The notes beneath the pieces are model-generated. The model saw nothing but the letters and a program-made list of their open reading frames with translations. It ran no database searches and was not told where the DNA came from. From Whitmania pigra (taxonomy: Eukaryota; Annelida; Clitellata; Hirudinida; Haemopidae): DNA of 64,000 nucleotides. The DNA lies in contig JAJTWR010000047.1 of NCBI GenBank assembly GCA_021613335.1, positions 1 to 64,000 on the forward strand, given 5' to 3'. The position numbers and the translations under genes are program-made. This document shows, one piece after another, positions 1-64,000 of the stretch. Every line of letters starts with the position of its first letter. Positions within the stretch are counted from its first letter, which is position 1.

Positions 1-100
1 AACAAGACTTGGTATTAAATGAGACCTGAGGATGTAAAGTTTTTGATTGGGCTTCAATGCAGCCCTGGATATTAGATGCAACTTGTTTTGAATTTTTTTC

Positions 101-337
101 TCATATAGAAGCGTATTTTAACCTGAGACTAATGTCAGCCCCGAGGTACTTGTAGGTATCAAGAATATTCATTGCCGTAATTTTATGTTGATTGACTTCA
201 AGATAAGGATCCGGGTTGACATTCCATGGATTATTTTTACTCTGCACTTCCGCCCTCAGAGATGCGCATTTTTGAGCATTGATACTCAATCCCACGTTTG
301 CTAAAAACTCTTCAACTTGTTCCAGAAGTCTTTTCAT
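101..337 (-). pseudogene. R2-like RT, post-catalytic fragment
   Basis: The frame encodes 78 residues containing FLANVGLSINAQKC and YKYLGADIS. These are the RT blocks that follow the catalytic YxDD/FADD box in R2-type elements. The box itself is missing upstream, which marks an internal deletion between this frame and the RT start. Confidence 0.55.
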
Positions 338-447
338 TCCAATATCCGTGGAGGATAAAAGTATCTCAGCATGAACGGCGGAGTTCCGAGTCTGTAGGCT
401 GCTCTAACAATCGATTGATCGAAACCGAATCAAATGCTTTGCTCACG

Positions 448-1521
448 TCAATGAAGGTGAGGTTTTAGAATACACGTGACAATTCCCTTTTTGAGCACAT
501 CTAGGGGACATCCATTGAACAGCCAGAGTGTCATATGGGTGGCCATGTCTTCTGAGGCTATCTTGTTCAAGTCAACTTTTTTCATTCCATCCAAACCAGG
601 AGCAGAATCTTTCAAATTTTTTGCTGCCAGAATGATTTCATCCGCAGTGACCGGAATATCCATCTCTTCAAAAGCATCGACGGCTCTCTCCAATGGTCTG
701 CAATCATTTTTTGAGTTCTTGATAAAGACTTTCTCCCAATATTCAAGCAATGCCTCATCGGCAGGATGCACAGAATCTTTCTCGCTATTTCCATTCAGTA
801 CAAACTGAGCTCCTAAATTTTGACTTTTTTGGAACATTCTTTGAACTTTCGCATAATGTTGTTTTTCCAGCTCCATTTTCCTTGCTCTTTCTGATTGATG
901 GTTGGCTGTTCTGACAAATTCGCGAGTATTGGATCCAACGCTGTCCTCCTCTCTCAATTCCAGATTCTGCCTCACATATTCTCGTGTTTCCTTCTTTGTT
1001 TTCTCCGGTATTGTTTCCGAAATCCATCTTTCGAATTCCATGTTAATGATGGCCCTTTTGACCTCATTTCCCTCATTGGGATCAATTAGCCTTCTAAATT
1101 CGTCGTCTGTCATTCGGAGCAGAAACCTCCTTTTCTCAATAAATTGCAGGAGACCAACTACGTTTTTTAATTCAATTTCTGCGCAACTGGATACGGCTTT
1201 GAAATCGGCCTTCACGCCTGATGTTATCATATTAAATAATTTTGCGAGCAGTTTGCGGTATTGTGGTTTGTTCCTAATTTTCTGTATGGTATCCACATCG
1301 AGAGTAGGGAATTGCTGTTGAAGTGAGACGTTGATCCTGTTTTTATGTAATTCTCCAAGATTCAATTCTGCATCTGCCAGTGCTCTCCATGATTCTTGAA
1401 GGTTTGGAACAGGAAGCAGATGAATTCTTTCCTTAGCAGGACCTGATTCTTGGCAAGAGACAATTGTAGGATGCGACGTCTCAGTGAACATCACTCCACG
1501 GATGTTGTTGTTGTTGGACAA
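448..1521 (-). pseudogene. R2-like ORF, linker and start of reverse transcriptase
   Basis: This open frame of about 357 codons has no good ATG at its edge and continues the upstream zinc-finger frame after a one-base shift. It is rich in charged helices. Near its end it has the pre-finger RT signature DSAPGLDGMKKVDL followed by the region leading to RT block 1. It is cut off at 448 before the catalytic blocks. Confidence 0.55.
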
Positions 1522-1919
1522 GTCATGTATCTCTCCAGTATTACCTTGTATCTGTCGCCGAGTCTTTGGCTTTTGATGGCATTCAACCTTCTGTGTCTAA
1601 ATCTTTTATGGAGTTCTTTGTTGATGTTGTGAACTCCATTTCGAATCATTTCGGCCTCCGTGGCAGCGAGCATGCAATATTCTTCCTCTGTCCATCTTGC
1701 TTTAGCAGAGGGGAGACCAGCTCTGGCTTTGTGATATTCAAGTGGATGGATTCTGTTTTCATGGAAGAGGTAAACTCTTATTGTGCCAAACTTCTTGTTG
1801 CAAAACTCGCAGCGCACCTGTCTTCTACTACCTGAAGGAGTTTCTTTCTTTCTTTGAACGCTAGACATTTGGCTTCGGCCACTACGTACAAACTCCACGG
1901 TAGTCGAATTAACATCCAT
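1491..1919 (-). pseudogene. R2-like ORF, N-terminal zinc-finger/Myb part
   Basis: The frame encodes 142 residues from an ATG at 1919. A C2H2 finger starts at CEFCNKKFG with the histidines in HENRIHPLEYH. A basic Myb-like stretch with the motif ARWTEEEYCMLA follows at about residues 75-125. In R2 elements these domains bind target DNA. The frame shifts relative to the next ORF inside a (CAA)n run near 1505-1520, where replication slippage is likely. Confidence 0.65.
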
Positions 1920-2106
1920 GCAATAACAACTCTTTAATCACTTGTTCAATGCTGTGGAATGCAGATTCGTAGCTAACCTGCTTCTTTGGAAGAAACAACA
2001 AATCTTCGGTGCGGGTAGGCAGGCTAGATTTTCCCCTTTTTTATTTTCCCTCAAGGAAGTAAGCTGTTTACCGAAAGACAAACTAACGGCAGGGGACACG
2101 AGCAAC

Positions 2107-2390
<284 letters not shown>

Positions 2391-2660
2391 AAAGCGCCGT
2401 GTGCGTAGCGTCAGAGGCGCCTTGTGTCTTCGCTGTCCCATGAAGTCCTGAAGAGATGGGTCTTCAGGTGGCGTTTGAAGAGCTCCAGGGATGGCTGGGC
2501 TCTGACGGTAGAAGGAAGTCTGTTCCAGACAGCTGGAGAGGCGTACGAGAAGCCTCTGTTTGGGAGGGATGATTTATAAGGTGACAGGCGGCCCAAAAAG
2601 TCTGGATTTCTCTTGAGACTTTGAGGTTGATAACCAAAGATGAATAACCAATGAAAGAGT
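2391..2660 (-). mobile_element. LINE 3' end (CR1/L2-like ORF2 C-terminus)
   Basis: The minus strand encodes the tail typical of CR1/L2-type ORF2 proteins, with the motifs RGFSYASPAVWNRLPS and LELFKRHLKTHLF. The fragment is 5'-truncated and its 3' side runs into AAT repeats. A related but more diverged copy lies at 11600-11850 (shared GGCGCCGT...AGAGCTC landmarks). Confidence 0.7.
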
Positions 2661-3789
2661 AGCAAAAACAAGTTTTATATGTGAATATGTGTGAATGAGT
2701 CTTGAAGTGGTGGAATTACGGCTAAATAGCATCAGTGAATTTACATGGCAGCATTGCAATTAGTTCTAAGAAATTGAACAAAAGTAGATAATCACAATGT
2801 TAATTTGGAAATTCCCATATTTAAAAATGTTTTTTAATCATCGGACCAGGCATCTGAACCCCAATTCCGCCCCCGGCTAAAAAAGTGATCCGGTCGATCT
2901 CTAATTCGCGGGATGCACTAAAGACCACATCGAGCGGAGTTCAAGGAATGACAATTATTTTATGGAATTTTAATTGGACATTAATGTTTAGAATGTGACT
3001 GTCAATGTTAAGTAAGGACAAGTTTAAATACTTTTAAATACTTAAAAGCGACAGTCGAAAAGTTATTCTTGCTATAGTCGTGAAACCCTGTTGTTGTTCG
3101 GTCAAGATTCTAGTCTAAGTGCTCAACATTTCATGGGCTAAAAATCGGTTTTATATTGTAAAGGCCTAGGCAAGAACTGACCGACTTAATTACTTGAGAC
3201 ACTGATATTACATGAAGAAGATAATTTTGTTGAAGCATTTTGAATTGTGCATTTAACTCATAAATTAATAAAATAAAATAACGAAATGGATAAAAATAAA
3301 CAAAAATTAATTAAAAATTAATATACGGTATATTTTATCTATACAAATAAAACAAGGATCTTGTGGGTATATATATTTCTTATACAAATCTTTAATTCTG
3401 AACCGATTTGATTGAAACTTGAAACGCTTGAGTACGTTTACGTTAATTAAGGGGGTCTATTTTGCAAAACAATTTAGCAAATTTAGAAAGATTTTTAAAT
3501 TATATTAAAACTATAAAAATTTTAATTACAATTTATTCAGAATTTTTTGCTGACAAACCTCGCACCTCCGTAAATTTATGTTAACAAGATTGCCATCAGG
3601 AGCTTTTATCGCTTGGCTTCTTTAAGAAAAGGCAGTGCGAGAGCATTTGCGAGATTTTTTTTTATTTGTCAAAATTTCTGCAGCTATATTTTATTGAAAA
3701 CGAACAAATAAAACTAGACAACAGGTGTGCCTACATTTCAGGAACTAGACGTCACATTGTGTTAAACCTACAAAGGATATTTCATGTTA
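2661..3789. other. AT-rich intergenic DNA
   Basis: I see no supportable gene. The stretch is AT-rich with scattered stops in all frames. Confidence 0.6.
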
Positions 3790-3966
3790 TTTCAGTTCAA
3801 GGGTGGTTTCCTTATGGAATAAACTAGATAAGGAAACCATCCATGCTGACACAATAGATAAATTCAAAATTTACTTAAGTAAATGCGGATATTAGGACTA
3901 AAAAGAGTGGTTATTACACAGATCCAGGTCTTCTTAACCACTATAAATAATTGTTATGTTATGTTA
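3790..3966 (+). mobile_element. CR1-like LINE 3' end (short copy)
   Basis: This is a heavily 5'-truncated copy of the LINE family seen at 13585 and 16396. It has the same C-terminal coding (VVSLWNKLDKETIHADTIDK region), the same AAAAAGAGTGGTTATTA 3' UTR, and a 3' tail of TTATG units. Confidence 0.8.
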
Positions 3967-3979
3967 TGAGCACAATAAA

Positions 3980-5440
3980 TATATTAAAACATTCACAACT
4001 GCATTTGAACGTATGCCGACAGATAACTATAAAGTGGTAATGAAAGCAGACCGAACACCAGCTGGCGAACACGAGCTCATTAGAGTTACGATGTTCCCCA
4101 AGTAAATGGACTTGCTGTGGTTATATCTGGTGATGCGACGGAACGAAGGGATAATTCAAAGACGATGAATCACATCGATTCGTTGCTGCGCATTTCTGAA
4201 ACTTATGACATTTTACAGTATCCAGTGATTTTCCCTCATTTTGAAAATGGATATTATTTTAATCTAAGACAGGTGAACCCTGTAACAGGTGAAACAACCA
4301 ACAAAAAGTTTCAGTAATGGATTTTTATGCATACAAACTAATGATACACGATAATGAACAGAATCATATTCTAAGCTGCAGACGTTTGTTCCACCAGTTC
4401 ATCGTTATTTGCATTTGGTGTATGCACAAATCGAGAGTCAACGTCTGCTTTATATTCGACTAAATCAATGTAAACTGAGAGTTGACGAGTATATCCACAT
4501 GAGAGATGCTGTAGCAAATGATGGAAATGTCGAAAACCTTGGGGCATTAGTCATACTGCCTGCAACATTTACTGGCAGTTCAAGACACATGCACCAATAC
4601 ACGTAAGATGCTATGACATACGTGCGGAAGTAATGGAAACCAGACCTATTTACAACCTTCACCTGCAACCCCATTTGGACAGAGATCAAAGAGATGCTTA
4701 CCAATTGTCAATCACTTAGTGATCGTCATGACTTGATAGCGAGAGTATTTAAACAGAAACGATCGAAACCGATTAAAATCATAACGAAAGACAATGTTTT
4801 GGGTGTTCCAAGATGCTGGATGTACACAATTGAATGGCAAAAATAAGATCTGCTACACTCAAACAACCTTTTCTGGTTAGCAGACAAAATTCAGCCCACA
4901 CAAATTGATGATGTTATATCTGCTGATTTACCTGATCCTGAACTGTACAGTGTGATAACTTAAAACATGATCCACGGACCGTGTGGAAGTCTCAGTTCTA
5001 ACTCCGTGTTTTAAAGATGGAAACTGTACGAAAAAAGTGTTCCCAAGAAATTTTATGAAATATACACAAACCGGAAGTGAAGGTTATCCTATTTATCGCC
5101 GTCGCGCTCCAGCAGATCAGTTCACGGCACAAGTGAAAATACAACGAAGTAGAAATCAACAATCGGTTGCCATTTTCTCCATTATTGTCAAAAATCTTTA
5201 AAGCACACATCAATGTTGAGTACTGTAACAGTGTGAAATATGTGAAAAATCAATTAAATATGTGTGCAAGCATATTAACAAAAGTGGTGATATGGCAGTT
5301 TTCGGCATAGGTAATGAGTAAAACAAAGATGAGGTAATGATTTACCAGTTAGGAAGTTATATTAGCACTAATGAGGCAGTTTGGAGAATCCTAGGATTTC
5401 CAATTCACGAAAGACATCCTATTGTTGTTCATCATTGCGA
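3980..5440 (+). pseudogene. Helitron Rep/helicase protein remnant
   Basis: Successive plus-strand frames carry landmarks of the Helitron Rep region: ISGDATERRDNS, YDILQYPVIFPHFENG, AQIESQRLLYIRLNQ, NLGALVILPATFTGSSRHMH, CWMYTIEW, IHGPCGS, PRNF...TGSEGYPIYRRR and SNEAVWRI-like/FPIHERHP near 5390. Known Helitron proteins carry this as the Helitron-like N and Rep HUH nuclease regions. Here it is broken by many frameshifts and stops and the helicase part is missing. No Helitron termini were identified. It lies directly upstream of the duplicated CTLD segment. Confidence 0.8.
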
Positions 5441-5964
5441 GAAGCAGAACTAATTTCTTTCTCAGAACAAATAAGAAACCTTTTTGCTATCATGCTGACT
5501 ACATGCAGTCCATCAAATCCGCACATTTTATGGGGAAAAAAATCTTTTACTCTGAAGACGGAAATAGCAGCGGAACAGGTATTTTACAGCATATTCGACA
5601 GATTTCAGTCCTTCCTCATATTCGGAAACAAGACATTGAAAGGAAGATGCGTCTGTCGGACATAAAAATAAAATCAATAATTCGAAACAAATCTCTCGAG
5701 AATGTGGGAGATTTAAGAGCTTGAAATGTCCAGTAAAAGAGGGATGATCACGCAATTAAACAGCAGCAGATAAAGTGCAGCAAGAAAAGGTTAACGACTT
5801 TGCATCACGATATCATTGAACAACTTCATTCTAAAAATATGTATGTGGTTGTCTAATTCTGCAACTGCTCGATGAAAAGATACGAATTTTTGTTAATGGT
5901 CACTATATTCCCACGATTCATAACACATTATTTTTAATAAAAACGTGTGATAACAAGCCAGTTA
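5441..5964 (+). other. Unassigned sequence after Helitron remnant
   Basis: A plus frame at 5422-5724 (about 100 codons) has no recognisable domain and no good start. It could be degraded Helitron or unrelated DNA. Confidence 0.3.
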
Positions 5965-6995
5965 ATTAATTTCCATTTTGTCTGACTATCAAATGAACTT
6001 CAAAGCATTTGTTATAAATATTATTATTGCAAGTAATTCAATAAAAAGTTGAAAAGCCATTCTTTTTAAAGTTACATTTTGGGTCATGTTAAATTTTTTT
6101 ATCTTTAAAACCAGATTGTCCTGTTGGATTTAAATATTTAATCGAAGGAAACAAATGCATCAAAATGATGGTTGGCGCTTGGAATTGGTACGCAGGCAGA
6201 CAAAAGTGCAACTCTTTGCATCCTCGTTCTCATCCTGTTATTGTGGATCTCAATAATGATTCTCTGCTGTTCTCTCGTTTCTTCGGAAAAGAAAGCAAGT
6301 ATTACTCTCCAATTATATTATTTATAATATATTATACAATGTGTAATAATAACATCATACTTTTGTTTGATCAGTTACACCAAATTGTCGGAATAGTCCT
6401 ATTCCAGGACGTTATTCATATTGGTCTGCTGGCTTTAGTCCTTACATAAACGGATCGCGACAACGATTCAAATGGAGTCTTTTTCCAGGTGTTGATCAGC
6501 CGTTGAAAGCCACCACACCTGGGTAACCAAGTTCTAATTCATTGTCAACTGATTTTTGCATTCAATGGGTATATAATTTCAATTTAGACGATTATTACTG
6601 CAGTAATCAGATTTGCATTCTCTGTGAGATTGAAATGTTTTGACATGTTTATTTTCAATTGAATTAAAATGCACTCGAGATTTGCTACTTTCAATATCTT
6701 TATAACTTTTATCAGAAAACATTAAATATTTAAATTCCGTCATATGATGGCCTTTGAATAAATAATTAAATACAATTACACTTTTAGCACATGAATAAAT
6801 GTCTTAAATAAATGAATTGATCAATAAAGCTTTTCTGTGACTTTCAATACGTCGAATAAGTTAGTTAATAAATAAGAGTTAAAAACAAAACGAACATGTT
6901 TAATTTATGCTAAACATTTATATTAAATGATATTAAAAGTCCTTATGGTTTCAATGAGGTCCTTCATGAAGTTTGTTAAGAGAAGGTTCCCTGAC
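5965..6995 (+). repeat. Segmental duplication, copy 1 (CTLD segment)
   Basis: This segment aligns by eye over its whole length with 21262-22295. Shared landmarks run from TTAATTTCCATTTTGT, through both CTLD exons, to TTTCAATGA(G/A)GT near 6950. Differences are scattered substitutions and small indels. The start follows the Helitron remnant here but not in copy 2, so the breakpoint coincides with the Helitron side. Confidence 0.85.
6115..6640 (+). pseudogene. C-type lectin-like domain exons, copy 1
   Basis: An acceptor (TTTAAAACCAG at 6114) opens an exon reading CPVGFKYLIEGNKCIK followed by NWYAGRQKCNSLHPRSHPV, the classic N-terminal half of a C-type lectin domain. A likely donor lies near 6300. 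A second exon from about 6380 reads GRYSYWSAGFSPYINGSR and later DDYYCSNQICILCE, the C-terminal half. In CTLD proteins these halves form one disulphide-linked fold. A small deletion relative to copy 2 creates a stop (CCTGGGTAA), and the intron before DDYYC is shrunk to about 20 bp, so the copy looks dead. Confidence 0.7.
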
Positions 6996-7386
6996 TTTTG
7001 AACTTAGAAACTCTTACCGCGGAGCTAACCGACGGGGAATCATCAGAGGAGTGCCTCCGTCATCAAGCGTTTCGGCCCAAACTCCTGACGTTCTCGATGG
7101 GTGGACCATACCCGTTGATCAGGCGGGTGTCCCTGTCAGTGAAAACCCTACCTATCATCGTAACGCACCGCACGTTATATGGTTATCGATGAGATTCATG
7201 ACGACCTTTGCGCATTGATCCCATATAATGCAAACTGAGCGTTATAATTTCTTTGAAGCGGCCGCCTTCACTGAAATATATGCTCACCGGACGCGCGCAT
7301 ATATTGATCAAACGCTCATTCGCGTTTTCACGTCATTTGCGAATGCGCGCGCCATCATCTCAACAACCAAACCGCGATCTCTTTTC

Positions 7387-7674
7387 TTAGCAACGCTTAC
7401 GGCCTCTCATCTCCCAAATCCAACACGATGCTGCCTCTTCAGCTACCGACATTTTTATCATAGCCCTAGTTCTTTCCCGGCTCGATAAACCTATTTGAGT
7501 GAGGAACGTGTAGGATGACTTACCAATTAAATCTCTCTCCCCACCTTCAATGGGCATTGGCATTACCCGAAACCCGCTCACCTCTAGATCTTTCGCTAGT
7601 TCAGAGTATTTCTCTTCTTTCAGAACCTGACTTGCTTCGATCCTATCTTCCCACGGGACAGTCAACTCTATCAA
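7387..7674 (-). pseudogene. LINE endonuclease-like C-terminal fragment
   Basis: The fragment encodes 95 residues beginning IELTVPWEDRIEASQVLKEE with a following KYSELAKDLE. The spacing of Glu, Asp/Glu and Lys residues is that of RLE PD-(D/E)XK nuclease domains. It follows the RT frame 7696-8211 on the same strand. Confidence 0.55.
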
Positions 7675-7695
7675 AATGAGAGAGCCTGACGACGA

Positions 7696-8211
7696 CTATG
7701 CGAAAACAACATCCGGCCTCCTGCCGCTATCCCTAAGCAGCTGGGGATAGTGTAACAACCATACCTTAAACCTTCCCTGCAATGGTCCCTCTCCGATTGC
7801 CTTCAAACCCACAACAGCCTGTTCGACTGTGCAGCTCTCTTGTTTCCTAGCTTTTAGCGAATCATTAAACACTCGGCCTATGCTCTTAATCGGTTCCTCG
7901 AAAACTGTAGGAATCCGTTGACCAGCTACAACAAACGAGATTTCTATGCAGACTTTTCCTTCTTTTCTTCTCGACTTTGCAGGTTTAAAAGCCATTCGAC
8001 ACCACCCAAGAAGGCCATTGAACTTGTTCAAAGTGTTCTGAACTGCCGGTCTCCTATTCATTACTAGGGTGGTGTCATTCATAAAGGCTTTCACCGAAGG
8101 CATATAGAGACCCTTACCTAAATGCGCATCTGGCTCACCCGCGTTGAGCAGAAGTTGCATCGCCAGTACGAAAAGGGAGGGTAATATTGCGCACTCCATT
8201 GCAATACCCAC
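7696..8211 (-). pseudogene. LINE reverse transcriptase core fragment
   Basis: The fragment encodes 171 residues. The catalytic box reads FMNDT where FADD/FMDD would be expected. The motifs WCRMAFKPAKSR, AGQRIPTVFEEPIKSIGRVF and LQGRFKVWLLHY follow. The D-to-N change at the catalytic site adds to the evidence of decay. Confidence 0.6.
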
Positions 8212-8567
8212 CTCCAGAGGAACTCACTTAGTCTTGAACGTCTTGGTGGAGAACCTCATCATAAACCCGTCAAAATACGTCTGAATAATTTGAATTACGT
8301 GACGCGGCACATGGTGAACCTCCAAAGTTTTCCATATGAGTTGGTATGGTACCAACCCGCATGCAATCGCCAAGTCGAGCCACACAACATACAAACTCAG
8401 GCGGCGACTCTTTGAATAGCCTCCCAAATCATAGAAGAGTGCTCTATGCAATCAGGCACGCCTGGAACACCTCCCTTCTGAATCGATGTATCAACGTACT
8501 TATTGGACAAACCATACTCAGTGAGCCTCGATGCAATTAAAGAGAAAAATATTTTCCCTTCTACATT

Positions 8568-9038
8568 CTACGAAATAGATCTGAATAGATTTAGGCGAAT
8601 GGAGTCCCGTTCCTTTGGTATATAGACGCCTTCTGCGACTCTCCACTCATCATCTACAATGCCTGACTGCCAAGCCCTTCCGATGAGGGAGTGCAGCATA
8701 AACAGCACCTTCGGGCATCTTTTATACAAAAGATAGGGAATTCCATTAGGAACCAGCGTCGAACGGTTCCTAGCTTTTCTAATAACTCGCCTCACTTTCT
8801 CAATCGACAGAGATGTCAAGCTAAAAACACTGGTGAGGAGAGGCACCACTGAGATGTCTTGTTTAACAGGAAGGGGAATGTGACGAAGAGAATCACGATA
8901 CGTATTAGTGAGGTGCTCTTCCAGTTCGTCTTTACCTACACGAAGCTCACCTAATTTCGGAGGGTCGAGTAACGCTCTCCCATCTTCGCTTGGCTTGACT
9001 GATCCAAGAGAAAAAAACACGTGGTGCGTTTTCGCCAA
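8568..9038 (-). pseudogene. LINE reverse transcriptase N-terminal fragment
   Basis: The fragment encodes 156 residues with the pre-RT and finger region (KARNRSTLVPNGIPYLLYKR, WRVAEGVYIPKE). It is separated by frameshifts from the 8224-8451 fragment, which carries the next RT block. Confidence 0.55.
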
Positions 9039-9215
9039 CGAGCGATAATAACGACACCAACGCCGAGCGAATTGAATGTTGTAATTCTTAAATAAAATGT
9101 ACTATTAAGTGATTTTGATTGTAATACTTTAAAATGATGTTAATCCATAATGAAGTATAAATTTTGTTTTTTTAAGTTAGTCCTTTATCAGTGTTGCATT
9201 TAAGTGTTTTCATCT
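8975..9215 (+). repeat. Segmental duplication, copy 1, distal block
   Basis: It matches 22565-22818 by eye: ACACGTGGTG(C/T)GTTTTCGCC, then AAATAAAATGTACTATTAAGTGATTTTG, then TCATCTTTTGATTGACCTGAAA. It overlaps the 5' edge of the RLE-type LINE, so that LINE's 5' end is shared between both copies. Confidence 0.8.
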
Positions 9216-10270
9216 TTTGATTGACCTGAAAATGCCATGAGAATCGTCGCAGAGTGGAAGGACTACGATGGCGAGGTCACGTCCCTCTGGTACCAGGTCA
9301 ACAACCACGTTTCCGACGAAACCACCATCATCAATGCTCCCGGTCAGGGGCGCAACCAGCGAAAAATGCTGGGGGGGCTCAAGTTTAGAAAAGCCCGACG
9401 CAGTCGAAAAATTTTTGAAACTGTTCAAATCATTACTACTAATTTTAATTAATAAAGAATTAAAGATAGAACTGATTATTATTATAAGTTTTTATTTATA
9501 AGTCTGCAGTCTTTTTTTGTATCTTTAATAATTTATTAATGAGCTTGACTATCTTCTGTTTCAAAGTTTCAAGCCAGTTAAAGCAACTGTAAAAAAAAAG
9601 TTTATGATATGTTTAAAATTGTAATATGATATGATTGATATCCTAAACATTTCACCTAATCTAAATTATGTATAAAATTAAGATCCTAAACAGTTTAAAA
9701 CAATTTTGAAATGTTGTAGTCTAAATTACATTTTGATGTGTTTACAGTTACAAAATAATTTTTCGATCAATCTGTGAAAATCTGTTCACCATTTTATTTA
9801 CTGGAAGAAGTGCAGTAGTTGTTTTGTTCACAGATATTCTCAATAAACTTTGCAAACGACAGGCAGACAGAGTCGTCCCGAGATGACTTTTAATAAGGCG
9901 AAGTTTAGAAAATTTTTGAAACTGTTTAAATCAAAACTACCAATTATAATTAATAAAGAATTAAAAATAGAACAGATTATTATTATTATGAGTTTGACTA
10001 TCTTCTGTCTACAGTCTTATTTTGTATCTTTAATAATTTATTAATGAGTTTGACTATGTTCTGTCTCAAAGTTTCAAACCAGTTAAATCCCCTTACCCCC
10101 CCCCCCCCCACCAAAAAAAACTGATCGGATTTGGAAAAATTGCAGGGTCTCTCCTATTAAGCCTGGGGGGGGCTTGCGCCCCCCCTGCCCCCCCTAGTTG
10201 CGCCACTGCTCCCGGTCATGTTTCAATCATTACAATTTGTATCAATGCTGACAGATTGTCTATGCTTTGG
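9216..10270 (+). pseudogene. Coding-like exon interrupted by a hAT MITE
   Basis: The stretch 9238-9344, rejoined at 10217, is open in one frame (RIVAEWKDYDGEVTSLWYQ ... APG) and is markedly richer in G/C at third positions than its surroundings, as in host exons here. A second coding-like piece follows an acceptor near 10365 (FSQTSPWGSYDMKNGQLQDR, then a stop). I do not recognise the family. Element 9345-10208 splits the frame. Confidence 0.4.
9345..10208. mobile_element. hAT-type MITE with 8-bp target duplication
   Basis: The terminal inverted repeats are CAGGGGCGCAACCAGC at the left and the complement of CAGTGGCGCAACTAGG at the right. The flanking direct repeat is CTCCCGGT at 9337-9344 and 10209-10216. 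An 8-bp duplication and CAGNGGCG termini are typical of hAT elements. There is no transposase. Inside are two diverged copies of a block of about 190 bp (about 9393-9585 and 9890-10085), so the element contains an internal duplication. Confidence 0.9.
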
Positions 10271-11030
10271 TTTTTCACTCTCTATCCCTTTATCCACTTA
10301 AAAGCAATTTGTTATAAATCTTGAGTTTAATGAAAATATATAAACCTTTAAATTTTATTTTTTAGATTCAGCCAAACTTCTCCATGGGGGAGCTATGATA
10401 TGAAGAACGGACAATTGCAAGACCGTTAGGACAGTTAAACTAACACTGGATGTCCATTTGAATAATTTATTCGGAACGATTTCTATGGGTCTCCCTCCAC
10501 ATTCCTTTTTCTAATGAGTCCAATATTTATTCAGTGATGGCGACCCCTTTACCGACAGTCAATTGTGGCACCGACAAAACGTTTACGTTAACTTTATAAT
10601 ATGTTTGTAATATTATTATTTTGAATTATTAAAATTAATATGGAATAATTTCAATCCTCTTTCGATAGTGCATGTTGGCAATGGCACACATATACATTTA
10701 TTTTCTAGGAAACTATTATACGATTGCTCTTGTGTTTCAAACACGAAATGTGCTCTTGCATGCGATTTAAAGGATTTTCTTTGCAATCGGACATCTTAGG
10801 TGAGTTCATCTGTTGGTTTGTACTGTTGTTGTGAAACAATCATAAAATTATTCTTGTAGAATTTACAAATTACTGCAATTGGGTCATCACTCTTGTGAGT
10901 CCATAAAATAGGTAGGAAGAAATGGTTCAAAGCATGAAAATCTGAGCAATAACCCATTCTTAGTCTTCTCCTGTCTTTAGTGATTTCAATATAGCCTACT
11001 AAGAGAACACATAAATTTTGTAGTCATAGC
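10271..11030. other. AT-rich DNA with no clear gene
   Basis: Apart from the short coding-like piece near 10365-10427, I see no gene or repeat in this stretch. Confidence 0.5.
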
Positions 11031-11034
11031 TTCA

Positions 11035-11595
11035 TCAAGTGGTAGCTAATTCTTGAATGGACTCACCAGTTTTCCTGTACATGTGGGACCAAAATTTAAA
11101 TCTTTCTCTTATTACAAGCCTTTTTGGGTCAAAGGCTTCCTTCACGTGTGCAACTGCGTCTTCCATGTCCAGATTGTTCACATTTGTATTCTCCCTTTGT
11201 AGTGCAGCAGTTTTTAGCAACTTGTAAATTTCAGGAGTTTGATTTATCAGAAATACTTGTGGTATCTTGTCTTATCCTTGTCTTGGATAGACTCACCAGT
11301 TTTCCTGTTCATGTGGGACCATAATTTAAATCTTTCTCTTATCACAAGCCAAAGGGTCAAAGGCTTCCTCAATTTGTGCAACTACATCTTTCATGTCCAG
11401 ATTGTCTACATTTGTATTCTCCCTTTGTAGTATAGTTTTTAACAACTTGTAAATTTCGGGAGTTTGATTTGTCAGAAATACTTGTGGTATCTTTTTATCT
11501 GGGACGGACTTTGATTTTGCGAAAGTCTCAAACCTTGACAAATAGTTCTCTTCGTGCGTCAAAAGCTTCGAACTTAATGTCACCTTGCATTTCAT
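11035..11595 (-). pseudogene. Gag-like LTR-retrotransposon fragments, partly tandem duplicated
   Basis: Minus frames at 11326-11595 and 11035-11220 encode related gag-like peptides. Both share the LQRENTNV(N/D)NLDM and EAFDP motifs. The second adds RERFKFWSHMYRKTGESIQE, the pattern of Ty3-type Gag capsid C-terminal regions. DNA at 11041-11270 and 11285-11500 is a diverged direct duplication. No protease, RT or LTR is present nearby. Confidence 0.6.
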
Positions 11596-11599
11596 TTAG

Positions 11600-11850
11600 C
11601 AGAATAATAATAATAACACTAATAATAATAGTTTATTTGTAAGGCGCCGTAAGAGTAGCATCAGAGGAGACTTGGTTTCTAGAGGGATACCATGAAAAGA
11701 TACGTAGCATACGCTTGAAGAGCTCGAGAGTACTCTGTGACCGGATGATCCTTCTATTGAGGAGGGAGAAGAGACAAGTTCTTCTCGAGTGTATGAAGCA
11801 AGAGCCATGTAGAAAAAGCAGTTATTTCTTCCTAGAGATTCTTTATTTAA
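11600..11850 (-). mobile_element. LINE 3' end related to the 2391-2660 fragment
   Basis: An AAT-rich start is followed by TTTATTTGTAAGGCGCCGTAAG and AAGAGCTCGAGAGTACTCTG, diverged from the copy at 2391. It is probably a second 3' end of the same CR1/L2-like family. The coding frame is broken. Confidence 0.55.
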
Positions 11851-11964
11851 TGCTATCTGGACATGCGATTAAAATAACCCCACTCATTAGTTGCAAATGA
11901 TAAATTGCACCTATAATTGCAAGTTTTTTTTTAACTCGCAGCGACGTGTACTGCAATAAAAAGG

Positions 11965-12155
11965 AACAATTGATCATCATCATTATCATCATTATCATTA
12001 TCATCATCATTATCGTCATCATTATCATTATCATTATTATCATCATCATCATCATCATTATCATCATCATTATCATTATCAATATCATTATCGTTATCGT
12101 TATCATCGTCATTATCATCATCATTATCATTTTCATTATCATTATCATTATAACA
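11965..12155. repeat. (ATC/ATT)n microsatellite
   Basis: A degenerate trinucleotide run covers about 190 bp. Isoleucine- and methionine-only frames on both strands are artefacts of it. Confidence 0.95.
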
Positions 12156-12398
12156 TTGTGTGTTTTCTCACAATCTTTCGGAAGAAATTATTCTTTATTA
12201 ATTATAAGCAATACAATGCAGTTGAACAGAAATTACCACAAACAAAGGACTTAAATATGTTTTCGAGACAGTGCATGGCCGTTGTCGATCTCCATATAAA
12301 GATTTATAAGAATACTCGCGAGTAGCATGATAACATACAAACCGAAAACATTTTTATGAAATTATTATTTGAAATATTTAAAGAGTTAATGAGAGAAA

Positions 12399-12720
12399 AT
12401 GATTAATAATTTAAAATCAACGACCTATTTAATTATCCTGATATATTTGTATCTCAGCATATCAAACGAAGTTTCTGTTCGTGTTCAGAAGGGGTCCTAT
12501 TCGAATATCAATCTGTGCAAAAGCAGTACTCCGATTTATGAAAGATCAGCCAGGTCAGCCATCGAATGCTTCAAGTTTTGTCAAAATCTGCTTGGAAACA
12601 ATTGCAAGAGTTTCAACTATCAATGGGTGGAAAAGAGTTGTTCTCTTTACAAAGATGTCATTCGTTATGATTACAATGAAGATGTTAATGGAACATGCAA
12701 AGGTTACCAGATTATGCCTG
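12399..12720 (+). CDS. Secreted PAN/apple-like domain protein, first coding exon
   Basis: The ATG at 12399 starts a frame with a signal peptide (hydrophobic TTYLIILIYLYLSIS, residues 8-22) followed by a cysteine-rich domain. Cysteines at NLCKS, IECFKFCQN, NNCKSFNY, KSCSLY and GTCKGY, with the CKSFNY core, match a PAN/apple fold, an adhesion or ligand-binding module of secreted proteins. The exon probably ends at a donor (CCTG|GTGAGA, 12720) in phase 1; otherwise the frame stops at 12737. No partner exon is certain. The CTLD exons at 21.4 kb on the same strand could once have followed, since PAN-CTLD combinations are plausible in secreted lectins. That link is inference. Confidence 0.6.
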
Positions 12721-13038
12721 GTGAGATCATATTTTAATTTTTATCAATTATCCGAATAAAACATATAAAAAATACGATATCAGAAAAAAGTAAATCAATG
12801 GTTAGCTCTAAGAAATTGATAGCACGCTCTTTGTTTACCCTTTTAGATTTTAAAATAAGTTGATTTATAAGAATATTTTGATTATTTCAATAAAGGATCA
12901 TTGAAATATTGATTATGCATTACATCATCGGTAATTTCCAGAAGTTGAAAGAAAAGGAAAATAAGTAGTTTTCTTATATTATGTCACGGTTGGTGGGATC
13001 ATCTGTATAGCTTCTCAAACATTAGTTTCCCATGATAT

Positions 13039-13348
13039 TGTTGTAAACTTAGATTTTTGGAAATTAATTAAGTTTATATTGCTAATATAATTAAATTTAT
13101 ACTTAATTATATTTGGCATCTTTTTCGGGCACGTGGGATCTATTTTTGCTACAGAAAAGCATTCTCGATAATCACCTGACAAACAACGAGAATCAAGACG
13201 ATTTAGAAGCCCAAATAACCATTTGCATCCTTAAGTACCTCAATTCTTAAAACACTTAAACTTCTATTATTCAGTTCCATTAACTGAATACCTGCTCTAA
13301 TAAACTTATTAGTTAACTTACTTATTTGCGGACCCCCGGGTTATTTCA
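13039..13348 (+). mobile_element. Solo LTR, same family as 61722-63638
   Basis: A 310-bp segment begins TGTTGTAAACTTAG and ends GGGTTATTTCA. It is the reverse complement of the LTRs at 61722 and 63331, with only scattered differences. It is flanked by ATAT at 13035-13038 and 13349-13352. A TG...CA terminus with a 4-bp target duplication and no internal region is the mark of LTR-LTR recombination. Confidence 0.93.
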
Positions 13349-13584
13349 ATATATAGATTCGCGCTAGGAATTGGCCGGGAACACCGGCCCCAGCATATTT
13401 TAACCGGAGTTTTGCAGGGGAATGATGCAATAATGTACAAAAAATAAACACTATTTTCAAATGCGAACGTCTATTCCATCGAATGCCTAATTCAAGTTTT
13501 CTTAAAGTCTCTCATTTGGAATAAAATCATTAGGTTTTAGTTGTGGAAGCTCCTGCAAGCGGCTGTTATTTGAACTCCTCCTAG

Positions 13585-14320
13585 AGGATATGGGATGCAA
13601 AAACACGAAAGTCGAATATGCATTTGGAGGAAGCATTCTGAAGCAGTCAAATCATGAAAGAAATCTGGGGGTAATAATGCAGAACAATGGAAAAGCATCT
13701 CTACAGTGCATGGAAGTTGCTAAAAAAGCAAACAGAGTACTTGGAATGATAAAGAGAACAGTAGTGAGTAGGAACAAGGGTGTAATACTGAGATTGTATA
13801 AAGCATTAGTAAGGCTACACCTTGAGTACTGTGTGCAAGTGTGGAACCCTCATTTGAGAAAGGATGTAGAAGTGTTAGAAAGTGTACAAAGAAGGGCAAC
13901 CAGGATGATAGAAGGCTTTGGAAAGCTGAGTTACGAGGAAAGATTAAGTAGATGTAAATTATCGACTCTGGAAAAGAGAAGAAATAGAGGGGACCTCATC
14001 GAGGCATTCAAAATTTTATCGGGAAGGGAAGGCCTTTTGCCTGAACAGTTTTTCGAAACCACCAAAAGTGTTTCTACTAGATTGTAAATTATATAGGAAG
14101 GCTTCGGGAAACTTGAAAAACAATTATTTCAGTTCGTGGGTGGTTTCCTTATGGAATAAACTAGATAAGGAAACCATCCATGCTGACACACTAGATAAAT
14201 TCAAAATTTACTTAAGTAAATTCGGTTATTACTAAAAAGAGTGGTTATTATACAGATCCAGGTCTTCTTAACCACTATAAATAATTGTTATGTTATGTTA
14301 ATTGTTATGTTATGTTAGAG
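13585..14320 (+). mobile_element. CR1-like LINE, 5'-truncated copy
   Basis: The copy encodes the post-RT C-terminal region (LYKALVRLHLEYCVQVWNP, ESVQRRATRMIEGF, LEKRRNRGDLIEAFKIL). It breaks frame after KSVSTR and continues to the VVSLWNKLD tail. The 3' UTR ends in repeated TTATG units. It is the same family as 16396-19050, on the opposite strand. Confidence 0.85.
13590..14087 (+). pseudogene. CR1-like ORF2 C-terminal fragment
   Basis: An open frame of 165 codons starts within RT thumb/connection sequence and ends prematurely compared with the copy at 16473-16967, which continues through RGHDCKLYRKASGNLKNN. Catalytic domains are lost by 5' truncation. Confidence 0.75.
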
Positions 14321-14339
14321 ACTAAGGTAATAATCACTC

Positions 14340-15275
14340 GTCTACCGACGCCTATTATTAATAATTTATAATTTCAATGCTCTCAAAATAATTATACTGA
14401 AGAAAGAAGGTAATGTTTCCATATTCTTTGGCAGAAGTCTCACTGCCTTTTTCTGAATGCCATTTAGAACTCCTTTCACTATCACTTGGTCTGGCAGGTG
14501 GGCTTAAATGCAGTCTAGAATTGCCGAGGCTGGCAGTTCATTAGGGCACACCTTAAGGAAGGAAAAGGTCAGCCGATATACGTTTCTAATTCGGGCACTC
14601 TTTGTTATCTCTAACTTCTAGAATTTAGAGACATCAGCTTTATCCATGTCGTCAAACCCGCGTAATCCTAATTATTATTATTATTATTAATTTTGTTTAA
14701 CGTTTATTTTCTCAGCCAAACAAATGTTTAAACTCGATCGTAGACGATGTAAAAAACCTCAACGAATATTTAAAGCCCCCCTTCTGGGCCTGAGAGAACC
14801 CCGGGACATAATACGCGAACCACAACACCATCGACATTTAAAAAGACAGTCCGTACAATACATAATAAATGTCCTCGCTACAATCCAACTCGTTTCCGCC
14901 ATCGTCTTTTGAGTTTTGCGCTTGTGATGCTTCCACATGAGGTAAGAACCAGAGAGAGCCGTTGTTGTTAAGTTCATTAACGTGGTTCTGGAGAAGCCGA
15001 GGCCGCGCCAAGAGGAGTACGAAGAGATCAAAAACAAATCATTATTATTATTATTATCTTGTAAAATATTAGATTATAAAATAAGAGAATTTAATGCAAT
15101 TAAAAAGGTTTTGGCAAATACGTGCAACATTTTGAAGCATAAATCTAAAATAATATGTCGTCGTTGAAGAGTTGGAAGTCCGAAAAGGCGGATGAGATAG
15201 TGGGGATTTCGAAATGCTGGAAAGAATTTGGTAAATCTTCTCTGCACATATTCGATATGTTCAATTAAATACACA
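14340..15275 (-). mobile_element. Assorted LINE C-terminal fragments
   Basis: The minus frame 15074-15274 reads IEHIEYVQRRFTKFF, FGLPTLQRRHIILDL and FKMLHVF, the C-terminal region of jockey/CR1-like RT proteins. Its 3' side meets an ATT run at about 15040. The minus strand of about 14400-14640 reads as a similar degraded tail (region equivalent to QNRAVRLL). The intervening 14650-15040 has ATT runs on both sides and no recognisable product. Confidence 0.45.
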
Positions 15276-15279
15276 GAAG

Positions 15280-16390
15280 AAATGAAAAATACAACAGATA
15301 ATCATCCGAACTAGATGGTTTAAAACAACAGAAATGCTGAGCACAAAACTCAAACATGACCGTCGCGATTTTTAACGAAATAAAACATTTTTAAGAAATA
15401 AATTTAAAGAATTAACAAATGATAAGCAGATAAAATAAAATGAATAATTATTATCTTATCGACATCGAGCTAATAAATTAATTTTAACAAAGCAAAACGA
15501 AATGCATGACATATACAAAGGAAGAATTCAAAGAATAACTTGAATTTGATTTTTTAAAATGATAAAAAGACTCTTTAATGGCATTATAACCCGCAAATCT
15601 CAATCGCAATCTCGGTAGGTAGACGTATTTTACAATAATAAAAAATAATAATAAAGGAACTGAGAATAATGTTACAAATATTTGGCATTAATATGTTTAA
15701 TTTTTTTATGTTGAAAGAATTGTAAAACTTCTAAAGCTTAAAATAAAAATAAACATTTGATAGTCATAGATTAGATAATGCTAAATGTGATATTTACGAA
15801 ATTATTTAGGACAAAATACAGAATTAGAGAACAGTTTTCATTATTTTTTTGTCAGGTACGTAGATTTCGTGATAAACTTTGCTAAGAAAAATAAGACATG
15901 TTCTCTCATAATTAAATTAAATTAAATTTTTATAAATTATTCAAGACAATGAAAATATCAAATAACTTGTAAATAATAATGCACAATTATTTCTGAGTGA
16001 AATAAATCACTTTATACTTTTTTATTTATTAATTTGGATAAATCGTATTCAATAAAAAAACATTAGACACAAACGTACAAGTCACAAAAGGAACTTTTGA
16101 TATAACTCGAGGGTCAGTCTTAACGAAAAGAAACGAAACGCTTCTGCTCTCAAGTATGATCCACAAATTAACAGTAGGATTAACAAATAGTATGTAAAGT
16201 AAACAAAAGATAAATAAACAATATGCAATATATACAACATATAAAATTTTGCATTTTTGCATTTCATCAGTTACTGCATGTTTCCTTAATTTCAATTACA
16301 ATAAAGTTGCGAACTCGAGTGAAATCTAAGTAATTTCTTAGGTTATAACCATGGTGATGAAGCTCTTTCCATACGTTCAATTTTCTAATT
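15280..16390. other. AT-rich DNA with no clear gene
   Basis: I see only short frames without family signatures. A minus frame at 16029-16295 is hydrophobic but has no supporting start, splice or domain evidence. Confidence 0.55.
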
Positions 16391-16472
16391 ATCAATTAAC
16401 ATAACATAACATAACAATTATTTATAGTGGTTAAGAAGACCTGGATCTGTGTAATAACCACTCTTTTTAGTC

Positions 16473-16967
16473 CTAATATCCGAATTTACTTAAGTAAATT
16501 TTGAATTTATCTATTGTGTCAGCATGGATGGTTTCCTTATCTAGTTTATTCCATAAGGAAACCACCCTTGAACTGAAATAATTGTTTTTCAAGTTTCCCG
16601 AAGCCTTCCTGTATAATTTACAATCGTGCCCTCTAGTAGAAACACTTTTTGTGGCTTCGAAAAACTGTTCAGGCAAAAGGCCTTCCCTTCCCGATAAAAT
16701 TTTGAATGCCTCGATGAGGTCCCCTCTATTTCTTCTCTTTTCCAGAGTCGTTAATTTACATCTATTTAATCTTTCCTCGTAACTAAGCTTTCCAAAACCA
16801 TCTATCATCCTGGTTGCCCTTCTTTGTACTCTTTCCAACATCTCTACATCCTTCCTCAAATGAGGGTTCCATACTTGCACACAGTACTCAAGGTGTGGCC
16901 TTACTAATGCCTTATACAATCTCAGTATTACATCCTTGTTCCTGCTTACTACTGTTCTCTTTATCAT
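16473..16967 (-). pseudogene. CR1-like ORF2 C-terminal region
   Basis: The frame encodes 164 residues (LYKALVRPHLEYCVQVWNP through FKIYLSKFGY) ending at a natural stop. It gives the complete C-terminus that the copies at 3790 and 13585 lack or break. Confidence 0.8.
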
Positions 16968-17297
16968 TCAAGTACTCTGTTTGCTTTTTTAGCAACTTCC
17001 ATGCACTGTAGAGATGTTTTTCCATTGTTCTGCATTATTACCCCCAGATCTCTTTCCTGATTTGACTGCTTCAGAATGCTTCCTCCAAATGCATATTCGA
17101 CTTTCGTGTTTTTGCATCCCATATGCATAATGGAGCATTTGCTTACGTTGAAAAGCATCTGCCAATCTTCTGCCCATTTGAATAACTTGTTAAGATCTTC
17201 CTGAAGTTTATCTACATCTTCTTGCTTGCTGACACTTCTTGCTACTTTGGTGTCGTCAGCAAACTTGGATAACTTAGATCTTATGCCATCATCCAGA

Positions 17298-17921
17298 TCA
17301 TTTATATATATGCAGAACAGTACAGGTCCAAGATCCTTGTGGGACGCCGCTAAGTACTGGTTGCCACTCTGAATAAATTCCTCCTATGCCTACCTTCTGT
17401 CTCCTATCTATCAACCAGTTTGTAAACCAATGTAATAGTTTGCCTTCAATCCCACATGCACCGAGCTTTTTTTGAAGCCTTTGATGGGGCACCTTGTCAA
17501 ATGCTTTTGCGAAGTCTAGGTACACTACATCTACAGCCTTGTCATGATCAACCCACTCATAAATTTCTTCAAAAAACTCAAGTAGGTTGGTAAGACACGA
17601 TCTGTTCTTAGTAAAACCATGTTGGCTCTTTCCAATCACATCGTTTCTTCCAAAAAAAGTTGATACAGCCTCTTTGATCATTCTTTCCGTTACCTTGCAA
17701 ACTATAGAAGTTAAGCTTACTGGCCTGTAGTTGGATGGCAAACCCCTACTTCCCTTTTTGAATAGAGGAACTACTATTGCATCTTTCCAATCTCTTGGTA
17801 TTGTTCCTGAATCAAACGATTTGACAAATAAGATTGCCAATGCTTCTCCTATAGCTGTTCTTGTCTCAAATAGTATTTTAGGATGTAGGTTGTCTATTCC
17901 AGGGCTCTTGTCTACTTTCAA
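17298..17921 (-). pseudogene. CR1-like reverse transcriptase core
   Basis: The frame encodes 207 residues with the RT fingers/palm motifs NYRPVSLTS, SQHGFTKNRSC, LDFAKAFDKVPHQRL and SGVPQGS. The frame breaks just after PQGS. The FADD box lies downstream in another frame near 17260-17280. Confidence 0.85.
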
Positions 17922-19539
17922 ATTTTCCAGTTGCTTAATTACCCCTGTTTTTGAGAAGTTTACTGTATCTAACTATCTCAATCTGTTGGATTCTCCTTGG
18001 CAGTTCTGGTATATTCCCTATTGTTTCTTTAGTAAAAAACTGAACTGAAGTAGCTATTTAATATATTGGCTGTTTCCTCTACTGAATCAACTGTTTGCCC
18101 CTCACTATTTTGTAATGGTCCAATTTTGTCCCTTACTTTTTGTTTACATCTAACGTATCTGAAAAAGCTCTTGCTATCGCTTTTAACATTCTTTGCTAAT
18201 TTGTTCTCATATTCTAGTAATGCTTTTTTATTAATTCTGTTTGATGCATTCCTTTGTTTCTGATATTTTTGTTTTAAATCCTTAAGCTCTCTTTCCTCTT
18301 CCTCTCCAGATTTTATTTTTGTCATTTCTCGTAATTTCTTCCATGCTTTATACTTAGCTCTTTTGCATTTGATGACCTCCTTCGTAAGCCATGGCTGTCT
18401 TTTCTGAGTTCTGCCTCTGCTTGGGATATATTTATCTACAACTAGATTTAGCTCTTTCTTGATTATTGCCCAAGCTTCTTCTACATTAGCAGATTCTATT
18501 TTTAGCTAGGTTTGTTTTCTCTAACTCATTCCGTATTTTATCATAGTCAGCCTTAAAAAAGTTTTTAGAATCTAGGTTCTCTTTTTTTAAATCCTCGTTG
18601 TCTAAATAAATGTTCTATCTGACAACTTGATGATCACTTGTTCCAAAGTGTTCACCAACTGTTAGGCCTTCCACTAAGTTCTCATCTGTTGTTAATATCA
18701 AATCTAATGTGTTTTTACCTCTTGTGGGATCAGTGATGTGCTGGAATGAAAGAAGTTATCATTTGTTACATTTATAAAGTTTATATCCTCAGGTCTTTCT
18801 CCTTCTAAAGTGTTCCAGTTAATATGGTAGTTAAAGTCACCCATTACTAGCATAAATTCCTTACTGGCTTTGTATAATATCTCATTTAGTCCAGTATCCT
18901 CTTTAAAATTTGGTGGCCTGTAGCAAACCCCTAAAAGAAGTTTGAATTTACCTATGTAAATATCACACCATAAACTCTCTTTAAAGTTTTCATTTTGAAT
19001 TGTTGTATTTTGCCCTCAAAATTGTCTGTTAGTATCGCTGCCATTAGGGCATACTATTTAAAAAGTGTTTCGAATACTTCCAATCTTAAATATAAAATAA
19101 AATAAAATTTCGATAACAAACACCTGTAATTTAAATTTCTTTGAAAGCACAAAATTTATTTTATTGCCGATTTTCATGCCGCCACAATAGAAATCTTTTC
19201 TATCAACGTGTCTTTCGCAAATCACATTAAGCATTTATTAAAAGTGCTTTGTAAAATTTTTTAAAATTTTCTAAATTTTGAAAAAGTTTGGAAAATCGTT
19301 TGTAACAATATTCTCAACAATTGTTTCAAATTTAGACAGCAAAAAACTCATGTAATTCTGATGTTAAATTAACAATTTGAAAATATGCTTTAGCGTTTTA
19401 GTATAAACGGTTTAAAATTTAAGAAATTATGATAACAATGACATTGCGGGTCACAACATGTCAATTTCGCAGAGAACGCATAGCTGAATCCAGATTATAC
19501 GTACAACCACATTGCATGAAATGGCTACTTAAATGGCAC

Positions 19540-19845
19540 CGACAAAACAGCCCCGTTAAACCAGCTCCACGTCAAAACAGCCCCGTCAAAACGGCCCCGT
19601 CATTATAGCCCGGCGACAAAATAGCCCAATGACGTGATGATAAGGTGAGGATAATTTATATTAAATACCGACTTGAAAAGTCCGTGTAAAGTGAGGAAGT
19701 AGCCGGAATCCTAATTATATTTTAGACGATAAATCTTCAAACCACTAATAACGAATTAAATTTGGAACCAGTTATCGGTTAATGTATTCAACTCACAAAA
19801 ATTTTTTAAATACATTGATTATTTGGTCGCCGGGCTATTTTGAAA
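19540..19845. repeat. Clustered CAAAACAGCCCCGT-type units with inverted partner
   Basis: At 19540-19630 there are several copies of a 15-18 bp unit of the form (A/G)(C/T)CAAAA(C/T)(A/G)GCCCCGT. It continues to ATAGCCCGGCGACAAAATAGCCC. An inverted counterpart, GGTCGCCGGGCTATTTTG, lies at about 19826-19843. Paired units like this look like ends of a small mobile element of about 230-300 bp. I cannot assign a superfamily. Confidence 0.55.
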
Positions 19846-19869
19846 CTAGACCAAAAAATTGACAAGCAA

Positions 19870-20870
19870 ATGGAACCTAAACCAGAGCAAATCAAGGGAT
19901 CAGTGAATAGTGAAGATGCTATCTCTATGATCAAAGCGGAAGAGGTTGCGGCTACGGTTAACAAGAATAGTGGAAATGTTAACCAGTCAGGAATGCAGTT
20001 GAACGATAGTTGTGGCTGAGTCAACTCGCAATCCATTTTCATTGGAGAAGGAGATAGGAAGTGTGACAAATGAGATGTTTCCACATAAGGACGATAATCC
20101 TCGAGACATGGACTTGAGAGCTGAAGGAGATTTGAATAATGCCAAGTCTGAAGATGTCTTGTGCGAGGCCATGCTTATGTTTCAAGAGCTATGCGTTATT
20201 GACACGACACCAGAGTTGGACTTGGTCGACGTCAGGTCATTGTTCTTGAGACAAAACTTAAAGAGGATGTTCTTTCAAAGAAAATAAATTCAGACACTGA
20301 TAGGTCAAGAGTTATAGACCTAGTCAATGCTAGTTTTGACAGAAGAGCGTAGCAAAAAAGATGAGACAGTCGCGGACACGGCTCATTGGACGGAGGATTC
20401 CATTGGAGCAAATGGCTGTCAAGACTCGGAGGACAGAAATCTGCAGAACAGTCTAGAGAATTTCAAAGGTGTAAAATGTCTTCAATCGATGATTTTGGAA
20501 ATACTCGGAAATTCCCTAGCAAAGAAGACCGGGACCCAGAATCACTTAAGCAATGGTTTCAAGGAAGAGAGACGGAACAGGATATATCAAGTTACTTGGA
20601 AGAAAATGGAAGTAGTGCTTCTGATTGGAGCCTTGAAAAGATAGAGGATTTCAGAAACATAGCACTGATAAAAGATGAAGGCAAGATCAATGATTCCAAC
20701 AAGCTATCATTTTTCCTTGAATAAGGAAAAAGGAATGCATATAAGGTTAGTTCGCGAAATCAAGACACCAAGAAAGGTTGGGGCAAGGATGCCGCCAACA
20801 AACCTTCAGATTTCCCGTGGAATGGATAGAAGGTCGAACAAAAATACAGTGAGTAGGAAAGGTTGACATG
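19870..20870 (+). pseudogene. Unrecognised intronless broken gene
   Basis: Successive plus frames around 19870-20018, 20012-20287 and 20386-20724 are acidic, charged and Ser/Glu-rich (e.g. AISMIKAEEVAATVNK, KTPRKVGARM). They read like one protein broken by frameshifts. No domain is recognised. It may be gag-like or a transposon accessory protein; both are guesses. It ends before AT-rich DNA at about 20930. Confidence 0.3.
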
Positions 20871-21261
20871 GAGAACAATCACAAGACTACAGACCTAAGA
20901 AGTAAAGTTTTCGTCTAGATTTAGATGAACTAAATAGGTTTTATAGAAAAAGATGGTATTGGTTGGAGTCCAATAAAAGAGTCGTGATTAAGGAATTACT
21001 GCCAGCAATTCCAACAATTGAACGTCAACAGAGAATAAGGTTAAATACTAACCATTGGAAAGTTCATATAAAGATAAGACTTACTGGCCTTTTGATAGAG
21101 GCAAGACTATAATTTTATATTGAAGTGGAGGTGTTGTAGTGGAATATTAATTATGTTTATTATTATATAATTAGTTTTATATAATATTCAGTATCTTGTA
21201 ATGTATTAGTTTAAAGATCGCTCTTCTATCGCTCTTCGATAGCTCTTCTATAGCTATATAT

Positions 21262-22295
21262 TAATTTCCATTTTGTTTGACTATCAAATGAACTTCAAAG
21301 CATTTGATATCAATATTATTATTGCAAGTAATTCAATCATAAGTTGAAAAGCCATTCTTTTTAAAGTTACATTTTGGGTCATGTTAAATTTTTTTATCTT
21401 TAAAACCAGATTGTCCTGTTGGATTTAAATATTTAATCGAAGGAAACAAATGCATCAAAATGATGGTTGGCGCTTGGGATTGGTACACAGGCAGACAAAA
21501 GTGTAACTCTTTGCACCCTCGTTCTCATCCTGTTATTGTGGATCTAAAGAATGATTTTCTGCTGTTCAGACGTTTCTTAGAAAATGAAAGCAAGCATTAC
21601 TCTCCAATGCCTTTTTTTATTTTAAATAAAAGTTATATTATGTATATTACATATAATATATTATACAATGTGTAATAATAACATCACATTTTTGTTTGAT
21701 CAGTTATACCAAAGTGTCCGAATGGCAATGATCTAGGACGTTATACATATTGGTCTGCTGGCTTCAGTCCCTACATAAACGGATCGCGACAACAATTCCA
21801 ATGGAGTCTTTTTCCAGGTGTTGTTCAGCCGTTGAAGGCCACAACACCATGGAAACCTGGAGAACCAAGTTCTTATTCATTGTCAAGTGATAATTGCATT
21901 CAAGCCCATATGAAAGCGCTTTAGACGATTATTACTGCAGTTATCAAATTTGCATTCTCTGTGAGATTGAAATGTTTTGACAGGTTTATTTTCAATTGAA
22001 TTAAAACGCACACAAGATCTGCTACTTTCAAAACCTTTATAACTTTTTCCAGAAAACTTTAAATTTTTATTTCCATCATATGATGGCCTTTGAATAAATA
22101 ATTAAATACAATTACACTTTTTGCACATGAATAAATGTCTTAAAGAAATGAATTGATCAATGAAGCTTTTCTGCGACGTTCATTGTATGCGTCGAATATG
22201 AGTTAAAAACAATATTAATATTTATATTAAATATATTAAAAGTCCTTAAGGTTTCAATGAAGTCTTTCATTAAGTTAGTTAAGAGAAGGGTTCCC
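21262..22295 (+). repeat. Segmental duplication, copy 2 (CTLD segment)
   Basis: It matches 5965-6995 along its full length. It lacks the Helitron remnant on its left (preceded instead by repeated GCTCTTC(T/G)AT(A/C)G units at 21216-21255) and the RLE-type LINE on its right. Confidence 0.85.
21411..21985 (+). pseudogene. C-type lectin-like domain exons, copy 2
   Basis: It has the same two CTLD half-domains as copy 1. The first exon follows AAAACCAG. The second reads CPNGNDLGRYTYWSAGF and, unlike copy 1, keeps an unbroken stretch through KPGEPSSYSLSSDNCIQ. The donor after the first exon is changed (AAGCATTAC where copy 1 has AAGTATTAC). A frame break (AAAGCGCTTTAG) precedes DDYYCSYQICILCE. It is probably non-functional as it stands. 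Confidence 0.65.
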
Positions 22296-22564
22296 TGATT
22301 TTTGCTCAAATGGCGATAGCTCACATAGATGGCTCACTGTTGCTCACATGGCCCATGTGCGCAATAATCTGCCACAGAAGATCGTGCAGGCTATCTTTTA
22401 TGAAGGCGGCTTCTATTGAGGGGGGGGGAGGAGGATAAGAGAAACATTTAATTATCTTATAATCATTGGGCAACGGTTATAATAAAAACTATCATCATAA
22501 TCCAAAAAGCTCAATAATTTTTCAATCAGTTCTTCTCGAGTATAAGAAACAAAAGCCATGTAGA

Positions 22565-22820
22565 TGCTTCGCTTGGCTTGACTGATCCAAGAAGACAAAA
22601 AACACGTGGTGTGTTTTCGCCGACGAGCGATAATAACGACACTACTGCCGAGCGAATTGAATTTTGTAATCCTTAAATAAAATGTACTATTAAGTGATTT
22701 TGATTGTAATACTTTAAAATGATGTTACTCCACATGAAGTATGAATTTTATTTTGCTTAAAGTTAGTTCTTTATGAGTGTTGAATTTAAGTATTCTCATC
22801 TTTTGATTGACCTGAAAGTT
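22565..22820 (+). repeat. Segmental duplication, copy 2, distal block
   Basis: It matches 8975-9215. Here it lies about 270 bp after the end of the CTLD block, against almost 2 kb in copy 1. Confidence 0.8.
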
Positions 22821-22824
22821 TCAA

Positions 22825-23559
22825 TTCTGTCATTAAGATAGTTTAAAGTTGTCATCTTGGAGCCTTACGATACCAGTTTTCATAAATTGTAGTCGCATAA
22901 TTAACTCATGTTGATTCCCGGACCTCTTGGATGGTTGGTTGGTTCTTTATTAAAGTTTATTTCATAACTAGATGATTAGGACGGAACCTCTTGGAACATA
23001 ATTTGTTCATTTTAAATACTTGCGAGGAGAATGATTATGTGTGCTACTAATTTTTTTTTAGGACCTTTGAGGTGGTGTCATGTTGATTGGATTTTGAAAA
23101 TATTTACAGTGTGCTAAATTAAATTTTGATTTGCAAATTTACTTTTCGTTTGAGAAGGGTTGAAACAAATCATAATGCTTCTTAAAACTTGCAGTCTGCG
23201 ACAGAAATGGACACGGTTAGCATCAGAAAATAAAAATTATGCTTTCTGGAGTGTTAACACCAGTTGGTCACCATAACTAAGAAGAGCTTTGTAAGAGTAT
23301 AGCCATAACTCAGTGTGAAATCGCGTTTCTGACTCTTTACAGAAACATTAGTGGTAAGCATTACAAAGCTTATCACATAAATTTTAACGTTCATAAATTT
23401 TAAATTTTACCAAAATGATTTAGCCAATCAATTTTATTCGGATTCATTAAAACAATTTAATTCGTAGAACTAATAATAACCACATGATTCTAAATAGCGT
23501 TTCACTTTCAATAGGTAAATAGCCACATTATCGTTTTATCCATTTAAAGCCACACCCTC
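22825..23559. other. AT-rich DNA upstream of the DALRD3 homologue
   Basis: No repeat or gene is recognised. It should include the promoter and 5' UTR of the gene starting at 23560, but I see no convincing core promoter element. Confidence 0.5.
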
Positions 23560-26500
23560 ATGGATCTTACACTCGAAATTAAAACATCGTTGAGTGACTG
23601 TGCTGAGAAGTTGAAATGTATTAAAGTTACCAATGCCAATCGTAACAACGATGATTATCACTTGTACACCGATGAACTATCAGACAGTGCCATTGGGAAT
23701 TTCATCAAAGTAGGTTTTTGTAGAATGCAGATGTAAACATTTTGATTTTTTTATGAATGTTTACATACCGCTATTTATTTTAGAGTTGAAACACATAGGT
23801 TGAATTTACTGAAGCTCATTAAACGCAAAAATGTTTGCTCGTTGCAGAAAGTGAATTTTGTTGAAGAGTTGTCGAAAGAGAGCCATGGCAAATATCGCCT
23901 CAAATTAAAGAGACCGCAAATTTTAAAAGCCGTTATTTCACGAGTTTATAAGGAATCTACAAAATATGGTCAAATCAATGAGGGTGAGAAACACAGAAAG
24001 GCTTTTGTAAACATTCCCAATCTTGATGAAGTGGAGAATGGTTCTCTTGATGATCTCAGGTCACTTTACATAGTTTCTCTTCTCACAAAGCTACTGCTTG
24101 CAAACAGGTTAAATTATCTTCTTTCTGTTATTATTTTCAGTTGAAAAACTTGAAATTGTTGATTAAAGTGAACATTAATTTGGTTTCAAAATGCAACAAA
24201 TTAAAAAGTAATTGCAAAAGTATACATCGTTATGTCTCAATTGTTGCTTGAAGTCTCAAGCATCTTTGGACAACATAAGTTACAAATCACATTAATTGAT
24301 TAATCCAAGCTTTGGTTAATTAAATTTGTTTCCAATTCATATTCCAGTTATGAAGTCACCTTAGTTCCAGAAAGTGATGTCAACATTTTGGAAGGTTACA
24401 TCGAGCAAATGCTTGGTGGCACACTAAGAAGAAAATTAGGTTCAAATGATGACAACCCAGTGATCAACAGCTTTGAGAATGGAGATAAAGCTTCACTTTC
24501 TGACTGGTTTGGAAAAGTAAAAAATAAACTTCAAAATGACAAGGATTTATACGAAATATTGGATGAAGTTGATGAGGCGACAAAAGAAAAAGTTGAAAAA
24601 CTGAAGATAAATCTCAAGCAATTCATTGAGGATGAAAACCTAATTGGAAAGTTCAGTGCCAATGTCAATGTGCTGATGTGTTAGTTTGCATTTGGTTCCA
24701 ATTCACAAACTCGGCATGTTCATTTGAACTACCTATTGTTTGGTTGATTGTTATTAATTAATTGAAATTTCTGAGTCTAAATATTAATTATTTAGTTGAC
24801 AATCCTAAAAATGATTTGTAAAATGATTTTATTATTTATTATTTTATTGTTAGGAACAACAACATCAATGATATTATTAACAGTAATAATAATAATAATA
24901 ATAACAACAACAAAACAATCACAACAAAATAAAAATAATAATAAAAATAATATAATAATAATAACAATAATAATGACAATTTCTACATAATAATTATTTC
25001 AGTGTCCCCTGGTGACAGAAGTGTGAAGCAGCTGTTTGATCTCGAAAATGCTGTGAAAAGTGAGTGATTTAAACATTGGACGTCACAAATTGAAATTCAA
25101 ATGCCACTTTTGAAATTTTGAAGCATGGAAAAGTTTCTTTAATTGAACTTTAAAACCCTGCCACATTCTGATTAAATTTAAGATCATGATTTCAACTTTG
25201 GAGAAACATTTGTTAAATTTATATATGTGGCACTTATGGCAATAAAACAATGTGAATGCTGCCATCTCTGCACACAAGAAGGAGCACAACCTTCTGAGCT
25301 AACTCGCACAAAAATGTCTCATATTCATGAGTTTCATTCATATAAATGAGTTTCATACATATAAATGAGTTTCATTCATATTCGTTGACTGGTTCACAGA
25401 ATGTGAGGATGTCTTGCCTGCCTCTTGCATCCATGTCGTCCACAACAGGAATTACTTGCACCAGCAGAAGATGGAAGTTATGTGGCGGATGATGAATGGG
25501 AGGGTCCATCAATCAATCAAACAGGTGGGCACGCCTTATGGGGTGTTTGATTGGACAGTCGCATATTTAATATGAATAATTGAGAATATTATTGAGAGCA
25601 ATCGTTCTTATATTTCCTAACGCGTTGGATCACGTATGTCTTTAGATTTAAAGCTGATCTCCCCTATTAGGAGTGTTATTTTAATATAATTGTTTTGTTA
25701 TTAATTATGCTAATGTTTAATTTAAAATAACCCACTCATGTTTTATTCAGCACCATCTCATTTATTCGAGGGTCTCTGCAGATGATGAAAACAATCGAGA
25801 ATCCAATCCTGCAAAAATCCTCAGGTTGGCTTTGTTTGTTCATATCCGTATTCGCATTTACATTCGTATTCATATCCATATCTATATTCATATTCGTATT
25901 CATATCTATATTCATATTCGTATTCATATTCCTGATGACATTCTAAATGCTGTTGATGACATGCGAACATCACGACGACAAAGACATTGGTAGTAATGGC
26001 AACGGTGACAATGGTTGTAATTAAAAGCACTCATTGACATTTCGCTGCCTGTTTGCAGGACTCGGAAGTTGCAGATCGCGTCGGCATTCAGATCGAAATA
26101 CGGAGAGAAGAAGGCAGGTGAGGAGCCTAATCATCTTTTTTCCTTTCCATCATCTTTTTTTAATGGCAGAGTTTTATATGGTATTAATTATTATTTAGTA
26201 TTAATTTTTATTTAGTATTAATTGTTATTTGGTATTAATTATTATTAATTATCAGCACTTTTCAAACATTACATTTTCATTTGCCAAACAGAAACAAATT
26301 AATTATCATTATAATCATCATCATCATCGATTAAACATTGCACAATCATGTCAGAATTCCTGTTGGAGCATATCTCTCCATACATTCAATACTTAAAACT
26401 GATATAAATTGGTGCACAACACAAGATTCCTCAACCTAATTTAAACCTACTCCTGCTTTATCAGCCTTCTTCACTGATGAAATGATGGAAAGAATGGCCA

Positions 26501-28435
26501 AAGCTTCACTGAGGTTTGAATTCATGAGCATCAAACCAACACTCGAGGTTTGCATTGATTGAGTTGATTTGTTTTTCTTCATTTGCATGTTTCATTTTTG
26601 TTGCCTTGAAGCAAATGGCTTGCGTTCATACTTGCCTTCGTTGAATTGTCTCCGGTTTTGGATAGTCGTTAATGTAATGAATTGTGAATAAAAGGTACAT
26701 TAGCCAGTTAATTTATGTTATGTGATGATTGATATTTAAATTTTGTTATTTTTAATTAATTAATTAATTATCGCTGTTTAACTGAGGCCAATCAAAACTG
26801 CTTCATTAGATATAATTAATCCTCGTGAGCTACTTTAGAAGTGATACTCTTATTTGTTCATCATGTGTTCACAGTTTCAGTCTTTCATACCACTCATTGT
26901 CACGGACATTTTGTTCAATTCACAGACAAAAATCTCCGTCAACAACAGCTGTTTTGAAGACAGAAACGGTGTCTTCATTTTCTACAACTATGCCAGAATA
27001 TCAACGATGCTCGACAAGTTCCAGAGACTTGTTGAGGAAGGTGAGTGTTGTTGGAGCAGATCGTTGTTAGCAACTGTCGTAGTGCGATTGTTGTTTATGC
27101 TTATTCTTATGCACTTTATGTTTATAATGTGTTGTTGGCCACCATAATTATGAAAAATGTAAGTTCAAAGTACTTCAAATTTTGAGCTTATTCATGAAAG
27201 AAGTAAGGAACTAAATCCTTAGTTTAAGCAGTTGATTAAGAGTTATGAGGATGATTAGGTAGGTTAGGAGTTCAATTCCTGGCATGTTTCTGAAGCATAC
27301 GAGGTTGAGATGGATGCGAGTGCTGTCATGAAATATGACCTTAACATTACGACCTCTCAAAGTTATCATAACTATATTATAATTTATTACATTTACTAGG
27401 TCATTATCCTCCTCTGCCTTCAGTTGAAGAAATAGACTTTTGTTGTCTCAGGCAAGAGGTGAGAAATCATTCAGATATGCATGTTGCAACTTTAAATACT
27501 TAATAATAATAAATAATAATTATAATAATATAAGCCAGTACTTAGCAAAATTAAACAAGCTTGTTGATTTTTTATAACCACTCACTTGAAATTGTCAACA
27601 ATTGATGACAACAACAACAAAACAAACAGGAAGAGTGGAGGATGTTGTTCAACTACATCCTTGAATATCCTTCCATCATCAGAGATTCAGTGACGAGAGA
27701 CGACACGGGTTCAATAAAGAACGTCGCCATGCAAAAGGTGGGTTTGGATGCATTTACTGAACAATAAGCTTGCATTTACATATTAAGTATTGATTATAAT
27801 GTATGCATTTACATATTAAGTATTGATTATAATGTATGCATTTACATATTAAGTATTATTTATTATGTAAGCACCCAAATATTAAGTATCTTTCTTTTGA
27901 TAAATATTTTGATGTCATTTTAATGTTGTATTTACATTCTGATGTTAATGACAACATTCCAGATATGCCAGTTTCTTTCAAGCATGTCAAATTCCTTCAG
28001 CAAATACTACAGCAAGACACACATCCTTACGGTAGGATGGACATTTTTTCACTATATATACACAGCATATTATTCATTCATAGTAAAATATTCATTTTTA
28101 AATTCAACAACAATTACCAGTTTAAGCATTGCAACTAATTGACCTCTTATTATTTACATAATTGCTTGTAATTCCTTACTGATTACAAACTACCATGCTG
28201 ATGGGTTAATAAACACAATTTATGTCAGCCCTGTATGACTCAGCTGGTTTACTATTTGTAGTGACCAGTGATGATGAATCACCCTTTCTAACCAATACAT
28301 TAACTTTCACTTTAGGACCCATTACCTCACCTGCTCATGACCATGCAAGCTCGTCTATACCTGGTCAGGTCAATCAAACAGGTATATGACAATGCCCTGA
28401 TTCTCCTCTCCATAGAGCCTCTGCACAGATTGTAA
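23560..28435 (+). CDS. DALRD3: DALRD3 homologue (DALR anticodon-binding domain protein), 13 exons
   Basis: The exons are 23560-~23715, ~23786-24107, 24348-24679, 25003-25059, 25400-25524, 25751-25824, 26059-26117, 26465-26547, 26875-27040, 27400-27458, 27630-27737, 27963-28031 and 28316-28435. From exon 3 on, all junctions are GT/AG with consistent phase. The product is about 570 residues, near the size of the vertebrate protein. Diagnostic segments are CIHVVHNRNYLHQQKMEVMW, GVFIFYNYARISTMLDKF, GHYPPLPSVEEIDF, and the C-terminal DALR domain FSKYYSKTHILT-DPLPHLLMTMQARLYL. DALRD3 is an arginyl-tRNA-synthetase-like protein without the catalytic core. In human cells it supports m3C modification of certain arginine tRNAs with METTL2. 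The exon 1-2 junction is uncertain. Confidence 0.85.
24840..24985. repeat. AAT/AAC-rich microsatellite in DALRD3 intron 3
   Basis: AATAATAAC and AAAATAATA units run up to just before the exon 4 acceptor at 25002. Confidence 0.8.
25840..25935. repeat. ATTCAT/ATTCGT hexanucleotide repeat in DALRD3 intron
   Basis: TATTC(A/G)TATTCATATC units with an approximate 18-bp higher period begin just after the exon 6 donor at 25825. Minus-strand Tyr/Glu and Asn/Met-rich frames are artefacts. Confidence 0.85.
27768..27868. repeat. Tandem repeat, three copies of about 35 bp
   Basis: The unit GCATTTACATATTAAGTATT plus GATTATAATGTAT occurs three times, the last copy diverging at its end. It lies in the intron before DALRD3 exon 12. 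Confidence 0.9.
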
Positions 28436-28449
28436 ACTTATTATTGATA

Positions 28450-28455
28450 AATAAA
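28450..28455 (+). promoter_or_regulatory. Polyadenylation signal of DALRD3 homologue
   Basis: AATAAA lies 15 bp after the stop codon and is the first such hexamer on the strand. A close alternative is not excluded. Confidence 0.55.
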
Positions 28456-29699
28456 GCTCTATTGAGACAATGGGATCAATCATTGTTTATCTAGTCTATC
28501 CATCATGTTTGGGGAAAATGTTGAAAAATATCTAAGAGGATGCATGCTAGAACACATCGGCATAACTTCAATTGCATGCTTGTTTCTTCAATTTGGAGAC
28601 ATAGCCAATGAAAGTGAGAGAAATAAATAAGATAAGAAACAAATTAATTAATAAGACAAGAAACAAATTAATTAATTTGTAAAAAGTGTCAAATCGAAAC
28701 TCGGAAAGGCTCCAAAACAAAGTTGAGAGTTGTCATACTGAACATAATCAGTTAATATTATTGATGGTGATCGTTCAATCAAATCATTGAAATGAATGGG
28801 ACGATATTTATTGTCTCGTAGAATATGAATTGCGATGTGCACTACAGTCTAACAGAACCTTAAAACAATATCAAAAACAAAATATTCGTAAATTAAAGCC
28901 TTAATAAATATTGAGTATTTACAATTCTAATGGTACTTTATTGATCTAAAATGTCGATAGTGATACAGAACATTGATGATGACAACGACGAGCTGTCAAC
29001 GATATTAACTAAATTGAAAGGGTATTGGCAGACGATATTTTGATATCTCAAAGTAGGTAGACATCTAAAAATAGGGAAAATGCATCAATTGCTCTAAAGT
29101 ATGCAACAATGATTGGTGACTGCATCAACAATTAAATTATATTCAGAATAGTTTAAATTATCTTTAAAACAACAGCAACAACAACAAGCGAAAGCGCAAC
29201 AAACAGAAGAACTTCACCTGAGGAAAAAGGATCACTAAAAAGTTGAGCTGTGAAATGATGACGAACAAAAACATGTAATTTTTAAATAATTAAAAAATTT
29301 ATAAATACATACAATAAACATGTTAAGAATCACTTAATAATAATAATCAATGATTTAATGACAAAAAATGAACACAAATGTTCTGTGTATGTTTCCAAGA
29401 AGAAAATATCTGAATATTTGTTTTAAACCACATTCCTATGTAAATCTCTGCAAGACAAACCTGTATAAAGTTGACATGAATATGCTTAATATTAATAAGC
29501 TGCTTTTGGAAGGGAATTGAATAATTGCATAACAATTATGGAAATGAAGCACACTATGGGCTGTTGAAGGGTGAAAATTATAGTAAGCAAGTTAGGAAGA
29601 GCTAATTTTAAGGAACAGTCACCATAATAATCACTTTGATTAAGATTAATTAATTAATACAAATATTCATTTTAATCAATTAGTTAATACAAATATTCA

Positions 29700-29798
29700 T
29701 CATAATTAATTAATACAAAAATTAAGTTTAACTAATTAATACAAAAATTAAGTTTAACTAATTAATACAAAAATTAAGTTTAACTAATTAACATTGCA
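29700..29798. repeat. Tandem repeat of about 27 bp
   Basis: Three near-identical copies of ACTAATTAATACAAAAATTA plus AGTTTA are preceded by two diverged ATACAAATATTCAT units. Confidence 0.85.
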
Positions 29799-30904
29799 AT
29801 TATAGCCACTTCAGAAAACTCAGTAAAAAGAAATGGTGCAAAAAAAGCTCTGATGTGCAAAAACTGACAGCTGTGACTGTAAGACAATAACGTCTGCAAA
29901 ACAAAAACTTAGTGCTAGATTCGCAATCGTTCTCGTTAAGCCAGCCATCATACTAGTGATAGACAAAACAACGGTTCTAAATGGAAAATAACAGAGACAA
30001 TGCCTGGTCATGCACTTTACAATTCATCTTGGCAACGGGATCTTACAGTAACACATTAATATTAATTATTTAGACATTGCAATTAATCAGAAATTATAAA
30101 ACACAATAATATCCAATTAGAAATGTTGGCAACTGGGTAAAAATAACTAAAAAATATTAGTAAATTTTGATTTGCGAACAAATATTTTTCAGCAATCCAC
30201 CTTTCCAAGGAATAATTCGCACAATCACGAAACCAACGCAAAGTCATGTGAAGATAATTGTTCGAATAATAACAACATTAATAGCATGGCAATTCATCTC
30301 AACCTGGTTATGCAATCAGCATCACCTAAATCATCATCATGTTAACAAAATCATAATTTATTCATGCATAGATATAATGACTCCATAGCAACTCCAATAA
30401 GGTTCTTGTGCAGATGACAGAATATCATTAGATAACAACAATGTGTCACAAAGATATTGTTTATCAAACAAAACACCTTAATAGCCCTGCAAACAGAAGC
30501 AATGTTTGTTAATAATCATCATCATGACCACCATAACAACTTCTTATGCTGCTACATTTAACTCTCCAATAATCTTGGAACAACAAATAATGGGTGAGTA
30601 TCTACAACAACCACAACAATTCTATTAGCAACATCAACTACAACAACTCCACTAACAGCAACAACCAATAAGTAATACTGGCACTAAAGTAAGATGATGA
30701 TGGCAATTGTAGTGTCGTTGGAATGTCTACCAGCAGTTGGACATCATGATTAACATTCTGAAGTTAGAGATTCATCCCACAAATTCACATTCGTTATCAG
30801 ATTCCATTCCATAGATTATAGCTTAGATTCTAATTAACATACCTGGTGATAATTAATAAATAATCAATAACAAGTTGACTACACATTAATCGACAGCTAG
30901 GAGG

Positions 30905-30946
<42 letters not shown>

Positions 30947-30950
30947 TAAT
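30905..30950. repeat. (AAT)n microsatellite
   Basis: AAT units run for about 40 bp in the interval between convergent genes. Confidence 0.9.
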
Positions 30951-31092
30951 AACTAATTCACATATTAATTAGGTTAATAATAATACCAACAACATCAATA
31001 ACAACAATAATAATTAAGTGATATATTCATGTAAATGGCCATTGATGGTAAGAGAGGGTATTACATTAAGTGGTTGTTGGTCAACAAAACTG

Positions 31093-33828
31093 CTACAACA
31101 TGTCGAGAATCTTCGATGTTTTCCATTGTTTTGCACTTCCTCTCATCTCCTTCATCATTCTCTCCATATGAAGCTTCATTGTCCTGATGATCAACATCAA
31201 CATCACCATCATCACCATTAGCATCACCATCATCATCATCATTTATTTATTTGAAGAAATGAAAATTTGAAATTACTATTATTATTAATGTTATTGCATT
31301 ATTATTGATACAGAGAATTCATAAAGATATAATTATAATTGTTGAAATAATTTCAAAAATAACCATATCAAAACGGTTTTTGATAATATTCTCATTATTT
31401 TCAATAAATCATTCAAATGGATGCAGATATCATCATCAACCTGCAGCACTGGTGTAACCTTCATGACCCATATTTTCAACAACTAATAATAATAAATTAG
31501 CATATTCATCACCTTTGTCACTGATATTTACAACAGCCACCTTAATCTTTGATTACTCGCAGGTGTGCAAATCACCTGCACTCAGACTCACCTGAACTTG
31601 TCGACTATTCTGACCTCGTGGTCCTCCTCCTCTCTGTTCAACATGGTCAGGAAGTTGTCCAACTCAGGAATGCTGAACGAATCCCACTGAAATACGTTAA
31701 CCATTGATGTTAATAATTTATTCAGTTAAGTTAATTAATTAATTAGTATTAATATTAGATGTTAGTTCAAATAGTCTACTTAGTAATTCATCCATTCAAG
31801 TTAATTGTTTAATTAATATTACGTGATATTAAATTCTTTGCAATAATCAGTGCTTTTGCCATTAATAATTGATTTGCGAAAAATAAACTAGAGCCTCAGT
31901 CTGGTGGAAAAACCCACCAGGATTTCACCGGGGTCAATTTCTTGGAGTATGAACTTGTTGTTCTCGAGGGCTTCTTGTCCCTGATAGAACCAGTGAAGGC
32001 AGAGGACGAGTGGCAGCTCGTTACCGTTCAGCTTCCTCATGGCTGGGTGATTAATTATTCAAGAATTACCTTAATTATTGTTCAAATAAGCTCCTAATTA
32101 TCATTTGCACTGCCTACCATGGACATTGTCATGGATGGTACTTTTATGGTACAAGGCAAAGGTCCTTGGATCATTGGCAATACAGAATTTCCTTAGCAGC
32201 AACTCGATGACATCGTCAGCCGTTGTGTTGCTAATGGCAACGTTAAGACATAAAAATAATCGACACAGAGAAACATAGAGTTTGGTCCAACTAATAATCA
32301 GTCTAAAGCATAGTCTCCAATTCTGGAAAACATAACTTTAGTTACTTTAGTAATAACATCTTCGAGAAGCAATTTAAAAAGCAAATGAATAATTAACCAA
32401 CTCATTAATATGCACGAGCTTTGACGTGTCCCGAGGCAGCTGGAAAGAGGTCTTGTAGGTGTGAAGATGGGGCGAGTCATCGTCGCTGTCAGAATTTGGG
32501 GGCGGAGCTGAGACGCAGGTGATTGGTCGGAATAGGTTCATGTGAACCCTTATCGACCCCTCAAGTGAGTCAGGATGCTAGAGGAGGAAGGACACAACTG
32601 AACTTTTACCCTCAGATCAATCAAAATTGCAATAATAAATCAACAAAGTTTATAATTATAATTAAAATGACATATTAAACGAACAATGTTTAATGATTCA
32701 ATGAGATCAGTGAATCCAATGACTCATTTGCTGATGCAAATTTAAATAATAAATTTCACAAATATTTGATGAATTAAATTAAATCATCATAATCTAATGT
32801 ATTAGCATAAAACATATGAAGTATAATATATATGAACTAAACAAAATATAAACAAAAACAGCTGACCAGCTTGAGATAGAGGCCATGATTGTTCTCATTG
32901 AACGAGTTGATCCTGGCTTTGAACTCTTCTTCCGATTCCATGGAAAAGAGAGACGACTTGTCATCGTCATCATCATCACTATCGCGATGGACAACCTTCA
33001 TCTTCAATCTCTCTGTTGTTCTCTTCATCGATGGAGTCTCGTTGCCGACTTCGTCAACCTTCGTTTCATTAAAACGATAATTCACGATAAAGAACGGCAT
33101 TCTCAGTTGTTTTATAGCAGCAAATAAATAGAAAAGATTAACAAAGAGAAAAATAGATGAAACAATAATAATAGTAATTACTAGTATTGACAACAACAAC
33201 AACAATTATAACTGCAGGATAATTAGAATTATCAAATTGATGAGAAACCTAATCTCCTGTTAAACGTTCTTTGAAAAGCTAAGCTTAAGCAGAAGCAATT
33301 ATAACGATAACCATTACATTCTACTAGAACCCTCGCACGAATAACTACCAGGCATACGCTTACAATTTGTTCTTCGCAATACAAAGAACCAACAACATCT
33401 CGGTCTCTCTCAACTAACGGAGATGGCCAGTCTTGGACAAGCGTTCATCGTAGTCTCGTAGCGGAGCTTTCGCCCGCCCCCGAGGATTCTATCCAATTGC
33501 AGCGAAGGGCATTCGAGCACAACCTTTCCTCGACAAATCACGTGGCACGTGAAGAGGCAGACTGCGGGAAAGGAGGAGACCAATTACATTGTCGTCACGG
33601 GAATTGTAAAAATAGTGAAATTGCCAAAAATAATTTTAATAAATAATTTTAATTGAAAAAGCTCATCTGAGCAACTTTTATGCCAAAATTATTAGTATAA
33701 TAATAATTAATATAAATATAACTATGTATTATACTAAAATTATATATAATGTATTATTATTATATATATTATATATGTTATATTATTATGAAATTATATT
33801 TACAATATATAATTATATTATAATAATT

Positions 33829-33896
<68 letters not shown>

Positions 33897-34219
33897 ATAT
33901 AATAATAATATTATCATATATTGTAATTGTATTTGTTGTTATTATGATTGTTGTCACAATTATTATTATGATTATGATTACTATTATTATTATTATTACA
34001 ACATAATAATGGAAACCATCATCAACATTATATTTAGCAACTACTATCTACTGAGACACAACCTGTCTACTCGAAGTAATGTTAAAACTACCGACTCGGA
34101 CATTGGAGACAGTGTTGGTAGTAGCCAAGGATGTACTTGCCGCAGTGGTCGCACCACGTGGGCCTGTTCATTATGACCGACAGGAAGCTGTGACCATTGC
34201 TCGGAGACAAGGGACCACG
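31093..34219 (-). CDS. RASSF-family scaffold (C1-RA-SARAH), at least 8 exons, 5' exon not found
   Basis: The exons are 34096-34219, 33419-33561, 32867-33058, 32402-32577, 32118-32230, 31918-32042, 31592-31686 and 31093-31183, all with consistent phase. The first two join into a zinc-binding C1 domain with exact spacing H-X12-C-X2-C-X13-C-X2-C-X4-H-X2-C-X7-C. Then come the pre-RA segment (GSIRVHMNLFRPI), the RA domain (SKLVHIN, TTADDVIELLLRKF, MRKLNGNELPL), the SARAH-side motif WDSFSIPELDNFLTMLNREE, and the SARAH tail RTMKLHMERMMKEMR ending at a stop. In classical RASSF proteins RA binds Ras-like GTPases and SARAH binds MST/Hippo kinases. This set matches RASSF1/5-type proteins. The donor after the first C1 exon (GTCGGT) is weak. 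The N-terminal exon was not located. Confidence 0.85.
33835..33900. repeat. (TA)n microsatellite in RASSF intron
   Basis: Two TA runs are separated by ATTAC in the intron between the two C1 exons. Surrounding DNA is over 85% AT, giving meaningless Tyr/Ile frames. Confidence 0.9.
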
Positions 34220-34287
34220 CTGAAATTCAATTGCGACAAAACGGATCCATGTCAAATAAAGTTGAAATGAGTTTTATTTCTTTATTT

Positions 34288-34415
34288 AGTGGAAGCAAAG
34301 ATTGTAGATTACTAAGAGATAAATTACTTCAGGGACTCAAAGTTAACCACGTACAAGAGAGAGAGAATCTGACTAAATGGCTTTCTAGTCAAAATCAAGC
34401 TCATATAAATCAGGT
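34288..34415 (+). other. Candidate orphan coding exon
   Basis: A strong acceptor (TTTCTTTATTTAG) and donor (CAG|GTAATA) flank a stop-free, helix-like frame (DCRLLRDKLLQGL, ERENLTKWLSSQNQ). No neighbouring exon was found, and minus-strand genes lie on both sides. It could be chance. Confidence 0.25.
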
Positions 34416-34591
34416 AATATGAATCCCACAAAATAAGTCGTTTTGTGGTTTTTAGGAAAGTATCACAAATGGCAGTGAACAATGAATAAGAAAAATAACT
34501 AATTAATAATAAATAGAAGTCATTATGTTTATTTAATTTTAATATAAAGACACACTAAAATGCATTGACTGTCACAGAATTCAAATCATAT

Positions 34592-35468
34592 TCATGATAC
34601 TAGATCATTAACCCTTAAGATTCCAACAACTTGATCCAGTTCTATGACGTTCCTTCTGTCGAATTTGACTTCCGAAGATTCTCCTTCGCTTGCCGTCAAA
34701 CTCCTGGTCCGATTCCTCGCCATGATCCTCCTCCTGAACGGAGACAGAGCCAGGGCCTGCTGAAGGACAGAATTGTACCTCTCAAAGCTTGACCACAGCC
34801 GGTCCTTCCATTTTTCGATGAGGGATTGATTCGAGAGCACGAGCTTGCCACAGGATACCTGGCAGAGATTCCTGCCATGTTTAAATTCTCGAGGAATCTT
34901 TGGAAAGCGATCTCTGCTGATTTCTTCTGATCTACTTCTGCCACATGGGAAATTGTCTTCAAATGGAATGCAATAACAATGTTAAATATAGAATATGCCT
35001 GCATTCAAATGCTTAATACTACTACACCTTTCAAGCATAATTCAAATCAGTTAGCAAAATCTACAAAGAAAACTTCATATATTTATACTGGTATTCAAAA
35101 GTTTTCACAACAGCAATCAAGAAGGCTGGGCAATGCTATCAAGGTCTAAATTCATGCATAGGCTTTAAGCTTTGGTAAACTGAGTATCCCCTTGCTGAGA
35201 AGTGTATGCATCAGTCGGAACCATTTTTGGCCAATCAAAAATATTTTCTAGTATGTAATGTAGCATTTCTTTGGTGTTAAATGTGGTTGGCCGTAAAGAA
35301 ATACAAGGGCACAATAAAGCAAACAATTTAAGTGATTTTTTTAAAAATTTGTCACTGATCCACACCTTTTGTGTCAATCTCTAAATCCTCATCGGAAGAG
35401 TGATCAATGGCTGCTAGGGGATGGTTGGTGATCTCATATCTTTTCTTTGGAGTGCTCTGCGAGCTCAT
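34592..35468 (-). CDS. Two-exon protein of unknown function (155 aa)
   Basis: Exon 1 (35366-35468) starts at an ATG and encodes MSSQSTPKKRYEIT followed by an acidic stretch DHSSDEDLEID. Exon 2 (34592-34956) joins in phase 1 after an acceptor TTTGAAG and runs to a stop. The C-terminal part is a predicted helix (SLIEKWKDRLWSSFERYNSV) followed by a basic patch (SPFRRRIMARNRTRS) and ENV-type hydrophobic end (IELDQVVGILRVND). The splice keeps one frame over 468 bp, which supports a real gene. I do not recognise a family. It could be nuclear, given the basic patch. The inverted-repeat element at 35571 begins only about 100 bp upstream of the start codon, so it sits in or next to the promoter. Confidence 0.5.
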
Positions 35469-35570
35469 GATGAGAATGATTCTACCGTTTTTTCTAATGT
35501 TTAGCGAATGCTTTAAACTAAAGCCAGAAAATTTCAATTTCTAAAGTCAATCTATGCTATTGTAATTCTC

Positions 35571-36106
35571 GGTAAAACCGTTCGAGACGGACGCACACAT
35601 TTTAATGAGATGCTCTACTTTAATGAAGCTCCACCCAAAACAAATTAAGCTCCGCCTAAAATGAGTAAAAGTAAATCTTTGATCCGTAATATTTTTAGGT
35701 ATATCTCTTTTTAGGGAAACTCGGTCCGCATATTTAGGATCCGAATAGATCCGCTCAAGTGTTAGGGTAGGGTTATGGTTAGGATTAGGGGATAGGGTAG
35801 GGTTAGGGGATATGGTAGGGTTAGGGGTTAGGGTAGGGTTAGGATTAGGGGATAGGGTAGGGTTAGGGGTTAGGGTAAGGCAAAGCGTAAACTTTAAACA
35901 CTCGATTGCTAATGTCAGACGTCAAGTATTTCCAAAATTATAATAAAACTTTATTAGAGACTTTTATGTAAATGACTTAATATATATTGCGGATAAAAGA
36001 TTCACTTTTACTCATTTTAGGCGGAGTTTAATTTGTTTAGAGGTGGAGCTTTATTTTTTCTTAGCATCTCATTAAAATGTGTGCGTCCGTCTCGAACGGT
36101 TTTACC
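35571..36106. mobile_element. Inverted-repeat (foldback/MITE-like) element, 536 bp
   Basis: The left arm starts GGTAAAACCGTTCGAGACGG and the right arm is its reverse complement ending CCGTCTCGAACGGTTTTACC. Similarity continues inward for about 130 bp (TTTTAATGAGATGCT, AAGCTCCACC, CTCCGCCTAAAATGAGTAAA) with small indels. No target duplication is clear: flanks are ATTCTC and CCCCTA. There is no coding capacity. Confidence 0.9.
35762..35880. repeat. Degenerate telomere-like repeat (TTAGGG/TTAGGGG/ATAGGG)
   Basis: About 115 bp of GGTTAGGG-type units include GGATAGGGTAGGGTTAGGGG at least twice. It is enclosed by the inverted arms of the 35571-36106 element rather than at a chromosome end. Confidence 0.9.
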
Positions 36107-36368
36107 CCCCTATAATGGCGTCTCTGCTGATAACCAAAAGCAGATAAAGCCAGAGTAACCGACCTACACTTGACATATGAATAACAAATTGTCCACATTT
36201 CTTCGATAGTCGTTCCAGACTTCCAATAGCGATAGCAGCAGGGCTGGGTTTACTCAAGTGGAGGCCCACAAACCTGCTTACAACTTTTCTCTCAGAAGTT
36301 GAGATAATATTCTTCAGAGCTGCTACGCGGCTTGTTTGGCAGCTCAACCCGCGACAACACTTTACCAA
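36102..36368 (-). CDS. Short ORF, possibly ATP-synthase-subunit-g-like, ends in MITE
   Basis: The ORF has 88 codons from an ATG at 36368. The frame is also open further upstream. The central SKPSPAAIAIGSLERLSKK and the end LLWLYLLLVISRDAIIG have the order of a Pro-rich turn then one membrane segment, faintly like mitochondrial ATP synthase subunit g (about 100 residues). That resemblance is weak. The stop codon lies within the terminal repeat of the adjacent 35571-36106 element, so the native C-terminus, if this is a gene, has been replaced. Confidence 0.25.
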   Translation of the reverse strand: MVKCCRGLSCQTSRVAALKNIISTSERKVVSRFVGLHLSKPSPAAIAIGSLERLSKKCGQFVIHMSSVGRLLWLYLLLVISRDAIIGG

Positions 36369-36429
36369 CCCTTGGCGATTGCCCCGATGAAGACTCCGCG
36401 CTTAAAAGTTGAACTCAAAGCATGAAACG

Positions 36430-36435
36430 TTTATT
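36430..36435 (-). promoter_or_regulatory. Polyadenylation signal of the micro-exon gene
   Basis: AATAAA on the minus strand lies about 86 bp past the stop codon at 36521-36523. It marks a plausible transcript end. Confidence 0.6.
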
Positions 36436-36520
36436 TTGTACCAAGGGAATTCTGCTAAATGAACAGTTCCAAAAATGCTTCCCAAGAGTATTTAGGTTAC
36501 ATTTCCCATATGGCAGGCAG

Positions 36521-38291
36521 CTACACCAAACGTCCACACAAGATCCAATTCAATAATAGGACGACCAAGCACAGGATCTTGAAGCTTTCCGGAGAGTTTT
36601 TGACCCCTAGGGACGACCCAGGTTTCTAAAAAGCGGTTAGAATGATACCATGTTTCTGACCCAATGTAGGACAAACACCACAGCAAACTAATAACATTCC
36701 GAAAAATGCCACAAAAATAAAATAAATAACTATAATTAATAAGAAAAATCCATATCAATTATCAAATTATAAACAATTTCTTCCACTGGGCAATCTCATT
36801 TGATGCCCATGCCGCACTTGGCCACTAAAACTAAACTAAAAACTATAAAAAAAAAACGTAGACGGTGAGTGGTCACACAAAAAAGTAGTGCAAAAAGAGT
36901 TATAATTACCGAAACTGTTGACGGAACTTCGCTCGCTGTCTAAAATAAGCAAGTCAAGAAATGCAAGACGAACTTATACAGAAATTGAGTGTTCAAAAAA
37001 CAAAAATTCATTCCATCAATAATCCAAAATGAACCAACCTACCCTAGAAATATCTACTTTTTAACCAACTCCTCATATAACCATAGAAGTTTATCCCAAT
37101 TCATTGCTAGACTGGCTTTGTGGACAGTATGAAGATGTACCACCCACCCAAGAATCGAACATTCGTCAGAAAAAAAATGTCGATGCTTCACCAACTAGAC
37201 TATTAATTCCAAGCCTAAAGTACGCTTAGGCTACTAGTGATAGTAATAATATTGAGAATGTTAACATCAAAACTATGTTGTGCAGCATAACAATATTATT
37301 GAAATGAACAAAAAGTCAACCATTACCGTACTAATCTGAAAATAAGAAAAGTAAACAACTGAGCTAAAGTAAACAATCACATAAAATCACTTCTATCATA
37401 TGAATAAAAATTGAGCAACTACCTACCACAGACACGGCCGAATCCGGAGGTTCGCCATCAATCTGCAGAAACATCAAGAAATGACTGAGATCTTGGCCTT
37501 TTACGGAAAGACAAAACGGTAGTTATTATAGTTCCACACCCACCCATTCTTCAAAAATAGGTTCGCCATCCTGCAGAAAAATTAAGAAGTGACTGAGATT
37601 GGGGCCTTTTACGGAAAGGCAAAAATGTTATAAATGGAACATAGAAATTTTCCCAATTAATTGGAATCATCAATGGCCACAAGGATTTTGAAGTCAGTTC
37701 CTGCGTTGTGTTTCCATCCATTTACACAACATCTGATGCTTGTAAATAACGTAATTTCTGTGAATCATTGAGGAATAATAGCAACCTAATGCACCATAAT
37801 TTATTTTAATATAGTACTGATACACGTGAATAACTTTTCACATTCTACACAAAACATAAAAGTATGCATGCAATTAGACAGAGCTACACTTATGAAACCT
37901 TCGTTAGAAGGAAAATTTAAAAAGTCTTAACCCTTTTGAAGTTAATAATTAAACATAATTTATTAATTAGTCTTAGCTAATGTAAGGGAGCTCTAGCCAA
38001 TAATAGCAATGCTAAATCTTGTTAAGACCTGAAAATTTAAATTTGCGAAATGTAATTTTTTAATGTTTTATGTAATAAAATGATGGCAGCCTTGATTAAT
38101 TATGACAAAATTCTCGAAACCCAAACTTCTCCCTTGCAAACAAAAACATACCGACACGGTCACGAAGACGACTGAAACAGATAAATTTCTCAATTACGTC
38201 GATGATATCAATATATGTAAATATCTGAACGTTCGAACAAATTGAAGCTTGCAAACTTACCAGCAATCAATGCCAGCACGACAGCTCCCAT
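36521..38291 (-). CDS. Micro-exon gene: signal peptide, 9-36 bp symmetrical exons, C-terminal hydrophobic tail
   Basis: The exons are 38261-38291, 38152-38171, 37544-37570 (27 bp), 37427-37462 (36 bp), 37327-37335 (9 bp), 36910-36939 (30 bp) and 36521-36625. All have GT/AG borders. After the two leader exons, every internal exon is a multiple of three in phase 0. The spliced product is 85 residues. Exons 1-2 give the signal peptide MGAVVLALIAVVFVTVS. The middle is acidic then Ser/Thr/Val-rich (DGEPIFEEW; IDGEPPDSAVSV; IST; TASEVPSTVS). The last exon ends SFKILCLVVLLLNWILCG-RLV, a membrane segment or lipid-anchor signal. The 9-bp exon is the least certain. The plan resembles micro-exon genes described in parasitic flatworms. 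No sequence homologue is recognised. Confidence 0.6.
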
Positions 38292-38404
38292 TGTCAATCG
38301 TCAAATTCTTCTCTATGGCTGGCAGATTATTTTTTTTATTTGATTATAGTCCGTCGCATAACTGAGCTGATTTGGACTAATGGCTGGCAGACCGCGTAAA
38401 GCTG

Positions 38405-38412
38405 TTATATAT
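38405..38412 (-). promoter_or_regulatory. Candidate TATA box of the micro-exon gene
   Basis: The minus strand reads GGATATATAACAGC about 115 bp upstream of the start codon at 38291. This leaves room for a transcription start about 30 bp on and a short 5' UTR. Confidence 0.4.
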
Positions 38413-38429
38413 CCACGCCAAAGCTAAAG

Positions 38430-39486
38430 GCGCCAACTTTTGAATAGCTTTTCATCTTTCCTGTCACGTTTTATGTATTTATTCGGCAAATTTACACTTA
38501 CCTTTTTTATTTTGTAATATTAGAATTATTGCATATTTTGCAAATAATTAGTTTGATTCTGTAATTATACAATATTACTAGATATGTACAATGCGCAATT
38601 GAATTTTTGGTAAAATAATATTTAAAAAAAATAATTTAAATGAATGCCAACAAATTACATTTACATTGCTTCTGCAACCGATTGGAACCAAAATTAGTAT
38701 CTTATAAACGTATTTGTCTTGAGGTAAAAGTTTATTCAAAGAAATATTATTTAAATGTAAATAACTAAAATAATTTATAATGTTCAATTTCTAATGTAAT
38801 TATTAATTAAGCAACAATTATCTATTGACGCCACCTAGACACCGCTTATGAATTTCTTAAAACTTTGCGTAAATGTTCGGGCAATTGTTTCTGTTCCCAT
38901 AAAAGATTAATCGCTCTAATTAATTTCGTTAAATTAGCTGTAAAAAAAGAACGAAGAACTCAGATGATATTTTGCAGTAAAATTCATTTTATTTACTTTT
39001 GTTTTAGATTTGTTGGATGATAACAGCACGGGATGAAACTCAGTAAACTTGTTAGTTTCGTCGACTAAACATTTTTTTCTAAATTAGCAAGCACAAAAGT
39101 TACTTTCAGCGGTGACAAATAAAACATTAACAATAGTAATTTGGATGATAATAATAAACACAAGTCCCAAACTAATACTGAGATAATTTATAACAAAAAT
39201 TCATAAACTCAAACGAATAATATTCGGAGAAGCAAGCGAAAGACACTGAAGATTTTCGCATAAGTCACTACGTAATCTTTGGTGCTTCAAGCATACTTTT
39301 ACCTTCTCTAGAGCTGCAGTGCCAAAAATAATGTTTAACAAAAAACACTGATTAATTAGAAAAGTTTAATTTAGATTTTTGCAGCTGCAGCCAAATAGCC
39401 AAATGATTGCCACACCAAAATTGATGATGAGAAATTAATGTTGAAAGGCCACGTCCAAAGATGCTGGTTTACGATTGGTACTCCTT
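38430..39486 (-). other. Filamin 3' UTR and gap to the micro-exon gene
   Basis: The interval after the filamin stop contains a minus-strand AATAAA (TTTATT on plus) near 38988, which would give a 3' UTR of about 500 bases. The remainder to 38430 is AT-rich with no gene. Confidence 0.5.
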
Positions 39487-39674
39487 CTATTTTGCGATGA
39501 CCGTGAACGGGCTTCCAGGTATATGTTGTTCTCCCCACTTCACGTAGATGAGGTACCTGCCTGGCTGGCTCACCTGGTACCTGACCGAATAGCGTAGATC
39601 ACCGAGGTGATTGACGAATACCTTGTCAACGGGGATGTGTGGTCCTGCAACTCCGACATGAAGAACGTTGTATC
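39487..39674 (-). CDS. Filamin last exon, C-terminal (dimerisation-type) repeat
   Basis: The exon enters in phase 1 after CTCATCAG and encodes [18 protein letters not shown] through [15 protein letters not shown], then TAG at 39489-39487. In vertebrate filamins the equivalent last repeat forms the dimer. Confidence 0.9.
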
Positions 39675-42600
39675 CTGATGAGGATGGGTTTTTACATTTA
39701 ATGGGCAAGCAATGCACTTTAATTCATTTTGCATTTAGCACCAACTTGAATAGTAACGATATTTACCTTGTAATTAAGCGTTTAATTATGATTTTAACTA
39801 AATAAATGAGAGCGTTAGGAAACGGGAAATAAGACTATACCCTCAGCACTGAGTTTATTAACAGGACAATAATTGTGTATACTAGCATTGTAAGTGTCGT
39901 TAGCATTGTTAGTGTTGTTATCGTTGTTACTGCTAGAAATTACTGTCTAGACAGCTTTCGAACCTGCTTGAGAACCATCAATGTTAAACGTTGAATCCTG
40001 ATTGGGTGTCGTTTGACTGAGACCAGGTCCGCTGGCAGTGACCTTGCTGACGTCACAGATCAATTCACCCTGGTGACTGGTTATTGAACTCGTAGTCGTC
40101 TTGGTAACGGTTTCCACGATGACGCGAGACTGCTCGGTAAAAGCAGCCGGAGTTCCAACACCTGGAAATGCACAAATGGTGATATCACGTCCAATAAATG
40201 TTTGTCTACCTATCTGAAAAGATCTATTTGTATAACAATTTTACACGATAAATATCATCGGAGAGTTGAAAGACGGTGAATGAATGAGGTTTTAGCTGGG
40301 AGTTACACTAACCAACGTTACACGTTTGTGATCGCAAAGCAAAGCGACAAATAGAGAATCAATCATCTTCAATTTGTTACATTGACGTTAAGCCTCATAA
40401 TTTTTAGCGATGATAATGACATAGAAATATGTTGTTTAAAATTAATAATTTATTCTAATACCGATTCCAACCCAGACCTAACCACATTGGTACAAAACAT
40501 GACGCTGAAAATAAATAATTTCTAAAAGCAAAGCAGTGCATGCAATTTTATGAAGCAGTTTAAAGCAATCGAATGGAGATGTTTTCTTTATAGCTGAGCT
40601 GACATTGCATTGAAGCATTCTTTGACATTCTATTAATGTTATCTTTTTCTTAGTCTCACCTTTCTTCCACACCTTGATCGGCTTTGCTAATATACCAGCG
40701 GCAGAAACAACAAGAGTGGTATGAGGAATATTAATTTAAAAGTACACTTTAAATTTTATGTCGCGTTGAATTTAATTTGTGCCATATTTCGGCATTCTAA
40801 GTGCCAAAGAAGTTACATATGTCTTTTAATAATTCAGAGTATCTTTTTTTAAATACCTTGTCATCATCCTTGTGCATTCCTCTCTAGGAATGCTTATTAA
40901 TAAAAAATAATAACAATATTATACTTATGTAACATAGTTAAATTAGCTTATAATTATTAAATTTTATTAATATTAATACTTTCATTATTATAATTATTTA
41001 TTATCTTGAAAATATATGAAAAACTAAATCTTACCTTCGATCATGGCCTTAAAAGGACTGCCAGGTATGTGGGTGTTTCCCGCATATTTTATGGTAATGA
41101 GGTAAGGTCCAGGAGCCAATGGCGTGTAGGTGAATTCATAGCCTTCCTCTACCTCCCTGGTTTGTAGTTCTACCTTTGAAGGGCCAGATATTCCAACCGA
41201 TAGGGCCCCGGGTCCACTGTCGGTAGTGTTGACCACGAACTTGCATGGCTTGCCTAAGAATAGATAAATGTTAAATATTAGATATTATTGATGTAATAAA
41301 TATTTAAATAGCGTTTTAAGAAATTATTAAGTAAATTAGCGTCATAATAATCATTCTAGAGGTCACCAATGCCAGTTATTTTATTTATTAATATTCTGAG
41401 ATTCGTAGGCGGCCAAGATTATGTTTTCTTAATTACAAATGCTTTAGTTGAGATGCTACGGTACCCGATTGGCCGTGATGAAGTCCTTCTCCATAAGCCC
41501 TGACCCTACTGGGATCGGCATTGACCACGCCCACTTGTACGGGGTAGGGGCTTCCAGGGATGTGGTTGCCATTGAGGAGCAGGTGCACGTAGTGAACGCC
41601 ACTCTCTTTAGGTAGGAAAACGATGCTGAAGTGACCTGGATTGATTATTGAAAGTTCCATTATTGAAATATTTACTTTCTGATAACAGTAGTATTAATTT
41701 ATTAATGTCTTCATCCTAACTTCATGAGTAGAACAATAAATACTTATGTATGACATTTTGGAGATGTATGCCCAAGTTATGAGTCAATAAAGGTGATATA
41801 AAAACAAGTGATTAATCACTAAAGGTCAAAAAACAAATCAAACTGAATAAATTTTAAAACAACATCCAACCTGGCCTTATCTCTTGAACCGTGGCTTCGG
41901 ATTCCTGACCCGACGGTGCTACGACTTTGGCGTCCAATTTGCCCTGAGCACCGTTGAATTCAACCAGGAATTGTGTCTGAGTGTTTACCTGCATTTATTT
42001 AAACGAGCAATCAATGAGTCGTTGTTTTCAAACAGGTGTAGTTTGATTCAAAAGCATTTAACTGCAATTAGATATTTAATAATAAAAAATTATTATAATT
42101 ACAAATTTAAAACAAGAGAGTATCAGTAGTCTGCACTTGAAAGTACAATTATCCAATAAGTTAACATAGTAAAAACATAGTAAAAAGTCAAGACTCACAG
42201 GGAGTCCGTATTGTTGGAGGTTCTGCACGTTGAGTTTGTGGATGTCTCCACCGGTCGACGAGATGTACACCTTGAAGGGGGAGTCCGGGATGTGCTGACC
42301 GTTGAACTTCACGGACACCAAGTACTCACCTGAGCATAAATGATGATGGAATGAAGTAGTGTATATTCCAAACTTATCATAATAATGAATAATTATTAAA
42401 TAATAATAATAATAATAAATAATAATGAAATAATAAAATAATAATATTAATTTGTCATATGTCCATCTATCCACAGTTGTTGGTAATACAATATAATAAG
42501 TAATGCATTGCACAATGTCTGAAAGTAAATGCTGTGATACAAACCAGGTTCTGAGCAAACGTAGTTGACATCACTGGTTCCATCCTTCTTGTCCTGAAAG

Positions 42601-45600
42601 TCGATGACTGCTTTGCTGGGTCCCTCAACTCCCAAGGAGAGACTTCCTGCCCCGGCCTCACGGGTGATCACGGTGAAGTGGCCTAGGGTTTTAATAATGA
42701 TGATGATAATTCAAACATCGTTGTTAAAGAGCTCGGTGAAGGAAAAGGTGAACTTAGACATTTAGAATATTAATGAAGAAACATTACCATAGTATGACAT
42801 ATTACAAATATGATAATAATATAACTCATTATAGATATTTATTGTGATTAAACAACAAAGCAATGCAATCACAAAACATCGACAGAAGAGAAAGTATGCA
42901 ACAACAAGGTACAACAACACTAGCGTCCTATTTTTATATTTAGATCAATCAATCAATCAAGATTATGTGCTTAAGAATGAAACTAGTCAAATCACTGACA
43001 GGGTTTGTTGGCTTCTCCCCTCACGAGACCAGGTCCGATGGCCTTGACCTTTTCCGGTCCACCGCCCACAATAGGACCAACTGTGAACTGGAAGGGACTT
43101 CCTGTAAGTTTTTAAAACAATAACAGTGATCATAGGAAGTTCGTTCTACGTATAAAATGCACTAAAATGCATTAGGTGCACTGCATTTATTATGGATGTA
43201 GATTGAATGTTCCAATTGTATAAAATAATGCACATATTGCTATTACATAAGGCAGGTAATTATCATTTGTTGATTGACTGATTCATCAATCGATCGATTG
43301 ATTGATTGAGTGATTAATTGATCGATGGAGGAGGGCGACAATCAAGAAAACCAACCTGGAATATGGAGTCCCTTGTGCTTGAGACTGACGTAGTGGATGC
43401 CAGACTCCTTGGGTGAGAAGCTGATCCTGAACTTATTGTTGCCGAGGTCAATGATTTGACACTTTTCCAGCTGTCCACTGGGGCTTGTTACGCAGCCTTC
43501 GATCTCACTGATGTTGATGCCTGGTGTTGCAATTTGATGAAATAACATTAATAATGATGTCAAACGATTTTATTATTATTATTATTTTTATTTTTATGAC
43601 GATGAGATAATATTATTTGATAATAATTTAAATTTAATACATAATAAATGTTGTTAGTATTATTACAATAATTGTTATTGTTGTTGCTATTATTATTAAT
43701 ATTATTATTATTATTCATGTTATTAAAAACGAACAACGTACATAATAACTGACATTAAAACGTAACAGCTGACTTTGTTATTGTTATTGTAGTTACTATG
43801 GTGATATTATCACAAGTAATATTCTTAATAACAACAAACAAAATAATAATAGCAACATCTTGTAAGCCTCATAGCTTCACTCATCACCATAGCAACAGGT
43901 GACCATTATCATTACCTGGCATGGTGATGTTGAGTTCACAGGTGGTGCCAACAGAGGTCATGGTGGCAGCCTGTTGTTGTCTCACGATTCTTTCCTTCAC
44001 CCTGCCCGATGGAACACCTCCAACGTTGATGGTGAATGGACTTCCTAGATGAAGGAGAAGATAATAAAAATTAAAAATTAATAATAATACTACTACTAAT
44101 AATAATATCAATAATAATAATAATAATAATAACAATAGTAATAATAATAAGAATAAAATGTAATGTCATGCATGATTATAACGATGAAGGTAATATTGGT
44201 AATAGGGATGATGGATAGATTGGACTTCGCCAGTTAGAAAAATGGCAAAAAGGTTTGTTGAGAGCTACAAATTAAGTTGGGCAGAGTATTGAAATAATGA
44301 GTGCCAGTATCGATTTATCCCAGCGATGGTATTTAAAATGGTTAAAATGGTGATGATGATGATGATGGTGACTGTAAAATTTCCTATTGATTTACCTGGT
44401 ACAGGTTTGTCTCCGTACTTTATGGTCACGTGGTACACTCCAGGTTCTGTCGGTTTATAGGTCACCTTGGTGGTTCCGTCCTCGTTTTCGGTGCATTTAA
44501 TATCGACCTTTCCTGGCCCTGTGGTAGAAAAATTAAATTTAATATAAAATTTGCCATTTTACGAAACTACGTATTGGAATTATTAAAAAAATAAAAATTA
44601 TTCCAGTATAATAATAATAATAATATAGTAATTTGTTAATTATTATAATATAATAATATATAAATTATAATATAATAATATTACATTTATAATTAAATTA
44701 TAATGAATAATTATAATAATATATTAATTATTATTAATTATAATAATATATTATACAATATATTATATTATTTAATTATAATAATAATAATATATAATTA
44801 CAATAAAAATATAATTAAATAAATATAATAATAATATATTAATTATTATTATTAATAATATAATAATAATAATAATAGCAGATGCTAAAAATAAGGGCAG
44901 TTGGTAAACCTTGAACGGATATGGAAAGTCCAGCCACACCAGCTTCCTTGGTGTTGATGATGAAACTGTTCACCTCGTTGGCCTGTCCCTGGGTCAGATT
45001 CTCTCCGTAGATCTGTACATTTGTTTGCAAGTTGTTTTAAATCGAATTAAACTAATAAACGAATAAATATAACTAATATGCGATGTACGAAAGTCATGTA
45101 AATTACAATACAACTTGTACAAGTATGGTTGTCGTGCTTGTGTTACTCTCGCCTAAGCTGATCGTGATGACATAACCATGAATATTAATCAAAGCCCTCA
45201 TGAATATTCATATTCATACATCATCATTCTCTAAAAGTCCCTCCCACTCCTATCTACAACAACCAATGAACTACTGACCTTGACTCTGTTGGCGTCTCCA
45301 ACTTCGGCAGCTTGGATGAAAACTCTAAACGGTGATCCTGGAATAGGCTGACCATTCCTGAAGACTATGACAAGATGCTCTCCTGATTCTTTTGGAGTGA
45401 ATGAAATGCCTGTAGGGGGAGTCGTAAATGAATGAATGATGAAAACGACCCAGAGCAATTGGTTAAATTGTTATGTGAATATTAATTACCCAGCTGCCCA
45501 CTGGGTTGTCTTTTGAGTCCGCATGGCTCTTCAACTCCGGATGGCGACCTAATGAGGGCAGAGAGGTTGCTGAGGTCACTTTCTGTCACCTAAAAAAGTT

Positions 45601-48218
45601 GAAATTGTAAGGATTTGCACCAAATAACAAAATATTAGTTTAAGAGCAAAAAAAGAGATTTGAATGCAAATGCAACAACTTAGTATTATGCATCTCTTTA
45701 ATAATAACTTACCTGGATTGAGATGTGACGGGTGCTTCCAACAGTGACATGCGACTGTCTGGTTATGGTTGACTGCTCAGTGGTGGTGACGGTTCGCGTG
45801 AAGATGGATCTATCTTCACCTGGAATAAGAAAAACAATTCACAATTTCTAATATTAAGAGAATATGAGGCAATAATTCCCTTACAGTCAATAAATCAATT
45901 GGTACAACGATAAGCTCTAAAAACTCTTCAAATAACTCCTCCTACCCCCTAAACATAAATCAATCACGGACCCGTAATCTTGGCAACGAAGGGAGCTCCA
46001 GGGATGGGCTGTCCTGCGTGCTTGACGACGATTTTGTATTCCCCAGGAGAGGTCGGTATGTAGGTGATGGTGGCAGAACCATCCTTGTTGTCTCTACATT
46101 TTATCTCTGCTTTCGACGGACCCTCGATGGCCAATGATAAGCTTCCTGATAGGGATTATGATAATGGTGATGATTAATGATTATGTACGCGATTAAGACG
46201 ATTTGTGGTGATTTGTGAGACATTTAAAGTAATCTTTGTAATGTTTTTATAAGACGATCATAATGTAATCATTGATTAATTGTGTTACCACAATTAGCCA
46301 CATTCAAGAGAATCATACCTTTCCCGGCATTCTTGGTGACAACGGTGAAGACGCAAGGCTGATTGACTGCACCGGAAACCAATCCCGGTCCAAATGCAGT
46401 CACCTGACCTGGTACTGGAGCGTGGACGAAGAAGGTGAATGGATCACCTGGAACAGGCTGACCAGCATACAGCACCTGTTTGGTCGAATTTTTCTTTTAA
46501 TTGTTGAAACATACTTGTATATGTGGAAGAAAACAACAAACATATCATTCATCCGATACAAACCTAATGATTAATTGTATAACCATCTTCTTACTCATCA
46601 TCATCATCATCGTCATCAACATTGTCATCATCATCATCATCATCATCGTCGTCATCAACATTGTCATCATCATCGTCATCGTCATCGTCGTCGTCATCAC
46701 CGACCTTCAAAAGGTGGAGTCCTGTTTCTGTCGGTACGTAGTTCACTCTGATGGTTCCCTTTTCGGTCTCGACAACCTGTACAGGTACGTTCTCACCTGA
46801 TGGCTTGATGACCACGGCTGTAGGTTTTTAATAAGAAACATTATTTAAATTTTGGAAAAAATTCTTAGGCGAAATTTCATTTCGTCATCGAACCTCTAAT
46901 CATTATAATCACCATCATCATCATCATCATCACTAGCGACAAAGTTCGGCTGATGTGACAAAATTCGACGAACCTGTGACTTGGCTCATGTCAGGACCAA
47001 CAGGAATGGATGAAACCTCAACCGGTCTGAGAGGAGCCGTGGGAGTAATAGGAGTGACGGGACTCTGAGGGGTCTGAGGGCTCACCTCACCCACCGAAAC
47101 CTTGGTAGGTATAAGAGGTGTCAGTGTTGGCTCTCCAGGTTTGCCGACCTGGGGTGGAGAAAGCGATCTTGTTAGGATCTTCTATAGAAATCATTACCGA
47201 GATCACAAGGTCACATTATACATAAGCATCAGCATCAACAACGTTTTCAGCTTTACCGCTTTCATCATCACCCAGGTTATCAACGTAATAATATTAATAA
47301 TAGTAATAATAATAATCATCATCATCATCAAACCACCTTTTGAGTGAATCTTCCTCTGGGCACAAGAACACCTCCAAACTTCGTCTCAACAACGAGAACA
47401 CCTTCCTCGGGCACAGGGTATGAAACTAAAACCGTTCCATCGTGGTTGTCTTGAACCGTGACTGGAATTTCCGTGGCTGGGAATCCCGGTTGACCTGCCT
47501 TGGTGACCTTGCAACTAACGTTACCAAGACCCGCAGTGGATGGTTTCTGAACCGTGAAGCTGAAGGTCTGGTGTGGAGCCACGCTTGGTGCTATGTTGTC
47601 TGAAGTTGATCAGAAAATGACAGGTATGACGTCAGTTAGGTTGACGGGCATGTTGTCAGACAAGTTGTGGCCATATGTTAAGATTTAACAGTTACGTAAT
47701 TATGGGTAGTTATTATTTATTATGAATGAGTTTAAAGATACTTTAAAAGTTATGAATATTATTTTAAATAATTATGTCAATATGCTTTGTAATGTCAACG
47801 ATAATGATTAAGAGGTCATTTATTATATTTCGTTCAACCAGTTGTTGTAAAATTCATTCCATACCTGGCAAAACAACTTTCTCCGGATTTCCAGTTGGCA
47901 CTGCAGTCACCCTGATTGGAGAGTTTGGAACTTCCTGGTCAGCCACCTTAACGTGGACCTGATGAGGGCCAGCGTCTTCGGGTGTATAGTTCACCTGAGT
48001 CACGCCAGGTGCTACGGATGTGAGCGTAGGCTTGACGACTTTACCTTGAGGAGTCTAAGTGATATTGAAAACACGATGCTATGTCAATTAGTTGAAAGAA
48101 ATCTTAAAGACATTCAGTGTTTATTGTTTAACTGATAAATTCAGACAATAATGCAAATCATTAGTAACAAATCCTACAACCATCTCCATGCTGATCATCA
48201 TCATCATCATCATCATCA

Positions 48219-48306
<88 letters not shown>

Positions 48307-51300
48307 TATCATCGTCATCATAACCCACCTTAACCTCCACATCCACCGGCAGTGGTGTTGGGGCGGCGGACCTGGTATCAACGGTGAAGTTGACGGGTAT
48401 GCTGGCTGGCACCTGAGGCCTGACACCTTCCCCTGTCAAGACTACCTTCGTCAGATCAGTCGTTGGTTTCGAGACGGTGTTGAAAGGACTGCAGATTTAC
48501 AATCAATACGAATGTGAATGTCAGTTGCACAAAGTAACAGAAAGCATCTAAAAACAACTCTCGCGATCATGAAAACGTAGGATCTTTTATCGCTTTCATT
48601 CACCCTGTCAATTCACTTTTACGAAATCAATTTTCCAAGGTCTACAATCTAGGAATAATTTAATTTATCAAGTAATACATCACAAGTAAACTTAAACATA
48701 ATAGACATAATGAAATGGCACAATAAACCAGAGAATTGATTATAAAAATATCATACATCTCAAAAGCATAATAAATGAATTTCAAATGAATGACTCGTGT
48801 AATTAATCTCATCAATCACCTTCCAGGTACAGGTCTTCCTCCGTAGAGAACGTCGATCCTGATTGGTCCTTCGTTGTGAGGTTCGTATTCGACGTCGTAA
48901 GTTCCGCTCGGGTTCTTGTTGATTCTGGCTGGTAATCTTGTTCCTGAAACCAGAATCAACGAAAGCTTCACATACAACTTCAGAGGCGCTCATAAATAAT
49001 TCAGGAATCCTAAGATTCAATCGAGAAATGAAGGAATAAAAACGAGGTCAGGTCATACCTGCTTTAAGGTCATTTACGACGACTTCTAGGGGTGCCTCTC
49101 CCGCCTGATTGGTGACGACACTGAAAACGGCCTTTTGTCCTTGTTTGACCCCCTGTGGGTTGAGACCAGGTCCAAAGCACTTGACGCGATCGGGGAAGAA
49201 GGGCTTGACTGGCTCACCGATCGGGACGATGAATGGACTTCCTGTAAATATTTATCGAATACAACTGTTAAATATTTTCTACGGACATGCTTCATGATCA
49301 GTTAGATATTAAAATAATAATATTATTTATTTATTTATTGCTCGCATTTGTTAATGAATGTATTATCGATAACTCGCATTGATTCTATAGAAAAATAGAT
49401 AATGATGATGAACAGGAAAAAAAGTTTTTTTTAAAGATAATGTAACTTATATTTAATGTTGTATGAGCACCATAACCAGAAAATTTTCATGATTACTCTC
49501 ATCATCACCACTCATCACTTCTACACGGCCTAACTCATCTCACCTGGAACAGGTTGATCGGCAAAAGTGACTCCAATCTCATAATCTCCCGGGGTCTCCG
49601 GCAGGTACTCGACACTCAGAGTTCCATCCTGGTTGTCCACGCAGTCCACCTGTGGCTCGGTTGGACCTACAACGGAGAGACCGACGCCCCCAACACCGGC
49701 GCCCCTCGTGTTGATGATGAACTTCTGTGGCTTGTTTGGTTCACCTCTTTCGATGCCTTCGTGAATACGTAATTAGTTGATTTTAAATTTAAATGGCATG
49801 GGTCATAGTCGGTCGACTGTTATCAAAGCACTGATCAACATAATGATCATGATTATGATAACGACGATGATGATGATAATGACGATGATGTTGATAATGA
49901 TGATAACGATGACGTTGGTGATGATGATAATGCATGTACCTGGTCCATAAACCTTGACCTTGGACGGGTCACACCCTGGAGTGACATTCGTTGAGAATGG
50001 ACTTCCGGGTACTCTCAGTCCATCGTAGGTGACATCAATCTTTGTAGGTCCTGCGACCGATGAATAATTTATGAGATTATAATTTATTCACAAAGTCGTG
50101 AGGATGCCCTGCGAACAACCTGAAGGCACTAATAGGTTACGCATTAAGGGTAAGCAGAATATTAATGTTGCATAATAATAATCACAATAATTATTATAAT
50201 AATGTTAACATTAATATGTATACCTTCTTCAAACGGTGTGTACAGGCAAGTGTAGGTATTGTCATCATTCTTCTTCACGATGGCTTCAGTCAAAGTTCCA
50301 GATGGATTGGTCAAGATGACCTTGACATTTCCGACACCCTTGGGTTGTACGGTGGCAGTGTCGACTGTGAATTCGGTAACGGAATCGAGGAAGACGCCTG
50401 AGTTGAATGATTAAAAATGTTAATGAGAATAAAACGTTTTAGACTTAATCTAACTAATCGAATTAATAATATTCAAATGATATAATAATTAAATCAACTC
50501 TAACCCTGTGGCTCAACACCTGGACCGTAGGTTCTCACCCTGCTGACGTCGACCAAAATTTCTGGGTTGATTTGAGCCTTGAACGGTGAATGGGGTACGG
50601 GCTTGTCGTCAAAGGTGATGTTGATTGTGTACTCCCCTGGTTCGTTTGGCAGGTACCTATTGTTGGACAGATGATGTTTTGTAAGATCTAATGCCAAGCT
50701 TACCAAGGTGACGATATTAACATGTAAACATGACCTTAAGAAAATTTGCTGCTGATTACGATGTCAATACGATGATAGATAGATAGTGTAAATAGAATGA
50801 TTACCCAGTCTAAATGTTAACATTAATTTACGATAATTATGATAGTTATGATAATGATGCTGTTTAAATCTGTTCACCTGACGTCAAAGACACCGTTGCC
50901 CTTATCGAAGCACTCAATCTTGGCTTCCGTGGGTCCATCGATGGTCAACCCGAGATTACCAGGACCGGCGGCACTAGTGTCGATGGTGAAGTCACACGGT
51001 TTGTTTGTCGTTCCACCGTGGAGACCCGATCCGTAGACCTTAACCTGGGGACAACAGGAATTACGATTTGTTTACTAATACTATTTATTTACATTTATTT
51101 ACTTTTTGTTATTGCAAGAGAATTGTAAATAATGACTTCAACCTAGATTGTCGATATCATGTAATTCTATGAATGCGTAAATAACCATCCCAATAAAATT
51201 CTAACAGTACTAAACATATCCTATGTGAGCCATACTGCACGTTATTCTATAAAGACTCTAGCACAATTTTATCGTCACCAACCTTTGATGCATCGACAAC

Positions 51301-54300
51301 TTCAGCTGGAGAGAATGTCAGAGAAGCAGGTACCGCTTCGACATTGAAGGGACTGCCCTCAACAGGTACGTTAACAACCTTGACAACAATTTTGTGTGGT
51401 CCTGGTTCTACAGCTGTGACCTGACCCAAATAACCATCTGGCTTGTCGTAAACCGGTGAGGGCAAAACATTACCATGTGGTCCGACCAATTCTACCGTGG
51501 CAGGGCCCTGTTTGGGTCCAGCAAGCTGAATGTTGATTGGCTCGGGCTTTCCGACAGTAAGAACTGTGATTATAATTAGATTATAATAATATGAGATTAT
51601 AATTAGATTTCAAAGCAATTAGGGGCACGTAGCTTTAAAAATTATAAAAAAAAGTATTCATTGTTTGATATTAAGATGAAAACTTTTAATAATGCAACAC
51701 TCAAATGTAAATGTAAATTAAACTAAGCTTTAGTTAAATCTCTTAATTAAAAAAACAAAATCACAGCTTTGTTTTTTAAGCAATAGTGACCAAAATACTA
51801 AATCCATACCTTTGGGCACATCTGAAACCTTGGCAGGAGTTGCGGTCGTTGGCTGAACTGTCGTCTTAAAAGGACTTCCAGGCACAGGCTGACCAGCAAC
51901 AATCACATGGGAAAGGACAACTCCGGTATCTTGTGGAGTGAAGTCCACCTTGTAGGTTCCATCCTTGTTATCGGTCTTTTGGACAGGAACTGGAGAGCCA
52001 TCAGGCTTCACAACGTTCACAACAGGCTGAGGAACTGTAATAGCATGGCGCATGTTAGTTCAGCTGAACTGAGCCACGAGACTTACATAAGAAGCATAAA
52101 AGACAGTTTAAAAGCATACATGTATATTACAACGTAGTCAGCTTCTACAATGTGAATTTGTAAACTAAAGTATTTTCAATTCCGTATGCAATCAAAAGTT
52201 CACAGCAAACTAGACATGCACTCTTGAAGAAAGCCAAACATCATAAATGCAATCATGATTGATAGTTAATTAAATATGACACAATTTTTTATGTTTCACT
52301 AAAGTCCGTGAAAGTCAACCAATCCTTTGTCACAGGCATACCATATCAAGAAAGCAACTCTGACAAAGTTTTTCAATGAATAATACTTCAAAGACTTCAA
52401 AACATACGAATTCGTTAAATGTTAGAAAAACACATTCTTCGCTTTTGTTGTTAAATGCAAGACGTGCTTTGCAAATGTTTAGAAAGCTGTTGTTCGCAAT
52501 AGCCAAATTAATTCTTTCAATTGAAGCCAATTTCACTTAGAATTGCCTTGGCATCAAAGAAGCTCATATTCATTTCTTTTAAAACTATACGCCACATTCA
52601 CACTACTTCAAAACTGCGCAACGCATGCCAAGCTCCATGCTTTTCCGGGCAGCTCACCAGGTCCGGCATCCTTTGAATCAACAACAAAGTGTGTGGGTTT
52701 AGCCACTTCCACCGGCTGCTCAAGAGCAGGCCCATAGGCTCTGACTTTGCTAACATCTGGACGACCCTGCTGCAAGGTAGTGGAAGGCTGGAAAGTCGGG
52801 CTTTCCTGGGCGACAGGCACGAATTGGAAAGAAGATGGGACATCAGGAACAGATGAAACAGCATCCAGTATGGGTTCTATTCTGACAGGGCTTTTAGGTA
52901 CCGGCTGCCCGGCATAAAGTATTTTGGCGGTCAGTGGTTCATTTGGCGGAGCGAATTCAACTTGGTAGGTTCCTGCTAGGTCATCGGACACTAGAGGTTC
53001 TATGTACTTACCACTATCAGTGACAAGCTCAACATGTGGTTTATCTGATATAAAAATATAAACCATCATTACACTCAACCATCTCTCCACATTGCGTCCA
53101 CACAACAGATACAACGCATTAATTACTCTAGTATTTATCAAAAGAATTAGCGTTAAACTTAATTCCTAGCACACCTGGCCCTGCTTCTTTGCAGTCGACG
53201 ACAAAATGGGTTGGCACATTGGGGGTCACTTGAAACTCAACAGCAGGCCCATAAACTTTTACATTTTCTGCACCACCAATGCCAACGACCTTAACTTGGA
53301 AAGGATTTTGGGGAACCGGCTTTCCATCAAATTCTACGTTTGCAGTCAGAGTACCAGTGCCCTCGGGTGTGAATTCAGTTCGATAAGTACCATCTTTGTT
53401 ATCAATTATTTGAGGCGAGATAGTGACATTGCCTTCGCTTGTGAAGTTTATGTTAACGGGACCTGACGAACAGAGACAAATACGTACTGTAACATTAAAT
53501 TACTAATAATGTCAAATATAATCATCGCCGCAGCTAATCAATGAAAACGCAATTACCAGCATCAAATTCATTCGAAGCAGACGGAACGAAGCATACTAAA
53601 AGCGAACCAATATTCAAAATATATCTTAAATTCACTTTTAGCACACTTGTCCAAAAAACAAAGTTTTGTTAAAAAAAAATTATTTGCAAACTATTAGTTT
53701 TTAAAACATTTTAAAACACAAAACAACCTTCAGGCGTAACATCCGACCTTGAGTAACAACCATTCAAGGACATCATATCAACCTTTTATCGCATGCAATC
53801 CAAGTTTGAAATCGCAATCCATAGCAATTTTAATAATTCCCGACAGAAGTAAGACACGACTTACAGGCACAAACCTATGTGCATCCAAAATTTATTCGAA
53901 TTAGCTCGACTTAGAGTTGCTCTTTAACCGGACGAGCGCTAAGGTCGAATTTTGAAGTACCATAAATAAAACCAACATAAAACCTGTTCTGTTTTAAAAA
54001 TAAATGAGCAAGCTACCGCTCTACTGGCTTCTAGACGATGTAAGGTAGCATTTACATTTCGGTGTAAGCCTGTATTAAGTGATGAGAGATGATAGCAGCA
54101 GCACAACAGAATTTTTGTGTGTTAAAATACAACACACACGCACAAGCTCTCGCTCACATAGTTAAATAAAAATTTTGCCATGCCAAAGAAGTTTGCTTGA
54201 TGAAATAGAGTTGGTTATTGCAAGTTTCAGTCGTGCACGCGATCTATTTATTAGATGTACGCGTGTGTGTACTTGCTGTGTGTGTGCATTAAATTTAAAA

Positions 54301-57300
54301 CGATTTAGCCATTCCAGCAGCGCCACTCCATTCACGTCACTACTTTGTCTTACCAGGACCGGATTCTCGTGTATCAACAACGAAATGAGTTGGGTGGCCT
54401 GAAGATGCGGGGGACTCAAGAGCAGGCCCATAGACCCTAACTTTGGTAACATTAGGTTCTTGGCCAAGCCTAGTACCCTGAGATGGCTGAACGTGTGGAT
54501 TAATGGCTGCCTCATCAGAGGAGACAGTAAAAGCTTCATAGTGTTGAGGTTGCGAAGAAATGTCAAATGGTAAAGGTTGGACTGATATTTTGAAAGGACT
54601 GCTAGGAACAGGTTGATTATTAAGAAGGACGGTTGCCTCTACAGATTTATCTGGTACAAAATCTACTTTATAAGTTCCATCGTGGTTGTCTTGTATTGCT
54701 GGTTTTGATTCCTTGTTATCGGCGTCTTTTAGAACAACATCTACAACTCCTGTAAGTTTTTTTACTGCTACATATTTTACACTTCTTTCTCGCACCATAT
54801 AAAAATAGGAAATTTTTATTATTTTAGGAAAAATAATGTCTTCCACGATTTCATTTTGACAAGATACATAAATCACCATAATTTTAACTTAAATAACACA
54901 GATTTATGTAAAAAAATATAAAAGTTAATTTGTGTAAAAAAGAAATAAAATAAATAGAAAATATGGGCAATTTGCAGATAAATTTTCATGTAATGGGAAA
55001 GATTTTCTGTGGCTAAAATGTACACAAACCTGGTCCTGATTCCTTGGTGTCAACAACAAAGTAAGTAGGCTCCTGTGACTTCACTGGCTGCTCAACTGCA
55101 GGTCCATAAACCTTCACCTTTGAGACATCAGGGCCTGTACCAGGTTCGACAGGAACCCTGAAAGGGCTCTTAGGTACTTGCTGACCTGCAAACTTAACCT
55201 GACCTGTGATTGGCTGGACAGCGGTTGGTACAAAGTCAGCCTTGTAAACGCCATTGGCAACTTCTGTGACATTAGGCTTGATTGGAGTTCCACTATCAGT
55301 AGTAAGGACAACCTCGGGATATCCTGTAAACCAATTTTCTTGAGTGATACCTAATGACATGTGTGACATGTTTTATTTAGTAACAACAAAAGTGCTTTTA
55401 ACTTCAAAACTATAGAAGGAGTAAACATGAAATAAAGATGAAAAATTAGATAAATATATGCAGAAAGCATTTCATAGAATTATAATAACGCATTGTTAAA
55501 TCACATTAGATTATTAATTATTAATTAGTTGAACTAACCTGGTCCTGCCTCCTTGGCATCAACAAAGAAGAAGGTCGGTTGGTTAGATTTTACTGGCCCT
55601 TCGACTGCAGGCCCGCTCAGTTTGACCTTTGTGGCATCTCCACCAGGGGTCAGCTCAACGGGGATTTTGAACGGGCTCTTAGGCACCTGTTGACCGGCAA
55701 ATTTCACCTGGCCAATGATTGGCTGAGGAGTCAAAGGTACAAATTCAGCCTTAAAGGTTCCATCTTTGTTATCTGTAACAGTTGGCTTGAGGGGAGTTCC
55801 ACCTTCCACGTTGAGTTCAACCACAGGATGACCTGAATGAACATTTCAAGGAAGTTTATTTTTGTTCCTAGTCACGCAAACCATTATGAATTTAAATAAA
55901 TTATAATCAGCTTTCCAGAACTCTTAAAGGTTAGCGTTGAGCAATTCACCTCCTGGTCCAGCTTTCTTGGCATCAACAATAAAGTAGGTTGGTTTGTTAG
56001 ACTTGACTGGTCCTTCAACAGCTGGTCCATAAAGTTTCACCTTGGAAGCGTCAGGCTTTTTACCAGTACCAGGCTCCACAGGTATCTGCAGAGGACTCTT
56101 GGGCACATGTTGACCGGCATACTTGACTTCGGCTGTGATTGGCACAACTGCCTCTGGTACAAAGTCTGCCACATAAGTTCCGTCGTGGTTGTCGATAAGC
56201 TGGACTGGCAGAGGAGCGGCGTTTTGAGGGGTCAATTTGACCTCAGGCTGGTCTAATTGGAAAAAATTGAAATAAAATTAATAATATTAATTCTGTTTCT
56301 ATAGCTATGCGTGATGGCTTTAATGTTAAATAAGCCAGTGAATACTAAAAAACTGAAAATCTACCTGGTCCAGCCTCTTTGGCATCGATCACAAAGTAAG
56401 TGGGTTCTTGAGATTTGACTGGTCCCTCCACAGCTGGTCCGCTCAACTTTACTTTTGATGGATTAACACCGCCTGCCAAAACTGTGACTTTGAAAGGACT
56501 TTTTGGCACCTGCTTTCCGGCGTATTTCACCTGGACAGTAAGAGGCCTGACAGCCACTGGCACGAACTCGACGGTATAGGTACCATCCTTGTTATCAGTG
56601 ACAGTTGGTGTTACCAAAGAGCCATCATCAAAAGCGATAACAACTTCCGGATATCCTAATAATAAATTGTTTACTTTGAGTTTACATATTTTACATTATT
56701 TTACATTATCTCAATGTGGTTAGATTTTAAACCTGGTCCTGCTTCTTTGGCATCAACAACAAAGTAGGTTGGCTGGTTAGACTTGACTGGTCCTTCAGTT
56801 GCAGGTCCATAGAGCTTTACCTTTGAGGCATTACTTTCATCTAATGGTTCAACTGGAATCTTGAAAGGACTCTGTGGAACCTCCTGATCGGCAAACTTAA
56901 CATGAGCCGTGATTGGGTGAACGTGAACTGGAACAAAGTCGGCCTTGTAAGTTCCGTCCTTGTTGTCTGTGATGGTGGGCTTCAGAGGAGCTCCACTTTC
57001 GGGCAGAAGAGTCACCTCAGGCACGCCTGCAACAAATCAAATTGTTAAATCAAATGTTTTATGTTTCGTCCACTTATCTTTACCTTTGAAGCATTGTTCA
57101 CTAATCTAAGTTTAAGATAATATTCAATGCTAGTAAAGTTTCACTAATAGCTTCATTTATTTGCTTAATACCATTATCACATAATCAATTCACCTCCTGG
57201 TCCAGCTTTCTTGGCATCAACAACAAAGTAGGTTGGCTTGTTAGACTTGACTGGTCCTTCAACAGCTGGTCCATAAAGTTTCACCTTGGAGGCATCGGGT

Positions 57301-60300
57301 TTCTTATCAGTGCCAGGCTCCACGGCGATCTGCAGAGGACTCTTTGGCACCTGCTGGCCAACGTATTTAACTTCGGCTGTGATGGGCACAACTGCTTCTG
57401 GCACAAAATCGGCGATATAGGTACCATCGTGATTATCCTTTACTTTAACAGGAACTGGAGCACCATTGGCAGCTGTAAGCTTTACTTCAGGTTTTTCAGG
57501 TCCAGCTTCCTTAGCATCAACAACAAAGTATGTTGGCTCTTGTGCTTTGACAGGCCCTTCTACAGCTGGTCCACTCAGCTTCACCTTTGAGGCATCGTTC
57601 ACTCCAGGTTCAACTGGAATCTTAAAAGGACTCTTGGGAACTTGACATCCAGCGTACTTGACTTGTGCTGTGATTGGTTTTACAACAACAGGTACAAACT
57701 CAGCTTTGTAGGTTCCGTCGTGGTTGTCAGTGAGCTTCGGCTTGACGAGAGAACCGCCATCAACAGTGAGAGAAACTTCAGGGAATCCTGAATCCATTTA
57801 ATGCAAACTTCAGGTAAAATTGCCAAATATTATTATTTTGATATTCTTTAAATCGATCTTACTACATGACTTGGTTTTAATGGTTGTATTCATTTGTTCT
57901 TAATTAGATAACTTTTATCTCTTAATTCATTTAGAAATATTTATAAATACAATCTCTTTCACTCACCTGGGCCTGCTTCTTTGGCATCAACAACAAAGTA
58001 AGTCGGTTGGTTGGATTTAACAGGTCCTTCAACAGCAGGTCCAAAGACCTTAACCTTTGAAGCATCTGTAGGCTTGGTTGGTTCAACTAGTATCTTAAAC
58101 GGACTCTTAGGAACAGTCTTATCGGCAAACTTCACTTGACCTGATGGGGAGATCGCAAATATTAAAATTCAAAAGAAGAAATAGTAAGAAGAAGATGAAA
58201 GACGCTTGTGTCACGATTTTTTGTTTTTCCTTATTCCCTAACATGAAAAATATTATCTAACATGTTAAGAATGCAAAAGTATCCAGAAACCAATAATTGA
58301 CACTGACCAACGATTGGTTTCGGGGCAAGGGGTACGAAATTAGCCTTGAATGTTCCATCCTTGTTATCTGTGATTGTAGCCTTGAGTGGAGCGGCATTCT
58401 CAGGGAATAGGGCAACCTCGGGTTGTCCTAGAATTGAAGTGATGGATAACAGTGTAAAAATCTATAACATTGTAGCTTAACAAAAATAATAAATGTGTGA
58501 AACATTAATCGTAAGCAATGAATAAAAATAAACTTTAACATTTTATCTCCCAACGTTCAATTTTTTAAAATAGGCTTGGTAGGGAAAAGGTTAAATAAAT
58601 GTCAAAAACTTTTAATTAAATAAAAGTAATGTTATTTAAATTTACAAATCAGATTGTAATCTCAAAGCGTTTGACGACAAATAAAAAATTCAAGCTGTTG
58701 ATTACCAGGTCCAGCCTCTTTGGCATCGATGACAAAATAAGTAGGCTCATTTGACTTTACTGGTCCTTCAACAGCCGGTCCGTACAATTTCACTTTCGAT
58801 GGCTCGGGTTGTTTGCCAGTGCCCTGTTCAACAGATATCTTGAAAGGACTCTTTGGTACTTCCTGGCCGGCAAACTTCACATCAGCAGTTATTGGAACAA
58901 CGGCTTCAGGAGTGAAAGTGGCAACAAACGTTCCGTCGTTGTTATCGGTGACTTTGGCAGGCGCTGGGACTCCATTATCAGCGGTAAGTGCGACAACTGG
59001 CTGGCCTGAGAATTGAATAAATAAATGGTGTTAAATAAATACATCACATGAAAAAAACTGGAAAACCAGTAATAATTGCTTAGTAAAATATCTAACCTGG
59101 TCCAGCCTCCTTGGCATCGACAACGAAGTAGGTCGGCTCTTGCGACTTCACTGGTCCTTCAACAGCTGGTCCACTTAGCTTCACCTTTGACGCATCGCCA
59201 ACTCCGGGCTCAACTGGAATTTTGAAAGGACTCTTGGGAACTTGACATCCAGCATACTTGACTTGTGCTGTGATTGGTTTGACAACAACAGGTACAAACT
59301 CAGCCTTGTAGGTTCCATCATGGTTATCAGTAACCGTTGGCTTGATTAGTGAACCGTCCTCAGGGCTAAGAATGACTTCAGGGTGACCTGGAAGGGCAAA
59401 TGTATTAAACATGTGAATAATGATGACCTTGCAATAATTCAAATATTGATTAGCAAATAACAATAAACTAGTCATTAATTTCAGTAAATAAATGGCTATT
59501 CTCAAAACACTTAGAAATTTAAGTTATAAACAAATAGCTAACCTGGACCAGCTTCTTTGGCATCGATGACAAAATATGTTGGCTGGTTGGCCTTAACTGG
59601 TCCTTCAGTGGCTGGTCCATAGAGATGAACTTTGGAGCTGTCACAGTGGGTTGTTTTTTCGACGGGGATTTTCAAAGGACTTTTAGGGACGTGCTGGCCA
59701 TCAAACAGTACCCTTGCTGTTATTGGCTGAACCAAGTTTGGTACAAAATCGACTTTGTACGTGCCATCTTTGTTGTCAGTGACAGTTGGTTTGAGAGGAG
59801 TTCCACTTTCAAATGTCAGGGTAATTTCAGGATGACCTAGATGAAATAATTCAGCGATTTTTAAGTTTAATTCTGTTTGGAAGTTAAGAAAAAAAACTTA
59901 ACAAATTAATTCTTTTTTAATACAATTTGTGTTTAGACAAAAACACTTAAAAAACTCACCAGGCCCAGCTTCTTTGGCATCCACAACAAAGTATGTTGGC
60001 TCACAACATTTGACAGGTCCTTCAACAGCTGGTCCAAGAAGTTTGACTTTAGATGCATCTGGTTTTCTGCCAGTGGAAGGTTCGACGGAGATCTTGAGTG
60101 GACTTTGGGGGACTGCTTTATCGGCAAATTTGACGTCAGCAGTGATGGGTACGACTGCTTCTGGAACAAATTCCACCACATAAGTTCCGTCGTGGTTGTC
60201 CTTCACCTTGGCAGGAACAGGAGCCCCATTGTCGGCTGCCAGTTTAACCTCCGGTTTGCCTAGAAATAGATATTAACTTGTATACAACTGCGATTAAGAT

Positions 60301-63300
60301 ATGCATGCATTTTTACTTTTATTATCTGGATCTGGAACATCCATTTGAACAACAACTAGTTATATAAAATATTTAATATTTAAAAATGTTCTTTAAATTG
60401 TGGTACAAAAATTAAATAAAAAATTACCAGGTCCAGCTTCTTTGGCATCGACAACAAAATGGGTTGGTTCTTTAGCCTTTACAGGGCCTTCAACAGCTGG
60501 TCCACTCAGCTTCACTTTAGAAGCATCAGTTACTCCTGACTCGACTGGGATCTTGAAAGGGCTCTTTGGCACTTGCTCGTCGGCAAATTTGACTTGCGCT
60601 GTGATTGGCTGAACAGCAACTGGAACGAACTCGGCTTTGAAGGTTTTATCTTTGTTATCGGTAACATGAGGCTTGACAGGGGTGCCATCTTCTGTGGCCA
60701 AAGTTATTTCTGGCTCGCCTAGAGTTAATTTAAATATGATTAAATTTAAAATAAATGCTTTTTTTTTATTTTTTACTTGCACCAAATTTTTTAGTTATTT
60801 CTCTTCATTTTTAGTATCCTGATGATACTATCATCATTAATATTAATAAGCAATAACCAAGAGATTGTTAAGTAAATTTAAAAAAAAAACCATTCACCTG
60901 GTCCAGCTTCCTTAGCATCAACCATGAAATACGTCGGTTGGCTTGACTTTACTGGACCTTCAGTAGCCGGTCCGTAGACCTTGACTTTTGAAGGTTCGAC
61001 TACAGGTCCTTCCTCAACGGTGACCTTGAAAGGACTCTTAGGCACGTGCTGGTTTGCCAATTTAACTTGAGAAATAATTGGCTTGACCTCTCTTGGAACG
61101 AAGTCTACCTTGTACGTTCCGTCCTTGTTGTCCACGACATGGGCCTTAACCGGCTTGTTATCCTCTGTCGCCAATGCGACTTCTGGTTTGGCTGCATTGA
61201 TGAGTATTAAATAATTATTAAATAAACAATGATCAAATTAAGACTATTATTAAGAATATCTAGCTTATAAAGAGCCTGTATAATTATTACTAAACACATA
61301 CATTGCAACAGTGAAAGGATCAAATTACATAAAATTTAATTAAATAGATCTTAATAATGTAAGTTGTTTCAAAACAAAATCGTTTGGTTTTTACAAACCT
61401 GGTCCTGCCTCCTTGGCATCAATGTTGAAGAACGTCGGCAGGTTCGACTTGACCGGTCCCTCAACTGCTGGTCCGCTGAGCTTCACCTTGGAAGCGTCGA
61501 CGGTTCCCGGTCTTACGTCGATTTTGAAAGGACTCTTGGGCACGGGCTGATTGGCAAACAAGACCTGAGCAAAGATGGGCTTCAGGCCAATAGGAACGAA
61601 GTCCACTTTGAAGGTCTGGTCCTTGTTGTCGACGATTGTCGGCTTGATGGGAGTACCATCTTCCGATTTCAAGTCTACGACTGGCGCTCCTGCGTCATTA
61701 TAAGTAAAGGTTTCAAAATATTGAAATAACCCGGGGGTCCGCAAATAAGTAAGTTAACTAATAAGTTTATTAGAGCAGGTATTCAGTTAACGGAACTGAA
61801 TAATAGAAGTTAAGCGTTTAAGGAATTGAGGTACTTAAGGATGCAAATGGTTATTTGGGCTTCTAAGTTGTCTTGATTCTCGTTGTTTGTCAGGTGATTA
61901 TCGAGAATGCTTTTCTGTAGCAAAAATAGATCCCACGTGCCCGGAAAAGATGCCAAATATAATTAAGTATAAATTTAATTATATTAGCAATATAAACTTA
62001 ATTAATTTCCAAAAATCTAAGTTTACAACATTACACCCTCCTTAAATCTGTTCGTCCCGAACAGACTGCTGCTCCCCGTGGTACTTCGCCAGTCGGCGAA
62101 TGTGTGCCACCTTCATTTTTACTCTCGGGACACAATCTCTCACATGGTGCCCATGTATCACCATTGTTTCAATGCGAGCCCGTCCTCCTCTGGTATCTCT
62201 ACTAAAACGCTTACTGAAAAAGATCAGCAAAACAACCAACAGCACTAAATGCTCGCCTCGAATCTCCGACGACCTCCGAAGGCCAGAAAGCCCGCCCTGG
62301 CTGAGAACTCCACAAATGAACTCCTCGGACATTGATCCAACCTTATCAACCACGTACTCACGACCGCCGAGTACCTCACCGTCAACATCTCCCCTATCAG
62401 TTACAATGACATCCGCAGCTCCAACCTCCACTATATCCACAGCTGAATCGAATTCGGAAACTCCCAGCTCAAATCGATCGCCACTGTTTTCCGGGTCCAG
62501 TTCCTCCACTGATTCCTCAACTCGAGGAGGCTCCATTCTGGTCTCTCCCAAAGTCCCCTCTTCAATTATTTCCTCGGTTCTCTCCACAACCGATACCAAC
62601 GAGGCAATCGTGCACGGAACTGGCTCATCGGACACTGGCGCGACCTCTCTGGAGTTTGCGAAACTCTTCCTCAGCTCACCGTTGTCTTTATTCTCTACAG
62701 TGCCCATCTTTATGGGAAGCTCTACTATTGGACTGTCCCCGTCAACTACCAAACTGCCCTCACTCACCTCAGCAAAGGTCTCCTCAGCACCGTTCTCCCC
62801 ACCCAGCTCTTCCCTCAGCTCCTTCCCCGATTCCTCACTCCACGGAAGAAACACCGTGTCCCAAAGTTCTTCCATCTACAATTTCCTCGGTCTCCTTCTC
62901 AACCGAAACCAGTGTGGCAATCGGGTACACTGCTGATGCTTCAGCTGGCATGATGTTTTTGGTGCTTGATGGAGTCTCCTCCGGTTGGTAGCTAGTAGAG
63001 GCCTTGTTGGAGGAAACCTCAGTTACTTTTTCCGTCTTTTCTTCTATCTTTTTTTGAAAGCCTTCCATTTTTTCTTGAAAACTTTTCATCCTTTTATCCA
63101 TCTTTTCCATAATGCTGTTTAGGATGTTCACACCCGGATCAAAAAATATATAAGCTTCTGGATCTTCACCCTGGTCTACTATCCACGACAGCAGGCGATC
63201 CTGCAATTCTTCCCTGGAGCCTTTCGAATCCATTTGCCTCAACTTAAGCTCACGTCTCATTCCAGCAAAAGTTAAATCCTCTAAGACCTTGCTCATGACT

Positions 63301-64000
63301 TACTTTTTGGGATCCCACTCCTGACACCAATGAAATAACCCGGGGGTCCGCAAATAAGTAAGTTAACTAATAAGTTTATTAGAGCAGGTATTCAGTTAAC
63401 GGAACTGAATAATAGAAGTTAAGCGTTTAAGGAATTGAGGTACTTAAGGATGCAAATGGTTATTTGGGCTTCTAAGTTGTCTTGATTCTCGTTGTTTGTC
63501 AGGTGATTATCGAGAATGCTTTTCTGTAGCAAAAATAGATCCCACGTGCCCGGAAAAGATGCCAAATATAATTAAGTATAAATTTAATTATATTAGCAAT
63601 ATAAACTTCCAAATTTCCAAAAATCTAAGTTTACAACAATATTTTAATAAAAAGGGCCAAACAAATTTAGTAAAACTCGACATAAACTTAAATATATATT
63701 ATATTATCAAGGGCGGAAGCTTAATAATCAAGTCAGTTTTAGTTTCAAAGATTTTTCTAAAGGAAAAGCATCATTTAATTAAAATATATATTTATTATTT
63801 GTTATGAATTTATGAGCAACTAAGCAAATAAGGAAACTTAATTGCAGATAAGATATACTAAATGTATGGCTTGAAAAATACCTGGTCCGGCTTCCTTGCA
63901 GTCGACGACGAAATAGGTTGGTACCTTCTCGAAAACAGGTTCTTCAACTGCTGGTCCGTACACCTTAACGGCGGATGGGTTGGCTGGTCCTCCCACCACG
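39487..64000 (-). CDS. FLN: Filamin, large form; 3' part with over 30 Ig-like filamin repeats (5' end outside window)
   Basis: About 45 exons with conserved phase encode consecutive filamin (IgFLN) repeats. Hallmarks recur: DNxDGTY, PGxY..., V(K)FxGxxVPxSPF, and V.VYGPxxE / AGPG. Filamins cross-link actin with an N-terminal actin-binding domain, here beyond the window, and dimerise by the last repeat. The upstream half (52658-64000) has one repeat per exon of about 291-303 bp. The downstream half (39487-52034) has repeats split across small exons. The last exon (39487-39674) ends [15 protein letters not shown] and a stop. Vertebrate filamins have 24 repeats, so this one is expanded. The gene hosts an LTR element in one intron and microsatellites in many. 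Confidence 0.95.
39964..40161 (-). CDS. Filamin penultimate exon with Ser/Thr-rich hinge
   Basis: The exon starts with a Thr/Ser-rich linker ([16 protein letters not shown]) and leads into [14 protein letters not shown], the start of the last repeat. Its position corresponds to the second hinge of vertebrate filamins. Phase 1 on both ends fits the neighbouring exons. Confidence 0.85.
40660..40686 (-). CDS. Filamin 27-bp micro-exon
   Basis: The acceptor TATATTAG and donor AAG|GTGAGA bound 27 bp encoding KPIKVWKKG in phase 1-1. It fits exactly between the exon ending IEG (41035) and the exon starting at 40161, so inclusion or skipping keeps the frame. It adds a basic hinge peptide. Confidence 0.65.
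41035..52034 (-). CDS. Filamin middle region, repeats split over small exons
   Basis: The exons (minus order) are 51810-52034, 51283-51563, 50878-51044, 50505-50656, 50224-50397, 49940-50050, 49544-49756, 49059-49241, 48830-48943, 48329-48488, 47875-48054, 47337-47599, 46974-47148, 46705-46817, 46319-46475, 45967-46145, 45713-45819, 45490-45589, 45281-45409, 44910-45012, 44396-44518, 43916-44044, 43356-43520, 43000-43101, 42545-42682, 42199-42329, 41871-41985, 41460-41635 and 41035-41253. Recurrent landmarks are GPGL, AGxGxLSLxVEGPSKA, PGEYxIxVxxxGxxIPGSPF. 46974-47148 is a Pro/Thr/Ser-rich linker and 45713-45819 a Thr-rich one, likely the first hinge area. Borders were read by eye; a few may shift by some bases. 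Confidence 0.8.
44600..44880. repeat. AAT/ATT low-complexity intron
   Basis: The filamin intron between 44518 and 44910 is nearly all AT with AATAAT and TATTAT units. It also contains an ATTATAATATAATAATAT-type palindromic stretch. Confidence 0.8.
46595..46700. repeat. (ATC/GTC)n microsatellite after a filamin donor
   Basis: On the minus strand the donor GAAG|GTCGGTGATGACGACG runs straight into (GAT/GAC)n for about 100 bp. Asp- and Ile/Val-only frames here are artefacts. Confidence 0.9.
48196..48325. repeat. (CATCGT)n / (ATC)n microsatellite after a filamin donor
   Basis: About 125 bp: ATC units then about 16 CATCGT units. On the minus strand it starts a few bases after the donor AAG|GTGGGTTATGATGACG. 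The poly-Asp, poly-His and Met-Thr frames are artefacts. Confidence 0.95.
49850..49935. repeat. GAT-rich microsatellite in filamin intron
   Basis: A degenerate GATGATAATGACGATGATG run ends about 5 bp from the filamin exon border at 49940. It again lies on the donor side. Confidence 0.85.
52658..61689 (-). CDS. Filamin tandem array: one repeat per exon
   Basis: The exons (5' to 3') are 61399-61689, 60898-61191, 60428-60718, 59960-60259, 59543-59836, 59097-59387, 58706-59005, 58308-58427 + 57967-58140, 57194-57787 (two repeats), 56733-57026, 56365-56655, 55950-56252, 55539-55832, 55030-55323, 54354-54749, 53175-53462 and 52658-53044. All borders are phase 1 after (E/K)AGPG. Each exon holds the second part of one Ig fold and the first of the next ([12 protein letters not shown] ... 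VPKSPFK ... GPAVEGPVK ... [14 protein letters not shown]). 54354-54749 and 52658-53044 carry insertions of about 30 residues, likely flexible loops. Confidence 0.93.
57194..57787 (-). CDS. Filamin double-repeat exon
   Basis: 594 bp encode two complete repeat units in one exon. The usual intron after EAGP is absent: the text reads straight through [16 protein letters not shown]. Lengths fit 291 + 303 bp, so an intron was lost precisely. Confidence 0.9.
61722..62030 (-). repeat. 3' LTR
   Basis: This is the downstream LTR relative to the element's minus-strand orientation. It is preceded on that strand by the purine-rich tract at about 62031-62044. Confidence 0.92.
62042..62875 (-). CDS. LTR-element ORF2: acidic protein with pol-tail-like C-terminus
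   Basis: 277 residues. The N-terminal two thirds are acidic (Glu/Asp/Val-rich) and repeat a motif from the preceding ORF (IA(S/T)LVSVE..TEEI). A hydrophobic stretch [14 protein letters not shown] follows. The last 30 residues ([15 protein letters not shown]) resemble the extreme C-terminus of Ty3-type Pol proteins. RT and integrase are absent, consistent with a large internal deletion with both ends kept. The 278-codon frame on the opposite strand is probably its shadow. Confidence 0.5.
   Translation of the reverse strand: MEELWDTVFLPWSEESGKELREELGGENGAEETFAEVSEGSLVVDGDSPIVELPIKMGTVENKDNGELRKSFANSREVAPVSDEPVPCTIASLVSVVERTEEIIEEGTLGETRMEPPRVEESVEELDPENSGDRFELGVSEFDSAVDIVEVGAADVIVTDRGDVDGEVLGGREYVVDKVGSMSEEFICGVLSQGGLSGLRRSSEIRGEHLVLLVVLLIFFSKRFSRDTRGGRARIETMVIHGHHVRDCVPRVKMKVAHIRRLAKYHGEQQSVRDEQI
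62835..63296 (-). CDS. Gag-like ORF with N-terminal SAP domain
   Basis: The ATG at 63296 follows 35 bp after the 5' LTR. Residues 1-40 form a SAP-type helix-turn-helix ([20 protein letters not shown]), a nucleic-acid-binding module found in some retrotransposon Gag proteins. A coiled-coil-like Lys/Glu stretch ([20 protein letters not shown]) follows. The frame closes at 62835 and overlaps the next ORF by 41 bp in another frame, so frameshifting or mutation may link them. Confidence 0.65.
   Translation of the reverse strand: MSKVLEDLTFAGMRRELKLRQMDSKGSREELQDRLLSWIVDQGEDPEAYIFFDPGVNILNSIMEKMDKRMKSFQEKMEGFQKKIEEKTEKVTEVSSNKASTSYQPEETPSSTKNIMPAEASAVYPIATLVSVEKETEEIVDGRTLGHGVSSVE
63311..63329 (-). 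promoter_or_regulatory. Primer binding site of the LTR element
   Basis: The minus strand reads TGGTGTCAGGAGTGGGATC one base after the 5' LTR. TGG pairs with the CCA end of a tRNA. I did not assign the tRNA species. Confidence 0.8.
63331..63638 (-). repeat. 5' LTR
   Basis: This is the upstream LTR relative to minus-strand orientation. It is followed after one base by the primer binding site. Confidence 0.92.
63882..64000 (-). CDS. Filamin repeat exon, partial at window edge
   Basis: The exon encodes [20 protein letters not shown] through [10 protein letters not shown] and a donor (CAG|GTATTT). It continues beyond 64000. It shows the array extends upstream of the LTR element. Confidence 0.9.

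Follow-up and report, generated by a model that had tools for sequence, protein, structure and literature searches.

A candidate intron-rich gene with two duplication-linked micro-exons in a leech genome

We examined a minus-strand locus in the genome of the leech Whitmania pigra, at which an earlier note, made from the sequence alone, had proposed that seven short exons encode a small secreted or membrane peptide. The window analysed was the first 64,000 nucleotides of contig JAJTWR010000047.1. The locus probably contains the 5′ half of a genuine leech gene, small and rich in introns. This half consists of predicted leader exons and two micro-exons that are linked by a tandem duplication. This reading draws its support from the exon borders, the reading frame, the duplication, the joint splice and codon score, and the location of the candidate in an interval of its own.

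Gene model and splice-site quality

Reading positions 36200–38700 directly, we found that seven minus-strand exons with GT/AG borders do join in frame to give 85 codons and a stop, as had been described. The exons measure 31, 20, 27, 36, 9, 30 and 105 nt, the last including the stop. The TATA-like box and AATAAA signal that were said to bracket the gene are also present (at 38411 and 36435, respectively), both as consensus matches only. The features of the model are as follows.

38405–38411, minus strand: TATA-like box, TATATAA; consensus match only
38261–38291, minus strand: exon 1, coding part, 31 nt; ATG and first half of the predicted signal peptide; in every best model
38152–38171, minus strand: exon 2, 20 nt; completes the predicted 17-residue signal peptide
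37544–37570, minus strand: micro-exon 3, 27 nt, phase 0, DGEPIFEEW; from splice scores and joint chain search
37427–37462, minus strand: micro-exon 4, 36 nt, phase 0, IDGEPPDSAVSV; from splice scores and joint chain search
37327–37335, minus strand: candidate micro-exon 5, 9 nt; good acceptor, weak donor, extent uncertain
36910–36939, minus strand: candidate micro-exon 6, 30 nt, uncertain; both sites ordinary
36762–36824, minus strand: alternative terminal exon; better acceptor (score 4.0), without codon support (P 0.48)
36521–36625, minus strand: proposed last exon, hydrophobic tail; not supported, chosen by no best model
36430–36435, minus strand: AATAAA; consensus match only

Joined together, the seven exons translate as MGAVVLALIAVVFVTVS-DGEPIFEEW-IDGEPPDSAVSV-IST-TASEVPSTVS, followed by 34 residues and the stop. 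The first 17 residues, encoded by the 31 and 20 nt of exons 1 and 2, form a hydrophobic leader that a hydropathy filter identifies as signal-peptide-like; with a codon P of 0.0037, this part of the original model held up well. The leader ends at a position that signal peptidase could cleave by the –3,–1 rule, in which case the mature peptide would begin with the first micro-exon. There is no cysteine in the translated leader or in exons 3–6, and the predicted peptide is short and probably disordered.

To score splice sites, we trained on 24 donors and 20 acceptors of the filamin gene in the same window and defined the quality of a site as the fraction of GT or AG dinucleotides across the window with an equal or higher score. 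The donors of exons 1 to 6 ranked at 1.3%, 4.7%, 3.9%, 8%, 66% and 20%, and the acceptors of exons 2 to 7 at 1.3%, 0.5%, 9.3%, 0.5%, 20% and 11%. By these ranks, exons 1–4 and the acceptor of exon 5 are good and the remaining sites are ordinary. The claim that the internal exons are short, phase-0 units with GT/AG borders is borne out for exons 3 and 4, by both their sites and the joint score described below; exons 5 and 6, with a weak donor in the former and ordinary sites in the latter, are uncertain.

The four micro-exons together had a codon P of 0.033. The last exon (36625–36521) had a codon P of 0.41, like random stop-free DNA, and its acceptor is ordinary, so the hydrophobic C-terminal segment of the original model is not supported. 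With codon usage learned from filamin and three innexins, a scan flagged the exons of filamin and several in the RASSF region described below, and found no coding segment of at least 14 bits between 34.8 and 39.4 kb. An open reading frame at 36401–36105, considered as a missing 3′ exon, was rejected with a codon score of –29.

On one side of the candidate, filamin repeats run along the minus strand to a stop at 39489. On the other, a RASSF5-like gene lies on the same strand below 34.8 kb (~31.5–34.8 kb). Its Ras-association exons are above the Pfam cut-off and its C1-like exons below it, and the joined C1-like and Ras-association pieces match RASSF5 in PDB with an E value of 3.3e-10. These flanks, together with the codon scan, place the candidate in its own interval without a conventional exon.

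If the locus is expressed as we envisage, transcription would begin ~30 nt downstream of the TATA box, a position that is now the border of an inserted retroposon. Splicing of exons 1 and 2 would yield the 17-residue leader, to be removed where the first micro-exon begins, and exons 3 and 4 would encode the first part of a short, acidic peptide that is secreted. Because each of these two exons is a multiple of three in phase 0, using exon 3, exon 4 or both would vary the peptide without a frame shift.

Exon duplication and retroposon insertion

Beyond the features listed in the earlier note, we found that exons 3 and 4 carry a tandem duplication and that a ~45-bp retroposon has a copy in the leader, upstream of the ATG. 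The duplicated segments are as follows.

37559–37624, minus strand: upstream duplicate, with intron end, acceptor and exon-3 start; from sequence alignment
37448–37516, minus strand: downstream duplicate, with intron end, acceptor and exon-4 start; 85.5% over 69 columns

The duplicated unit comprises the intron end, polypyrimidine tract, acceptor and first four codons (DGEP), and its copies lie ~110 bp apart. The lengths of exons 3 and 4 are multiples of three, and both duplicates keep the same frame. Past DGEP the duplicates align poorly, perhaps because they have diversified or because the duplication ends there. Across the genome, the acceptor-plus-exon-start pattern has exactly two occurrences, each of them at the candidate locus, and the upstream intron pattern, allowing up to 3 mismatches, occurs once, also at this locus. 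No third copy was found by DNA or pattern search of the genome.

The retroposon emerged from a 2551-base genome query around the gene, which returned at least 51 matches: the locus itself and at least 50 others, all of which cover ~50 bp just upstream of the ATG. The count is a lower bound, with 40 of 175 candidates scored. The copy at this locus is as follows.

38315–38391, minus strand: copy of a ~45-bp dispersed retroposon, with core at 38378–38336 and an A-rich tail

This copy sits between identical 12-bp direct repeats (38391–38380 and 38326–38315) and carries a short upstream ATG frame. We identified 32 copies of the 43-bp core in 21 sources (the candidate locus, L003–L021 and L052), 18 of them with direct repeats of at least 8 bp at their edges. 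In most copies the sequence preceding the core differs from copy to copy, and an A-rich or (TAAA)n tail follows it. The core has inverted ends, AGTCC...GGACT, and no parent element of greater length turned up in the loci examined. The copy in the leader begins 33 nt downstream of TATATAA, and a functional TATA box would place the transcription start at about the first base of the retroposon.

Chain searches and rival explanations

To compare the region with chance, we searched for chains made up of a hydrophobic ATG exon, one more exon, four symmetric phase-0 exons shorter than 70 nt and a terminal exon, with site thresholds set so that the sites of the earlier note qualify. On splice score alone, the best chain in the region scored 27.1, a value reached by 7 of 1000 shuffles (3 of 500 in a separate run) and by none of 130 genomic segments. 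When the signal-peptide demand was dropped, the splice-only best was reached by 12 of 500 shuffles and 1 of 130 segments. The original seven-exon chain, with a splice score of 21.2, was matched by 22 of 500 shuffles and 2 of 130 segments. A denser splice-only scan, covering 284 kb of strand in 620 segments, found two other starts scoring at least 27.1, one at 15305 and one, inside filamin, at 43858. After this look elsewhere, the splice score alone is weak evidence.

We then optimised splice and codon scores jointly, and the region scored 32.7. None of 2000 shuffles reached this score (the largest was 24.7), a chance value that, like the others given here, is a guide because the training set was small and the region had been picked by the earlier note. 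The corresponding genomic comparison covered 70 chain starts in 734 segments, or 400 kb of strand, from the window and 27 loci. The region ranked 4th of the 70 starts; the three higher scores came from a chain at locus L006 and from two chains containing filamin exons, and the best score outside filamin and L006 was 14.2, versus 32.7 here. The best joint models for 2, 3, 4 or 5 micro-exons all keep exons 1–4, and their downstream exons vary. Exon 5 is placed at 37335–37321 or 37330–37316, and exon 6 (36939–36910) is retained only in the best five-micro-exon model.

Searches of protein, PDB and Pfam collections found no homologue of the candidate protein (best E value in PDB, 0.13), in agreement with the earlier failure to recognise one. 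The 85-residue product had no Pfam match up to an E value of 10, and a 71-residue variant had one, far below its cut-off. Genome searches by DNA, protein and pattern found no paralogue beyond the locus itself and the retroposon, with the proviso that a diverged paralogue could be missed, since the DNA searches score the best candidates only and a protein match needs more residues than a single micro-exon provides.

These results bear on several alternatives. An AT-rich intergenic stretch with a tandem duplication would by chance offer GT/AG pairs and a short hydrophobic frame that is never translated, and we consider such an origin unlikely but far from negligible. The evidence against a gene fits it: the splice score alone is not exceptional when other places are scanned, equal splice-only chains starting at two other positions in 284 kb of strand; the codon scan yielded no segment of 14 bits or more; and neither a homologue nor a paralogue was found. 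Chance accounts less readily for a joint score that none of 2000 shuffles equals and that exceeds all scanned places other than filamin and L006, or for two duplicates that both keep one frame.

The full seven-exon gene, with a run of four symmetric micro-exons and a hydrophobic C-terminal exon that may be held in the membrane, seems improbable to us, even though all of its borders exist in frame and its joint score of 26.8 exceeds the 24.7 of the best shuffle. It would also just reach the numbers given for micro-exon genes in the part of PMC7653826 available to us, namely at least seven exons, at least half of them micro-exons (<70 nt and divisible by three), and a run of at least four; of its run of 27, 36, 9 and 30 nt, good support is limited to the first two exons. 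The exon-5 donor, the exon-6 sites and the exon-7 acceptor are ordinary, the last exon lacks a codon signal and the best models pick other 3′ exons. We regard it as very improbable that the exons belong to the RASSF5-like gene, as upstream or alternative 5′ exons, or to a non-coding RNA. They do share the strand of the RASSF5-like gene, whose C1 and RA exons lie a few kilobases further downstream, but the leader codons score as coding, and a signal-peptide-like start is odd for a RASSF protein.

Known systems and genomic context

The micro-exon gene class was named in Platyhelminthes (PMC7653826). As described in the available parts of the sources, micro-exon genes of Schistosoma and tapeworms begin with a signal-peptide leader, continue with very short exons whose lengths are multiples of three, and encode no known domain (PMC7653826, PMC4413821, PMC5825161), and this organisation has been proposed to be a gain of parasitic flatworms, although it may be older (PMC4398949). 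The candidate in the leech resembles these genes in its predicted leader, its very short exons divisible by three and its lack of a known domain. It differs in its host and in having only two well-supported micro-exons, known from sequence alone. An N-terminal signal peptide is common in flatworm micro-exon genes without being present in all, and skipping of exons gives rise to their protein variants. A flatworm setting does not apply here, because Hirudin-family exons and 58 antistasin matches in the same assembly mark a leech.

The candidate also bears comparison with two leech families. Hirudin-family genes occur in the same genome and are likewise short and TATA-headed, encoding small secreted peptides in several short exons; unlike them, the candidate has no Pfam Hirudin match and no cysteine in its leader or exons 3–6. 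Antistasin-family genes encode secreted proteins of repeated small modules, reminiscent of the duplicated modules of the candidate. However, the Antistasin module in Pfam spans 26 positions, whereas the candidate modules are 9 and 12 residues long, cysteine-free and without a family match.

A broader and rather unlikely reading is that leeches, which are annelids, independently built flatworm-style micro-exon genes, in which a secreted peptide is assembled from duplicated, freely skippable exons of 9–36 nt that are invisible to ORF finders and yield many variants per locus. Short acidic modules such as DGEPIFEEW could then be swappable protein-binding segments in an anticoagulant-rich lineage. 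A confirmed gene at this locus would place a layout best known from parasitic flatworms in an annelid. It would argue that tandem duplication of exons can produce the layout independently wherever short secreted peptides diversify, and that such peptides can escape leech annotation that relies on long reading frames. The duplication of exons 3 and 4 offers a concrete place to study how micro-exons multiply. In the literature searched, we found no report of leech microexons with alternative splicing, and a search for leech salivary genes with short exons matched work on thrips and no leech case.

The assembly comprises 178,173,256 bases in 381 contigs. Its Hirudin-family exons, which lie in separate frames, exceed the Pfam cut-off of 25 bits (28.8 alone, 42.5 with neighbours), and the family has 3 genome matches at E values up to 1. 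The antistasin matches are often clustered. A sponge host, considered in view of bacterial-looking contigs, was rejected on the strength of 44 innexin matches; in agreement with this, SRCR has 28 matches and a pattern scan of 20 of the 94 cysteine-protease loci revealed no silicatein-like active site. COX1 has 4 matches, three of which (L022, L023 and L024) we take to be bacterial. Among at least 80 loci listed, those closest to the COX1 at L024 were from Myxococcota and other environmental bacteria. The bacterial-looking COX1 genes lie on contigs C115, C49 and C360, one of which is 2.94 Mb long. The available part of a report on the Hirudo medicinalis assembly also describes bacterial contigs (PMC7191736). 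Fragments of 18S rRNA lie inside the large contigs C235 (L052) and C184 (L053) and apparently do not represent whole rDNA units.

Within the window, filamin (~39.5–64 kb, minus strand) is a long gene with many tandem repeat exons. The segments at ~61.7–62.0 kb and ~63.3–63.6 kb agree at 98.7% and have a third matching copy at 13.0–13.4 kb, which points to mobile DNA in filamin introns. At 35571–36106, inverted arms of ~107 bp (88.8%) surround a degenerate TTAGGG-like tandem array (35761–35880), an arrangement that looks like a foldback or inverted-repeat element. Two LINE-type fragments, at 13.6–14.3 kb (plus strand) and 16.4–17.9 kb (minus strand), are 94% alike, and a reverse transcriptase domain lies at 17298–17921.
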